A stretch of DNA of 64,000 bases from Sorex araneus (Eukaryota; Chordata; Mammalia; Eulipotyphla; Soricidae): positions 378,789,842 to 378,853,841 of the forward strand of contig NC_073303.1 of NCBI RefSeq assembly GCF_027595985.1, in the 5' to 3' direction. This document shows, piece by piece, positions 1 to 64,000 of this stretch (positions are counted from its first letter, which is position 1; every line of letters starts with the position of its first letter). The notes under the pieces were generated by a model. That model saw nothing but the letters and a program-made list of their open reading frames with translations. It was not told the DNA's origin and did no database searches. A program made the position numbers and the translations under genes.

Positions 1-1309
1 TTTGTCAGAAGCCCACCAAACCACGCAGGAAGGGGCAGCGTCTGCGGTCCGGACTGAAGTTCATATGTTCTTTGGAAGCACGAAGGAAGGAGGGCATTGC
101 GGCGTCGGCTCTGAGAGACGACAGGGGCTGACTCAGACCCGGGTTTGTTTCCACAGTTGTGGGCACGGCATTGCCCCAAACCCGGACTTTATTCCTTCTA
201 GCTAATCTGCCAGATGTGGGATGCGGGTGCTGCCGTGGCCGACTTCTTAACCACCGAAACAATCTCAGAGACGTGGGCTGGAAACTCCCAGTGGCAGCCT
301 CGCCTCTGCCACAGACAGCCGCACCCCTGCGCAGGGCAGGATGGACACAGAGGCAGGACACGTGGCTGAGGGGGCGCCAAGCCCGAGGGTCTGGCCCTGC
401 ATGACCACCCCCTCCTCCAGCCTCGGGAGAGCCAGCTCGTCCCCACTGCAGAGCCCTGGGCTGCAGGTCATGCTCCCTGAGCATCTCAAGAACATTCTAG
501 AAACTCGTGCTGGGCCTGTGAGCCCAAGTCAGGGGTGCATCCCCGGGGCTGTGCTCACCGCAGGCAGAAGGAAACTTCCTGAGTGTCGCCGCCGTGAACT
601 TTCTCGACTGAGACTCGTGCGTTATTCTCTGCCCCGCTCACAAACGCACAAGTCTCTCCGCCTGGGTGGGTCCAGCGGCTCTGCCCCCGCCGGGCACAGA
701 AGCCATCCCCGGAGGCCATCCGGGCACCCGAGCTCAGTGCAGGCGCGGGTGACACTGAGGGAACAAGTGGGGCCCTGTGTTCTGGGGGCTCAAGGACAAA
801 CGCGTCTCCCCCGGGTGCAGGTCCCACCTCGCCTGGTGCTACCGGACCGAGCAAGAGCCCAGCGAGGAAGTTCAGCGGTTCCGCTTCAGACAAATCTAGA
901 GGCCCGAAGGCCAGTGGGGAGATGTCTCGGGGTCACGGTGCTCACCGTGCACGCGGCCCACCCTGAGCTGCCCGCCATCACCTGGTCCCCTGAGCATCAC
1001 GGGGTGACGCCCACCCCACCCCGCTCGGCTGGGCCCCCTGCTCTCTGGGGCGCCCACAGCACCCGCAGGAGGATCCATTCGTGGGTTCCTGCAAACGGGT
1101 GCTTGGCGGCTGTTGGCACAGTGGTTACTGCCAGGCTCAGGTCCTGTGCAGGAGCTGGGGAGTGGGTCGCCCTCTCTGCGAGGGCTGATAGAGTCGGTGA
1201 TGGGGGGGGGGGGGGCAGCTGTGTTTCGCCTCAGCCGGAGTTCAAGTGCATCCTGTTGCCTGAGGGTGTTTCTGAATCCCAGAAGCCAGATACTGGGGGC
1301 TCGGGGGGA
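1..1309. other. intergenic DNA, no gene seen
   Basis: GC-rich sequence with several long open frames on both strands, but none shows a recognisable domain, a repeated motif or a plausible exon with flanking splice sites. A run of G lies at about 1,202-1,215. I see nothing else to annotate. Confidence 0.6.
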
Positions 1310-1656
1310 TATGTTTTCAGGTTCTGGGCTATACCTGGTGATGCTCAAGAGTTACTCCTGGGGCTGGAGCGATAGCACGGTGGGGAGGGCATTTGCCTTG
1401 CACGCGGCCGACCCGGGTTCAATTCCCAGCATCCCATATGGTCCCCCGAGCACTGCCAGGAGTAATTGCTGTGCATTGGGTGTAATCCCAAAACCAAAAA
1501 ACAAAACAAAAAAAGCAAGAAAAAAGAGTTACTCCTGACTCCGCGCTCAGAATTCCTCCTCGTGGTGCTCTGGAGACCCTGTGGGCTGCCGGGGGCTGGA
1601 CCAAGGTCGGCTGCGTGCAAAGCAAACACCCTCCAGACTATTGCTCTGGCCCGAAT
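1310..1656 (-). mobile_element. older SOR-type SINE, split by a younger SINE
   Basis: The two halves (about 1,310-1,356 and 1,528-1,656) read as a diverged reverse-strand SINE. The end near 1,650 is the complement of the tRNA-like head (tattgctctggccc) and the left part carries the body motif ggtgatgctcaagagttactcctg in diverged form. The + strand SINE at 1,360 sits between them. Confidence 0.7.
1360..1527 (+). mobile_element. SOR-type SINE, full length
   Basis: Begins gggctggagcgatagcac, has a B box (ggttcaattcc, one base off consensus), the family motif catcccatatgg and an A-rich tail with caaaa units. It is flanked by the target duplication agagttactcctg (about 1,348-1,360 and 1,528-1,540), so this is a genuine insertion into the older reverse-strand SINE. 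Confidence 0.92.
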
Positions 1657-2433
1657 CGGGCATTTCTGAGCCACCCATCCTCACTGAGCGCCAGTGAGGG
1701 CCGAGTCTCCCGCCTCAGAGCATGGCTTGCGTGTGTAATTCGGAGCTACAGCTTCCCCGAGGGTGTCAGAAGAGCCTTGACTTTCCGTCCCAAACCACCG
1801 GGACTTTATCTACGGGGGGGGGGGGAGAAACTTCACACCCCCAGACGACTCCTTTTCCTTCTGGCCCAGCCGAGGGCTGAGGAGCTGCTCTCTCCGTCCT
1901 CTCAGTCCTGTCAGCTTTGTGTGGACATGCCACAAGCGTGGCTTCCAGAACATTCTTCCCCCGAAGTCTCCAATTCCCACGGCCCCTCCAACTCATCAGC
2001 AGAAATGTATGTCTCAAAAGTTACATGTCGGTGCAAAGAAAATCCAGTACGTGTTCCTGTCTTCGTAGCCACGTTGTTCATGGTCACTGGGCGTGGGTCC
2101 AACCTGGACCCACCTCAGCAGGTACTACCTGAGGCTGAGCGGCGGCTGTGAATTGGACGCTGAGGCCGCAGCGCCACCTGCTGGCGGCTCTCACCTCATG
2201 CTCGCGTTCTGGACCGGCGGAACCGCAGCCCTCTGGGGAGACGTGGAGTCTTCAGAGGGATGCTGGGGACACAGGACGTCTCCCGGGGCTCACAGATGCT
2301 GCAGTCACCTACACAGCCCCTCTCCCAGGGCTCAGGGCTGCGGGACAGGCGGGCCCTGCCAAGAGTCACTGCTCAACACTTTTCTTCACAGCAGAATAAC
2401 TACATCGAGGGGGAAGACTAAGGAGAACATAGG

Positions 2434-2670
2434 ATGAGGGGGGAGAGAGAGAGAGGGAGAGAGGGAGAGAGAGAGAGAGAGAGAGAGAAAGAGGGAGACA
2501 GAGAGAGACGGAGACAGAGACAGAGAGACAGAGGCAGAGACAGAGATAGAGGCAGAGACAGGGACAGAGATAGAGGCAGAGACAGAGACAGAGGCAGAGA
2601 CAGAGACAGAGCTGGGGGGATCAAGGAAGAGGGGGGAGAGGGAAAGAGAAAGAGGGAAAGGAGAGTGAGA
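2434..2670. repeat. purine-rich (GA)n / (GACA)n low-complexity tract
   Basis: About 240 bases of gaga, ggga and gacaga units on the + strand. The Arg/Glu-rich and Ser/Leu-rich open frames across it are artefacts of composition. Confidence 0.95.
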
Positions 2671-2737
2671 GATGAGAAGAGATGGAAACATTTGTCTTCT
2701 AAGTGAAGACAAATGGCCTGAAAGAAGGTCACGGGAC

Positions 2738-2920
2738 CGGGGCTGGAGCAATAGCACAGCAGGTAGGGCATTTGCCTTGCACGCAGTCGACCCGGGTTCG
2801 ATTCCCAGCATCCCATATGGTGCCCTGAGCACGGCCAGGGGTAATTCCTGAATGCAGAGCTAGGAGTGACCCCTGTGCATTGCCGGGTGTGACCCAAAAA
2901 GCAAAAAAATAAGAAAAAAA
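2738..2920 (+). mobile_element. SOR-type SINE, full length
   Basis: Starts ggggctggagcaatagcac, has B box ggttcgattcc and body catcccatatgg, and ends in gcaaaaaaataag plus an A-run. The duplication agaaggtcacgg is found just before the start and again after the tail (about 2,921). Confidence 0.93.
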
Positions 2921-3257
2921 AGAAGGTCACGGAACCCCAGAGTTGGGATGCTTAGGGACCTCAGAGAGGAGACTTGGTACCTGCATGGCAGTGCTGTGTC
3001 CCCAAACTCACGCTGAAACTAACCTCCAGAGTAGAAAGCTTCAGCGCAGAGCCTAAACCATCGGGAGCCAAGAACACAGCACCTCCCGGGGGACATGCAA
3101 ACTGACCCCTGGTCTGGGGCTTCCGGCCAGGACTGTGATGGGGTCAGTGTGCCAGCCCACTACACATTGACACAACTGGACAGTGGCACCGGCCCTGCTC
3201 TGTGCCATCAAGCCTCAGGGGGCGGAAGAGAGAGGAGAGGGGCGAGGCTCTGGCCTC

Positions 3258-3401
3258 AGAGGGGCGGAAGAGGACAGGGAAAGGCACTTGCCTTGCACGT
3301 GGCTGGCACAGGTTCAACCCCTGGTACCACGTTCGGTCCCCGAGCATTACCAGACGTGATCCCTGACCACGCCTTAGTGTGGCCCCAAAACAAAAACAGC
3401 A
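3258..3401 (+). mobile_element. old diverged tRNA-derived SINE
   Basis: Recognisable by gcacttgccttgcacgtggc, a diverged B box (ggttcaacccc) and a terminal ggccccaaaacaaaaac. Too diverged for a subfamily call. Confidence 0.65.
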
Positions 3402-3633
3402 CATTGAGGCCCCAAGGAGGGAGGGCAGGAAATCCCACAGGGCCTGTCAGGGGACCCTCCTCGAGGATGGTTGCCACTGGGCCCTGGGGAGTACTTCATG
3501 GGTGGAGGGAGTTCACCTTTCCTCAGGTAACCCTGGATTTCTTCGTGTGTTGAATTCTCTTATGTGTATTTCTTTATCTGTTGTATTTTGTTCAGGAGTC
3601 ACAGGAGAAAAGCTTCAAAGGCTAAGTAGGTCT

Positions 3634-3807
3634 GGGCTGGAGCAATGGTACACTTGCCATGCACACAACCGACCTGGGTTCGAATCTCGACATCCATATG
3701 GTTCCCTAAGCACCCCCAGGAGTGATTCCCTAGTGCAGAGCCAGGAGTAACCCCTGAGCATTGCCGGGCATAGCCCAAAGGAAAAGGAAACCAAAAAATA
3801 AAATAAA
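3634..3807 (+). mobile_element. SOR-type SINE, moderately diverged
   Basis: gggctggagcaatgg head, short deletion after the A box, B box ggttcgaatctc, body tagtgcagagccaggagtaac, A-rich tail with aaataaaataaaa. Confidence 0.88.
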
Positions 3808-4319
3808 AGGATATTGGGTAAGCAAGTTTGGATCCAGAAGATACATTGTACCTGGCTCAAGCTTTTTTAGAACTTTCTAGTTACAATACAGTTAAACATA
3901 TTTTAAACCTTCACATATATTCTTGAAGGGAAAAATGATACCTTCATCCACAAAAGACTATAGACATTAAAACTTTGCAATTTGACAAACTCCTGCCAAG
4001 AGCATGGATGATAAAAATTCCTAAAAGAAAATAAACCGTGTATACTTTAAGGGAGAGCTCATTTTATCTTGAAATACGAAAAAGCATACGCGTTGCAAGT
4101 ATTAAACGTGCTGCCTTTCTAAAGCCAAGTTAAAGGACGTGGGAGGGGTGCAGGTTTGCCAAAGCCTCTCCTGGGACAGGACTGTTCCTCCACTGCACGA
4201 TGGAGGGCGCAAGACCCCTGCAGCGACCGCCTTCCTGCGTTCCCGGGGGAAACAACGGATTCGAACGCTGATGTGCGCGCACAGCTTAAGCAGCCTGGAG
4301 ACACAAAAGCCGCCAGTTC
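3808..4319. other. intergenic DNA upstream of the CNDP2 island
   Basis: AT-rich until about 4,120, then a sharp rise in GC into the CpG island. No coding signal or recognisable repeat. Confidence 0.5.
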
Positions 4320-4920
4320 GGAGTGTAGGTCCAAGCCCCGCCCCCGATCCTCAGCCCCGCCCCCAGGATCTAGCTCCGCCCCCAACCTCGCGCCTCTGCG
4401 CGAGCAGAGCTTCACTCCCGCCCCGCCTGAGCCCCACGCCCCGCCCCGCCCCGCCTCAGGCTCCGCCCCCACGCCCTCCCCTGGTCCCGCCCCATCTTCT
4501 CCCCGCTCACCGCCCCGCCCCGCCGTAGGCTCCGCCCTCACGCCCTCCCCGAGTCCCGTCCCCGCCCTCCCTGGGCCGCCGAGAGGCGGGCCGACGCCGG
4601 CCTCGAACGCGGCCGGGGATTGGCTGCGGGCGCGCGCCGGGGGCGTGGTCTAGGCACATGGTGCGGAACCGGCTCGGCGCGGCCGGCGGGTGAGCAGGAG
4701 GCCGTGGGGCGGGCCGGGGCCGCGGGCGCGGGGCGCGGGCGCCGGGGCGGGCCGGGGCGGGTCGGGGCGGCGTCCCCGGGCCGGTTGCTTCGGCTCCGGG
4801 CGGCGGCCCGGCGGGCTCCGAGGGGCGGGCGTCGCCGGGGGCGGCCCCGCCGCGAGCCCCTCCTCCGGGCCCGCGCCCCGCGCCTCCGCCCGGGGCCAGG
4901 AGATTGGAGATCGGGGTCAG
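4320..4920 (+). promoter_or_regulatory. CNDP2: CpG-island promoter of CNDP2
   Basis: Dense CpG sequence with at least five GC boxes of the ccccgccccc type between about 4,333 and 4,520 (SP/KLF-type sites) and one inverted CCAAT box (attgg, 4,619-4,623) some 30-40 bases before the likely first exon. No TATA box is visible. This is the architecture expected of a broadly expressed gene such as CNDP2; the exact start of transcription cannot be fixed from sequence. Confidence 0.8.
4645..4689 (+). other. CNDP2: CNDP2 exon 1, non-coding (5' boundary uncertain)
   Basis: A good donor (gg|gtgagc) falls at 4,690 inside the CpG island, 1.84 kb before the acceptor of the first coding exon. The exon would hold 5' UTR only. 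It contains an ATG at 4,658-4,660 that is out of frame with the main start after splicing. The right end is reasonably supported; the left end is a guess. Confidence 0.55.
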
Positions 4921-5350
4921 GGGCCCGAGGTCAGGGCGTCTCTCGGGACCCCGGGCCAAGGGTTCACTCAGGGACCCCAGGTCAGGGGGTCTGAGGTCAG
5001 GGGCGCGAGGTCAGGGCGTCTCTCTGGGGCCCCGGGCCAGGGGTTCTATCAGGGACCCCGAGTCAGCGGACCGGAACCAGAGACCCGGGTCAGGAGGACC
5101 GGGTCAGAGGCCCGGGGTCATGAGATCCTGGAGACAGAGGCCCCGGGTCATGGGATCCTGGGGTCTGAGGCCCCAGGTCTTGGGATCCTGGGGTCAGAGG
5201 CCCTGGGTCATGGGGCCAGGACCAGAGGCCCTGGGTCAGGGGCACCCGGATCAGAGGTCCCCGGTCACGGAGTGCAGAGTCAGAGGTCCTGGGTCCCGGT
5301 ACCGAGGTCAGAAGCCTGGGGCAGAGGGACTGGGGTCAGAAGCCCTGGGT
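4905..5350. repeat. GC-rich minisatellite in CNDP2 intron 1
   Basis: Imperfect repeats built on ggggtcagaggccctgggtc and related words, with several gggatcctgg blocks near 5,150-5,190. Unit length varies, roughly 20-35 bases. Confidence 0.8.
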
Positions 5351-6533
5351 CGGGATGTCTGGGGTCGGGGTTGGTGGGAGGCTGGGACTGACAGGTGCAG
5401 CAGGCTTTGGTCGAGTGGCCTTGTCCCTTGAGACCGTGGGACACGGGGACAGGCCCCTGGGAGAGCCGGGGAGGTGTAGACCCCCAAGACCCCGCAGGAG
5501 CGCCTGTTTGCTGTCAGGCTGTGGGACGGACGTTGGCGCTCCCGGGGCTTGATCCGGCTCTGAGGCGCCCGTCAGGGTTTGTGCTCACGCGGGACAAGCA
5601 CTCAGACTGTCTGCGGACTTGGACAAGCTTCCAGGCGTCTCTGTCTGCTCAGGGTTCAGTGCTTCCAGCCGTTCCCCTGGAGGGGAGCGAGACTGGTACT
5701 TGTCTCCAGGGTGCACTTGCTCCGTCCCCACGCACACACTTACACCTTAGTCACCGGGCTGCTCCCGGGCCTGGGCAGGGTCCGAGTGGGCGGGAGGGGG
5801 TGGCCGCTCTCTGGCTCCTGCAGGCCGGGGCACGCCTTAGTGCCTGGAACTGGAGCGCCTTTGATGGGCTTCTGGGAGCCTGGGACTCGCGGGACTGGGC
5901 CCCACCCCTCCCCCGGTGGGTCCGGCTGGTGAAGTGGGCGACCTGCTCGATGGGGCTTCTGGGTGTTTAGGCCAGGGATGAATGGGCATTTGTCTCACCC
6001 GCCTTCAGGGGCTCTGCCTCTGCGACCTGGCTGGAGGCTGCCCTTTGCCCCCTGCTGGGACTGGATCCTGGCCACGGCACCCCCCACCCGCACCCCCCAC
6101 CTGCCAGGTCACACCTCTCCCACCCGCCAGGTCACACCTCCCCGTTCCGCTTCACTGCATGCTCCACCTGTGAGGCAGCAGAACCTGCTGGTCCTCCAGA
6201 CAAGCTGGGGGTGTGGGGGGTGCGCCCCAGGGGGCTGCCGGGGTGACAGGGTCTTCAGGTGGGTGTTGTCCGAGGGGCCGCCCACCTGCTCCTCGAGGGG
6301 CCACAGGCCTGCTGCGTGCCTGCGGGGAAGGCCCCGCTGCGTGTTGTCATCGCCTCCTTGCCCCTGGTCAAACTCTAAGGACGGTCACCGCTTCCTGGAG
6401 CCATCTGCCCCCTGTCACTTCCTGGAGTCCTCGGGCCGGTGGGCGGGGCAGGCGGGGCAGGGCTGCATTTACGTCCCCGCAGCCTTCCAGGCCCTTCACT
6501 CGGCGCTGGCCTCCCTGCCCCTGGTCCTTCCAG

Positions 6534-6617
6534 GAATCAGCCTCTCCTGCCCGCAAGATGTCGGCCCTCACCGCACTCTTCAAGTATGTGGACGACAACC
6601 AGGATCGCTACATTAAG
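6534..6617 (+). CDS. CNDP2: CNDP2 exon 2, first coding exon
   Basis: Acceptor ttccag at 6,533, 24 nt of 5' UTR, ATG at 6,558 (context gcaagATGt, purine at -3), residues 1-20 ending DNQDRYIK, donor gtggga. The start is fixed by similarity to the family N-terminus, which begins just before ALTxLFKY. Confidence 0.95.
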
Positions 6618-9600
6618 GTGGGAGCCCTGGGCTGTACCCGAGATGCAGGGGAGCGCGGGGCCGGGCTCTGCGTGCTGGGGGCTGAGGCACTGTGTCTAGG
6701 CGGTGGCTAGCAGTGCTGTGCTGCGGGTTGGAAGTGGCCCCGCTTGGGCTGAAGTGCCCTTCGGGGGAGGGAATAGTCGCTTCACAGAGAGGGAGCACAG
6801 AGGAGGCGCTGGGCGGCCGCCCGGCTCCCTCTGGGCTCTGGGCAGGAAGTGTGGGAATACGGCATGCTCCCCCTCTCTCTAGAGTGCAGTTCTCCATGTG
6901 CAGTTCCTGCAGTGCTGGGAAGTGCTGGGTGTCAGGTGCTCCCCCTCTCTCTAGAGTGCAGTTCTCCGTGTGCACTTCTCCGTGTGCAGTTCCTGCGGTG
7001 CTGGGGGGTGCTGGGTGTTAGGTGCTCCCCCTCTCTCTAGAGTGCAGTTCCTGCAGTGCTGGGGAGTGCTGGGTGTCAGGTGCTCCCTCTCTCTCTAGAG
7101 TGCAGTTCTCCATGTGCAGTTCCTGCAGTGCTGGGTGGGTGTTGGGTGTTAGGTGCTCCCCCTCTCTCTAGAGTGCAGTTCTCCATGTGCAGTTCCTGCA
7201 GTGCTGGGGAGTGCTGGGTGTCAGGTGCTCCCCCTCTCTCTAGAGTGCAGTTCTCCATGTGCAGTTCCTGCAGTGCTGGGGGATGCTGGGTGTTAGGTGC
7301 TCCCCCTCTCTCTAGAGTGCAGTTCTCTGTGTGCACTTCTCTGTGTGCAGTTCCTGCGGTGCTGGGGGGTGCTGGGTGTCAAGTGCTCCCAACTCAGGTC
7401 AGGTGGAACCTTCGGAGTTTCAGATTCTGAAGATGATGCTCCCGGGGACCGGGTTGTTGTCAGGGCGACCCCCAGGCCCCTGAGCTCAGACGCTGAGTGT
7501 ATCCTGGCTCTTCCTGCCGTAGTCTTGTGGCCCCAGACACGCTCCTTGCCGGCGCTCTGTGCACTGGGCGTCGCCTCGTGCTCACGTCTGCTTGGCTTTT
7601 CCTGCCAAGCGGCGGCTGGCAGTGAGCTCCCGCGGGCAGCGCCCTCCAGACCCGGCCCCGCTCCCGTCCACAGAAACTGGCCGACTGGGTGGCCATCCAG
7701 AGCGTGTCTGCGTGGCCCGAGAAGAGGGGTGAGATCAAGAGGATGATGGAGGTGGCGGCGGCCGACATCCGGCAGCTGGGCGGCTCCGTGGAACTGGTCG
7801 ACATCGGGAAGCAGACGGTAGGACCTTCCGCGTGCCGGCCGTGGCCCCACGGGCACTGGACTCTGGCCCCTGCGGGCGCCGGACCCTGGCCCTGCTCCTC
7901 TGGCCGGGCGGGCGCTTCTCGACACCCCACCCTGTCCCCACCGAGGGTTGAGGGTTGCCCAAGGAGCTCGAGTGACAGCCGAGTCCCCCGGCCCCGCAGA
8001 GTCCTGACAGGCGCCTGCAGGGCCCCTGCCGCACGCAGTGGGAGACCCCTTTGCAGGGTTCGGTTGCAGGTGCTCTGGCAGGAGCCGGGTTCCCCCCAGG
8101 CCTGCGCTGTACTGAGGGGGGCCCGGCCGTGCCCCCTTTGCTCTCGCTGGGCATGCTGGGCCGGCTCTGGGCCGGGCCCCCGCCCTCAGGCCCGACCCGG
8201 CCTCTGCCTGCCCCCGGGACAGCGGGCCCCTGGGAGGACAGCCCCGTCTGGGGAGAGCCCGGCCCGCCGCCGGCCGTGAGTGCCGTGAGCGGCCGAGGCT
8301 TGTGGCTGGAGGGCTGCGCCCCGCCCCTTCCACAGCGGGTCTTACGCAATCCTGCCGCTGGCGCCCTGCCGAGCCTCACGGGACTTCCCACACGGATTTG
8401 CTGACCGTGGCAGGCAGTGGCAGCGGGACAGGGCGTCACGTGCACACTGCTGGCTGTCCCTGGGCGTGTCCCGAGGGAAGCTGACCTTGGGGTCCTGGTG
8501 GAGGTGTCCGTGCGGGGCATGGCTTCTGGCCCCAGAGGTGGCCTGGGGACGCAGTGGGCCCGAGTCCAGGAGCTAGAGAGCGCGAGAGGCCGGCGAGAGG
8601 ACACAGTGGCCGTGGCCAGTGCCTCTTAGAGAACAGCTCCGGGGCCCCGGGGGGCCACACCCACTGCTGCCGGCGATCGGAGCACAGCTGGCCTGCGGGC
8701 GGCTCTGGCCTCTGCCATGGCGTCCTGCGAGAGGGAGCGAGGACAGGGCCGCTCACAGGCCACGCAGGGTCTCCACGGCCTCTGGGGCATCCCTGGGCCC
8801 ACCTGGTCCCCGCAGACGCAGCTGTGGCCTGGAAGCTGCCCCCCTCGGCCCCCAGCCGCATCCCGGCATGCCCAGGGACGAGGGGGTCTCTTCTGCCAAG
8901 AGAGATGCCAGGCCGGGGCCCCGGGAGGCTGCCGTGGGGACCCCCCCCGCTCCCAGCTCAGGTGACCCTCCCCTCGGGGAGAGGTGCGGTTTGGGAAGCC
9001 GTAGCGTTTGTTCACACTGGAAATCGTTCCGAGTGTTCCTGGACCCCCGGGTGAAACCTCTTCCAGAGGCAGGTTTCTCTCTGGGGCGGGGGAGCCGAAC
9101 GCGGAGCTCAGGGGCCCCTGGACGGGCCCAAGGCCCCCCTCGCCTCGCCCCTCTGCCAGCTGCCCCCGTGGGGGCGGTGGCGTCCAGGAGAGTCTCGTGT
9201 TGGTCCCGGCTTGCGAGGCCGCCTGGCGCGGGGTCAGCACGGGGGTCCCGTCTCCCTGCAGCTCCCCGACGGCTCCGAGATCCCCCTGCCTCCCATCCTG
9301 CTCGGCAAGCTGGGCTCGGACCCCACGAAGAAGACCGTGTGCATCTACGGGCACCTGGACGTGCAGCCGGCCGCGCTGGAGGACGGCTGGGACAGCGAGC
9401 CCTTCACGCTGGTGGAGCGTGACGGTAGGGCCCCGCCGCCCCGCCCGCTGCAGTGTTGCAGCCACAGAGCCCTGGGGTCACGGGGCCTGGTGCCACCGCA
9501 CAGTGACGGCCCGAGGGCCCGTGGGTCCAAAGGCCCCGCTTCGTCCTCCCACCGTGCGTGGCTAGCGCGACCTGCCCGCAGGACCTTGTTCCCGGGCCGT

Positions 9601-12600
9601 GTCCACACCCTGCGGAGCTGCTGCGCTCAGGCCCCTCCACGTCCCGGGAGGGTGCGGCTCTGGGGACAGCGTCCATGAGTCCTGTCTCCTGGCCCAGAGT
9701 CCCCTTCCTGCCCCGCGGGCCCCACTCCGCCCCGCCCTTGCAGCGCTGTCACCTCTGTGTGGCCTCTCGGGGACAGGGAGGCTGAGGCCGGGGGCCCTGC
9801 AGGCCTGTGTCCATCCTTGGCGTCCTGGGCCAGGCGCACGGGGCAGGGTGACAGAGGGAGGGACAGCTGCTCTCCACACGTGGCTCCCGCGCCCTCCAGC
9901 CCGGGGTCTCTCCTGTGCCCCCACCAAAGCGATGCCCCCGGGAGCCCCAGCGACGTGGGGGAGCTGCGGTGACCATCCCCTCTCCCAGGGGCAGCCCCAT
10001 GTCATCACGCCTCCTCCCTGCAGCCCTGGTCGCCCCGGCCTGTGTGGGAACAGGGCAGTCAGGGGGGTTTGGGCAGAGCGAGAAGTGGGTGTCCTTCCGC
10101 CGAGGAGATCATGGCCCTGGATGGACGGCCGGGCCCCCCTGACGGGCAGCCGCCCAGAATGGCTGTGGAGAGGGGCGGTGGGGGGGTGAGGCCCCCAGGA
10201 CAGGGCGGGGAGGGGCTGGCCTGAGAGAGGCGCGTCCCCCTGGATTTCAGTGCCCGCCCAGAGGACGCCCCGGGGGTCTGCGTCCTGCTCTGTCACCCTG
10301 AGCGGGCGTTCAGTGGCCCTTGGGGACGGCCTGTCACAGCCCCTGCCCACTGGGTGGGAGTCGGCCTGAGCACTCGCGCTCAGGGGTCCCCATGGCATGC
10401 ACAGCGTTGGGGTTCGGCGGAGCCTGTCGCTGCGCCCCAGCCACCTGACTCTTGGCTCCTCCAGGCAAGCTGTACGGCAGGGGCTCCACGGACGACAAGG
10501 GCCCGGTGGTCGGCTGGCTGAACGCCCTGGAAGCCTTCCAGAAGACAAATCAGGTACCACCTGCGGACCCTCCCCGGGGCCATCGGGAGAGCGGGCGGAG
10601 GACAGAGGTCAGGGCGTGGCGGGCGCTGCCCCTCACCTGTCAGCACATTGTGGAAACGCGCGGGTGTGGCCGTCCTGGGGCGTCAAAGTCCCATCCGGCA
10701 GCCTACGGGGCTGAGCTCGTGCCTGGCCGTGTTAGCGGCGGACAGTGAAAGTTATTTTAAAAGCTTCTTTCCTGGGGCTGACCCGGGTTTGACCCCGGTG
10801 AGCCGAGAACCTGAGCACTGAGCACTGCTTGGGAGATGCCCACGTTAAAACTTACTTTCTGACCTCACCGGGGATTTGTAAGAGGCCGAGAGCAGCACAC
10901 ACACGTGCATACATGTATATACAGATGTGCATGTGTATGCACATGCATGCACACACGCACACGCACACGCACGTGTGCATTTGACCCTTACTCATTCTCG
11001 TTGGTCTGAACCAGTGGCTATCCTAGCGTCGGCCGTTGTGTCTTCTGTCCTGTGTCGTGCTTTTGTCTCTGGTTTGTGTCGAGCCCCATCTCCGCCCTTG
11101 TGGGGTCCCCAAGAGGCCCCCGGGGACGGGGAGGCTGAGGCCGGGCGGTGCGGGGGGCCTGCAGACCTGTGTCCATCCTTGGCGTCCTGGGCCAGGGAGC
11201 ACGGGTCAGGGTGACGGAGAGGGAGGGACAGCTGCTCTCCACACGTGGCTCCCGCACCCTCCAGCCCAGGGTCGCGTGGCCTCCAGAGCGTGTGGAGCGC
11301 GAGGCCTGGGGACAGCAGGGTCCTCACGCGGCGGCGCTGTCCCCACACAGGAGGTTCCCGTCAACATCCGCTTCTGCCTGGAGGGCATGGAGGAGTCGGG
11401 CTCCGAGGGCCTGGACGAGCTGATCTTCTCGCAGAAGGACACGTTCTTCAGAGACGTGGATTACGTGTGCATCTCCGACAACTACTGGCTGGGGAAGAAG
11501 AAGCCCTGCATCACCTACGGCCTGCGGGGCATCTGCTACTTCTTCATCGAGGTAGCGTGCGTGCGTGTGCGTGTGAGTGCATGTCTGCATGCACGAGTAC
11601 AGGCAGTGCGTCATGTGTGCGTATGTGTGCGGGTGCGTACGCATGCTTGAGTATGTGTTGGTATATATGTGCATGCATGAGTACAGGCAAGTGCGTTGTG
11701 TGTACATATGTGTGCGGGTGCATATGCATGCATGAGTACTGCCGGCATATGTGTGCATGCACGGGGCCGTGCCTGCGGAGGCCTGGGAAAGGCCTGCTCA
11801 CTGCCTGCCCCAGCAGCACCAGGGCTTGCGTTTGCTCCCTCTGCTCGTCCCCTGACTGGTGTCCCCGAGAGACTGAGCAGGCTCCTGTCCGGGAGGGGCA
11901 GAAGGTGCTGGAATCTGGCTGCGGCCAGCCCTGCCTGCCTCACCCTGCCCACAGCTATGCCCAGAGGTCAGCCCAGGCTGCTGACTCCAGGTCCTGCTGG
12001 AGGTCCCCGTGGTAGGGCCCCCCTACGACTTTCACCAGGATGGGGGTCCGTGGCCCTCCTGTGTGTGCTTCTGCATTCGCCTTCAGTGGGGTATTTGGTT
12101 CACTCTGGCAGCATATTCTGTCCGAGTGGCTGTCACGTTCAGTTCACCAGCTTCTAACAGACCCAGCTCACCTGTGCTCAGATGCTCAGTCAAACAGGGT
12201 TAGCATGTCCAGCTCCCCTGGGTTAGCGTGTGCAAATCCCCTGGGCTAGCATGTCCAGTTCCCTGGGTTAGCGTGTGCAAATCCCCTGGGCTAGCATGTC
12301 CAGTTCCCCTGGGTTAGCGTGTGCAAATCCCCTGGGGTTTGCATGTTCAGTTCCCCTGGGCTAGCATGTCCAGTTCCCCTGGGTTAGCGTGTGCAAATCC
12401 CCTGGGGTTTGCATGTTCAGTTCCCCTGGGCTAGCATGTCCAGTTCCCTGGGTTAGTGTGTGCAAATCCCCTGGGCTAGCATGTCCAGTTCCCCTGGGTT
12501 AGCATGTTCAGTTCCCCTGGGCTAGCATGTCCAGTTCCCCTGGGCTAGCGTGTGCAGATCCCCTGGGGTTAGCATGTTCAGTTCCCCTGGGCTAGCATGT

Positions 12601-15600
12601 CCAGTTCCCCTGGGCTAGCATGTTCAGTTCCCCTGGGCTAGCATGTCCAGTTCCCCTGGGTTAGCGTGTGCAGATCCCCTGGGCTAGCATGTCCAGTTCC
12701 CCTGGGTTAGCATGTTCAGTTCCCCTGGGGTTAGCATGTTCAGTTCCCCTGGGCTAGCATGTCCAGTTCCCCTGGGCTAGCGTGTGCAAATCCCCTGGGG
12801 TTAGCATGTCCAGTTCCCCTGGGTTAGCATGTCCAGTTCCCCTGGGTTAGCGTGTGCAGATCCCCTGCAGCCTGCATGTGTTGCCCTGCAGTTTTCATGT
12901 CCAGCTGCCTGCGGTCGGCACGTCTGGCCCCGTCCTGAGTGTGTCTTCCTCCCGTGCGCTGAGACCAGGTTTTCTGGCCTTTGGTGGTTCTTTGTGTTTG
13001 GGATCACTGCCAAAGTTCTGTCCCCCACAGCTGCCTGGCAGCACGTCTCAGAAACGGGGTGTGTGACTGCTTTGTTGAGTTCTCACCTGAGACGGCTCAG
13101 CAGTGGCTGCAGTGGCTCTGTCCCCCCCCCCAGGTGGAGTGCAGCGACAAAGACCTCCATTCTGGGGTGTACGGCGGCTCGGTGCACGAGGCCATGACCG
13201 ACCTCATTGCTCTCATGGGTGAGCGGGGCCGGGCCGGGGGTCTGCGGACTCTCGGGCACCGTCGGCTCTTCAGGAACCCGCCCCCCTCCCCGCTCCCGCA
13301 ACAGCCCCTCGTCTCTTCACTTCTGCCTCATCCGCCCGTTCCCCCGTCCCACCCTGCGCCCGAGACTCGCCGGTCTCTCCCCTGGGCCGTGGCCATCCTG
13401 CCTGGGATGCTGGCCCCGCGGGTCCCTGTTGGCCGGGCTCCCATTGTCCCTGCTCCCGTCTGCCCCTGCTGGGGACGCGGCCGGCACTGGGGCGGGTGGG
13501 AGTGCAGGGGTGAGAGGTGCTCCCAGCAGAGGCCTCTGCACCCCACTTTGCTGTCGGGGTCCCTGTCTCGGAGGGCCCCAGGGGGCTCGGGACTTCCTGG
13601 GCTACATGCAGAAAGTTCAGGAGCCTGCCAAGCTCAGAGCCCAGAGCCCATACTCGCCCTGCAGTGCTCACCAGGCCGTGTGCTCGCAGGCTGCCTGGTG
13701 GACAAGAAGGGGAAGTTGCTCATCCCCGGCATCAACGAGGCGGTGGCCCCGGTGACGGACGAGGAGCTGCAGCTGTACGAGCAGATCGACTTTGACCTGC
13801 AGGAGTACGCCCAGGACGTGGGCGCCGACACCCTCCTGCACGGCTCCAAGGTGGGTGCTCACGGCTTCTGGGGGCCGTCTCCGTGTGGCCCTACCAGCAG
13901 CTTAGCTTAACCACTGGGGGGCGCTGGGGTTCCCTATTTCCTCCTGCCCCACCCCCACCTGTCCTGCCAGGAGGGGCGGGGGGGGGCGGGGGGGCGGCCC
14001 TGTGGGGACAGTGGGAGCCCACGGCCCGGGGAGCGGGTGCAGACGGCCTGTGTCCCAGCTCTGCCCTCCTGCTCTCACAGACGGACATCCTGATGCACCG
14101 CTGGCGCTACCCGTCCCTGTCGCTCCACGGCATCGAGGGCGCCTTCTCGGGCTCGGGCGCCAAGACCGTGATCCCGCGCAAGGTGGTCGGCAAGTTCTCC
14201 ATCAGGCTGGTGCCCAACATGACCCCCGAGGTGGTCAGCGAGCAGGCACGTGAACGGGGCGCAGGGGGCGGGCGCGGGTGGGGCTGTCCTGACGGGCGCT
14301 GAGCCCCGACGGTCCCGGGGCACAGACGGGGCCTGGCCCTGACAGTCCCGGGGCAGAGACAGGGCCTGGCCCTGACACAGTCCCGGGGCAGAGACGGGGC
14401 CTGGCCCCGACAGTCCCGGGGCAGAGACGGGGCCTGGCCCTGACAGTCCCGGGGCAGAGACGGGGCCTGGCCCTGATGGTCCCGGGGCAGAGATGGGGCC
14501 TGGCCCTGATGGTCCCGGGGCAGAGACGGGGCCTGGCCCTGACGGTCCCGGGGCAGAGATGGGGCCTGGCCCTGACACAGTCTCGGAGCAGAGACGGGGC
14601 CTGGCCCCAACGGTCCCGGGGCAGAGATGGGGCCTGGCCCCGACGGTCCCGGGGCAAAGGGGGGGCCTGGGAACCCGCCCTCCCCCGCTGCCAGGCTGGA
14701 ATCTGACCCTGGCCCTGGACTAAGGCGGCTGAGACGTTGCTTTGGGCCACATGGGCTGAGTCCAGAGGGCAAATTCCAGGAGCAGAGAGTCGGCCAGGCC
14801 TGCAGAGCAGGGGGCGGGGGTGGGCTGGGACCCCCAGAGGGGGAGCACCCACCTGCCGGGTTGGAAGTGACTTACAGCGCAGGAAACGCTACAGAAGCGA
14901 GGGCTTCTTTTCTGTTTCCAAAGCTCCCTTGTACCCGAATAACCGGTGTTGTTCGCCGCTGGCCTTGTCACCCCAGTCACAGGCGGCCTCGGCGCTGAAA
15001 GCCGGTCCCCGCGGGGAACCGCCAGCCCTGTGCCTCCTGGCACCTTCCCGGTCCCGGGAGCCACTGCAGAGCCGTGTGACTGGGCGTGGGTCCTGGGGCT
15101 CCGTGTCCACTGAGCACTGGGTGGGCGCTGAGGGGCGAGCCCCACCCTGCTCACGCGCACATCTCCCTCGGTTCAGGTCACGAGCTACCTGACTAAGAAG
15201 TTTGCCGAGCTGGGCAGCCCCAACAAGTTCAAGGTGTACATGGGCCACGGCGGGAAGCCCTGGGTGTCCGACTTCAACCACCCCCACTACATGGCCGGGA
15301 GGAGAGCCCTGAAGACAGGTCAGCCAGGGACAGCCTCCGGGGACTGGGGGTGTGGGCAGTCAGCCCTTGGGGGACCCAGGGGGCGGGCGGTCAGCCCTTA
15401 GGGGGGCCCTGGGGGCGGGCGGTCAGCCCTTAGGGGGGCCCTCAGGGTGGGCAGTCAGCCAGCCCTTGGGGGGCCCTGGGGGCGGGCAGTCAGCCCTTGG
15501 GGGGCCCAGGGGGCGGGCAGTCAGCCCTTGGGGGGCCCTGGGGGCGGGCGGTCAGCCCTTGGGGCCCAGGGGGTGGGCAGTCAGCCCTTGGGGGGCCCAG

Positions 15601-16037
15601 GGGGCGGGCGGTCAGCTGCCAGGCTCCTGTCAGGAGGAGGGCACACGGGCTGGGCTGCCCGGCCCGGCTCAGCTCTGCCCTGCCCTTCCAGTGTTCGGAG
15701 TGGAGCCCGACCTGACCCGGGAGGGCGGCAGCATCCCTGTGACCCTGACCTTCCAGGAGGCCACGGGCAAGAACGTCATGCTGCTGCCCGTGGGCTCGGC
15801 CGACGACGGCGCCCACTCCCAGAACGAGAAGCTCAACAGGTGAGGCCGGGCAGCTCGCGCCCACGCGGGGTGTGCCCGGCAGGGGAGAGCTTGCCCAGCC
15901 TCCAGGCGGGCCCAGGGCCGGGGGTCCCCTGCCGCCTGACCGCCCTGCCCTCGGTCTCGTCCCCCAGGCACAACTACATCGAGGGCACCAAGATGCTGGC
16001 CGCCTACCTGCACGAGGTGTCCCTGCTGAAGTGCTGA
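6558..16037 (+). CDS. CNDP2: CNDP2, cytosolic non-specific dipeptidase (11 coding exons)
   Basis: Joined exons 6558-6617, 7674-7817, 9262-9424, 10465-10553, 11351-11551, 13134-13218, 13690-13850, 14081-14245, 15177-15318, 15692-15839 and 15968-16037 give 1,428 nt, or 475 residues plus stop, which is the known length of mammalian CNDP2. The enzyme (family M20, two Mn/Zn ions, homodimer) hydrolyses dipeptides such as Cys-Gly in the cytosol and also forms N-lactoyl amino acids by reverse proteolysis. Metal ligands are all present at family positions: His99, Asp132, Glu167, Asp195 and His445, with catalytic Asp101 and Glu166. The substrate-site residues His228, Thr330 and Arg343 are also there. 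No signal peptide is seen, in keeping with the cytosol. All junctions are GT-AG except the donor after the exon ending at 14,245, which is GC. Several introns carry minisatellites. CNDP1, its paralogue, lies 7 kb downstream on the same strand. Confidence 0.97.
6860..7395. repeat. 72-bp minisatellite in CNDP2 intron 2
   Basis: Seven copies anchored on ctctctctagagtgcagtt, at about 6,881, 6,953, 7,039, 7,097, 7,170, 7,242 and 7,314. Spacing is mostly 72-73 bases, with one 86 and one 58, as expected from unequal exchange. Confidence 0.95.
7674..7817 (+). CDS. CNDP2: CNDP2 exon 3
   Basis: Residues 21-68, from [12 protein letters not shown] to ELVDIGKQT. Acceptor cccgtccacag, donor gtagga, both phase 0. 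Confidence 0.96.
9262..9424 (+). CDS. CNDP2: CNDP2 exon 4, metal-site exon (His99, Asp101)
   Basis: Residues 69-122 plus one base of codon 123. Holds YGHLDVQPA, with metal ligand His99 and catalytic Asp101. Acceptor ctccctgcag, donor gtaggg, phase 1. Confidence 0.97.
9756..9907. repeat. intron block duplicated in the next intron (copy A)
   Basis: Shares long near-identical stretches with 11,108-11,272, including gtccatccttggcgtcctgg and ctgctctccacacgtggctc. Lies in CNDP2 intron 4, same orientation as copy B. Confidence 0.9.
10465..10553 (+). CDS. CNDP2: CNDP2 exon 5, bridging aspartate (Asp132)
   Basis: Encodes [14 protein letters not shown], with bridging metal ligand Asp132, through residue 152. 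89 nt, donor gtacca. Confidence 0.97.
10772..10845 (+). mobile_element. possible old SINE fragment
   Basis: ggggctgacccgggtttgacc followed by a gagcactgagcac word resembles a SINE head with its middle deleted. Weak. Confidence 0.3.
10894..10985. repeat. (CA)n / (TG)n microsatellite in CNDP2 intron 5
   Basis: Interrupted acacac, tgcat and gcacac words. Confidence 0.85.
11108..11272. repeat. intron block duplicated from the previous intron (copy B)
   Basis: Counterpart of 9,756-9,907, in CNDP2 intron 5. The two differ by small substitutions and a few indels near the start. Confidence 0.9.
11351..11551 (+). CDS. CNDP2: CNDP2 exon 6, catalytic glutamate exon
   Basis: Residues 153-219. Contains [10 protein letters not shown] (Glu166 catalytic base, Glu167 ligand) and CISDNYW (Asp195 ligand). 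Acceptor ccccacacag, donor gtagcg, which leads straight into a TG-rich repeat. Confidence 0.97.
11555..11765. repeat. TG-rich degenerate repeat in CNDP2 intron 6
   Basis: Repeated gtgtgcgtg, catgcatgagtac and tatgtgtgcgggtgc words with a period near 65-70 bases; starts three bases after the exon 6 donor. Confidence 0.85.
12195..12870. repeat. 24-bp minisatellite in CNDP2 intron 6
   Basis: About 27 head-to-tail copies of a unit of about 24 bases, in variants such as ctagcatgtccagttcccc and ttagcgtgtgcaaatcccc. The variants alternate in a higher-order pattern, and there are no unique spacers between units. Confidence 0.95.
13134..13218 (+). CDS. CNDP2: CNDP2 exon 7, start of the dimerisation domain
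   Basis: Residues 220-247 plus one base. Holds DLHSGVYGG with His228, which reaches into the active site of the partner subunit in the known structure. Acceptor is a ten-C run followed by ag. Confidence 0.95.
13690..13850 (+). CDS. CNDP2: CNDP2 exon 8, dimerisation (lid) domain
   Basis: 161 nt, phase 1 to 0. Starts [18 protein letters not shown], where most family members have Ser in place of the first Cys. Ends LLHGSK. This is the most variable part of the family. Confidence 0.95.
14081..14245 (+). CDS. CNDP2: CNDP2 exon 9, substrate-site exon with GC donor
   Basis: Residues 302-356, from [14 protein letters not shown] to the conserved VVSEQ. Contains Thr330 and Arg343 (KFSIRLVPN). The reading frame must end at CAG (14,245) to join the next exon in frame, so the donor is gcacgt, not gt. 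The paralogous CNDP1 exon has a normal gtacat donor. Confidence 0.93.
14300..14665. repeat. 33-bp minisatellite in CNDP2 intron 9
   Basis: About ten copies of a unit containing gtcccggggcagagacgggg followed by cctggccctgac. Begins 55 bases after the GC splice donor. Confidence 0.95.
15177..15318 (+). CDS. CNDP2: CNDP2 exon 10
   Basis: 142 nt, phase 0 to 1. Encodes [18 protein letters not shown], then [17 protein letters not shown] and RRALKT. Acceptor ggttcag, donor gtcagc. Confidence 0.96.
15350..15615. repeat. ~30-bp G-rich minisatellite in CNDP2 intron 10
   Basis: About eight copies of gggggcgggcagtcagccct with ggggggccc linkers. G-runs on the transcribed strand could form G-quadruplexes. 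Confidence 0.92.
15692..15839 (+). CDS. CNDP2: CNDP2 exon 11, last metal ligand (His445)
   Basis: 148 nt, phase 1 to 2. Encodes [32 protein letters not shown] and AHSQNEKLN. His445 in AHSQ is the fifth metal ligand. Confidence 0.97.
15968..16037 (+). CDS. CNDP2: CNDP2 exon 12, C-terminus and stop
   Basis: Completes the Arg codon, then [17 protein letters not shown] and a C-terminal LLKC before TGA at 16,035-16,037. 3' UTR follows. Confidence 0.96.
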
Positions 16038-16245
16038 GGCCTGGCCCGAAGCTTCTGGCTGTTGCCGCGGGCTTGCCCGGCCCGCCGCCCTCGGCCCGTC
16101 TGACCCCGTGGGGGTCGGCCGCAGCAGGTGCTGCGGCTCCACGGCCCTCCCTGCCCCCCCCCCCCGACACACACACAGCTGAGCCCAGCTGGAAGGACCT
16201 TGTCTCTGGCGCTGCTCAATAAAGCAGGACTGACTGACCGTGCGG
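16038..16245 (+). terminator. CNDP2: CNDP2 3' UTR and polyadenylation signal
   Basis: Short 3' UTR with a C-run and a short (ca)n. AATAAA at 16,218-16,223 is the only canonical signal within 200 bases of the stop, so cleavage is expected at about 16,235-16,250. Confidence 0.85.
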
Positions 16246-16689
16246 CCGGCCCGGCCTGACTCTGGACCCTCCGTCCCCGTCCCTGTCCCTAGTCACACAG
16301 CCCGGTGGGCAGTGAGAACGTGCGGGCGCGGCCGGGCACAGCTGCCGAGAGCTGGTCTCCGTCCACACCGCGGCCAGGCCGGGGCGCGGCTCTCTTGGTC
16401 TCGCCCTCCCGGGGCCGGCACCGTCCCTCCAGCCCAGCGGCTCCTGCCGGACGCTCAGGCCTCTGTGAAGGCCGCGCACAGGCCCGTGTTCCCGGTGCAG
16501 GGGGAGCCGAGGGCCCTTCAGCCCGCACACGGCAGGCTCCACTACAGTGGGACCCATCGGGTGCCCGGCCCTCTGTTCTGCGCTGCTGCACCCCTGCTTG
16601 CCTCTCCGGCTTCAGCACCCCTCGCTTCAGCCTGGGGGAGGGGCCAAGGGAGCACTAGCTCCGACCTGCAGGACAGGCCGGCCACGGGC

Positions 16690-16895
16690 CCGACCACGGG
16701 GCAGGGCGTCCACGGGGCAGAGTGTTCACGGGCCCAACCGCGGGGCAGGGTGTCCACGGGCCCGACCTCGGGGCAGGGTGTCCACGGGCCCGACCTCGGG
16801 GCAGGGTGTCCACGGGCCCGACCTCGGGGCAGGGTGTCCACGGGCCCGACTGCGGGGCAGGGTGTCCACGGGCTTGACCGCGGGACAGGGTGTCC
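16690..16895. repeat. 28-bp minisatellite downstream of CNDP2
   Basis: About seven copies of a unit containing gggcagggtgtccacgggcc and cgacctc. Confidence 0.92.
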
Positions 16896-18989
16896 GCCTA
16901 TGGCTGGGTGCATGGCACCCACTGCCCGCCGCTTGTCTGGAGATCCAGACTCTTCCCCTCGGGCTGTTCGTTGCTCAGGCCCCCGGGGCAGGAGGAGCCC
17001 CCGTTTGTGACAGGGTCCTGTGTGCCCCCCGCCCTGCTCCAAGGCCTCGGACTCGTGACCCCTTCCCGAGGGCCAGCGGCAGCCTGGCCCAGGGCAGCTC
17101 CTGGTGGGCCCTGGACATGCTCGCCCCTCAGTGCTCGGGGCTGCTCTGTCAGAAGCGTCCCTGTGTCCCTGTGAGTGGCCCACTGTCCGGCTGGGTGGAC
17201 CGGGCTGGGGGGTGACCTGCTGCTCTGCGGGGGTCGGGCCTCCCCAGGCCCCGCCCCACGGACCCCGCGGGGCGGACAGCAGCTGTGGGCCGGCGGCAGC
17301 CTTGGAGCCAGGCCCCGGGTCTTCTGTCTCCTCCGGACGCGATCTCGGGAACACGGGCTGTGCCCGCATGGCCCCGATGGCCACGTGCTTGGTGCCCACT
17401 GTCCAGCTGGGGCAGGAGGCCAGGCCAGAGGCGGGAGGCGCGTGCAGGGGGCAAGGCTCAGGGCCCATGCGCCCCTCCCTTGTGCTCCCCGGGCCCCAGT
17501 GCCGCACAGAGACAGTCCGTGACCTTTAGTCCCCAGTTGCAGGAGTTCCGCGTCTCGAATAGGAACCCTGCAGCCTTCACGTCCCTCATCGCCCAGCGGG
17601 GCCCGAGCAGCCCGCAGCCCCCCTGCTGCAGCCCGCAGCCCCCCTGCTGCTTGGCCGCATCCCTCCAGCTCGGGCTGGAAGCTCTGGGCAGCCCCGAAGG
17701 TCCTGCTCCGGGGGTCTACAGGGCAGGAGTGGGAACGGGGCGGCCAGGTGGGGTGAGGTCAGTGTCCTGGTGCCTCGGCTCTGGGGGGACACACAGGGGT
17801 GCCGAGCCCCTGCACAGCCCCCCGGTCTGGGTTCCTGCCCAGAGAGGCACCTTCTGAGGTTCCGCGGCCTCGTGGGCAGGGGCTGGGGCGGGGCGGCCAG
17901 GGAGCAGAGTGTTTTCAGACACAGGTCAAGAAAGATCTCTTACAGCAGTCTGAGAAATCTTTGTCCTTTTAACAGAGAATATTAAAATCTGCTTGGCATC
18001 GTCACAGAGTTGGCGTGCGACACTCTTAAAGGAAGTGCTCGGGTATGACCCTCTTCACCTTCAAGCAGAGACTTTCAATTCTTCGTACCCCCTCTCGCCA
18101 ACTTTTTATATCCAGCTTTTCTTTGGAATTTCCTTAAACAACCTCTGTCATCCCTAAACTAGACTAAACTGTTCTTTCCTGAGTAAATTATGTCCTCGCA
18201 GCCTCTGGCTCTGTCCCAGATGATCTCTCACCCCTGCCTGTTCAGACATTCCTTTGCCCTGTGGGACCTTCCTGGCAGCCGCGCCCATTTGGGATGGCGC
18301 CCCGAGGCCCCCAGCCCGCTCTGGGGAGCAGCGCGGCCCTGTCACACGAGGTCCTGCCGGGAGCCCCGGGCCTGCCCGCAGCCCAGGCCACCCCCACCCG
18401 TGGCAAAGACAGACCCACGGGCAGGCGAACACCTCGTCTTTTCAGGGAAGGCTAAGAGAAGCGCCCGTGAGCGTCGCTGCTGGGTGCTGGGGGGCAGCCC
18501 GGGGGGTGACCGCTTTCAGAGGGGCTCGGTGTGACCTGGACAGCCAGAGTCCTGCCTGCAGGGACCTGGCGCAGGGTCGGCGTGAGAAGAAAAGCTGCGG
18601 CAGGGAACTGAGCGGGGACAATGGCCCCACGCCGGGCAGGATGTGGGTGTCTGTCCCCGAGCCCTCTCCGCGGCCACCACCCCGCCCTCTCTCCAGAACA
18701 CAGACACCACTCGGACGTGCTCTGGCTGGGACAGACGCACTTCTCGGGCCAGGGCGACCCCGAACAGGGGTCGGCAGCCAGACAACGGAGTGGCAGGTGC
18801 TGGTCACTAGCTGTCCCTGGCCCTGCAGGAACGGGGCTCCGAGTAGCCCGGAGGGACAGGGACGCTGTGAAGGAGCAGGGTCCATAGGGGAGATGCACAG
18901 AGGCTCCCCCGCTCCTGGAACACGGGGGCGCTGCAGAGACGGGACCTGAAGGGGTGGGGGGGGGGTGGCCAGCACTGCAGCTTTTCTCT

Positions 18990-19435
18990 GCCAGGCACCT
19001 GGTACCTACCCACAGCTGGAGCTAACCACACACCTGGTACCTACCCGCACCTGGCACCTACCCGCACCTGGCACCTACCCGCACCTGGTACCTACACACA
19101 CCTGATACCTACCTGCACACCTGGTACCTACCCACGCCTGGTACCTACCCACACCTGGTACCTACCTGCACATCTGGTACCTATCCACAGCTGGTTCCTA
19201 CACACACCTGGTACCTACCTATCCTGGTACCTACACACACCTGGTACCTACACACACCTGGTACCTACCCACGCCTGATACCTACACACACCTGGTACCT
19301 ACCTATCCTGGTACCTACCCACACCTGGTACCTACACACACCTGGTACCTACCCACGCCTGATACCTACACACACCTGGTACCTACCTGCACACCTAGTA
19401 CCTACCCGCACACCTGTCACCTATCCGTGCACCTG
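18990..19435. repeat. minisatellite of acctggtacctaccc units
   Basis: About 25 units of 14-20 bases (acctggtacctacacac and acctggtacctacccac), each with the six-base word ggtacc. Confidence 0.95.
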
Positions 19436-20617
19436 TCCCCTCTCTGTGTGCCCTGCTCCTTAAGCCAGTGGTCTGGCCGTGCTGGCCCGGAGGTCGTGGA
19501 GCAGTGACCCTGCCATGGCCAGCTTTCCTGGGCATGGACCCTGAGCTCAGGGTCCCGGGGCTGTGGTCAGCTCCCCCGGCTCTGGCCCCGGGCTTCAGGC
19601 CTCTGAGCATTTCATCTTTGGTGCTGGTCCTGACCCCGCCGCAGCCCTCACCTGCCCTGGGCCGCCAAGTTTGCTCCGAGGGGAGGCCGGCGCCAGCTGG
19701 CGGACTCTGGCTTCCCGGAGGTCCCTGTGGGGACTGGGAATCGCGTGCCCACTCCCCACTTCAGACAAGCCTCTGCCGACCCAAGACCTCTGAGCAGACA
19801 CAGTCCCCGCAGGCACGGAGAAGCCCGGGCAGCTCGAGGGGCCGTGGCCTGGCAGGGGTGAGGCCAGAGCTGACCCCAGCACCGGCCCTCGGGCCTCAGC
19901 CCCCTCCCGCCTCCCGTGGCCCTTGTGCGACCTCAGGAGCCGGAGCAGCCGCGGGATCTCCCTCAGTCGGCCCCTCCACTGCCCCTCCGGCCTGTGGCCG
20001 TCCAGGCGGGGACGGACCTGTCTGCGGGGAGGCCCCGGGAGCAGGCAGGGCAGCAGGGGCCACACCCTAGGCCCCGGGGCCCTGGCCGTGCTCCAGGAGG
20101 TCCCTCAGTCTCTCCCCGTCCTCGTCCTGGTCCCCGCACTCACTGTCCCCCAGCCCCTGTCACTCCTGTGGGTGTGATTGGGATGGGGAGGGGCCTGGCA
20201 GACCCCGGGACAGGGCTGGGCTCTGGGCTAAGGGAGCACCTTCTCCTGAGCACAGTGGTCGCGCCTGAGCAGGGGCTGGGCTGTGGACAGGTCGCTGGGT
20301 GGGGTCCGCACTGTCAGGCTCTGACCTCACCGGTGCTGCCCACGGGGTCCAGTCCACGGAAGGTTCCGGAAGGGTGCGATGCCGGGCTCTCCGTTTCTCC
20401 CTAGACGCCTGCAGAGGCCAGACTTGTCAGACTGGAGGGACCGGAGGTCGCGGGAATCCTGAGGGCCAGCCCCGGCAGACAATGCCCGCTTTCTTCTGCC
20501 CCCGCCCGCGGGGCGGGCCCTCTGCCGTGGGTGCTCTGAGCAGCGTCCGATTAGGCGTCTGCTCCTGGATGGCTCAGCTCCGCGGCAGCCGCACCCACCC
20601 CTGCAGGGGCACCCACA

Positions 20618-21165
20618 GGGCACACACACATTCACACACACACACACACACACAGGTCCACTCACACGTGAACTCGCAGTCACACTCAGTCACATAAATC
20701 ACACACACATACCCCCGCAGTACACACACACATACACACACTCTCACTCACTTACCCAGTTCTCACTCACAAACACACTTACTCACACAGCCAATCACAC
20801 ATGCATTCACCCACACTCACAGTCACATCCACGCACATTCACATAGAACCACACATAAAAGATTCACACATATATATGCATACACAATCACACACTCATT
20901 CACAACATATTCACATATACACAACATACTCACATATACACACATCCACACACATTCAAGATGCACAGTCACACAATGCACTCATACACTCACACAAACA
21001 CACACATACACAGTCACATTCACACACATGATTACACACTTCCACCCACACAGACATGCATACTCACCCTTGCACACATTCACATACTTGCGCACACACA
21101 CACACACACACGCATGCACACACGCACACACACACACACACACGCGCGCGCACGCACACACACAG
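20618..21165. repeat. long interrupted (CA)n tract
   Basis: More than 500 bases of cacaca with tcaca, tatac and gcaca interruptions, ending in a gcgcgcgc segment near 21,150 that alternates purine and pyrimidine. His/Thr-rich frames here are artefacts. Confidence 0.95.
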
Positions 21166-22589
21166 CTCCTGGTGCCCCGCAGCTGTGCAGGGACCCCTCC
21201 GTGTCCCCGGGCAGGGCTGTGCGTGGGTGGGAGCTGCCGGGCGAGGCCAGCAGTCCAGACCCGACTAGAAGATGCTGGAGAAAAGGACAGTTTGGCCTCT
21301 GGGGAATTCTCCCTGCCCTGTGCCCTGCAGGCCGCCACGCCCGCCTCCCCGCCCGGTCCACCCGAGCGTGCAGGAAGTCCAGCCCGGGTTCGGGGTGTGT
21401 GTGCAGCGTCAGGGCACGGAGCTCGCCAGCGGGCCCTGAAGAGCTGTTTCCCGGGGGAGCTCAGCGGACTCACGCGGCGTCTCCCCGTCCTGAGCCCGTT
21501 CCCGCACGGCCGGCCAGTAAGTGGCTTCCCCGGGGCGGGAGGCAGACACTGTCGGGGGGCCGTTGGTTCCACGCGTGCATCCCGGCCCTCGGAGGCTGCC
21601 CACCAGACTCGGGCGAGGGCTGAGTGGCCTGCGGGAGCTCTGAGGAGTTGGCCCCGGCCCAGGCCTCACCGCTGTGGAGGAGAGCCTGGAGGAAGAGGAG
21701 GGAGCCGGGGGCGGAGGGGGGGGCGGCCCTGGGAGGGGCCCTGACCCAGACTCCCGCAGAGCTCAGCGGCACACGGCAAAGCCCTGCTCCTGGGACTTCT
21801 CCGAACAGCGTGCCGCACCTGGGGACGGGGCTCCCCCAAGGTGGGGGACACTCGTGTGGGTGCCCTGCCCCCCCGCCCCCCTCTCCTCCACAGAGACGGG
21901 GCAGGGGAGTCGGACGGGGGAGAAGGGCCCAAGGCCGAGCTTGAGCCCAGCACGAGCAAGCAGCAGAGGAGGGAAGGACGTGGACACGTGGGGCAGGGGA
22001 GCAGGGGCACAGCCCCTCTCGGGGGCCGGGGTGGGCGGGCAGGTGTGCCCGGCCCAGGTGGACGCCCGAGTGGACGCAGAAGCGGGCTTGCCGCTGCTCC
22101 CGGCATTTCTCAGGGGCGCCGGGTGGCCGGGAAAGCCCACAGGCAACAAGCGGCCTCCAGGGGCTCGGGGACAAGGCTCCTGTCCACACGGGCCTCTCGG
22201 CCCGGCCGCCTTCCATCGGGGGAATCGGTTCCCTGCGGGCGGCTCTGTCCTGGGCTCTCGGGCCGGAAGCCGGGGAAGCAGTGAACGTAACGGATCACAC
22301 CACAGTCTCGCCCGGTGGGGTCTCCTCCCAGGCCCCTCCGCGCCTTTGCCCCCACCGCCCCGTCCTCTCTCCACCCTCGTCCAACCAGACTTTCCTACCT
22401 TCAACTATTTGTATTGAAGTAACATTGTGGTAGAGCCGGGACCTGGTGTAGCGCTAGCGCCCCCTGGTGTCCAGCTCCCGGGGCGCGCGGTGGGGAGGCA
22501 GGGCCTGTGGGTGGGAGGTGGGGGCAGCTCTCCCCGCTCCTGGGTGGGGGTCCGGAAGGGTGGGGTGGGCAGAGACAGGCAGGGGTGGA

Positions 22590-22915
22590 GAGGGAGAGGT
22601 GGTAGATGGAGGTGGTGGGAGAGAGGGGAGGGAGAGAGGTAGGTGGGGGAGAGAGGAGGGGAGGGAGGGAGGTGGGTGGGGGAGAGGGGAGGGGAGGGAG
22701 AGAGGTGGGTGGGGGGAGGGAAGGGGAGGGAGAGAGGTGGGGGGAGAGGGGAGGGGAGGGAGAGAGGTCGGGGGGAGAGGGGAAGGGAGGGAGAGAGGTG
22801 AGGTGGATGGGGGGAGGGGAGGGGAGGGGAGGGGAGGGGAGGGAGGGAGGTGGGGGGAGTTGGAGGGGAGGGGAGGGAGAGAGGTGGGGGGAGGTGGGGG
22901 GAGCTCGTGGGGGGG
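22590..22915. repeat. purine-rich minisatellite (GGGGA / GAGAGAGGT)
   Basis: About 330 bases, nearly all purine on the + strand, with repeats of gggagagaggtgggt and gaggggaggg. Gly/Arg/Glu-rich open frames across it are compositional. Confidence 0.95.
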
Positions 22916-23468
22916 AAGGGCTTCAGAGGGAAGGAAGCTGCAAATGGGTTTTGGGTGGGCAGGTCAGGGGCCGGAGGCCCTGGGTGTGGGGATAGCAGCG
23001 TCGCGAAGACCCTTTGGAAGGTTTTATCCCAGCTCCGTTGATTGTCTTCTTTCCTCTGTTTAAAGTGCTCGGACCCCGGGGCCCAGGGAAAGACGCCCCC
23101 ATGGGGGGAATCAGACGGTACCCCCTTTCCCAGAGGTTCTGTTCTTTACAAATGTGGCCCGCCTGGGGGCAGGGGCGTCTCACCTGCAGAGAACGAGACC
23201 GCGAGGCTGACGGGACCCCGGGCCTTCTCTGGCTCCCCGTGCCACGCGGGGGGCTGGAGTCGGCTCTGGGCTGGCCCTGCAGGGCCCCCAGCACCTCTGG
23301 GACCCGAGCACGGACGGCTCAGGCACCCAAACGGACACAAAACCCAAACGCCTGAAGCGCAGAGTTTGTGGGAGAAGGAGCCGAGGGGTCTGCTTGGTGC
23401 TGGGCGGGGGAGTCGCGTCCCCAGGGCCCCGGCCCGGGCTCAGGGGCCTCTCGCCGTCACCCCCGCAG

Positions 23469-23579
23469 GCGTCCCCGCCTGGCTCTGCGCGAATGGACGG
23501 TCCCGCGCTGTCCCCGGCCGCGGGGCTGCTGGCGCAGGTCAGCCAGTACATTGACCGGCAGCAGGAGGCGTTCGTGCAG
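23469..23579 (+). CDS. CNDP1: CNDP1 first coding exon found
   Basis: Acceptor ccccgcag at 23,468, ATG at 23,493 (gcgcgaATGG), residues 1-29 ending [13 protein letters not shown], donor gtaggc. The methionine aligns with the internal Met (MFSS) of human CNDP1 and with the mouse start. The frame upstream of it is open into the intron but has no ATG and no hydrophobic run. The exon's left edge is predicted; it could also be a first exon. Confidence 0.85.
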
Positions 23580-26381
23580 GTAGGCAGAGGCCCAGCCTCT
23601 CGCTGTGCGGGCTCGGGTCCGACCCTAGCACCCTTGGGCCCCCCGCACGGCTGGACGCGTGTCCCCGATTAGCAGGTGGGCAGAAGGCAGGGGCTCCCGT
23701 GGGCGCGCGCAGGCCGGGGGGCGTGCCTAGGCCGGGGGCGTGGCCTCAGCCCCGCTCTCGCGCAGACCCTGCGGGAGTGGGTGGCCGTGGAGAGCGACTC
23801 GGTGCAGCCCGTGCCCCGGCTGCGGCGGGAGGTGACGCGGATGATGGAGCTGGCGGCAGAGCACCTGCGGCGCCTGGGGGCCGGCGTGGAGCTGGTGGAC
23901 GTGGGCACCCAGCAGGTGTGGTCACCCTGGACGGGGGAGGGGCGCCTGCGGGACCCCCGCCCCTGCCCCCAGCCGGGGCAGTGGACTGAGTCCTGGGACT
24001 GAGTGGACTGAGGAGCCTGCAGGGCTGGGAGGGGGCAGGGCTTGCGGACGGGACCCCCCCCCACGAGGCGTCTGGGCTTCGCGCGAGGACTCCGCCCTCT
24101 GTGTGTGTGTGCAGCTGCCCGGTGGCCAGAGCCTCCCGCTGCCGCCCATCATCCTGGCAGCGCTGGGCACAGACCCCGAGAAGGCCACCGTCTGCTTCTA
24201 CGGACACCTGGACGTGCAGCCGGCCAGCCGGGAGGACGGGTGGCTCACGGCCCCCTACTCACTCACCGAGGTGGACGGTCAGTGACGGGGCGTGGCCTGT
24301 TGTGCCCAAGGGCCTCGCCAAGAGGGGCCCTTAGCGCGAGCCCGGGCGGGAGGGGCTTGACTTTTGTCCCTCCCCCTGCCCGAGCCGGGACCCTGCACGG
24401 CTCCCACAAGTCCCACTCCCAGGTCACGAGGAAAGACGATGGTTGGCCGCGGGCCAGGTCCTCCCTGGGTACGAGTAGGACCGTGTCTCCTGGGTGGAGG
24501 AAGGCCGTGCAGATGTGCTCGGACCCGGGGGCTCGCTCCGTGGCATGGCGCCTCCCTGGGGAGAACCCGGGTGGGGGGTGGGGGCGGCGGCAGCTGTCAG
24601 TGCATTTCCACGGCCCAGCTGGCTCCGGGCCCCCAGGCGCTGGCCGAGTGTCCCTCCCTCTCAGCCGCCCCATCTTTGCAGGCAAGCTGTATGGGCGCGG
24701 GGCCACGGACAACAAAGGCCCGGTGCTGGCCTGGCTGAACGCTGTGAGCGCCTTCGGGGCCCTGGGCCAGGTGAGTGAGCCGGGTGATGGCTGACAGTGA
24801 CCCTGACTCGGAGACGATGAAGGGGACGGGGTGCCCGGCCGTAAGCTCTCTGTGCCCCCTCTTCCCCGAGACCCGGAGCCGGGCACCACAGCCGCTTTAC
24901 TGCAGAGGACGGTGAGGCTCGGGGAGATTCCGGAACTTACCAGAGACACCCTCCCCCCTCCCCCCCCAGTCTGGTGACTGTGGCAAGAAAGAGTCACAGC
25001 AAGCGCTCGCAGGGGGCTGTGTGCCGGGCAAGGCGCTGCCCCCTGGAATATCTCTGCATCCTTGAACTCTTTTTTATTTTTTAAATGTTATTAATTTTAA
25101 TTGAATCACAGTGAAACATAGTTACAAAGTTGCTCATGGTTGGGTTTCAGTTATACAATGTTCCAGTTCCCTTCAGAAGTGTACAGTTCCCCCGGAACCA
25201 CCCCCCAGTTTCCCTCCCTCACCCGGGGCCCCTATGGCAGGCACCTCTCTCTCCCTCCCTCTCTCTCTGCCCCCTCCCTCTCCCTTTCCTCTCTCTCCCT
25301 CTCCCTCCCTCCCTCTCTCCCTCTCTCTCCCTCTCCATATCTTCTCTTTCCCTCTCCCTCTCTTCTCTCTTCCTCTCTTCTCTCTCCCTCTCTCCCTCCT
25401 CTCTCCCTCTATCTCTTCTCTCTTCTCTCTCCCTCTCTCCCTCTCTCTCCCCCCTCTCTCTCTCCCTCTCTCTCTTCTCTCTCTCTCTGTCTCTCTGTCT
25501 CTCTCTCTCTCCCCCCCTTCCCACTTTCAACACTCAGTTCTTGTCCAAAGTGGGTGTTTCCAACTATTAATGCCATACTGGCCCTTCTCTATCCTAACTG
25601 CTCTCCCTCCTTCCTGTCCCCCGCTCCCCACCACATACAACACTATAAAAATTACTTGCCACTGTTTGCAAGGAACTGGAGCAATAGCACAGTGGGTAGG
25701 GTGTTTGCCTTGCACAAAGCTGACCTGGGTTTGATTCCTCCGCCCCTCTCGGAGAGCCCGGCAAGCTACCGAGAGTGTCCCGCCGCACAGCAGAGCCTGG
25801 CAAGCTCCCCGTGGCATATTCGATATGCCAAAAACAGTAACAACAAGTCTCACAATGGAGACGTTACTGGTGCCCGCTTGAGTAAATTGATGAACAACAG
25901 ATGACATTGCTACAGTGCAGTGCTACTGTTTACAAGTCACAAGCATGGCACAGTGGGTACGTGATGGTCTGAGTGAGTCTCCCAGCCCCTTTCTGCACCT
26001 GTGGAAAGTAGTCTTTATTCGGGTCCCTATTAGGGTTTTTTTGAGAAGTGAGGGTTGACATTGAGGAGGAGCCTCCACCCACCCTACTTAGTACTATATT
26101 CATTTTCTAATCATCACTGTATCATTGTATCACTGTCATCCCATTGTTCGTTGATTTACTCGAGTGGGCACCAGTAATGCCTTCATTCGTCCCAGCCCTG
26201 AGATTTTAGCAGCCTCTCCTTACTCGTTTTTCCCAACTATTGGAGGCTCTTTTCAGGGTCAGGGGAATGAGACCTGCTATTGTTACTATTTTTGACATAT
26301 CAATATGCCACAGGGAGCTTGCCAGGCTCTGCCACATGGTCAGGATACTCTCGACAGCTTGCCGGGCTCTCTGAGAGGCAC

Positions 26382-26418
<37 letters not shown>

Positions 26419-28676
26419 GGAAATATATATATATTTCCCTCTATGATTTTGTGGAAAATGGTTAGGGAGTGTCTTTTGATATGTGCATGTGTATGTATGT
26501 GTATGTGTATATGTGTGTGTATGTGTGTATGTGTTGTATGTGCATGTGTGTGCATGTGTGTATGTGCAAAATATATACAAAATATATATTCTAATCCTCA
26601 GCTTACAGCCACATGTGAGCTAGTTCAGTGTTTAGAAAGTTTCTCAGTACGAAGCTCTAGAACTTGAGTTCAGCTCCTGGAAACTTCTGGAGCGTCTGAA
26701 GGAGCCCCTCACCTGCCCGTCTCAGGCCTGGCCCGTGCAGCGTCTGTCTGTGTGACTCCCTCCGTGTGGAGGAGCGTGTCACGACTCCTGGGAGTTTCTG
26801 CTGTCCCTCATCACCTGCCTCTTACAGACCCCAACTTGCAAGTTACAAAGACCCAGAAATCAAAACCAAATGCGGGGGAAAGGCGTACTGTAAAGATTTC
26901 AGAGGGGCTGCTCCGTGCCGTGACGTTAGAGAGAAACTCCAGGCTGGGTGGAAAGACAGAGTCGGCTCCCAGCTGAGAAACGGCAGACGCAGGAGACGGG
27001 GCGACCCTGAGGCTCCGGCCTCGCAGGGGAACTCGCCTCCTCGTGCTCTGAATGGAGACCTGAGCTCAGTGAAGCTGAGGGAAGCTCCTGTGGGGGAGGA
27101 GGAGGGAGCCGCCCTCTGGGCGCGTGTTTTCTCAGGATTTCTCTGTCGCAGGCCTCGTGTGGGTGGGGAGGCTCAGACACGGCTGGGGGTGCCCACGGCC
27201 CCTGTTCCGAGGGGGCGTCCAGGCTGGATCGGGGCCGCGGGAAGTGGCCTGGAGCTGGTCTTGACCGACAGCCCTGCGGCTGGCTTGCTCTCCCAGGACC
27301 TCCCCGTGAACGTCAAGGTCATCCTGGAAGGGATGGAGGAGGCGGGCTCCGTGGGCCTGGAGGACGTGGTGCGGCGGGAGCGGCACGGCTTCTTCGCCAG
27401 CGTGGACTACATTGTGGTCTCCGACAACCTCTGGCTCAGCCGCACCAAGCCGGCGCTGACCTACGGGACGCGGGGGAACAGCTACTTCACAGTGGAGGTG
27501 CCGCGTGCAGGGCAAGGCGTTCTCCGTCCACCCTGAGCCGGGCACCCGTGGAGGGAGGGTCGGGCGGGGGGGCCCAGCTGGCAGGAAGAGGGGAAGGACC
27601 CCGAGGGGATGTGCCGCCTCCGAGACACTGGAAGCCGAGCGCTCCTGAAGGAGCAGCTCTCGGCGGGCGGGCGGCTCTGCCTCTCGGGAAACAGGCGAGG
27701 GGTCAGGCGGGAGCTTGGGGGAAGTCCTGGGCTCCGTGCTCAGTGGTGAGTTTCAGCAGCGAGGGTGCAGCGGCGCATGGAGACAGCAGGGCCTGCATGG
27801 AGGCCGTGGGGTGAGAGGGACTCTGGACAGAGGAGGAGACGTCCAAGGGGACACGGGGCCAGCGTCCAGGGAGACTGGAGGTCGTGTCCGAGGACAAGAG
27901 AAGGACAGAGAGTGAGACCGGGTCATACAGCTCGGCCAGGCCCAGTTCAAATCCTGGTACCACAGTTCCCAGCATGGCCAGGTGCGGCCCAAGCCCTCAG
28001 CCCGCTCACCCCCAGACAGCATGTGCCAGAAAGCCAGGGAGGAGACTTTGGGGGGCCGGGCAGAGACCCCGAAGCCCAAGAAGGCCGCACTGCATTGGGT
28101 GGAGAGACGAGAGCCAGACCCCAGTATCTTGGGGGACAGTTGGGGTTGAGTCGTCTCGGGTGTGAGGGGGAAGGCAGGGTGGCCTGCAGGTGGGGGGCTG
28201 GCGGCACACGGGGTGACCAGGCTGCAGTGGCCCGGGAACTGCTGGCCTGCCTTCCAGGTGAAGTGCCGAGACCAGGACTTCCACTCCGGGACCTTCGGCG
28301 GCATCCTGCACGAGCCCATGGCTGACCTGGTGGCCCTCCTGGGTAAGGCCTTCCCTCGGGAGCCTCCGAATTGGGGGGTCTGCTCTGGGGTCGCCCACAG
28401 GCATGACATAGGGAGGGAGCAGGAGAAAGGCCCCTTCTCACCTGCCTGCCCCTCACATGCTTTGGAAGCTTTGCACTGAGCCCGGCCAGTTCCTCATTCT
28501 CCCCCCTGTCACCCTATGGTTCAGTACACATAAACGCATATGTGCATGTGCACATGCACACACACATGTACACACATGCACATATACACACGCATATACA
28601 CACCCACATGCATGCACACACATATACATACATACACGTACACACACACATGGGCATACACATGCACACACACACG

Positions 28677-28714
<38 letters not shown>

Positions 28715-31700
28715 ATGGTTCAGAAAGGCGGTTCCTCTTCCTGTGGGCAGTTCCCCAGGAGCAGAGGCTGCAGAGCCCCCACAGCTCCCGGACTCCACAC
28801 CCCGGGCGGGAGAGAAGGGGGCAGGCCCAGCCGCAGGGACGGACAGCCCAGGCCCTGGGTCTGCAGAGAGCGGCGGAGGGCATGGGGGTTGCGGCCAGCA
28901 TGCCCCGTGCTGCCCCTGCCGGGAAGGCGGGGTGTGGGGTTCAAGGCTGGGGGCACGGCAGTGCTGAGGAGGACCGTGCCGAGCAGAGCTCGAGGCCCCT
29001 TCCCCGTGTCCCGCACACACCGCACGGGGGCTGCCTGGCGCCGGAGTCGTCACAGGCGCACGTGTGACTGGGGGGGGAGCGAGCCGAGGTCACACAGCCG
29101 ACCGACTGGCCGCGTGGCCGCTCGTGACCGCGGGAGGGCGCCGGCCTGGGGCCCCGTCCCGAGTGACCCACCTCCTAGGGAGCCTGGTGGACCCCTCGGG
29201 CCGCATCCTCGTGCCCGGGATCTACAGCCACGTGGCTCCGCCGACGGAGGAGGAGCGGCGGCTGGACGCGGCCGTGGAGCTGGACCTGGGCGAGTTCTGC
29301 CGCAGCAGCGGGGTGGCGCGCCTCCTGTTCCGCTCCAAGGTGGGCACGGCCAGCGGGGCGGGGCGGGAAAACGCTAGGTTCCCGGGTCCTGGTCCCCGAG
29401 GCAGGGCACAGGCGCTGGGCTTGTCCCCGTGCCCACCAGGCGCCCAGGCTCCGTGAGGGGCGGAGGGCCGGGCGGGGCTGAGTCCAGGTCGGGAGCCCGC
29501 CCTCTCAGCAGGGAGCGGCACCAGCGGGTGGCTGTCGCTGGGGGCAGAGGGAGCCCCGCCAGCTGGGAGCAGGGCCCGGGGGCGCGTGAGGGCTGGTGGG
29601 CAGCGGCGGGGGCGTGAGGAGGCCCAGGCTCAGGCCCGCCCCCCAGGAGGACGTCCTGCTGCACCTGTGGAGGCGCCCCGCCCTCTCCATCCACGGCGTC
29701 CAGGGCGCCTTCCACGAGCCGGGCGCCAAGACCGTCATCCCCGGCCGAGTCACCGGCAAGTTCTCCATCCGGCTGGTCCCCAACATGGACGCGGCCGTCG
29801 TGGAGAAGCAGGTACATTCCCACCCGGCCCCCGGCCCAGGGCCCCCTGTCCCGCACCAAGTGCCTCTTGCCCCACTCCCGAAGGTGCGTCTCAGGGCCTG
29901 GAGGCATGACCCAGCGGGGCCCCAGCGCACCCCCGGCCGGGACCCCCATGGGCCCGTCCCAGTGTCTCTGTCCTCGGCACAGCTGCAGAGGGGGGCTGAG
30001 GAAGCACTGGTCACCCTCGGTCTAGCTCAGGGGCAGCAGGGGGCAGCTCAGCGCAGCCCCCTCCCCACAGTGACCTGTGGGGGCTCCCGGTCTGCTGGGG
30101 GCCAAGGGGGGAGGAGCCGCTCAGCAGGGCCTAGGCCCCAGGTGCCTCACTCGGCCTGCAGTGGCTCCCACTTTACAGAACTTTCCAAACGCTGGGCCTG
30201 ATTCCAGAGGGCGTGGTGCTGACAGGGTGGACCCTGCTGGGTTTGCAGTGACCCTTCACGCACCCTGGCCAGACAAACATGGGCCTCGGGGCCAGTTAGC
30301 AAGGCAGGAACGCAGGCGGACGCAGCCAGGGGAAAGGAAGCAGGACGTCTGCCCACTGCCCGCTGCCCATCCCCCCTGCCTGCTGCCCCATCCCCCCTGC
30401 CTGCTGCCCGTCCCCCTCTGCCCACTGCCCGTCCCCCCTGCCTGCTGCCCCGTCCCCCTCTGCCCACTGTCCGTCCCCCCTGCCTGTTGCCCCATCCTCC
30501 CTGCCCGCTGCCCTGCCCCCCTGCTCGCTGTCCATCCTCCCTCGCTGTCCTCCCTGCCCTCTCTGTCCCTGTCCTCCGGCTCTCCAACCTTCCTGCTCTG
30601 AGCATGCAGCCCTTCGAGGTGGCCCTGCGCCACGGCCTCAGTCCTCACTGCCGTGCCCTGCCCAGGTGAGGCAGTACCTGGAGTCCGTCTTCTCCCAGAG
30701 GAACAGCCCCAACCAGCTGACCGTCTCCATGGTGCTGGGCCTGCAGCCGTGGGTCGCTGATATCCAGGACGGCCAGTACCTCGCAGCAAGGAGAGCTATT
30801 CGCACAGGTGGGGCCGGGCGGGGCAGTGCGCGTCTGGGTTTGAGTGTTTGGGAATGCCCGGGTGTGGCCGACTGTGGGTCTGGATTGATTCTGGTTCTGG
30901 GCTGGCCCCAGGTTCGCCTGTCTGGAGTAGCCCTGGGCCCTGGGCACACCCCTCCATCCCCGGCTGCCCCAACTCTGGGCTTGGGCTGGCCCTTTGGCTC
31001 TGCGTCTCCCCTCCCCCCCACACATACGCACATGCCCGCACACACACACAAGTACACATACACACACATATGAACACACGCACATGCACACACACATGCA
31101 TGCACGCAGACACTCACACAAGCATGCACACATACACACATACGCACACGTGCATACATACCTGCACACACACAGCTACTGTCCTTTGACTGAGGGGGGT
31201 GGGGCACATCTCTTTCTAGACCCCACGGTCCCCATTCGAATAGAAATCCCGAATGGAAAGCAACGAAGCATGTCTTGGGGGCAAAGGGAGTGTAACTGGG
31301 GGTAGCCAGCCTCGGGTGAGAGCCCAAATGTGCCCTGAGAAAGGGGGTTCACAAAAAAGAGGGGGTGTGAGGAGGCAAGAGAAAGCTGGAGCGGCCTTTC
31401 CGTCGGCCCTGCCGGGCTCCTGGGGGTGCTGTCTTTGGGGTCTCAGATGCGCTCTGGAAGCCAGTGCTGGGGGCCCCTGGAGACCGTCAGGTTCTCCTCG
31501 CCAGGACACTGGCTCCTGCTCACTGAGATGAATCGACAAACCCATCGCTCAGCCCAGCCCCTGGCCCAGTGGCCTTGGGTGTGCCCTGCTGGCTGCAAGG
31601 CCTTCCCGGGATGCCGGCCGGGAGAGAGCCCTGCGTCGGACCCGCTGCGCCTCTTGTGGGGCCCAGAGACTCTTGCGCACACACCGCTCGCTTCTGGCCA

Positions 31701-32916
31701 CAACACAGTGGGGGTTTGCGAGAAACCACCAAGAACCCGCAGGCGGCCCTGCTCCTTGCCACCCCCAGGCGGCCGGAGGGAGGAAGGAGGGCCCTTCCCC
31801 AGTGTCCTGCCAGCTGCTGGACATGGCAGAGGACCCCGAGAGTGGGGGTCCCTGCAAGAGGATCAAGGACACAGAAGACAAGCGATGACCCCGGGGCGCC
31901 CCCCTCCCCCTGCAGTGCTTCCGGATGACATGGGTGGGGGAGGGGGGTGGGCACAGCATCTCCTTGGCACTGCAGCGCCAGCCTGCACAGGGGCCCAGTG
32001 CTGTGACTTCTCTGAAAGTCGAAGGTTCGCGCGTTCTAAGGACAGGGTCTTTTCTTTGTGTGTTTTTTTTCTTTTTGGGTCACACCCGGCGATGCACAGG
32101 GGCTATTCCTGGCTCATGCACTCAGGAATCTCTCCTGATGGTGCTCAGGGGACCATATGGGATGCTGGGAATTGAACCTGGGTAGGCCGCGTGCAAGGCA
32201 AACGCCCTCCCCACTGTGCTACCGCTCCAGCCCCTGTGTTTTTCCCTCTGTCTTTGCTCGTGGGTGGTGCTGGGACCCTGAGCCCGGCGCCGCGTCAGGG
32301 GCCGCCCTCCTGCCTGGCTGTGCTCTGGCGGCTTGGGCCTCCGCTAGCCGGGCAGTCTGGGAACACGGCTCGCAGGTTACCAGGAGGCCCGTGAGCCCTG
32401 GCACCGACTGTCAGGCCAGGGGCGGGGAAGGAAGAGAGCAGGAAGGAGAGGTCAGCGGCGGGTCTGGGGTGCTGGCTCAGCGGGCGCCTGCTCCCCCACC
32501 TGCAGTGTTCGGGACGGAGCCGGACATGACCCGGGACGGCTCCACCATCCCCATCGCCAAGACCTTCCAGGACCTCCTGCAGAAGAGCGTGATGATGCTG
32601 CCCCTGGGGGCTGTGGACGACGGGGAGCACTCCCAGACCGAGAAGATCAACCGGTGAGCCGAGACTGGGTGCACCTCGCTCGTCCAGGGGCAACCCCCAG
32701 GGACCAAGCCTTCCGACCGGGTTCCCGCCTCGGTCTTGCCCTGGACGCTGCAGCTGCCCCGTCGTTGGAGCGGGAATGACATTTCTCTCGCGTCCTTCCC
32801 TCAGGCGGAACTACATAGAGGGCTCCAAGCTATTTGCCGCCTTTTTCCTGGAGCTGGCTAAGCTGCATGCAGACCGGGGACGGCCCGTCTCCCCTGCCCA
32901 GGGCAGGACCCCCTAG
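23493..32916 (+). CDS. CNDP1: CNDP1, carnosine dipeptidase 1 (11 coding exons, leaderless)
   Basis: Joined exons 23493-23579, 23766-23915, 24115-24277, 24682-24770, 27297-27497, 28258-28342, 29179-29339, 29647-29811, 30666-30807, 32506-32653 and 32805-32916 give 1,503 nt, or 500 residues plus stop. CNDP1 is an M20 metallopeptidase that cleaves carnosine and homocarnosine. It is told from CNDP2 by family marks: [72 protein letters not shown] and [10 protein letters not shown]. Metal ligands His110, Asp143, Glu178, Asp206 and His456 and catalytic Asp112 and Glu177 are present. All splice sites are GT-AG. Two oddities: no signal peptide is encoded before the first methionine, and the protein has no N-X-S/T site. 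Both differ from the secreted human enzyme and resemble the rodent form. The C-terminus runs about 15 residues past the human end. Confidence 0.95.
23766..23915 (+). CDS. CNDP1: CNDP1 coding exon 2
   Basis: Residues 30-79, [18 protein letters not shown] to ELVDVGTQQ. Two codons longer than the matching CNDP2 exon. Donor gtgtgg. Confidence 0.96.
24115..24277 (+). CDS. CNDP1: CNDP1 coding exon 3, metal-site exon (His110, Asp112)
   Basis: 163 nt as in CNDP2. Holds [10 protein letters not shown]. Starts [11 protein letters not shown]; Gly82 replaces the usual Asp. Confidence 0.97.
24682..24770 (+). CDS. CNDP1: CNDP1 coding exon 4, bridging aspartate (Asp143)
   Basis: 89 nt as in CNDP2. [17 protein letters not shown]. 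Donor gtgagt. Confidence 0.97.
25080..25250 (-). mobile_element. module of a dispersed repeat, probably L1 3' UTR (copy 1)
   Basis: Shares attgaatcacagtgaaaca, agttgctcatggtt and atacaatgttccagt with copies at 53,092 and 63,425. Followed by a (CT)n tract and then cactcagttcttgtccaaagtgg (25,530-25,552), which also follows copy 2. Identity as L1 3' UTR in reverse is an inference. Confidence 0.6.
25245..25515. repeat. (CT)n / (CCCTCT)n pyrimidine tract in CNDP1 intron 4
   Basis: About 270 bases of pure pyrimidine interrupted only by a few purines. Confidence 0.97.
25672..25924 (+). mobile_element. chimeric SINE: SOR-type head plus RTE 5' and 3' pieces
   Basis: Head ggaactggagcaatagcac with tRNA-like A and B boxes (to about 25,740). 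A middle follows (ctcggagagcccggcaagct to aaacagtaacaa) that matches the 5' region of the RTE LINE at 37,218-37,312. The end (gagacgttactggtgcccgc onward) matches the LINE 3' terminus at 40,636-40,700. Flanked by ctgtttgcaag and ctgtttacaag. Confidence 0.9.
26112..26380 (-). mobile_element. internally deleted 'mini' RTE element
   Basis: Reverse strand. It reads cagagagcccggcaagct, then ctgaaaagagcctccaatag, aggagaggctgctaaaatct, and then jumps to the LINE 3' end (gggacgaatg onward). No tRNA-like head. Matches LINE positions of about 37,218-37,405 joined to about 40,627-40,700. Confidence 0.85.
26385..26600. repeat. (TA)n and (TG)n microsatellites
   Basis: (ta)n at about 26,385-26,440 and interrupted (tg)n with tatg words at about 26,480-26,570. 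Confidence 0.95.
27297..27497 (+). CDS. CNDP1: CNDP1 coding exon 5, catalytic glutamate exon
   Basis: 201 nt as in CNDP2. EGMEEAGS (Glu177, Glu178) and VVSDNLW (Asp206). It follows a 2.5 kb intron with four annotated repeats. Confidence 0.97.
27925..27995 (+). mobile_element. old SINE fragment in CNDP1 intron 5
   Basis: Has a diverged B box (gttcaaatcctgg) followed by accacagttcccagcatggcc; no clear ends. Confidence 0.35.
28258..28342 (+). CDS. CNDP1: CNDP1 coding exon 6
   Basis: 85 nt. [14 protein letters not shown] with His239, the counterpart of CNDP2 His228. Donor gtaagg. Confidence 0.97.
28525..28715. repeat. (CA)n microsatellite in CNDP1 intron 6
   Basis: Interrupted acacatgcacata words followed by an uninterrupted run of about 34 bases at 28,680-28,713. 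Confidence 0.97.
29179..29339 (+). CDS. CNDP1: CNDP1 coding exon 7, dimerisation (lid) domain
   Basis: 161 nt. [18 protein letters not shown], ending LLFRSK. The human glycosylation site in the YRNSS segment is here FCRSS, so the Asn is gone. Acceptor cctcctag. Confidence 0.95.
29647..29811 (+). CDS. CNDP1: CNDP1 coding exon 8, substrate-site exon
   Basis: 165 nt. [17 protein letters not shown] to MDAAVVEKQ. Thr341 and Arg354 match the substrate residues of CNDP2. The human NVS glycosylation site is replaced by DAA. Normal donor gtacat. Confidence 0.96.
30345..30560. repeat. ~21-bp C-rich minisatellite in CNDP1 intron 8
   Basis: About ten copies of ccccctgcctgctgcccgt-like units. Confidence 0.93.
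30666..30807 (+). CDS. CNDP1: CNDP1 coding exon 9
   Basis: 142 nt. [18 protein letters not shown] to ARRAIRT. NSS in human is NSP here, so this potential site is lost as well. Confidence 0.96.
31010..31175. repeat. (CA)n microsatellite in CNDP1 intron 9
   Basis: Interrupted cacaca with atgca and tacac units. Confidence 0.95.
32061..32235 (-). mobile_element. SOR-type SINE in CNDP1 intron 9
   Basis: Reverse-strand copy: T-rich end, gggtcacacccggcgatgca, accatatgggatgctggg, and the head complement ccgctccagcccc at 32,235. Possible short duplication tgtgttttt. Confidence 0.92.
32506..32653 (+). CDS. CNDP1: CNDP1 coding exon 10, last metal ligand (His456)
   Basis: 148 nt. [18 protein letters not shown], then [20 protein letters not shown]. 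Donor gtgagc. Confidence 0.97.
32805..32916 (+). CDS. CNDP1: CNDP1 coding exon 11, extended C-terminus and stop
   Basis: [21 protein letters not shown], then 15 further residues rich in Arg, Pro and Gln before TAG at 32,914-32,916. The human protein ends at the equivalent LH; rodents also have an extension, of different sequence. Confidence 0.93.
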
Positions 32917-33600
32917 GGCAGCGCTCGGCCGGGCAAGTAATGGTTCCACCCGTTTGATTGTCTCAGCCCGTCAGTCCAGGCTGGGGAGAGCATCCTGCCT
33001 GCAGAGCTCACACTGCGTGTCCCGCCTGCCTGCCGACTGCTCTCGGCCACCCCGCGATGAATGAGGCAGCCCCCTGCCTGGCTGCGCAGTGCTCAGAGCC
33101 CCCAGGGTCAGCACACCCCCCTGCCTGGCTGCCCAGTGCTCAGAGCCCCCAGGGTCAGCACACCCCCCTGCCTGGCTGCCCAGTGCTCAGAGCCCCCAGG
33201 GTCAGCACACCCCCCTCACTGGCTGCCCAGTGCTCAGAGCCCCCAGGGTCAGCACACCCCCCTGCCTGGCTGCCCAGTGCTCAGAGCCCCCAGGGTCAGC
33301 ACACCCCCCTCACTGGCTGCCCAGTGCTCAGAGCCCCCAGGGTCAGCACACCCCCCTGCCTGGCTGCCCAGTGCTCAGAGCCCCCAGGGTCAGCACACCC
33401 CCCTCACTGGCTGCCCAGTGCTCCCAGGCCCAGGAGCGGCCAGCTTGTGCCTTCCCCCCAGAATACGGGTCCTCCGCGGCCCACGCCTTGTCTGTGAAGA
33501 GCAGTTACTAAGCCTGTGCCCATATCACCCGTGTCTCTACACTCCGCCCCTCCTTCCTGCTGCTTGGAAAGTTCGGAAATAAACGACGGCCATTCTTCTG
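32917..33600 (+). terminator. CNDP1: CNDP1 3' UTR and polyadenylation signal
   Basis: AATAAA at 33,578-33,583 is the first canonical signal after the stop, giving a 3' UTR of about 680 nt that contains a 47-bp tandem array. Confidence 0.75.
33074..33425. repeat. 47-bp tandem repeat in the CNDP1 3' UTR
   Basis: About 7.5 copies of a 47-base unit containing ggctgcccagtgctcagagc and cccagggtcagcacaccc. Two variants, ctgcctggctg and ctcactggctg, occur in the order of three, one, one, one, one and one. All three forward frames stay open through it because the unit has no stop codon. Confidence 0.95.
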
Positions 33601-33849
33601 CTCTTTGGGGACTCGACTCTGTCACTGGAGATGAGCACTCTGCCAACCCCGAGGCTCCTCCCTTTGCTGGGTTGATGCTAACCAACACCTCGACCCCGAG
33701 CCCACTTCTTCGGCCTCACCCACCTACCCACCCCGCTGCCGGTGTTGGTGCCGCCTGAGCATCCCTGGAATTTCACTCAGTGACTCTCTCTAAGTTGCTC
33801 AAGAGCTTTTAAGAGCATTCGTTTGAGATAAGAAACTAATCAGCCCTGA

Positions 33850-34080
33850 CATCTGTAACATCTGTAAAATCTGAAGCCATCAGCCCGTGCTGCATTCATT
33901 AATCCTTCCAGTCGAACCATCTTGTCTGGCCTGATTGGATTTGATGCTATAGTTTGTTTACACCGTAAGCACACAAACTGTCATTTCCCCCAGTCGAGTT
34001 TGTAAACAAATCAATCCCCCTTATTAATTCATTAGTTAAATGCCACTAGCGGAAATGAGTTTAAAGGTGCACTTAGGAAT
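33850..34080. promoter_or_regulatory. candidate distal regulatory element
   Basis: AT-rich non-repetitive stretch with two forkhead-like sites in opposite orientation, tttgtttaca (33,953-33,962) and tgtaaacaaa (34,001-34,010), and homeobox-like ttattaattcattagttaa near 34,020. This is motif evidence only. Confidence 0.3.
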
Positions 34081-34684
34081 GCTTCTCTTGTGATTCCAAA
34101 CATAATCCTGAGGGGGCTGCAGCTCACAAAATAACACATTCCATATCTCTGGTGGGTCTTCAACTCTCAGGTCTCGTGGGGGGCTGGAGCCCAGCCCTCC
34201 CTGAGTCATTGCTGGGACAGGCCGAGCGTTGCCCCTCCCTGCTGAAGCCGAGCCCAGCTCCCGCAGGGCAGCTCCTGCTTTCGGATGACGCCACCCGGCT
34301 GTGTCGGTGTGTGAGCACATCTGCGCCGCGGCACTTGGTGCCCTCAGCTGGCTCTGAGATAACAGGGAGACCCTGCTGGTCCGTGCTGTCCATCTGTCTG
34401 CTAAGGGGTCTCTCAGCCCAGACACACCCCTCGTCACCCCCAGCCCTTCGGGGACACCGTGGGCGGTCTCCCCACCTCTCTCCTGCTGGAGACGTGAGTC
34501 CACAGGGAGCTGGGGGCAGAGGGAAGTGTGGCCTGGGTCGGTCCCCTTCCAAGGCTGGCAGAAACCCACCCTGGACACCAGCGAGCAGCTCAGGAGATGC
34601 AGGGACGGGCGGGAGAGAGAACCTCGGCTCCCGTGCTTTTCCCGTCTGACTTCGAGGAATCCACGCGCTCTGGTAGCGCCTGGG

Positions 34685-34812
34685 GACTGCTCCCCACTCA
34701 GTGCTTGTGGGTTACCAGTGATGCTCAGAGATCCTCGCAGTGCTGGGGATCAAACCAGGGCCTCCTGCATGCAAAGATGCGCTCAGCCTGTTGGAACATC
34801 TCTCGGGCCCCT
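34685..34812 (-). mobile_element. old diverged SINE
   Basis: Reverse-strand body words (gtgatgctcagag, cagtgctggggatcaaacc) ending in tctcgggcccc. Confidence 0.55.
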
Positions 34813-35640
34813 CAATAGCTATATTTTAAATGCATTCAATGTTAGAAGGCAATTACTTCTAAAGTTATTTTTCAAAAATGACTATCAAGTGAACATGGAA
34901 TAGTTAAAGAATCAGAGAATTTGAGTGGTTGGTTAGATCTAGAATAGTTAACATCCTCTACCTGCAGTTCAACTACTTGTTATGACAACCAATAAAACTT
35001 AAACCATGGCTGAACACTTGCACACAGAACTCGCATCTGGAGGAAGTAAACTCGAGAGGCAGAGGCCGAGGTGGTATTTTTTATACTTTGCTCAGCTGTC
35101 TGAAGGTTCAATCAGCTGATGAAATACAAACCTCCAGGAGGTTTTCTGAAGCAAAGTGCAGTTCCTATTCTCCAGGAAGACAATGGCTGGAAGGTGTAAT
35201 GACTATAATTTCTTAACAGTTATGATAAGTAAATAAATGCCTCTGAGCTTTTCTACCTGGGATAGATTGAAGTGGGAAAAAAATGTCATTATGTGGAAGA
35301 ATTTTATTTAAAAACATTATTCCACTGTAATTTCTTGTTCAGAATGAAAAGATGTCAGGGAAATTATGCCTTTGACGATAATAGAAGATATGAAGTTTTA
35401 AATCCTCTCACCTCCCACACTGAAATTCACCAAAACAGCATTCAGAAAGAACTTTGATTTGCAAGTGGGCCGTGGGTGGTGTGGTGCTCATGGCTCATTC
35501 TCAGTTCTTGTAGGTCGGCATTGGAGTGGAATGACAGAAGATGTTAATTTGAAAGAAATTAGAACTTCAAATGACACTGTTACAGGCAATTAGTCATCAA
35601 AAATGGCATGTCACCCAAAATGACCAATGCTGCCTTTCTA
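34813..35640. other. AT-rich intergenic DNA, no gene seen
   Basis: Non-repetitive, AT-rich, without an open frame that looks coding. The lack of repeats makes it a reasonable place to look for conserved non-coding sequence. Confidence 0.45.
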
Positions 35641-35914
35641 ATTCTAAATAAATGCGATGCAAAAGGAAGACTCGTCAAACTCCTCAGCCCTGCATGGGGC
35701 CGAGGGAAGGGTGTTCTGAGGAGAGCAGTAAAGCTGCAGTAGCATGTCCAGCCTGCTCAGATCTGCCCCTACGTGTGAGTCAGCTCCCAGTCACGGCTCA
35801 CGGGACCTGGGACTCCACGTACTCCCACCATTGGCGAGCCAAAGTGTGGAAGAATGCATCCACAGCAGCTGCTGATAAAGGGCAACAGGGCCCAGAGAGA
35901 GGACTGACACGCAC

Positions 35915-36075
35915 AGCACATGTCCAGCATGCGTGAGCCCCTGACTGGATCCCCACCACCACACGGCCCCCAAGCTCTACTGGGGCAGGGTGGGGCAAGG
36001 GGACCTGGTGGCATTGAAGCACGAACCCACCAGCAGTTCGGGGGTCCCCTCGGCATCCCTGGGTGTAGCCCTTCT
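35915..36075 (+). mobile_element. possible old SINE remnant
   Basis: Words gcgtgagcccctgactggatcc and ccccaccaccacacggccccc resemble an eroded SINE body. Confidence 0.3.
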
Positions 36076-36276
36076 TTGACAAACACAGTGAGAACCTCTT
36101 CACAGGAACGGAAGTGAATGCACCTCTCAGCGTACTACTCAGAGACTAGGAGGCACTCACAATAGCACTTAGGAAAGAGGAAAACGTTAACATAATCAAG
36201 AGAAAATCAGTGACCATTAACCCCAAGGTGATTCAAATGTTGTAAGTGGTAGACACAATGTTAAAAGGAGCCACTA

Positions 36277-36475
36277 GGGGCTGGAGTGATAGCACAACGG
36301 GTAGGGCGTTTGCCTTGCACGAGGCCAACCCGGGTTCGATTCCCAGCGTCCCATATGGTCCCCTGAGCACCGCCAGGGGTAACTCCTGAGTGCAGAGCCA
36401 GGAGTAACCCCTGTGCATTGCCAGGTGTGACCCAAAAAGCAAAAAATAAAATAAAATAAAAAATAAAAAAAAAAC
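36277..36475 (+). mobile_element. SOR-type SINE with perfect 14-bp target duplication
   Basis: ggggctggagtgatagcac head, B box ggttcgattcc, tail with aaataaaataaaa. The duplication aaaaggagccacta is at 36,263-36,276 and 36,476-36,489. Near-consensus sequence suggests a young insertion. Confidence 0.96.
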
Positions 36476-37570
36476 AAAAGGAGCCACTATACCTTTGCTG
36501 AAAGATATAAAGGAAAATGCCTTTAATAAACGAATGCACAGGAACAAGCATCAGGGAAATGGGTGTTGCTGCGTGAGAGTATAAAGACACAGAGACACTC
36601 CAGAATGATAAAGTGCCGGAGGGGCTGTGGGCATGGCCTGAGGGGCACAGAGCCAGCCCTGAGGGGGTGAGGCCCAGTGCTGCACCCTTGGCACTACGTA
36701 CCAGCTCCCAGCACCACTGACCTGAGTACCTCTCTCTCTCCAGAAAGAGAAAAACTGAAAGCTGCCACAGGGAAATAGAACAAATTCCTGACAGAAAACA
36801 CAAGAGGGAGAGATGAGTTTTCAAGACCAAAAGGAAGACAGAGACTCATGGAGACCTGTGGGCAGTGGCTGGGCAGGCCTTCTGTAATTCCCATCCTCTT
36901 AAATGGAATCACGGATACCAAACAGAACTATTAATACAGTGGGATTAATGTTTTCTAGTGTTAACTGCTTCCTTCCTGAGTGTCAGCTGTGACATTCATC
37001 TGTAATGACTTTTGGAAATTCTTTAGAAGATGTAAGAAATTAAAGAACAAGATAAAAATGAGCACAAAGGTGTCTAAGGACTGAGAAGAGCATGGGATAA
37101 GTGCATCTAATTGGTAAGAGCCAGTTCCCATAATTTCCGCACCATATTTGATGGAGTTCAAATACGGTGTGAACTATGGGAACACCTGTAAGGGCGATTA
37201 GAGGCTGCCCTAAAAGCCTCCATCCTTCTCAGAGAGCCCGGCAAGCTACCGAGAGTACCCCGCCTGCACGGCAGAGCCTGGCAAGCTACCCATGGCCAAA
37301 GACAGTGACAATAATGGGCCTCATTCGCCTGACACCGAAAGAGCCCCCATTATGGCAGCGTTAAGAAGGATGAGCAAGGAGAGGCTGATAAAATCTCAGG
37401 GATGAACTAGACTGTGAAATGAAGAAGGACTAAAATGACTGCCTATATTTTCAACACACATACGCTGGCGTCAGAAGTATCCATCAAGGACCTGATGATG
37501 CAAGTGCAGAAGATCAAGTATGACATCATTGGTTTGATTAAAACGAGAAGGCATCAATCACATCATGCCA

Positions 37571-37743
37571 TTTTTTTTTCTTTTTGGGTCACACCTGGCA
37601 ATGCACAGGGGTTATTCCTGGTTCATGCAGTCAGGAATTACTCCTGGTGGTGCTCGGGGGACCATATGGGATGCTGGGAATCGAACCTGGGTCAGCCGCG
37701 TGCAAGGCAAACACCCTACCCACTGTGCTATCACTCCAGCCCC
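37571..37743 (-). mobile_element. SOR-type SINE inserted in the RTE LINE
   Basis: Reverse copy from a T-run to tatcactccagccc, flanked by the duplication catcatgccattttt (left at 37,561, right at 37,746). It splits the endonuclease region of the LINE. Confidence 0.96.
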
Positions 37744-39435
37744 AACATCATGCCATTTTTGACACTGGAGAAGAATTGTTCCTCAGAACATGTGACAACA
37801 GAGGTGTCGGTGGCGTCGGTGTTCTTGTCAACACAAACTTGGCCATGAGCATTGATTCATTCAATTGCCTAACAACCCGGATCGGATGATTACGCTTGAA
37901 TAGATGTGGCTCACTGCTGGCAGTTTCTATCTTCATCGTCTACGCACCAACAACCAACTATGATGAAGAAAAAATTGAGAAGTTCTACATGGAGCTGGAG
38001 AAGTTCTATAAAGAAGACCACACCTTCTACAAGATCACTGTTGGTGATTTAGTGCCAAGATAGGACCGAGAAGGTCACCCGAAGAACTCCACATTGAGAC
38101 CCACGGCCTAGAATGGAATGAACAGGGTGAGACACTGAGTTCCTCATGTTGACCAAGACCATCCACGGTAACTCACAGTTCCAGAAGGCCGAATCTAAAC
38201 CTTGGACATAAGAATCTCCCGGTGGACAGTTCCACAACAAAATTGACTACATCATATTCAATCAAAGGTTTTGCCTGACCTATGTTGCTATTATCCCCAA
38301 ATTCCAAACAGGATTGGACTACCATCTCCTTCGTGCAAAATTCTACTTCACAGAGCAGGGAGAAAGGTCGGCAAGGTTTAAGTTTAAGAAGAAAACTCCC
38401 AGAATGACGACCAACTGGGAGCTCTTTGGCACTATTGCAGCAACGTGGGGAGATGCCGTCATTGACAACATCAACAAGGAAAATGATCGACTGGTTCAGC
38501 ACCTCCATGACTGCACAAAAAATGCCAAGAGTGGGAAAGCCACAAACAGACGGCTGTCTTTGGAAACTCTCAAGTTCATTCACCAACGTGGTTTGGCACA
38601 AACCAACATCTGAGGTCACAAAGCTGTGCAGAGAAGCGATAAAGGAAGACCTCAAAGAGAGAAGAGCAGCAGTATTGGCCAATGCAGCAGAAGCTGGGAA
38701 AAGTATTCACAACGCTCGCTTGTCCTTCGCCAACTACAAGATCAAGATGACTGCCCACCAACGTCCTGATGGATCTATCACATCATTCAGAAGGGCAATG
38801 GAGAGGATTATTCATGACTTCTACTCGGATCTCTTGACAGCCACGTTCACCTGCCCACATACCAAATTCTGCAGGATGGATATGTCATTCCCAAAATTCT
38901 CCCTTCCGAAATCTGACACTCCATTTTGTCAGTAAAAATGCGTACAGCACCCAGTCTAGACAAGATCAGACCTAAACACCTGAAGAATCTGCCACCAGAA
39001 CTCATCAATACACTTGCTCGGCTCTTCAGACGCTACCTGTCCGTAAGAAAGATTCCATCCCAATGGAAAACTAGCAGGACCATTCTGTTGTACAAGAAGG
39101 GAGACATCCACAACATCGGCAACTATTGCCCAATCTGCCTGTTGTCCATTGTCTACAAGTTGTTCACTCAAGTCATTCTTAATAGAATAGGAAGAACACT
39201 AGACGTAAGACAACCATGTGAGCAAGCCGGGTTCCGAAAAGGATTCAGCACAATCGACCATATCCACACAATAATCAAGCTCATTCAAGATGCCGCTCTG
39301 TCTAACGTTCATCGATTTAAAGAAGGCCTGTGATTCTGTTGAGACTGAAATGGTCATTGAAGCCCTAGCCAAACAAGGTGTTCAAACTCAGTACATCAAG
39401 ATCCTCCACGAGCTATATTAAGGATTCACCACCAG

Positions 39436-39672
39436 CAAAAAGCAAACAACAACAACAACAACAAAAACCAGGGGCTGGAGAGATAGCACAGCAGGGAGGG
39501 CATTTGCCTTGCATACGGCTGACACGGGTTCAATTCCCAGCATCCCATATGGGCCCCTGAGCACCGCCAGGAGTAATTCCTGAGTAGTGCAGAGCCAGGA
39601 GGAACCCCTGTGCAATGCCAGATGGACCCAAAAAGGAAAAAAAAAACAGAAAGAAAAAAGAAAAAAACAAGC
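39436..39672 (+). mobile_element. SOR-type SINE inserted in the RTE LINE, with an extra tail-like leader
   Basis: SINE head ggggctggagagatagcac starts at 39,471 and the A-rich tail ends near 39,672. The duplication attcaccaccag is at 39,424-39,435 and 39,673-39,684. Between the left duplication and the head lie 35 bases (caaaaagcaaacaacaac and so on) that look like a SINE tail. Confidence 0.93.
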
Positions 39673-40862
39673 ATTCACCACCAGGATCTCACCATTCTAC
39701 AAGGAAGTGATCATTGATGTAAATAGAGGGGTTTGGCAGGGGGATACCATTTCACCAAATCTCTGGAAGTGCCATTCTAGTCATGTGACGACTAGAATGA
39801 GAGGGAATGGGAGTGAAGATAGATGGTCGGCAACTACACCACCTCCGCTTTGCTGATGACATTGTTCTAATAACACCAAATATTAGCCAAGCGGCACACA
39901 TGCTGGCCGACTTCAACCATGAGTGTGGAAAGGTCGGACTGCAGCTAAATCTCACCAACACAATGTTCATGAAATATGAACTAGTCTTCATGAAATATGA
40001 ACTAGTCCCTGATGTTCCATTTGCTCTCCACAGAATGAACATCTCCAAATGCAGCAGCTGTGTGTACCTGGGTCGAGAACTCAACATTGAGGAATGACTT
40101 GGCGCCAGAACTGCGCAGGAGGAAGAGAGCAGCACGGAATGCCTTTAAGAGCAAAGAAGTGGTTAAGAGGATGAAGAACCTCCGGCTCTGGGCACATCTT
40201 TTCGACTCCACCGTTCTTCCTTCACTAACATACGCCTCAGAGACCTGAGCCCTACGCAAACAGGATGAGAACGCTATTCGGGTTTCCCAAAGAGGAATCG
40301 AAAGAGCTATGCTAGGAGTATCACGTTTCACTCAAGTGAGAGAAGGAATCCGGAGTTCCGACCTTTGATGATCAAGAATCAGGGACGCTGTCTTGTTTGC
40401 CAAGGGGTCGAAAATCAGATGGTCTGGACAGGTAATGCGATTTAGACCGATCTAGACCACTGGACTAGAGCTGTTACCGACTGGATTCCATGGGATGTCA
40501 AAAGACCGCATGGCTGCCCACCTACGAGATGGTCAGACTTCTTTGTCAAAACCTGAATGAACAGTTTGAGGCTCTTCGTGTTCCTTGAGCGAGCAGATAC
40601 CATTGGGCTACACTAGTACGCAACAGGGACGAATGGAGACGTTACTAGCACCCGCTCAAGTGAATCGAAGATCAACGGGATGACAAGTGACAAGTGATAC
40701 CAAGTGAATTGGTAAGAGCACTGGCTCATGGTAATTTCAAATGTTGGTAGTTCTACTGGACAGCTGAATTTGTCCATTTTCTTCAGAATCACACAGTGAC
40801 ATATTGATGGCACACAGGTGTCACATTGGCAATATATTTTCAAGTGATTTTGAAAAAATATG

Positions 40863-41045
40863 CTCGAGGGACAGAGAAATAGAAAAATGGGTAGGGTGCT
40901 TACTTTACATGTGGTCCATCCCAGTTTGATCCCTGACACCACACAGGGTCCCCTTAACCCACCAGGAGTAACCCCTGAGTACAGAGCCAGAAGTAAGCCC
41001 TGAATACCAAGAGGACTTACAACAAAGAAAGAAAAAAAAAGAATA
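40863..41045 (+). mobile_element. old diverged SINE
   Basis: gagggacagagaaatag head, gggtagggtgcttac, then ccaggagtaacccctgagta and agagccagaagtaagccc, ending in an A-rich tail. Confidence 0.7.
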
Positions 41046-41549
41046 AAAAATTAAAAATGTGTGAAACAATATAGCAATGTAGAAGATATATGAGAGTCCT
41101 TTGTACCCTTTATTGTCAAGCTGAAATTACATGTAATAAATGATAAAGGAAAATGAGATGAGATCAGAGATTAACATTCTCTGAAGTTGAGTGTGAATGA
41201 TTAGCTTACTTAACATGCCATCGCAGACACAAGCTTTCTTTGAGAAGACTTTCGCTGGAGTACTGAAAAGGCTTTCTGTCAACTTTTAACCTGGGTAGGT
41301 GTGAGAAGTGGAAAGGAAGCTGTCAGCTAGCGAGGCATACACCTTGAGTCCGGGGAGTCCTGTGGGCCTGAGGCCACACTGGAAGGACTAGAAGTATTAC
41401 TCATGACTCCTGTCTGTGCAAGAGAAGATTCTGGTTTAAATTTCTGCCTGAAGAGGCAACCCAGTTCAGTGTAGGCTCCCCCTGCCCCTTTTCACTTGTG
41501 AATAATCTGGGATCGTTATGAAATACTGATGAGGGCTCAGAAAGAGTAC

Positions 41550-41640
41550 AAAGAGCAGGAATGCATGCTTTGTGTGGCAGAGCCCTTGGCTGGCACCCCA
41601 TCACACCACCACACAGTACCCCAAGCACTACCCTCCCCCG
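41550..41640 (+). mobile_element. possible old SINE remnant
   Basis: Words ctttgtgtggcagagcc and ccccaagcactacc only. Confidence 0.25.
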
Positions 41641-41872
41641 CCCTCAACGCCAAAGAGTATGATGCCTGTGAACCCACAACTCTTGGTCTAGAAACAGCAA
41701 AGGGTAGGGAAGGAAGAATATTGATACCTGGGTTTGTCCTCAACTTACTAATTACTGTGTAGCATGACCTTAGCAGTGGGATCCCCCAAAGTCCCTGAGG
41801 TGGGCCCAGTATTCAGCATAAGCACAGTGCACGGGCTCCAGTTCAGATCCAGGCTGCGAGGTTGACAGGTAA

Positions 41873-42048
41873 TTTTTTTTTTTTGGGGGGGAGTCACATC
41901 CAGCGATGCACAGGGGTTACTCCTGGCTCATGCACTCAGGAATTACACCTGGAGGTGCTCGGGGGATCATATGGGATGCTGGGACTCGAACCTGGATAAG
42001 CTGTGTGCAAGGCAAATGCCCTACCTGCTGTGCTATTGCTCCAGCCCC
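41873..42048 (-). mobile_element. SOR-type SINE
   Basis: T-run, gagtcacatccagcgatgca, atcatatgggatgctggg, then tgctattgctccagccccc. Moderately diverged. Confidence 0.93.
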
Positions 42049-42359
42049 CACAGGTGAGTAATATTGGCAAGAGAAGTCACCCTAAGTGCTGGCTTCAACT
42101 GGGAAGCAGAAACAGAAATGTGTTCATGGCACTAAACATAAGCGCTGTACTTAGCACGGTGCTTAACACACATTAGACACTCAATGCGTGTCTTACTTAT
42201 TTTTGTTAATTTTTTTGCTCAGAATTTTTGTTTATAAACTGAAGGGATATATTCTTACAGATCATCTAAGTAGAAATAATAAGGGGTCAACTTATTCACA
42301 TGGCTGGGGTGCAGAGAACAGTTCCCAACTGAGATCATCCTAGTCTTTTGCTATGAAAC

Positions 42360-43700
42360 ATTTTTTTTGGGGGGTGGAAGGCACACTTGGTGATGCTCAG
42401 GGACTTAAGAAACATTGCTATAGGAAGTCAGGAGCTCCTGGCAGTGAGGACAGAGGTCCCCGTGCATCCTGTTACTCTCCCGTGGACAATGCCCGATGTC
42501 AAGGTGCAGTAGGGCCTGAGCATGCAGGTCTTCATGGGCCTGGGACCGATTCTGGCTTCAGTTCCCAGGATCATTTACTGGTGGTTTTGGGGAAAGTTCT
42601 CTGTCAGAGAAAACCACAGAAAAATGAGCTCCTTTCTTTGTGTGACACCTTTGTTCTGTTCAGATATGATGCTTGGAATCCCTTTAACCTGCAGTTGAAC
42701 CTGACACTGAGAATTCAAGAACAGAGACATAAAGCAATATTGACAGCAATATCCAGTTACTGAATACACCAATTCTGAAAACTTCTCAAGCTTTTGGAGA
42801 CAATAAACCTCTTGATTGGTGAAGCTAGTAGAGGTGTTTTATTTTCAATCTTCATAGCTAATACTTCCTGATACAAAGGCTTTGTCTAGCGAGTTATATT
42901 AGTTTTCATTTCCAGAATGTTGGCTCATTTTCAATTTATATGCTTTTAGCCCCCCCCCCCCCCACACGTGATTATAGTCTTCGGAGGTGGGTATTAGTAC
43001 CATCATTACCATTCTCGATGTACTGATAGAATTCACGTTTAGAAAATGTAGGTCACACCATGGTAAATGATGTGTCTGATAGTCTGTTTATTCTTCTAAA
43101 AGCAGTGACTAATGACCTTCAGCAGAGGAATTCACCAGTAACTGCCTCGGTCACTGTACTAAGCAGGTTGACTTCAGTAGGCAGTGAGCTGCTGTCCATG
43201 GCAAACAGCAGAAGGAACCTGAAATTAGAACATCAAGTCAGTCCTTTACTAGGCAGTGCCACCTCTCCACTGAAGAGGAAAATTTGGGTTGTCAGCAAGT
43301 CGGTGCTACCCTAACCAAAGAGACCCTTCTGTTCTATTTACTTTCCGAAGATCAGCAATTTGAAACTGAATGGTTACAATGGAAAGGCGACAATGAAACA
43401 AACAGAAAGGCAACGATGGTTACAAATGTATCAGTTTGTATTTGTATCGGAAACTAGAGTCTAAAGTGTTTCTTAATGGCTCTATTTGCAATCACTTTCA
43501 CCCAACCGATGCAACACCCTAAGTATTCCTAGAAACACGACTCATTATTTTTGGTTGCTCCGAGTTCATAAACCGTTTACGGTTGCCAATATTTTTGTTA
43601 CCACCATGTTATTTTCAGTTACCCGAAGTTTAAAGAAGCCAGGCTCTAAAATGTATTGCATTCTTCAGAGGACTGATTTCTTAAAAAACAGAATTAAGAG
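42360..43700. other. intergenic DNA, no gene seen
   Basis: AT-rich. 42,360-42,480 holds words of an old reverse SINE (cacttggtgatgctcaggga). A C-run of 15 lies at 42,949-42,963. No coding signal. Confidence 0.45.
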
Positions 43701-43849
43701 AACTTAAGATCCAGTGTTTTCTAAACACCTTACACCTGCAGACCAGCACCGTTCAAAAAAATATACTATTTTGGGGGCCAAGCCTGTCAGGTCTCAGGAC
43801 TTGGCTCCCAGTGCTCAGGGATCCCCCGGCAGGCTCGGGGGCCCTAGGA

Positions 43850-45350
43850 GTGCCCACCGCCAGGCCTGGCTGGGCCACGCGCGGGCGGGCCCCTCACCGC
43901 CAGGCTGTCCAGCGCCGGGGCTGGCGGCCAGCTCGTGCAGCTCCAGGCGGTAAGGCCGCGGGCGCGCCGCCGTGGCCTCCTCGGGGCTGCGCGCAAGGCG
44001 CTCCGTCCGTCTGCGGGCACCAGGCACCGTTTCTCCCGTTTATTCCCCCGCACCTCCCTCTTCCTCGCCCTGCCCCGCGCTGCCGGGCTCCCGGGCCCGC
44101 CGCTGGCCCCAGGGTCACTCCCGCGGGCCTGGGGCCTCAGGGGGCTCCGGGGCCGAACCGGGCCGGCCGCACCCCGCGTCCCGCCAGCGCGGCCGCCCTC
44201 TCCGGGCCTCGTTCCTCCGGGAGCCCCGCGGGACGGGCCCGCCCCTCCCGGCGCTCGGCCCCGCGCAAGGCCCCGGGCGCGGCGCCCACGGGCGGGCGGC
44301 CCACGGGAGAGCCCGGGAGCGGCCCCGCCGCCCGCCTCAGCCCCGGCGGACGCGCCTCGGCGGCGGCCCGAGCCAGCCCGGCACTTCCGCTTCCCTCTCC
44401 GGCTCCGGCCACTTCCGGCTCCGGCTCCGCCGACTTCCGGCCGGCGCGGAGGGGCCGCGGGGAGCCGCCGCCCGGGGCCGCCCGCGTCTCCCAGGAGCCC
44501 GGGGGGGCCCGCCGGGGCGCGGGGAGACGATGCGCGCCCGGCCGGGCCCGTCCCGCGGCCCCGCGTCCCGGCGGCGGAACCCGGCCCCGGCGCCGCGAGC
44601 GCCTCCTCCGGGAGCGGCCGGAAGCGGCGGCGCGGCGGCGCCGGAAGTCCCGCCCGCGCCGCCCCGAGGGAAGACGGTGAGCCGGAGGAGCCAGTCGGCG
44701 CGGCGAGCAGGAGCCGTCCCGCCGGCGACCAGGTGAGCGCGTCTGCGGCCGGGGCGGGGGCGCGGGCGCGGGCGGCGGCCGGCGGCGGCGCGGGCCCGGG
44801 GGGCGGCGGCCCGGGGGCCGGGCGGGGGCGGCGGGGCGCGGGGGGCCCCGTCAGGGCGCCGCGCTCTCCCCCCGCCCCCCTCCCCCCGCCTCCGCCCCGC
44901 CCGCCCGCCCCGCCCGGCCGCGCCCGCCGCCCGCCCCGCGCCGCCGCCGCCGCCGCCGCCCGCTGCGCCGCCTGCCGTTGGGGACGCGCCGGCCGGCCGG
45001 GCCCTCGGGGGCGTCGCTCCGCCGCCCCGCGCCCCGCGCCCCGCGCGCGGTCGCCTCAGCCCCCCGAGGCCGCGGGCGCGCGCCTTGGCCGCTGTGCGCG
45101 GGAGCCCCGGCCCGCGGGGACGCGCCCGTCACGGGCCCCGCCACGGCCCCGCGGGTGGCCCGCGCCACGGGCCCGGAGGACAGCGGCGCCCGCGCCCCCA
45201 GCGCCCCGAGGCGAGCCGGGGGCGGCGCGGGCGAGCTCTGGGCGGGCCAGGCGGGCCAGGAAGCGCAGGTGGCCGCGCAGGAAGCGGGTGTCGCGCGGGC
45301 ACGAGGGTCCCGCCGAGCGGGCCCCGCTAGGGGTGTCCCCTGGGAGGACG
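43850..45350 (+). promoter_or_regulatory. ZNF407: CpG-island promoter, probably ZNF407
   Basis: About 1.5 kb of very CpG-dense sequence. Five ETS-type cttccg/cggaag sites cluster at 44,381, 44,411, 44,431, 44,619 and 44,641, which usually marks a start of transcription. Gene identity rests on position only: in mammals ZNF407 is the next gene after CNDP1, about 10 kb away on the same strand. Divergent antisense transcription is common for such islands and cannot be excluded. Confidence 0.75.
44430..44732 (+). other. ZNF407: putative ZNF407 exon 1, non-coding (5' end uncertain)
   Basis: A strong donor (gcgaccag|gtgagc) at 44,733 lies just after the ETS cluster. The open frames here are GC-driven and show no zinc finger. 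The C2H2-coding exons of ZNF407 are not in the window; I saw no CX2-4C...HX3-4H array. Confidence 0.5.
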
Positions 45351-45489
45351 CAGGGACCGCGGCCACCCAGGCGCTTCTCGGTGGGCTGCGCCCTGGCCCC
45401 TTCCTTTGTCTCACCTGCACCGCGCCTGCACAGGTGTTCCGGGGGTCGGACCTGTCAGCACGGTGCAAATTAAACGGGCCTCGGCCAGA

Positions 45490-45615
45490 GTGACAGCCGG
45501 GGCGTTTGCCCTGCTATAGCCGGCCCCGGTTCCACCCCCGGCATCGCACGTGGTCCTCGAGCACTGCCAGTGTTCCTGAGGGCATCGCCAGCTGTGGCCC
45601 CCAACAGATGCAAAA
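45490..45615 (+). mobile_element. old diverged SINE
   Basis: gggcgtttgccctgctatag head, ggttccacccc B-box relic, gtggcccccaacagatgcaaaag end. Confidence 0.55.
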
Positions 45616-48196
45616 GAAAATTGGAAACTGATCAGTAACTGATGCCGTCCACCTAATTAGCACAGGAATTTTCCAGAATGCAGCGTGTGGCCGGCCACAG
45701 AGTTTTCTACCCTTCCTGTCCCCTTCCTGGCCTCCTGCTGGTCACTGGCAGAGTTCGGCCTGGCTTCAGCAAGCCATCACTGCTCACCTGCTTTCTGGTG
45801 GCCCTGCAGTAGGTCAGTGAGAGGTGGAAATGGGTACTCGAGCTAACCCACGCGGGATGTCACGCCTAGCAGCGATGTCTGATGTCAGTACCCGGGTCTG
45901 GGGGACCTGATGCCACACTGGCCATTGGGAGTCTTGGTTGTCAACCAAGACACTTAGAAAAAATATTTTTTGGAAAGTGCTAGATGGCTTCTTGAATTGA
46001 AAGCTGGGGAGCTGGACTTGAGGCCACACTAGGGTCACAGCTCACGGACAGACTTGTCAAGGGTCAGCTGACGGGCAGTGCCACTGGAGAACCTGGTGGT
46101 GGAGGAGACGTTCTTGTCCCTAATACAGACACTGTCTCTGCCTCCTAGTTACATTTAGTTCTTGGTGGGAGCAGGAGATCAGCGGTGCTTGCGCTGATGG
46201 GGAGCAGAGAGACTGAAGCAGATTTCTGACTCACCTCTAAGATTCACTGTGCAAAGGACCTTCCTGCAGCAGAGCAGCTCGGAGTATGCGTAACTATGAA
46301 AATGGCCAGACTCGGAGGGCAAGGGATTCCTCGAGCGACTGAGCGCGCAGACTGAGCCCCCCAGGGTGAGGGGCTTCTCGAGGGACTGAGCCACAGACTG
46401 AACAGGAATCAGTGGGCCAAAGAGACCGAGAGAGGAGGGGGAGCTTGAGTTTCAGGCTGAGGGTCTCTAGGCAAGAGGGAACATGGACCGTTTCAGAGTT
46501 TAAAGGAGTTTGGTTTAGTCAGGTCAGAAAATGAGGTGGGATGAAAGGTGAGGCTGGAAGGATCCTTCGCAGAAATATAGCGGCATGGTGGCTTAGCTTC
46601 GGCAGATGGCAGGGCCGTCAACCTTACTACAGACTTCCCTGGCCTCTGAGCCACAAGGGGAAGTGCGTGGGCTGACAGGGAAATTGAAAGGATTTGGGCC
46701 CCAGGTGCTGCGAGTGAGGGGAAGGTAAGTTAGATGATGTCATGTTTGGGACTGTCGTGGAGCATGTACAGGTGTCGCTAAGAGGGCTTCATGTTTGGCT
46801 CCTATCTGAGGCAGCGTTGACTAGGCAGCTGTGAACCTGGAATTCAAAGCCATGGGCGCATCATAGCCGTCTCTGTTCTTGCACACATCTTGTGCGTCTG
46901 TGTCTAGCGGAGTTCTTCACTAGGACCCTTGCCCTGCTTCCAAGTTAACAAATCACAAGCTCGTGTTGCACTTGGAAGATTACCAGTAGACATTTTTGGA
47001 ATTTGATCCACAGGGCATTGGCATTGAGAATGAGTGAGTTTGGGCAGTTTGGGAGGAAGGAAAGGACAGTTTTGTATCTAACAACTGACTTGTGAGTATA
47101 TTTGTTGCTGCAGAAATCCAGACTAATTTTTCTTGATTTCCTAGAAGTACCGGCGAGGAGTCCATGTCGCCTTTACCTTTTTGTTCTGGGAAAGAGACTT
47201 CTGTTCTTAGCAGCATTTTTTCTTGTGTTAGAACATTTCCTTCATGGTGATTCTAGAGGTAGATAATGATTATTATAGCTCTCTACTCCGGTTGATTATC
47301 TAGTAATTCCATCTGCTTGGAATAAGGCTTATAGTTGGTACCAGTGGTACCAGTGGAGAGTAAAGGAATCACAACTCTATCGAATGAAGCGAAGCCTAGA
47401 ATTTTTGTAATTTAGCTCTGGAATTTAACCACCTTGGGGTTTGTTTTTGGTTGTCTCTCAGGTGCCCAGGAGACCTGGGAATTATTTATTCCTGGAAACA
47501 CTTAGTCAGCTAGGCAGGGGTGCAGTGTAGGGTGAAGCTCAGGTACTGCTTTATGGGCGAGGAGGCCTCTAGGGTCACAGATAGTGATGCTTGGAAGGTC
47601 ACGTGGTCCCACGTGCCTCGCACGCTCCCTAATGCCGGCACTGGCCTCCCAGGCCAACACTGATTCTTGAGTATAGTCGTGCAAGCTGCAAGTGTCCAAG
47701 TAAGTAACTCCTCTCGACAGGGAGCAGCAGATGTGAGCGAGTAAGTTTAGTGGCGCTCATACTAGGGCTGTTGTGTTGAGCTCCGAGCGCACTGCCAGGT
47801 GATGGACATAATCTGCTTAGAGATAACCTGCGAGATGCAGTGAGGTATATTTTATCTCCTTAGAAGGAACTCAGATTTAGGATAATAGCCAGAAGGTCAC
47901 ACAGCTATTGTAGAGCTTTTAACCCGGGGATTTCAACAGGCAGTCCGACTTTAGAGCCCATGTTTAGCCACCAGACCATACTCCTTCCCTCAGTGCTCAT
48001 TTGTTCATGTAACAACAGTTAAAAACATTTCTCTCACACCCCTGTAAGTTATTAGAGTGCAGTTAAGGGTGACTTAAACCAGTGTTTTCCAAAGTGCGTG
48101 ATACCCCCTTCTGGGGGAGGGGTGCGTTTTAGCTGAAAGTTACATAAAGTAGCTTTAGGTGCGTAAAAATGGTAGGTTTCAAGGGGCACTGAGTGG

Positions 48197-48384
48197 TTTT
48201 TTTTTTGTTTTGTTTTGTTTTTGGGTCACACCCGGCGATGCACAGGGGTTACTCCTGGCTCATGCACTCAGGAATTACTCCTGGCAGTGCTTGGGGGACC
48301 ATATGGGATGCTGGGATTCGAACCTGGGTCAGCCGTGTGCAAGGCAAACAAACGCCCTACCCGCTGTGCTATCGCTCCAGCCCC
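48197..48384 (-). mobile_element. SOR-type SINE
   Basis: Reverse copy with a gttttgttttg tail complement, gggtcacacccggcgatgca and the head complement gctatcgctccagcccc. Near consensus, with a short acaa duplication in the aggcaaac segment. Confidence 0.95.
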
Positions 48385-50427
48385 ATGAGAGTTTATTACT
48401 CTCAGAGAAGGGGGAGGGAGGCCAAGTAAGTTTGGGCACGTTTGCTATAGACATACCCGTCTCACCAACACCTGTGCCTGCTGTGTCTGGCGGGCAGGCA
48501 GAGGGGCCTGTTCCAGGAGGGAGGCCTGGTGATGGGGCAGGACCCTTGGTTAAGTCAGGGGGGCCGCTTGGGAAGGGCTGGGAGGCAGTAGGACACAGGC
48601 CTGCTGTGTAGGCTGGGGCTGTGGCAGGGACAGTCATGCCCCCATTAGATGCCCTCTCACACTGATTCCCCACCAGAGGCGAGCTCGGAACGACCCACTG
48701 GGCTCGCTCTGAGGGGTCCGTGAAGGCTAGCACATGGAGAGTTACCTCATTTGGAGCCCCCTGGCGGGTTCCATTCCCTCCAGCCAGTTCAGATGCTTTT
48801 GCTGGTGGGCGTGGCCTGCCAGGGGGCTATAGGTTTTGTGCGGACCTTTGTCACCGGGAGCCTCAGTTGGCAAGGCCTGCTGAGAAGGGGTTGGGGCCAG
48901 AACCCTAACTCGACACCCCCCATAACTGACGTCCCCTGCAGCCGCAGTGGGTCGAAGCTCTCTTCTCAGCCCTTGGGCCCGCGTTAGGAGCCGGGCGCTG
49001 CCTTGTCTCTGAAACGGCGCCTCCCAAGGAGCTGTTCTCCTCCAGGGTCCTCAGGGAGTCGAGCAGCTCTGGGAGTGTGGGGTGCGGGGCGACGCAGATG
49101 CTCCAGTTCCCGCTTAGCTGCCAGGCCCAGGCGCAGCTGGCTGAGGCCACACTGATGAGGAGCCATTTGGTGACTAAGTGACACCTTGACCCTTGTTAGG
49201 TCACCAGGGGACAAGAGCCCCTCCGTTTGCAGGGTGTATTCTCATGTGCCAGGGCAAAGGTCATGTTACACTGTTCCCAGCTGACAGGTGAGAGAGCGCG
49301 GGGTGGCCTCCAGGCGAGGGCCGCGGGGCCTCCAGTCAGAGGTATTGGGTGAGCTCAGGCCTGAGTTTGGGTGCACTTGCTGGCGTTAGCTGTGACCGCA
49401 GGTGGCGCTCAGCCTCTCGGCCACAGACGCTTCATCTTAGCGTCTGTGGGAATGTTTCCTGATGGAACGTGGGCAAAGCAGATAATGAAGGGTTGGACGC
49501 CAGGCCAGCCCTCAGCTTGCTGCAAGTGCTCCCTCAGCCGGACAGCAGTGCTGCATCCCAGCCTGTCCCTCGGAGGTAACTACCCCAGGACAGAGAAAGG
49601 TCAAGCCCCAGGGTCTCCCTGTGTACCTGTTACTAGTGTAGGAGTTGTAAGATACATTGTAAACAATCTCTGTGAAAACAAATCTCAGTCTTGGAAGGAA
49701 TACACTTCATTCTATGCAGTGGGAGACATAGACTACCTCTGTGTATACAGTTACTCTGCCAGCCCCAGGCTGCCCTAAGGAGAGACTCAGCCCTGGCCTG
49801 CGGGTCGGGAAGGGGCTGGGGGGCAGGGGTGGTCTTAGACTTCTGGGTACTTCCTGAGCTCAGTGTGTCCTGTAAGTCATGCGGGGTAGGAGGCACGGAC
49901 CGTGAAGCTGGAGAGGGCCCCGTTTGCCCCTGGTCACACGGTGGGGAGGTGGGGGGGAGAACGCTGCTGTTCTTCCTCTTGTCACTGGACTGTGGTCCCC
50001 AAGTGGAGACCTACCTATCCTTCAAGACCTCTTCTAACATCACCATCTTTCAAAGACGCTCACCTCTAGGGAAGTGGAATTAGAGCTTCCGCATGTGAAT
50101 GTTAGGGGCATACAGTCAGTCTGCAGTAGGTGGGTTTCTTGGAGTTTCTGCTAGGTAGGACGCCTTCAAAATCAACCTGATAAAGAGCCAAGTCAGAAAC
50201 CTCAAAATCAGAAACTGCAAAATCAGAATTTAGATGGCTTTTGTTAAAATAAACACAGGTTTTTTTTTAGAATAATGACATTATTTTAGATGTGTTAAAT
50301 ATGATTCAGAGATCAGTTGATGAGGAAATTTCAATTGCTTCATTTTGACGAGAGAGAAATGCAGTGAAAAGCTATGATGCTCTTTTCACTTATAGGCCTT
50401 ACTCCTTCATAGGGTTATCAAACTTTA

Positions 50428-50597
50428 TATTTTTGGTTTTATTTTTGGGTTGCAACCAGTGATGCTGAGGAGTATTCCTGGCTCTGCACTCAAGGGTCAG
50501 TCCTGGTGGTGCTGGAGGGACCATATGGGGTGCCAGGGATGGAACCTAATGGTCTGCGTGTAAGGCGACACCCCACCTGCTGTCCTATGGCTCTGCC
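50428..50597 (-). mobile_element. older SOR-type SINE
   Basis: Reverse copy: tgggttgcaaccagtgatgc, ggaccatatggggtgccagg, ending tcctatggctctgcc. Its 3' neighbour is a second SINE at the same target word. Confidence 0.85.
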
Positions 50598-50610
50598 AAG
50601 GGTTATCACA

Positions 50611-50772
50611 TTTCTTTTTTTCTTTTTGGGTCACACCCGGTGATGCACAGGGGTTACTCCTGGTTCTACACTCAGGAATTACTCCTGGCGGTGCTCAGGG
50701 GACCATATGGGATGCTGGGATTTGAACCCGGGTCGGCTGAGTGCAAGGCAAACGCCTTACTCGATCCAGCCC
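50611..50772 (-). mobile_element. SOR-type SINE with deleted head
   Basis: Reverse copy, near consensus, but the A-box region (cgctgtgctatcg) is missing: it reads cgccttactcgatccagccc. The word gggttatc flanks both this copy and the one before it. Confidence 0.9.
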
Positions 50773-51721
50773 TGGGTTATCGTATTTAGAGTATATGGAC
50801 ACATGTATGGGTTGTGTCTGCGATCTGTTCTAGTTCCCTCACTGTCAGATAAGGAGGCTGAGCCCCACAAGCGGCTACTGCAGGCCGAGGGTTCTGGCCG
50901 GGAAGGAGTGGGGTCCGGGCCCCGCTTCCTAGCGGCTGCATTGCTGTCCGTAGGGCTGCTGGCTGCTAGTTGACTGACATTTCTCACCAGTTCCTGGGTG
51001 ATGCGGAGGCAGCCAGCTCTGAGCTGGTGGGAGCGCCCTGGGCTTTTGAATCGTCCAGGAGGAGCCCAGGCTCCCCGTCCAGTCCCCGTGGAAGCCAGTC
51101 TCACCTTCCCTGGTATTCGAGAATCAGGCCCCTCAGTTCTGTGTCACACAGAGCCGTGCCCAGCGACATGCGATTTTGACTAGAAAAGGAGTGCTGCTTT
51201 TGGCACTCCTTTTAGAAGTATTTCGGTACTTCTAAGGATAGTTTTGGGAACTGATTGTAGAAATCATAATTGTTTGCCCGTGAAGGGGAGACACTTTGAG
51301 CTTGGAGAGCCCTCAGTCTTTTCAACATTCTCCTTGGAAAGGGTGTCAAGTTTAATTGTAGTGAGTATAAAAGTGAAAAATCATCCTTTTGTCCCTCTGT
51401 TTTTCTGTTACTTTGTATACTAAAAGATTTTAAAATCCACTAGGTTGCACAGTTGCACCCTCAGTAAGCTGAACGAGAGAATAAAGGTCATTTATGGAAG
51501 GTCATATACCTGGAGAGACTTTAGTACTGTGGGGAAGGTTACTCTAGTCTCTGGATCCTGTGACCCTTGTAGGTCTTTACGTCCTGTGGCCCCCTCAGAA
51601 TACCCTGAGAGCCCTGAGGGGACCAAATTGCCTTTAGCTGAGAAATCCTGCTTAGATGATCTCAATTACAGACTTTTATTGAACAATCAAAATTTATTTC
51701 AGTTTATTTATTTTTTAAACT

Positions 51722-51901
51722 ACTTTTGGGCTTGGGCTACACCCGGTGTTCTTAGGGGTTACTCTTGGCTCTGCACTTAGGAATCACTCCAGGCAGTGCT
51801 CAGGGGACCATATGGAATACTGGTGATCAAACCTGGGTCAGTTGGGTGCCAGGCAGATGCAAAGCAAGGCTGATGACCCACTGTATTATTGCTCTGACCC
51901 C
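51722..51901 (-). mobile_element. older SOR-type SINE
   Basis: Reverse copy, diverged: ctacacccggtgttcttagg, ccatatggaatactgg, tattgctctgacccc. Confidence 0.82.
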
Positions 51902-51923
51902 AGAGTTTATTTCAGTTTAAACA

Positions 51924-51954
<31 letters not shown>

Positions 51955-52115
51955 TTTTGGGTCACACCCAGCGATGCTCAGGGGTTACTCCTGGCTTTGC
52001 ACTCAGGAACTACTCCTGGCGGTGCTTGGGGGACCATATGGGATGCCGGGGATCGAACCCGGGTCGGCCGCGTGCAAGGCAAACGCCCTACCCGCTGTGC
52101 TATCGCTCCGGCCCC
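51924..52115 (-). mobile_element. SOR-type SINE with long poly(T) end
   Basis: Reverse copy starting with a T-run of about 27, otherwise near consensus. Flanked by cagtttaaacattttt on both sides (51,913 and 52,116). Confidence 0.96.
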
Positions 52116-52910
52116 CAGTTTAAACATTTTTTTATAATTACTGGAATTTTTGTTTTTAGTACCATTGTAGGAGGGACTTGTGTATTTTTACATTAGAATA
52201 AGTGGGTGATACCTTCCTGTCTTTGAATCTTATTGACATGTGTTAAAAAGAACTTGTTACTTCAAAATAATTTTAGAATTAGTTAGAAAATAAGTTTAGA
52301 ATTTTTAGAAAAAATTTGTAAGAATGCCTTTGTTAACATCTTATGTAGCTATAGTACAATTATTAAGAAGAGTCAATTGATGGAATTATTTTGAAGACTT
52401 TGAGTTTCATCTCTGATGTCTTTTCTGGTCTGGAATTCATCCAATTTGTGCTACAATTTCTTACCATTTTCCTTAGAGCGTTTTTACGAAAATAAGGATC
52501 TGCTTGAGTTCATCACAAGCATTTGCTCTGCGTGCTTGCTGCATACCCACTTCTGGTCCATAGAGCTTGGTAGACCATGCAGATGGAATTATTGGACATA
52601 GACTGTGCACACACTCATTAAAGTGTGCATGCCTTTAGCCTCTCAATCCGAGTAACTTGTAAAATACGTACCTGATCTGCTTCTCCCCAGAGTCCCTCGC
52701 TCCTTGGAGGAAGGGCGCAGATCTCTCTCTGCTTAGCGGTGACGACTTGGTACTTGGCACAGAGGAGGCACATGATAAATGCTAATTACTAAGGGATATT
52801 ACATTTTGTTAACTGTTTTATAGGCTATTGGACTGCTGTGAATGTATTTCCGCATTAGCACAGCTATGCACTTCTCAGCATTTTAGATGTGGATATGCCA
52901 CCTTGACCTC

Positions 52911-52991
52911 TTTCTTTCCTTCCTTCCTTCCTTCCTTCCTTCCTTCCTTCCTTCCTTCCTTCCTTCCTTCCTTCCTTCCTTCCTTCCTTCC

Positions 52992-53090
<99 letters not shown>

Positions 53091-53093
53091 TCA
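52911..53093. repeat. (CCTT)n followed by (CTTT)n
   Basis: About 80 bases of perfect ttcc units, then about 100 bases of perfect tttc units. Long and uninterrupted, so probably polymorphic. Confidence 0.98.
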
Positions 53094-53335
53094 TCACTGT
53101 GAGACACACAGACACAAGGTTGTTGTTCATGACTGAGTTTCAGTCATACAATGTTCCAGTACCCATCCTTTCACCATTGTACATTTTCCGCCACCACACC
53201 CTTACCACCTGCACCCCTCCCTGCTCCAGCCTGCCTCTACTTCCCCCCTCCTTCTGAGAAGTTATCATGTATATTCGTTACCTGCTATCAGCACTCAGTT
53301 CTTGTCCAGAGTGGTCACCTCGCCTTGTTTTTCTT
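53092..53335 (-). mobile_element. module of a dispersed repeat, probably L1 3' UTR (copy 2)
   Basis: catcactgtgagacacacag, gttgttcatgactgagtttc, catacaatgttccagtaccc, then cactcagttcttgtccagag near 53,291. Same order of words as copy 1 at 25,080. Confidence 0.6.
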
Positions 53336-53625
53336 ACCCTAGTCTACATTGGGGGATAGTATCTTATTTCAAGTTTAGTCTCATATAAGGATTTTCATGG
53401 TGAATATCCTTTCACACATATTGTTCTTGTTTTTTCCTTTATATAAATTCTGTAAAGAGTCATTGATGGCTGAGAGAAGGAGCACTGGAAAGCTCTTATT
53501 GCATATTGCAGAGGTACTCTCTGGAAAGGGCACAGAGTCACCCGAGTCACTGCTGTTGAGAATGGCCATTTCCTCGCGTGTTCCCCAGTGCTCAGCATTC
53601 TTCTTAAGAATAAGACTCAGTTGAG

Positions 53626-53769
53626 GGGACTGGAGCAATAGCACAACGGGGAGGGCGTTTGCCTTGCACGAGACCGACCCCGGTTCGATTCCCAGCATCC
53701 CAGATGGTCCCCTGAGCACCGCCAGGAGTGCAAAGCCAGGAGCAGTCTGTGCATCGCCAGGTGTGACCC

Positions 53770-53800
<31 letters not shown>

Positions 53801-53801
53801 A
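53626..53801 (+). mobile_element. SOR-type SINE with 19-bp target duplication
   Basis: gggactggagcaatagcac head and a tail of caaaa repeats. The duplication agaataagactcagttgag is at 53,607-53,625 and 53,802-53,820. A short internal deletion removes part of the repeated body (gccaggagtgcaaagccagg). Confidence 0.96.
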
Positions 53802-53929
53802 AGAATAAGACTCAGTTGAGATTTGGAGAGGGCTACTGTGTTTGAAAGGTTCTGCCTAAAGGGTTTTGGGATTTATTAGTTTGCTAATTATTTATTAAAA
53901 TTTTATAATTATTTATAATAAATAAATAG

Positions 53930-54146
53930 GAAGAGCCTGGCAAACTCCCCGTGGCGTAGTCAGTATGCCAAATACAGTAACAATAACAGGTCAAGGGAAT
54001 ACCCTTGATCCTGAAAGAGCCTCCGATCATTGGGAAAGACGAATAAGGAGAGGCTGTTAAAATCTCACAGAGCTGGGACGAATGGAGATGTTGCTGGTGC
54101 CCACTCGAGCAAATTGATGAACAGTGGGATGACAGTGACACAGTGA
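53930..54146 (+). mobile_element. internally deleted 'mini' RTE element, 5' truncated
   Basis: agagcctggcaaactccccg, then ctgaaagagcctccgatcat, aggagaggctgttaaaatct, then the LINE 3' end (gggacgaatggagatgttgc onward). Flanked by aattatttataat-like words, as expected of target-primed insertion with 5' truncation. Confidence 0.87.
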
Positions 54147-54389
54147 TTATTTATAATCAAATTATTAATTAAATCCCCACTTTTTCATATTACAAGCTTA
54201 TATTTTTTGTTTGTTTCAGTGAGAGAACAGAATTAAACCAAGTGAAGTTGTGTGTAAAAACCTAGTCAGTGTTTTATTTGGGCTACCTTACATGTCAGTC
54301 TCTGGGCAAGGCTGGGGTGGGAACAAGAGGCTGGGCTGGATGCTGGAGGAGGAGGGGTGGGGGAGGAGGGTTTGCTAGAACCAGACATG

Positions 54390-54505
54390 AAAAGCAGCTC
54401 AGCCTGGGTGGGAGGAGCTCATTGCATACAACCTATGCCTTGTACATGTGACTGCACAGGCCCCGAGCACCCTTGGATATAACCCTGATGGCTGCTGACT
54501 GCTGC
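54390..54505 (+). mobile_element. possible old SINE remnant
   Basis: Words ctatgccttgtacatg and ccccgagcacccttgg only. Confidence 0.3.
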
Positions 54506-54539
54506 TGAAATAAAAAAAAAGTATACAAAAGTATACGGG

Positions 54540-54791
54540 GGTGGGGGTGGAGCGATAGCACAGCATGTAGGATGTTCGCCTTGCACGGGGCGGACCTGGG
54601 TTCGATTTGTCCGCCCCTCTTGGAGAGCCCGGCAAGCTACCGAGAGTATTTCGCCCCCATGGCAGAGCCTGGCAAGCTACCCGTGGTGTATTCGATATGC
54701 CAAAAACAGTAACAAGTCTCACAATGGAGACGTTACTGGTGCCCGCTCGAGCAAATCGATGAACAACAGGATGACAGTGCTACAGTGATAC
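54540..54791 (+). mobile_element. chimeric SINE: SOR-type head plus RTE 5' and 3' pieces
   Basis: ggtggagcgatagcacagca head with B box ggttcgatttg, ttggagagcccggcaagct, attcgatatgccaaaaac, then gagacgttactggtgcccgc and a cagtgatac end. The best-preserved copy of this family in the window. Confidence 0.92.
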
Positions 54792-54889
54792 TTTATGTCT
54801 TCCCTTAATGTTCAGGTTCCCTCCAGATGTGCCCCTCACCAAACAACACTTCTTGAGTGTGGGAAATGTTTCTCCTATCAGTCACGAAA

Positions 54890-55240
54890 ACCAACTAGAT
54901 GCTAAAATATAGGATGCAAAACTAGTAACATTCTAGGAGACAATGTAGGAAATAGTTACAACTGATGTAGAGAGGTTATTGAAGCTATTAAACATCCCAG
55001 AAAGTGATTAAACCTTAAAATAAAGGATTAATATCTTGACAACATTTATATCAATGACTTGTGTTTGTTAAAGGAAATCTTTAGGAAAAAGGGCAGACAA
55101 GTCACAGTGAAAATAGATATTTTCAGCCTGTTAATTGATAAAAGATTTGGTATCTGGAAACGTAAACTAGGGAAAATAACTGGTTTTATTTTATTTAAAA
55201 AAATAGGCCAGTGATATGAATGGGCATCTCATTCATATGC
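54890..55240 (+). mobile_element. ancient L1 fragment (ORF2 3' part)
   Basis: Nucleotide words typical of mammalian L1 ORF2 near its end (aaactagtaacattctaggag; aatgggcatctcattc), heavily mutated. Confidence 0.55.
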
Positions 55241-55739
55241 ACTCATTCGTCCATGTGCACTCAGACTCAGGGTTCAGCTTCTTTGGTAATCACGGTCAAA
55301 GTGGTGTTAGCTCCATACACCTGAGGCTGGCAACAAGGTAAAGCTCTCACACTCTTTGGGGAACTAGAGTCTGCCATCCCAACCTAGTCAGTAAACGTGA
55401 CTTTCCGGGGAAGGGTGGAGAAGGCCTTTGCTGAAGGAGGGAGATGCCTCTGCGGGAGGTTTAAGCGTGCGTGTTTTCCAGAGAGGCAGCTCCAACACTT
55501 GCTTTGGCTAGTGTTGTCCTGGTAACCTTCCTGGCGGGCCCTCTCCAGATTCTTCCCCACGCCCCAACTTTAGCTGAGGTTGTAAGCGGAAGTCGGAGAG
55601 CACTAGGGTGAGTCCCTCAGCTTTGTGAGGTCCCTCTGGAAGGTAGAGATGCTACTGACACATTTCTCCGTGCTTTCCTTTTGTCAGTCTGTTTGTGTAG
55701 CTCGGAAGAACCCAGAGAGGTGCAGTTTGATTTCTTTGG

Positions 55740-55890
55740 TGTCTGAGAATAGGGAACAACTGGCACACTTACCAACAGCTGGTGGGAATGTCAGTGGCTC
55801 CAGTATCTTTGGGACCATCTAATGAAGTTGAAAGTGCATTTACCTTTTGACCCAGTAATTCTCCCATTAGGTTTTTACCCTAGAGCAGCC
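55740..55890 (+). mobile_element. ancient L1 fragment (end of ORF2)
   Basis: accaacagctggtgggaatg, then ccttttgacccagtaattct and tttttaccctagag are classic L1 words. Probably the continuation of the fragment at 54,890. Confidence 0.6.
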
Positions 55891-55992
55891 CCTCCAAACT
55901 GCCCTCAGCCTTGCCAGGGAACGGGTTTAGGTGATGACCTTTGGGCCACACCCTAAAGCTGTAGAATCAGAAACTCTGGGGTTGGGGGTCAT
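55890..55992 (+). mobile_element. possible MER5-like DNA transposon fragment
   Basis: gggccacaccctaaagctgt then agaatcagaaactctggggt resembles the MER5 (hAT) consensus. Based on recall of the family; no ends seen. Confidence 0.35.
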
Positions 55993-56564
55993 CATTTTCT
56001 CTTAAGTCATCCAGACAAAGTGGATCCATGCTGAGATTGGCAGGTCCAAAAGAGAAGCCCTTGGACCTTGTGGGAGGACGTGGAAAGCTGCGTGGCCCGC
56101 AGGGGTCGGAGGAAGCAGGGTTCCCTCCGGGAGGCTGGATCAGTTGTGTTCCAGTGCTGTAGTGAGTACTACTACAGAGTGATGCAATCAAAATGAAGTT
56201 TAGCTGTACGCTCTGTGAGGGAAGTACCAGGAATGGCACACGGGGGGAAGAAAGCTGCTTACAAAAGAATGAAACCAATACTTTTTCCTTTGAAAATGAA
56301 GGGTGGAATCATGCAAAACAAAATTGCATAGTTAGGGATACAGATATGTTAAAAGAATGATAAAATCAATCATGTGAATGAAAATATTTGTATTCCTGGG
56401 TAGCTTTATAAGATGTGGAAGGTTATAGCAACACAGAGATGTCACAGAGAAGAGTTTGACCTGGCGCATCTACAAAATGAGCTTTGTTTTGGAAGGGGGG
56501 ATACTTTCCAGGTATTTAGAGAATAATTTTCTAATTGAGCACTGTGAATTATTATGTTCATCAG

Positions 56565-56814
56565 GTATCACTGTATCACTGTCATCCCGTTGCTCATCGA
56601 TTTCCTCGAGTGGGCACCAGTAAGGTTGCCATTGTGAGGCTTGTTGTTACTGTTTTTGGCATATCTAATATACCACGGGTAGCTTGCCAGCCTCTGCCGT
56701 GGGGACGAGATACTCTCAGTAGCTTGCGGGGCTCTCCACGAGGGGCAGAGAAATCGAACCTGGGTCGGCGGCATGTAAGGTGAATGCCCTACCTGCTGCG
56801 CTATCGCTCCAGCT
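56565..56814 (-). mobile_element. chimeric SINE: SOR-type head plus RTE pieces, reverse
   Basis: Reverse copy: tatcactgtatcactgtcat end, cagtaaggttgccattgtga, tttttggcatatctaatata, aatcgaacctgggtcgg and the head complement gctatcgctccagct. Confidence 0.9.
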
Positions 56815-56854
56815 CGAGCATTTACTAGTAACTAATTCTTAGTAATGCTCCCGC

Positions 56855-57043
56855 TCTTTTTGGTTTATGGTCCACACGTGTTGGCTCAGTACCACTCTCT
56901 GTACCACAAGTCAAGCTTACTCCTGATTGCGCTCAGGAATTCCTTCTGGCAGCGCCTGGAGAACTATGTGGTGCTGGGGATTGAAAGCAGGCTGGCTGCG
57001 TTCGAGGCAAACACCTGCCCACAGTACTATTGCTCTGGCCCCA
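56855..57043 (-). mobile_element. old diverged SINE
   Basis: Reverse words: actcctgattgcgctcagga, ctatgtggtgctggggattg, then tattgctctggcccc at the head. Confidence 0.68.
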
Positions 57044-57817
57044 GTAGCTGCTTCTTCTTTGCTTTCTTCTTCTTCTTTGTTAGGTGTATAAAACAAACCC
57101 CAACTTAGAAAGCCCTGGCGGTTACTAAGGGACGGTATCTCAAGTGCTTTTAGAAACACAGCAAAGGTAACTGATTCCAAATCTTCTGAGATGGATCTCT
57201 GACGTTACCATTTAGATTTATTCCTTAGTATAAAACCGAGTGGCTTCCATAGTCTCTACTGAGAATGCATGCAAGTCTTTATAGCCATCTTTCTTCAGTC
57301 AACGATCAGAATGTGAAAACAGATTTCTCACGGAAAGAAGCCTGTTTATGTACATTCTCCGGGCTCAGCGCAGCCTCAGTGAAGATGTGCCCTAAACAGA
57401 AACAGTGAACAGCTCCGAGTGCTGGAGCAGATGGCCAGCATGAGAGGCCCCCGTGTGGCCCATGGTCCTGCATGACCCCCAGCTGGGCTGACTGTACCAC
57501 GGGGTGGCCCCCAAGCTCCTGAGCAGTGCTGGGGAGGCCCCCATTTAAAAAGCAGCTGATGACTGACCTTTATGGAGTGGGCAGAGCTGAGTGGATGGAA
57601 TTTTGCTCTCTCCGTACCACAAGTCAAGCAGTTAAGAGAACCAGGAAGTTCTCTTCAGGTATATCAATCTGTAATTCCCTGTTTTGTGCTGTCTCAGCTT
57701 TTCATTAATGTTTGCCTCATAGACACTGGGAGTGTTTGTTTCTTCAGTTTTATGAAAGAGTCTGAAAAGAATTGGTAATGGTTTAAAAGGCACTAGTGAA
57801 CCCATGTGGGCCTAGGA

Positions 57818-57991
57818 TTTTTTTTTTTTCTTTTTGGGTCACACCCGTTGATGCACAGGGGTTACTCCTGGCTTCGAACTCAGGAATTACTCCTGGCGCT
57901 GCTCAGGGGACCATATGGGGTGCTGGGAATCGAACCCAGGTTGGCTTCGTGCAAGGCAAACACCCTACCCGCTGTGCTATCACTCCAGCCC
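57818..57991 (-). mobile_element. SOR-type SINE
   Basis: Reverse copy, near consensus, from a T-run to gctatcactccagccc. It sits at the edge of an L1 fragment. Confidence 0.95.
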
Positions 57992-58960
57992 AAGAGTTTT
58001 GTTTTTGGAGGGACTTTTGGTTATCGTTTTGATCTGCTTGCTAGCAATTGGTCTGTTCAGGTTTTTCCATGTTGTCTTTGTTTAGCCTTGGGACTCTGGT
58101 TTCGTGGCTTAAAGATTTTCGAAGTAGTTCCTGATGATCCTTTGAATTTCTATCTGTTGTGGTGTTAGCCCTCTCATTTCTAATTCAGTTCATTAGGGAC
58201 GTCTCTTTTTTTTTGTGAGTCTTGCTAGTGGTTTATAGATCTTGTTAATTTTTTTCAAAGAACCAGCTCTTAGTATCATTAATCTTCTGGATTTTAAAAA
58301 TTCAATTTATTAATTTCTGCTCTAAGTTTTATTATTTCCTTCCTCCTACCTGCGTTAGGCTCCTTTTGCTGGTTCTTTTCCAGTTTCTTAAGTTGTGCAG
58401 CCAGGTTTTATATGTGGGCCCTTTTTTTCTTCTTTATGACGGCTAGCATAGCTATGAACTTTTCTCTTAACACCGCTTTTGCTGTGCCTCACAAATTCTG
58501 GTAGCTTATATCTTCATTCTTGTTTCCAGGAATCTTTTGATTTCCTCTCTGATTTCTTCTTTGACCCATGGGTTGTTCAGTGAGCTGTTTAATTTCCAGG
58601 TATTTGAATTATTTCCTAGCTTCTTTTTGTGATTAACTCCTGTTTTCAGTGCATCATGGTCTCATAAGATAGTTGATTTGATTTTTATCCTCTTGAGTTT
58701 TGGAGGAATATTTTGTGGGCTAGCATGTGGTCTGTCTTGCAGAATGTGTATGCATTAGAAAAGAATGTATATTCATCTTTTGAGGATGTACAGCACTGTA
58801 TATATCGGCTAACTCCCTCTCTTCTGTTTCTTCCTTCAAAGCTAGTATTTTTTTGCTGAGTTTTAGTCTAGTTAATCTAGATAGCAGAAGGTTGGATTCA
58901 AACATTTAATCCATCCTGCCACCTCTGTGTCTCTTAATTGATGCATTCAGATGCTTGTGG
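57992..58960 (-). mobile_element. L1 fragment (ORF2), reverse strand
   Basis: About 1 kb with words typical of the complement of L1 ORF2: ctagcaattggtctgttcag, tttcaaagaaccagctctta, gggttgttcagtgagctgtt, tgcatcatggtctcataaga. Many indels; no long frame left. Confidence 0.85.
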
Positions 58961-59425
58961 TCTTTCCTTTCTAACAGCCAGAGACACCAAGAACCATTAG
59001 TTCATGTGACCTCACAGGAAGCTCGGGAAATGGAGTGAAGGGGAGCAGTAACAGTGAGCACGCCCAGCACTCAGACCTTGGCCTCCAAAAGGCTCCTTGA
59101 GAAATGGCAGATTCCAGGCCTGGAAAGAGATGAGCCTGAAATACATCAGAAAGAGGAAGAATATTTTAGTTAAATTTATTACTTATTATTATCAAAAGAT
59201 GCAACAAAGACACAGGAGTCAGCTTAAAGGAGTCCCTACAGGCAAAATTGGACCTCTGAATAGCACTGACCGGCATTTCCCAAAGTGGGCAGTGGCACCC
59301 CTGACTGGCATTGGGGTGACCCTCCAGGACAGTGGTGGCCTTGGATGCAAGTGGACGTGCCATCTGCTACACTCAGAGAAGGGAGATTTCCAGGGCCGCA
59401 GAAGGCTTTTCTGAAGTGGTCATGG

Positions 59426-59598
59426 CAGGGCCCAGAGAGATAGTACAGGGGATAAGGCGCTGTCCTGGCACATAACTGACCCTGTTTCAGTCCCCAGACA
59501 TGCATATGGTCCCCCATGTACTGCGATGAGTTATCCCTGAACTCAGGCAGGAGTAACCCTGGGCACTGCTGGGTGTGACCCAAAGATTGAAGGAGAAA
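59426..59598 (+). mobile_element. old SOR-type SINE
   Basis: agggcccagagagatagtac head, gcatatggtcccccatg, gcaggagtaaccctgggcac, tgggtgtgacccaaag. Confidence 0.78.
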
Positions 59599-59739
59599 AA
59601 GGGAGAAGTGGCAGGCCAAGTGTCATCAATACCAAGGGGCATCCTTACTATTTTTAGCAGAATGATCAAACTGTACCCTGCAAGCCTGAAGACAATGGTA
59701 GGATAAAAGACACAAAACAAAACAAACAACAAAAACCCC

Positions 59740-59965
59740 TGAATAAATGAGCTCCTCACCAAGAATACTTTACCCAGCCAGTGTTTTATTCAGATTTGAA
59801 GGAACCATACAGAACTTCACTTATAAATAACAACTCAGGAACTGGAAACCAACTTTGCAAGTGTGCTAAAGGGGCTCCTTTAAGGCAAGACAAATCTCAC
59901 CAGTACACCAAACTTCTGAGAGGGATGGCACAGAACCCCATGACAATGATCTCATTGTCAGTGGT
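59740..59965 (+). mobile_element. possible L1/HAL1 fragment (ORF1 3' part)
   Basis: accaagaatactttacccag, attcagatttgaaggaacc, then gtgctaaaggggctccttt resembles the end of L1 ORF1. By recall of the family. Confidence 0.5.
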
Positions 59966-60241
59966 CTAAACGCACCCCGTGCCACCATCTCCCTGCCTTG
60001 AGTTCCTCGGACTTCTGTTTTGGAGAGTTGTCACCATTTCAAGTTGCATGTAGACATTTTTTTAAGCTTCCTTTTCAATCTTCTCCCTGAAGTAAATGTT
60101 TTAGAAAATATAGAAAAGTCTCAGGAAGAAAAAAAAATTTCAATTTCATAATGTAAGGTGGGGGACTGTTATCTGATGGACTTAGAACTATATTCAGTTT
60201 GAAAATTTGGTACTGAATTTATATATATATGTGATATGTGT

Positions 60242-60487
60242 ATCACATCACTGTCATCCCGTTGCTCATCGAGTTGTTCAAGCGGGCACCAGTAATGTCT
60301 CTCATTGTGAGACTTATTGTTACTGTTTTTGGCATATCCAGTACTCCACGAGTAGCTTGCCAGGCTCTGCCGTGCGGGCGCGATACTCTCGGTAGCTTGC
60401 CGGGCTCTCCGAGAGGAGTGGAAGAATCGAACACAGGTCAGCCTCATGCAAGGCGAACGCCCTACTGCTGTGCTATCACTCCAGCCC
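60242..60487 (-). mobile_element. chimeric SINE: SOR-type head plus RTE pieces, reverse
   Basis: Reverse copy: cactgtcatcccgttgctca, ttgttactgtttttggcata, tcggtagcttgccgggctct, then gctatcactccagccc. Flanked by tgtatcacat-like words on both sides, so the insertion site is probably intact. Confidence 0.92.
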
Positions 60488-61887
60488 ATGTATATCACAT
60501 ATATATAGATATATGTACTTTTAGTCATTCAGATATTTGATACCTAATAATTTATATTCCAGATGTCTTGTTGCTTGAGTTTTATAGTGTGTGTTAGCTT
60601 ATTGACTTGTGAATTCCAGTGTTTTCCAGCATAAAATTAGTAGTCTTGGTCTTTCCCCCCTCCAGTTCTTTTGTAGCCATTATACTTCCTCTTTTCTCTG
60701 TGGCCTTGACAAATTTGTCTAAGCAAGAGCAGTGTGGGACTTGTCTTTAGCTGTCTTTTCAGTTATTTCCCCCAGATTTACATGTGGGAAATCATCCCAT
60801 CTTCTAGTTTTTCCTGTTAGAATGAAAAATAAATCCATTATTAATACAATTAATAATTTCTGTTTTCTAGATTTAGTTACTGACAGTTGCAGAATTTCAG
60901 AGATTTTTCATTCAGTTCACAGTCTGTACTTCTCATTTCCCAATGAGGAAACTGAGGCTAAGCGAAGTGAAGTGATTCCCCTTCTTGTCAATGTGCTCAG
61001 TCTTCCTGCCTTTTATAATCCTTCTCACCTGTCTTCCAGATTTCAGTGTCATTGTATTATGTCCCTTCTACCTTTTATTCTCCTTTCCTCAGCATTCAGA
61101 TTTGACTTGTTTCATTTTCTTTGCTTTTTGAAAAAGATGAAAGGAGAATTTAAGGAAATTATGCTAATTTTATCATGGAATCATCTTTTTTAATGGCTGT
61201 ATTATAAATTCTTAAAAATAAAGGGTCTAATGGAAATACTTAATGAGAAAGTAGGGGCTCTGTCACACTTAACCCCTGCCCCGCTTTTTTCGAGAATAGA
61301 CCGTTTAAACTAAATTAAGTAAAGGATATAAATTTTGTTGTTTCAGTTTTAATATTTCATGACTGATTTTATAGATGAAATTATATTTTACAATAAATAG
61401 GAAGAAGCGTTTATACAGCCTGTTGTATTTGATGTGAGACCGTACACCCATTTCTCTGTAGCTGTAAAGAAAATTCATTATAGTGTCTTTAGTTGTAAGA
61501 GATGGTTTCACTCTGGTTAGTTAGGTTGATAATAAAACAACCTTTTCAGATGGCATCAGACACAAATGATCCTATGTGCCTGCTTTTAATGGCTTGAGGT
61601 TTTGTCATGCTTTATTTTGCTCATAGACTCTTCATTTTCTCCCATTTTTGTATCCTGATAAGAATTTTTCTTTTAAATAAAGTTTAACCAATCGGATGGG
61701 GATAATTAATTAAAAATACTTTTTGAAAGAAGATATATTAAATTTTGTATAAAAGTCTGATTACAGAAAAATTTGTTCAAATTGGTTAATATAAAATTGT
61801 CATGGAATTAATTTCATCCTTGAATCAATTCAATATGTTTGGGAAATAATATTTGATAGGTAGGGAGATTAAAAAAAAATCACCTGA

Positions 61888-62045
61888 GGGGCTGGAGCGA
61901 TAGCACAGCGGGTAGGGCGTTTGCCTTGCATGTGGCCTACCCGGTTCGATTCCCAGCATCCCATATGGTCCCCTGAGCACCTCCAGGATTGATCCTGAGT
62001 GCAGAGCCAGGAGAAACCCCTGAGCATCGCCAGGTGTGACCCCCC
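61888..62045 (+). mobile_element. SOR-type SINE, near consensus
   Basis: ggggctggagcgatagcac head with A box tagcacagcgg. The body has a short deletion (caggattgatcctgag). The duplication aaaaaaaatcacc is at about 61,872 and 62,046. Confidence 0.94.
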
Positions 62046-62888
62046 AAAAAAAATCACCCTGTAATAAGGTTGAGCTAACTTTACAGTTTATTTTGTGCCG
62101 TGATGCTTTCTTGTCTACTGCTGTTACCCCCTGCTCGAGTGGTCTCGGGATGGTGGGGCTGACTCCTGTGTGGTCAGTGTGGCCTCCCTGTTGAGACTTG
62201 GGGGGTCAGTTTCTGCTCTCAAGCCAGCACTGACCAGATGAAAATGGCCCTCTCTGCCTCGGAGCGCAGGAGGCTGGGCTTCGCTCTAGAGGGCGGGTCT
62301 CCTTGGGCTAGAAGCATTTTCTGTCAGAGTTGAGGCAGAAATGCCTTTCTTTCTGCCCAGAGGCCTACTCTGCTGTGCACCTGTAGCACGGCATCCACGT
62401 GTGCCCCATGTGTGCACAGGGTTCTTCTCAGGGTGAAGCCGCACATGGCGTATGAGATGGTGGAGGTGGAGTTTCAGCCTCTGGCCCTGTCAGAAGGCAG
62501 GCGGGCCTCCTGCTTGGCCCTGTGCCCACCAGAGGCTGCTGCTTCTGAATTTGAATAGTCCACTAGCGACCCTGTACTGTCCTCTTACTCAGCCGTCACA
62601 GCCCTGTGTGGCTCATGGAGGTGTGTCGGCATCTTAACTGTCCTCCTTCGCCTTCGGGAGGGGCTGCCGCAGCATCTCAGTGACAAAGGATGCTGTCCTC
62701 CCAGACAGGGAACCAGAGCACTGGGGGTCCGTGCGCCTCCCCTCCCCCTGCCCCACGCCGCCTGCTGCACACTCATGCCCCGCCCGTCTGTGACCTCCAC
62801 CACACTGCTCTTACCCGGAAGCTGGAACTGGCCATCCCAGGGATGATGGGCGAGAGATGATGGACACCTGGCCTCAGCCGACTAGAGC

Positions 62889-63020
62889 ATGTCTGAGGGA
62901 GGGGGCAGGGGAGGGGAGAAAAGAGGGAAGGGGAGAGGGGAAAGGAGGGGGAGAGGAAAAAGAATGTGTGTATGTGTGTGTGATTGGAGGGGGAGAGAGA
63001 GAGAGAGAGGGACGGAGGGA
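62889..63020. repeat. purine-rich (GGGA)n / (GA)n tract
   Basis: gggagg and gagaga units with a short (tg)n at 62,965-62,983. Confidence 0.93.
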
Positions 63021-63424
63021 GGGACGGAGAGTGTGCTGGAGACCAGGGGCCTACCTATATATATTTATTGAAAAAAAAAAAAAGGAATGGAGAGCGATGA
63101 AGATGAGAGATTGGAATGTGTGAAAGCAAGTGATAAGTGAGGAGAATGCTGGCGGAATAGCTGTGCGTTGCCCGTAGCGCAGGGTATGTGGCTGCTGAAT
63201 GATCCCTGCGTCTCTGCTGTCCCCAGGAGCCTGGCAGATGTGCAGAGACTGTCTGTGAGAAGTGGCCACCAGGTGTCCTCAGAAGGCTGCTATTGATTTG
63301 CTTCATTCGTCTTGGAAAATCTGAATGTTTAATTTCTTGAAACTTTTTTTCTTACTTAAATCATAGAGGCAGTTTCTCAGAGCAGGGACATTTTGGGGAA
63401 CTGTATCTTGGTGAGTTTTTTAAA

Positions 63425-63565
63425 AATAATTTTTAAAATTGAATCACTGTGAATTACAACATAAAAAGTTTTTCATGGTTAAATTTTTGTCAATACAATG
63501 TTCTAAGCAACACCATTCCCTTCACCAGTGTCCACCTTCCTCCACCAATGTTCTAGTTTCTCTTG
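63425..63565 (-). mobile_element. module of a dispersed repeat, probably L1 3' UTR (copy 3)
   Basis: attgaatcactgtgaattac, agtttttcatggttaaattt, atacaatgttctaagcaaca, ttcaccagtgtccacc. Truncated relative to copies 1 and 2 and lacks their pyrimidine tract. Confidence 0.58.
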
Positions 63566-64000
63566 AAATTCTTTTATAGGTCAAATTCAAGACAGTTGCA
63601 CGTAGTGAAATTTTCGGGTTGCTTAGGGGGCTCAGGCATACTCAGCATGGCCGCCTGCAGGGGCAGCTGTGCCTTAAGCCCTGGACTTGCCCTCCGGCCT
63701 CTGTTCGCTTTTAATTGAAAAGGCTTTGCTTTTGTTTATTTGGCTTTTCCCCCTTACTGGTTTAGCTCTGGTCTGCTGTACTGTAAAGATCAGGGGCATA
63801 CCATAACACCACCACACGTGTATAGACCTCACTGCCCCCCCCCCCCCGCCATTTCTCCCACCCCTCCCCTTCCCATGAGTCTAAAAATTAATTTTGTTGT
63901 TTTGGCCAGTTTACTTTATTTCTTCCACGTATGAGTAAAACCTCCCAGTAGTTATCCCTTGTTGTACTTCGCATAATCACTTCAAGGTCCATCTGTTCGG

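What the first reader, a model, noticed from the sequence alone, without database searches (positions are those of the whole stretch)
54540..54791. A chimeric SINE carrying both ends of the RTE LINE behind a SOR-type head
Seen: four copies (25,672; 54,540; 56,565; 60,242) start with the same tRNA-like head as the SOR SINE. They continue with about 100 bases matching the LINE's 5' region (37,218-37,312) and end with about 70 bases matching its 3' terminus (40,636-40,700). Many SINEs borrow only the 3' end of their partner LINE; having the 5' part too is much rarer. Inference: this SINE is mobilised by the RTE machinery, not by L1, which would explain its lack of a poly(A) tail.
Basis: seen in the sequence. 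Interest (0 to 1): 0.85.

Follow-up and report, generated by a model that had tools for sequence, protein, structure and literature searches.

The report
Shrew SINE riding a nematode-type LINE
A short jumping element in a shrew genome joins the promoter end of an ordinary shrew element to two pieces of a LINE whose closest known relatives sit in parasitic roundworms, and its insertion scars indicate that it moves with that LINE's machinery and not with the usual mammalian one.

Summary
Four window copies share a SOR-type head, then LINE 5' UTR, then the LINE 3' end. The head/LINE junction occurs 27,657 times in the 2.4-Gb genome (reversed control 0). LINE copies run unbroken through the borrowed 5' part. 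The borrowed 3' part is mostly coding: it encodes the last 18 residues of the LINE ORF, 15 of 18 identical to a Nippostrongylus RTE protein. All 114 named proteins among the 120 listed relatives are from Strongyloidea nematodes, as published for RTE1_Sar. Mobilisation by RTE is supported: chimeric copies have a T-tract 10-11 bases before the target duplication (13 of 16 cells in held-out copies) and an (ACAGTGAT)n tail, while SOR copies with nearly the same head have A-richer tails and mostly insert at A-runs. An internally deleted RTE family was also found (5,774 junctions). New member of a known kind, with an unusual history: a SINE that appears to have switched engines to a horizontally acquired LINE.

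The parts
25673..25920 (+). chimeric SINE copy 1 (SOR-type head, LINE 5' UTR part from about 25,738, LINE 3' part from 25,854); target duplication 25,657-25,672 / 25,921-25,936 (14 of 16)
54540..54789 (+). chimeric SINE copy 2, the given finding; LINE 5' part from about 54,610, LINE 3' part from 54,723; no detectable target duplication
56565..56814 (-). chimeric SINE copy 3; no detectable target duplication
60249..60487 (-). chimeric SINE copy 4; target duplication 60,488-60,500 / 60,236-60,248 (12 of 13)
37122..40706 (+). RTE-clade LINE (RTE1_Sar type), 5'-truncated, decayed, with two SOR insertions (37,576-37,743 minus; 39,471-39,639 plus)
   Evidence: 13/13 target duplication at 37,109-37,121 and 40,707-40,719; RVT_1 E 6.8e-18 on joined pieces; named relatives all Strongyloidea among 120 listed
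37212..37316 (+). LINE 5' UTR stretch that supplies the SINE middle
40634..40690 (+). last 18 codons and stop of the LINE ORF, source of the SINE 3' part (tail continues to 40,706)
26114..26380 (-). internally deleted RTE copy (5' UTR joined to C-terminal end), no tRNA-like head
53920..54145 (+). second internally deleted RTE copy, 5'-truncated, target duplication 53,908-53,919 / 54,146-54,157 (12 of 12)

Best explanation
This is a tRNA-like-headed SINE that is copied and inserted by an RTE-clade LINE of the RTE1_Sar type. The element consists of the first ~66 nt of the resident SOR SINE (with the A- and B-box-like promoter motifs, recalled), then about 105 nt of the LINE 5' UTR, then the last 18 codons of the LINE ORF with a short (ACAGTGAT)n tail. 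Shown here: the three-part make-up, its genome-wide spread, descent of both LINE parts from the LINE, the target duplications, the tail, and an RTE-type insertion signature that differs from that of SOR. Inferred: pol III transcription from the head; recognition of the 3' part (ORF end plus tail) by the LINE reverse transcriptase for target-primed reverse transcription; origin by template switching between SOR RNA and LINE RNA at the B-box end (only CC is shared at the junction); and horizontal arrival of the LINE from a nematode, for which the published case rests on RTE1_Sar in Sorex araneus. The role of the 5' UTR part is unknown; a bipartite tail in other RTE-mobilised SINEs suggests that it helps to recruit the LINE protein.
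For: Three-part structure and LINE continuity. Junction counts with 44-nt patterns at up to 3 mismatches: chimera 27,657 (13,881+13,776), internally deleted RTE 5,774 (2,841+2,933), unbroken LINE 1,077 (522+555); reversed controls 0 each. Target duplications of 9-17 bp in 24 of 43 copies (39 genome and 4 window copies). T at -11/-10: 21 of 32 cells in 16 copies (15 of them those in which the positions were noticed), 13 of 16 cells in 8 later copies, p 1.1e-5; T at -12..-9: 58 of 96 against 32% background. First four bases of the duplication: A in 28 of 96 for the chimera, 25 of 28 for 7 of the 10 SOR duplications scoring >= 9 (Fisher p 2e-8); with the 3 left-out ones it is 35 of 40 by hand, one of them starting CC. 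A fraction of the 30-nt tail 0.43-0.87 in 16 SOR copies, 0.30-0.37 in the 4 window chimeras; no A-run over 2 in the tails of the 24 chimeras. SINE-encoded [18 protein letters not shown] matches a Nippostrongylus RTE C-terminus 15/18; best of 2,000 shuffles 10. 114 of 114 named proteins among the 120 listed are from Strongyloidea. 157 LINE-like 3' ends lie within 3 mismatches of the SINE-type sequence, none exact.
Against: 19 of 43 copies show no duplication passing the cut, among them the given copy. The copies studied are the best matches to one window copy, not a random sample. The TA step of the published signature is only partly seen. No notable RNA structure was found: z +0.6 to -1.4 for the 3' and 5' parts, -1.8 for the whole element; 1 of 16 and 0 of 25 predicted pairs covary. 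The place of the window LINE within the nematode tree is open. Nothing here measures transcription or movement.
Confidence: 0.92

Rival explanations
1. The 37.2-kb match is a SINE lying beside the LINE, so the SINE middle is not LINE sequence.
For: In the window alone there is only one LINE 5' region to compare.
Against: The match lies inside the 13/13 target duplication of the LINE. 40 of 40 scored genome matches to the 313-nt LINE 5' region, the window's own included, align over most of it; 30 of the 40 were fetched and aligned. 40 of 40 scored matches to a hybrid query, partly the same places, run from the SINE-type 5' part towards the ORF start. The unbroken LINE sequence occurs 1,077 times.
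Confidence: 0.01
2. The chimera is moved by L1, like SOR, and only carries RTE pieces as passengers.
For: Nearly the same head as the SOR SINE, which has L1-type tails and sites.
Against: No A-tail; duplications do not start with A-runs; T-tract 10-11 nt upstream, as published for RTE-clade LINEs and their SINEs (PMC13295347, abstract, Introduction and Results).
Confidence: 0.03
3. The LINE parts came not from the LINE directly but from the internally deleted RTE family, which acquired a SOR head and lost about 80 nt.
For: Chimera and deleted family share two states against the LINE sample: T at alignment column 122 (43/43 and 30/30, LINE 6/30) and T at column 204 (42/43 and 30/30, LINE 1/30). 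None of the 8 further LINE copies closest to a SINE-type query has the second state (my reading). Both families have the TGG-TGC-CCG 3' codons. The odds were raised from 0.30 to 0.35 on this recount.
Against: The chimera keeps the LINE-type CCTCC-CCCTCTC stretch before the hairpin, where the deleted family has a TA-rich stretch. Some LINE copies carry the first state (L104, L105, L107 and L108), and LINE copies with a nearly SINE-type 3' end exist.
Confidence: 0.35
4. Assembly artefact or nematode contamination.
For: Nearest listed LINE proteins are nematode.
Against: Scored copies on contigs C1 to C12, joined to a shrew SINE head, with duplicated flanks in 24 of 43; the window's own copies lie on the contig that carries CNDP2 and CNDP1 exons.
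Confidence: 0.01

Closest known systems
AviRTE-mobilised SINEs of birds (ManaSINE1, GymnSINE and others; Suh et al. 2016, PMC4844689, passages read)
   Same: Promoter head plus bipartite tail from 5' and 3' ends of an RTE LINE that was shared horizontally with nematodes; several lineages with different heads.
   Different: Birds and filarial nematodes, a different RTE family. There the 3' piece is described as the full 3' UTR; here it is mostly ORF end. Here the head is that of a SINE still present with its own L1-type tail.
Bov-tA and Bov-A2 of ruminants; Ped-2 of springhare (Ohshima 2013 Table 1, PMC3747384, passages; Gogolevsky 2008 seen only in reference lists)
   Same: tRNA- or SINE-derived head with a Bov-B tail (Bov-tA, Ped-2, per the table; that they also carry a 5' Bov-B part is recalled); Bov-A2, with 5' end and tail of Bov-B, resembles the deleted family here.
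   Different: Partner is Bov-B, not an RTE1_Sar-type LINE. Ped-2 also reuses the head of an existing SINE (ID), so head reuse itself has a precedent.
RTE1_Sar LINE (Dunemann and Wasmuth 2019, PMC6542046, abstract, two Results sections and passages)
   Same: RTE LINE of Sorex araneus with closest relatives in strongylid nematodes, as found for the window LINE.
   Different: That paper's main text has 0 occurrences of 'SINE'; it treats the LINE only.
SOR / Sorex SINE (SA_Ba-325L16 in PMC8608897 Table 1, passages)
   Same: Nearly identical head (64 of 66). The published Soricidae primers match the window SOR consensus exactly; the probe differs at 2 bases (my reading).
   Different: SOR has its own body and an A-rich tail and mostly inserts at A-runs; the chimera has RTE parts and an RTE-type signature.

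Membership tests
RTE-mobilised bipartite SINE | small-RNA-derived promoter head | tested here: met
   Head equals the SOR tRNA-like head at 64 of 66 consensus positions. ARAGORN SOR heads as tRNA but none of the four chimera heads, so the tRNA origin rests on SOR.
RTE-mobilised bipartite SINE | tail part from the 5' region of the partner LINE | tested here: met
RTE-mobilised bipartite SINE | 3' end shared with the partner LINE | tested here: met
RTE-mobilised bipartite SINE | no poly(A); short tandem-repeat tail | tested here: met
RTE-mobilised bipartite SINE | RTE insertion signature (T-tract about 10 nt upstream of the target duplication) | tested here: met
   signature as in PMC13295347. 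The TA step is only partly seen: first base T 11, A 9, G 3, C 1 of 24.
RTE-mobilised bipartite SINE | dependence on the partner LINE protein in cells | not testable with these tools
   needs a retrotransposition assay
RTE1_Sar LINE | RTE-type reverse transcriptase with strongylid relatives | tested here: met
   RVT_1; 114 of 114 named proteins of 120 listed are from Strongyloidea
RTE1_Sar LINE | sequence identity to the Repbase entry RTE1_Sar | not testable with these tools
   Repbase is not held
Bov-B-mobilised SINE | partner LINE is Bov-B | tested here: not met
L1-mobilised SINE (SOR type) | A-rich tail and TT|AAAA target | tested here: not met

The most novel reading that the evidence does not exclude
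An L1-driven mammalian SINE changed engine: its promoter head was fused to a LINE acquired from a parasitic nematode, giving a second SINE with nearly the same head but a foreign machinery, and both kinds sit side by side in one genome. In this pair the RNA signal read by the RTE enzyme would lie in the last codons of the LINE's own ORF, so that one stretch is under both protein and RNA constraint.
Probability: 0.6. Interest if true: 0.68.

Novelty: new member of a known kind. Interest (0 to 1): 0.5.

Why it matters
It is a same-genome pair of SINEs that share a head but appear to use different insertion machineries, so the effect of the tail on choice of engine and target can be read from insertion sites. 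It would extend the consequence of the published nematode-shrew transfer from one LINE to tens of thousands of host-derived SINE copies. It also points to ORF-end coding sequence as the part that an RTE LINE and its SINEs share at the 3' end.

Tried and rejected
Headless copies as 5'-truncated SINEs or as an SVA-like composite: the sequence upstream of them is the LINE's own upstream 5' UTR. Each of 8 tested copies (of 30 fetched) matches 7 to 17 of 30 LINE copies at E <= 1e-8, so they are internally deleted RTE copies. Conserved hairpins in the 5' or 3' part: predicted, but with next to no covariation and no notable z-score. Known RNA families: no Rfam match at gathering level in 24,000-64,000. 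Relatives in viral contigs: three pattern scans, 0 matches. SINE 3' part as more ancestral than the window-type LINE part: 15 against 14 identities to the best nematode protein, not decisive. Age of chimera against SOR from window copies: K2P outside CpG mean 0.053 (n=4) against median 0.083 (n=23), not significant (p 0.12). The divergences were not used because its genome-wide sets are best-match selected.

Literature: eight searches of the held CC-licensed library. No listed title or abstract start describes a SINE with RTE1_Sar parts; for only 20 of 90, 133 and 100 papers were listed. The two papers that name RTE1_Sar were checked by passages. Repbase, Dfam, SINEBase and subscription journals could not be searched, so a database entry may exist. 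The name SOR and its first description, the content of Gogolevsky 2008, and the promoter box motifs are recalled.

Full report
What was checked. The four claimed copies, the two claimed LINE regions and the head were compared by blastn within the window and aligned. All four copies are there. Each has a ~66-nt head like the SOR-type SINEs, a middle matching LINE 37,218-37,296 (86-88%) and an end matching LINE 40,632-40,700 (76-81%). The homology to the LINE seems to start a few bases earlier, at CCTCC (about 37,212), directly after GGTTCGATT of the head. Against the consensus of 30 LINE copies the 5' part is about 105 nt; the window LINE itself lacks 13 nt in it.

Is it LINE sequence? The window LINE is bounded by a 13/13 target duplication at 37,109-37,121 and 40,707-40,719, so the 37.2-kb match is inside it. 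In the genome (G000, 2.406 Gb, 65 contigs; the window lies on C2) the 313-nt LINE 5' region has 8,020 first-look candidates. All 40 scored, the window's own copy included, match over most of its length. Of the 30 fetched, 25 continue into a common upstream sequence and 5, the window copy among them, do not by that test. A 241-nt hybrid of SINE-type 5' part and LINE continuation towards the ORF start matched 40 of 40 scored places at 92-95%, partly the same places.

Size of the family. The SINE query had 4,668 first-look candidates, and all 40 scored were near full length. A 44-nt pattern over the head/LINE junction, up to 3 mismatches, occurs 27,657 times; the reversed control 0 times. This is a lower bound, since older copies exceed 3 mismatches. 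The same kind of count gives 5,774 for the junction of the deleted family and 1,077 for the unbroken LINE, controls 0. A count for the second junction and one for SOR were asked for and not answered.

The 3' part is coding. Translation of the window LINE end and of the consensus of 17 LINE 3' ends (16 fetched of 40 scored, plus the window) gives ...RDEWRRYWHPLKQIEDQRDDK-stop followed at once by the tail; the window copy itself has two further stops there. Of the 120 RTE-type proteins listed, 30 end in a related motif (at least 8 of 18 identical to the SINE or LINE peptide). The SINE encodes [18 protein letters not shown], 15 of 18 identical to Nippostrongylus P0009; the best of 2,000 shuffled peptides reached 10. 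LINE-type ends with upstream ORF sequence and a nearly SINE-type 3' end occur 157 times within 3 mismatches, best 1 mismatch, so a fitting donor subfamily may exist.

The LINE and its host. The joined RT pieces give RVT_1 (E 6.8e-18). Of 939 protein matches, 120 are listed. By my reading 114 have names, all from Necator, Ancylostoma, Haemonchus, Nippostrongylus, Heligmosomoides, Parelaphostrongylus or Angiostrongylus, which NCBI places in Strongyloidea; 6 are unnamed. In a tree of 22 proteins the position of the window LINE among them is unresolved. This agrees with Dunemann and Wasmuth 2019, who found RTE1_Sar among mammals only in Sorex araneus and nested among nematode copies (PMC6542046, two Results sections); [quoted passage not shown] The host is a mammal: exons of CNDP2 (11,351-11,557) and CNDP1 (27,297-27,500) are present. 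Published Soricidae SINE primers match the SOR consensus (PMC8608897 passages). The species itself is not given; Sorex is an inference.

Mode of insertion. In 43 chimera copies (39 of the 40 scored genome copies, the 40th being the window's own, plus the 4 window copies), 24 have a target duplication of 9-17 bp with score at least 9 and p at most 0.05 against random flanks. Upstream of it, T stands at -10 in 18 of 24 and at -11 in 16 of 24. The positions were noticed in 16 copies (15 of them are in the first set); in the 8 later ones T is found in 13 of 16 cells (p 1.1e-5). This is the T-stretch about one helical turn before the duplication reported for RTE-clade LINEs and their SINEs (PMC13295347, abstract, Introduction and Results). 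The TA step is only partly seen: first base T 11, A 9, G 3, C 1; preceding base T in 14 of 24. By contrast the 16 near-full-length SOR copies in the window have tails with 43-87% A over 30 nt, and 10 of 16 have duplications scoring 9 or more. In the seven of these used for the comparison, A fills 25 of 28 of the first four positions, against 28 of 96 for the chimera (p 2e-8). I left out three of the ten: two of score 9, one of which starts CC, and one of score 15 that overlaps its neighbour's; with them it is 35 of 40 by hand. So two SINEs with nearly the same head insert differently.

The deleted RTE family. Two window pieces (26.1 and 53.9 kb) join LINE 5' UTR to the same C-terminal end at another junction, without a tRNA-like head. 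Genome-wide they have variable 5' ends. In 9 of 30 fetched copies a flanking repeat of 11 or more was found; of these I count six as credible, and three are distant or simple sequence. Their upstream sequence matches the LINE's own upstream 5' UTR, with a TA-rich stretch. They resemble Bov-A2 or RTE1-N1_LA type elements. Chimera and deleted family share two states against most of the 30 LINE copies, so they come from a common LINE lineage, or one helped to make the other; this is open.

What is known and what is new. A head plus 5'- and 3'-derived RTE parts is the make-up of all AviRTE SINEs (PMC4844689, passages) and, as recalled, of Bov-B SINEs, so the anatomy is not rare. What I did not find in the listed papers is a SINE with RTE1_Sar parts, or the side-by-side of two SINEs with one head and two machineries in this genome. 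Repbase and SINEBase could not be consulted. I rate it a new member of a known kind.

Noticed in passing
26,114-26,380 (-) and 53,920-54,145 (+): Internally deleted RTE family (5' UTR joined to the ORF C-terminal end, own junction), 5,774 junctions genome-wide within 3 mismatches.
   Followed up: partly
37,122 and L051-L080; L045, L048, L049: The window LINE is 5'-truncated; 25 of 30 fetched copies continue into a common upstream 5' UTR. In the upstream part of three deleted-family copies a stretch of 64-137 nt occurs twice, about 370-410 nt apart.
   Followed up: partly
37,576-37,743 and 39,471-39,639: Two SOR insertions inside the LINE, the first with a 16/16 duplication, so SOR was active after this LINE copy landed.
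   Followed up: yes
51,725-51,901 and 51,949-52,115: Two SOR copies in a row whose target duplications overlap (AAAAAATGTTTAAACTG...), as if the same site was hit twice.
   Followed up: no
11,351-11,557 and 27,297-27,500: Exons of CNDP2 and CNDP1; the window is the carnosine dipeptidase locus.
   Followed up: no
G000, for example C2:381028747-381028801: 157 LINE-like 3' ends within 3 mismatches of the SINE-type sequence, some with a CGC codon that gives the nematode-like WRPLEQID; candidate donor subfamily.
   Followed up: no
P0011, P0013 (protein search): Unnamed ENA proteins of unknown origin with the highest identity listed (68% over 78% of the query) to the window LINE; they group with Haemonchus in the tree.
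   Followed up: partly
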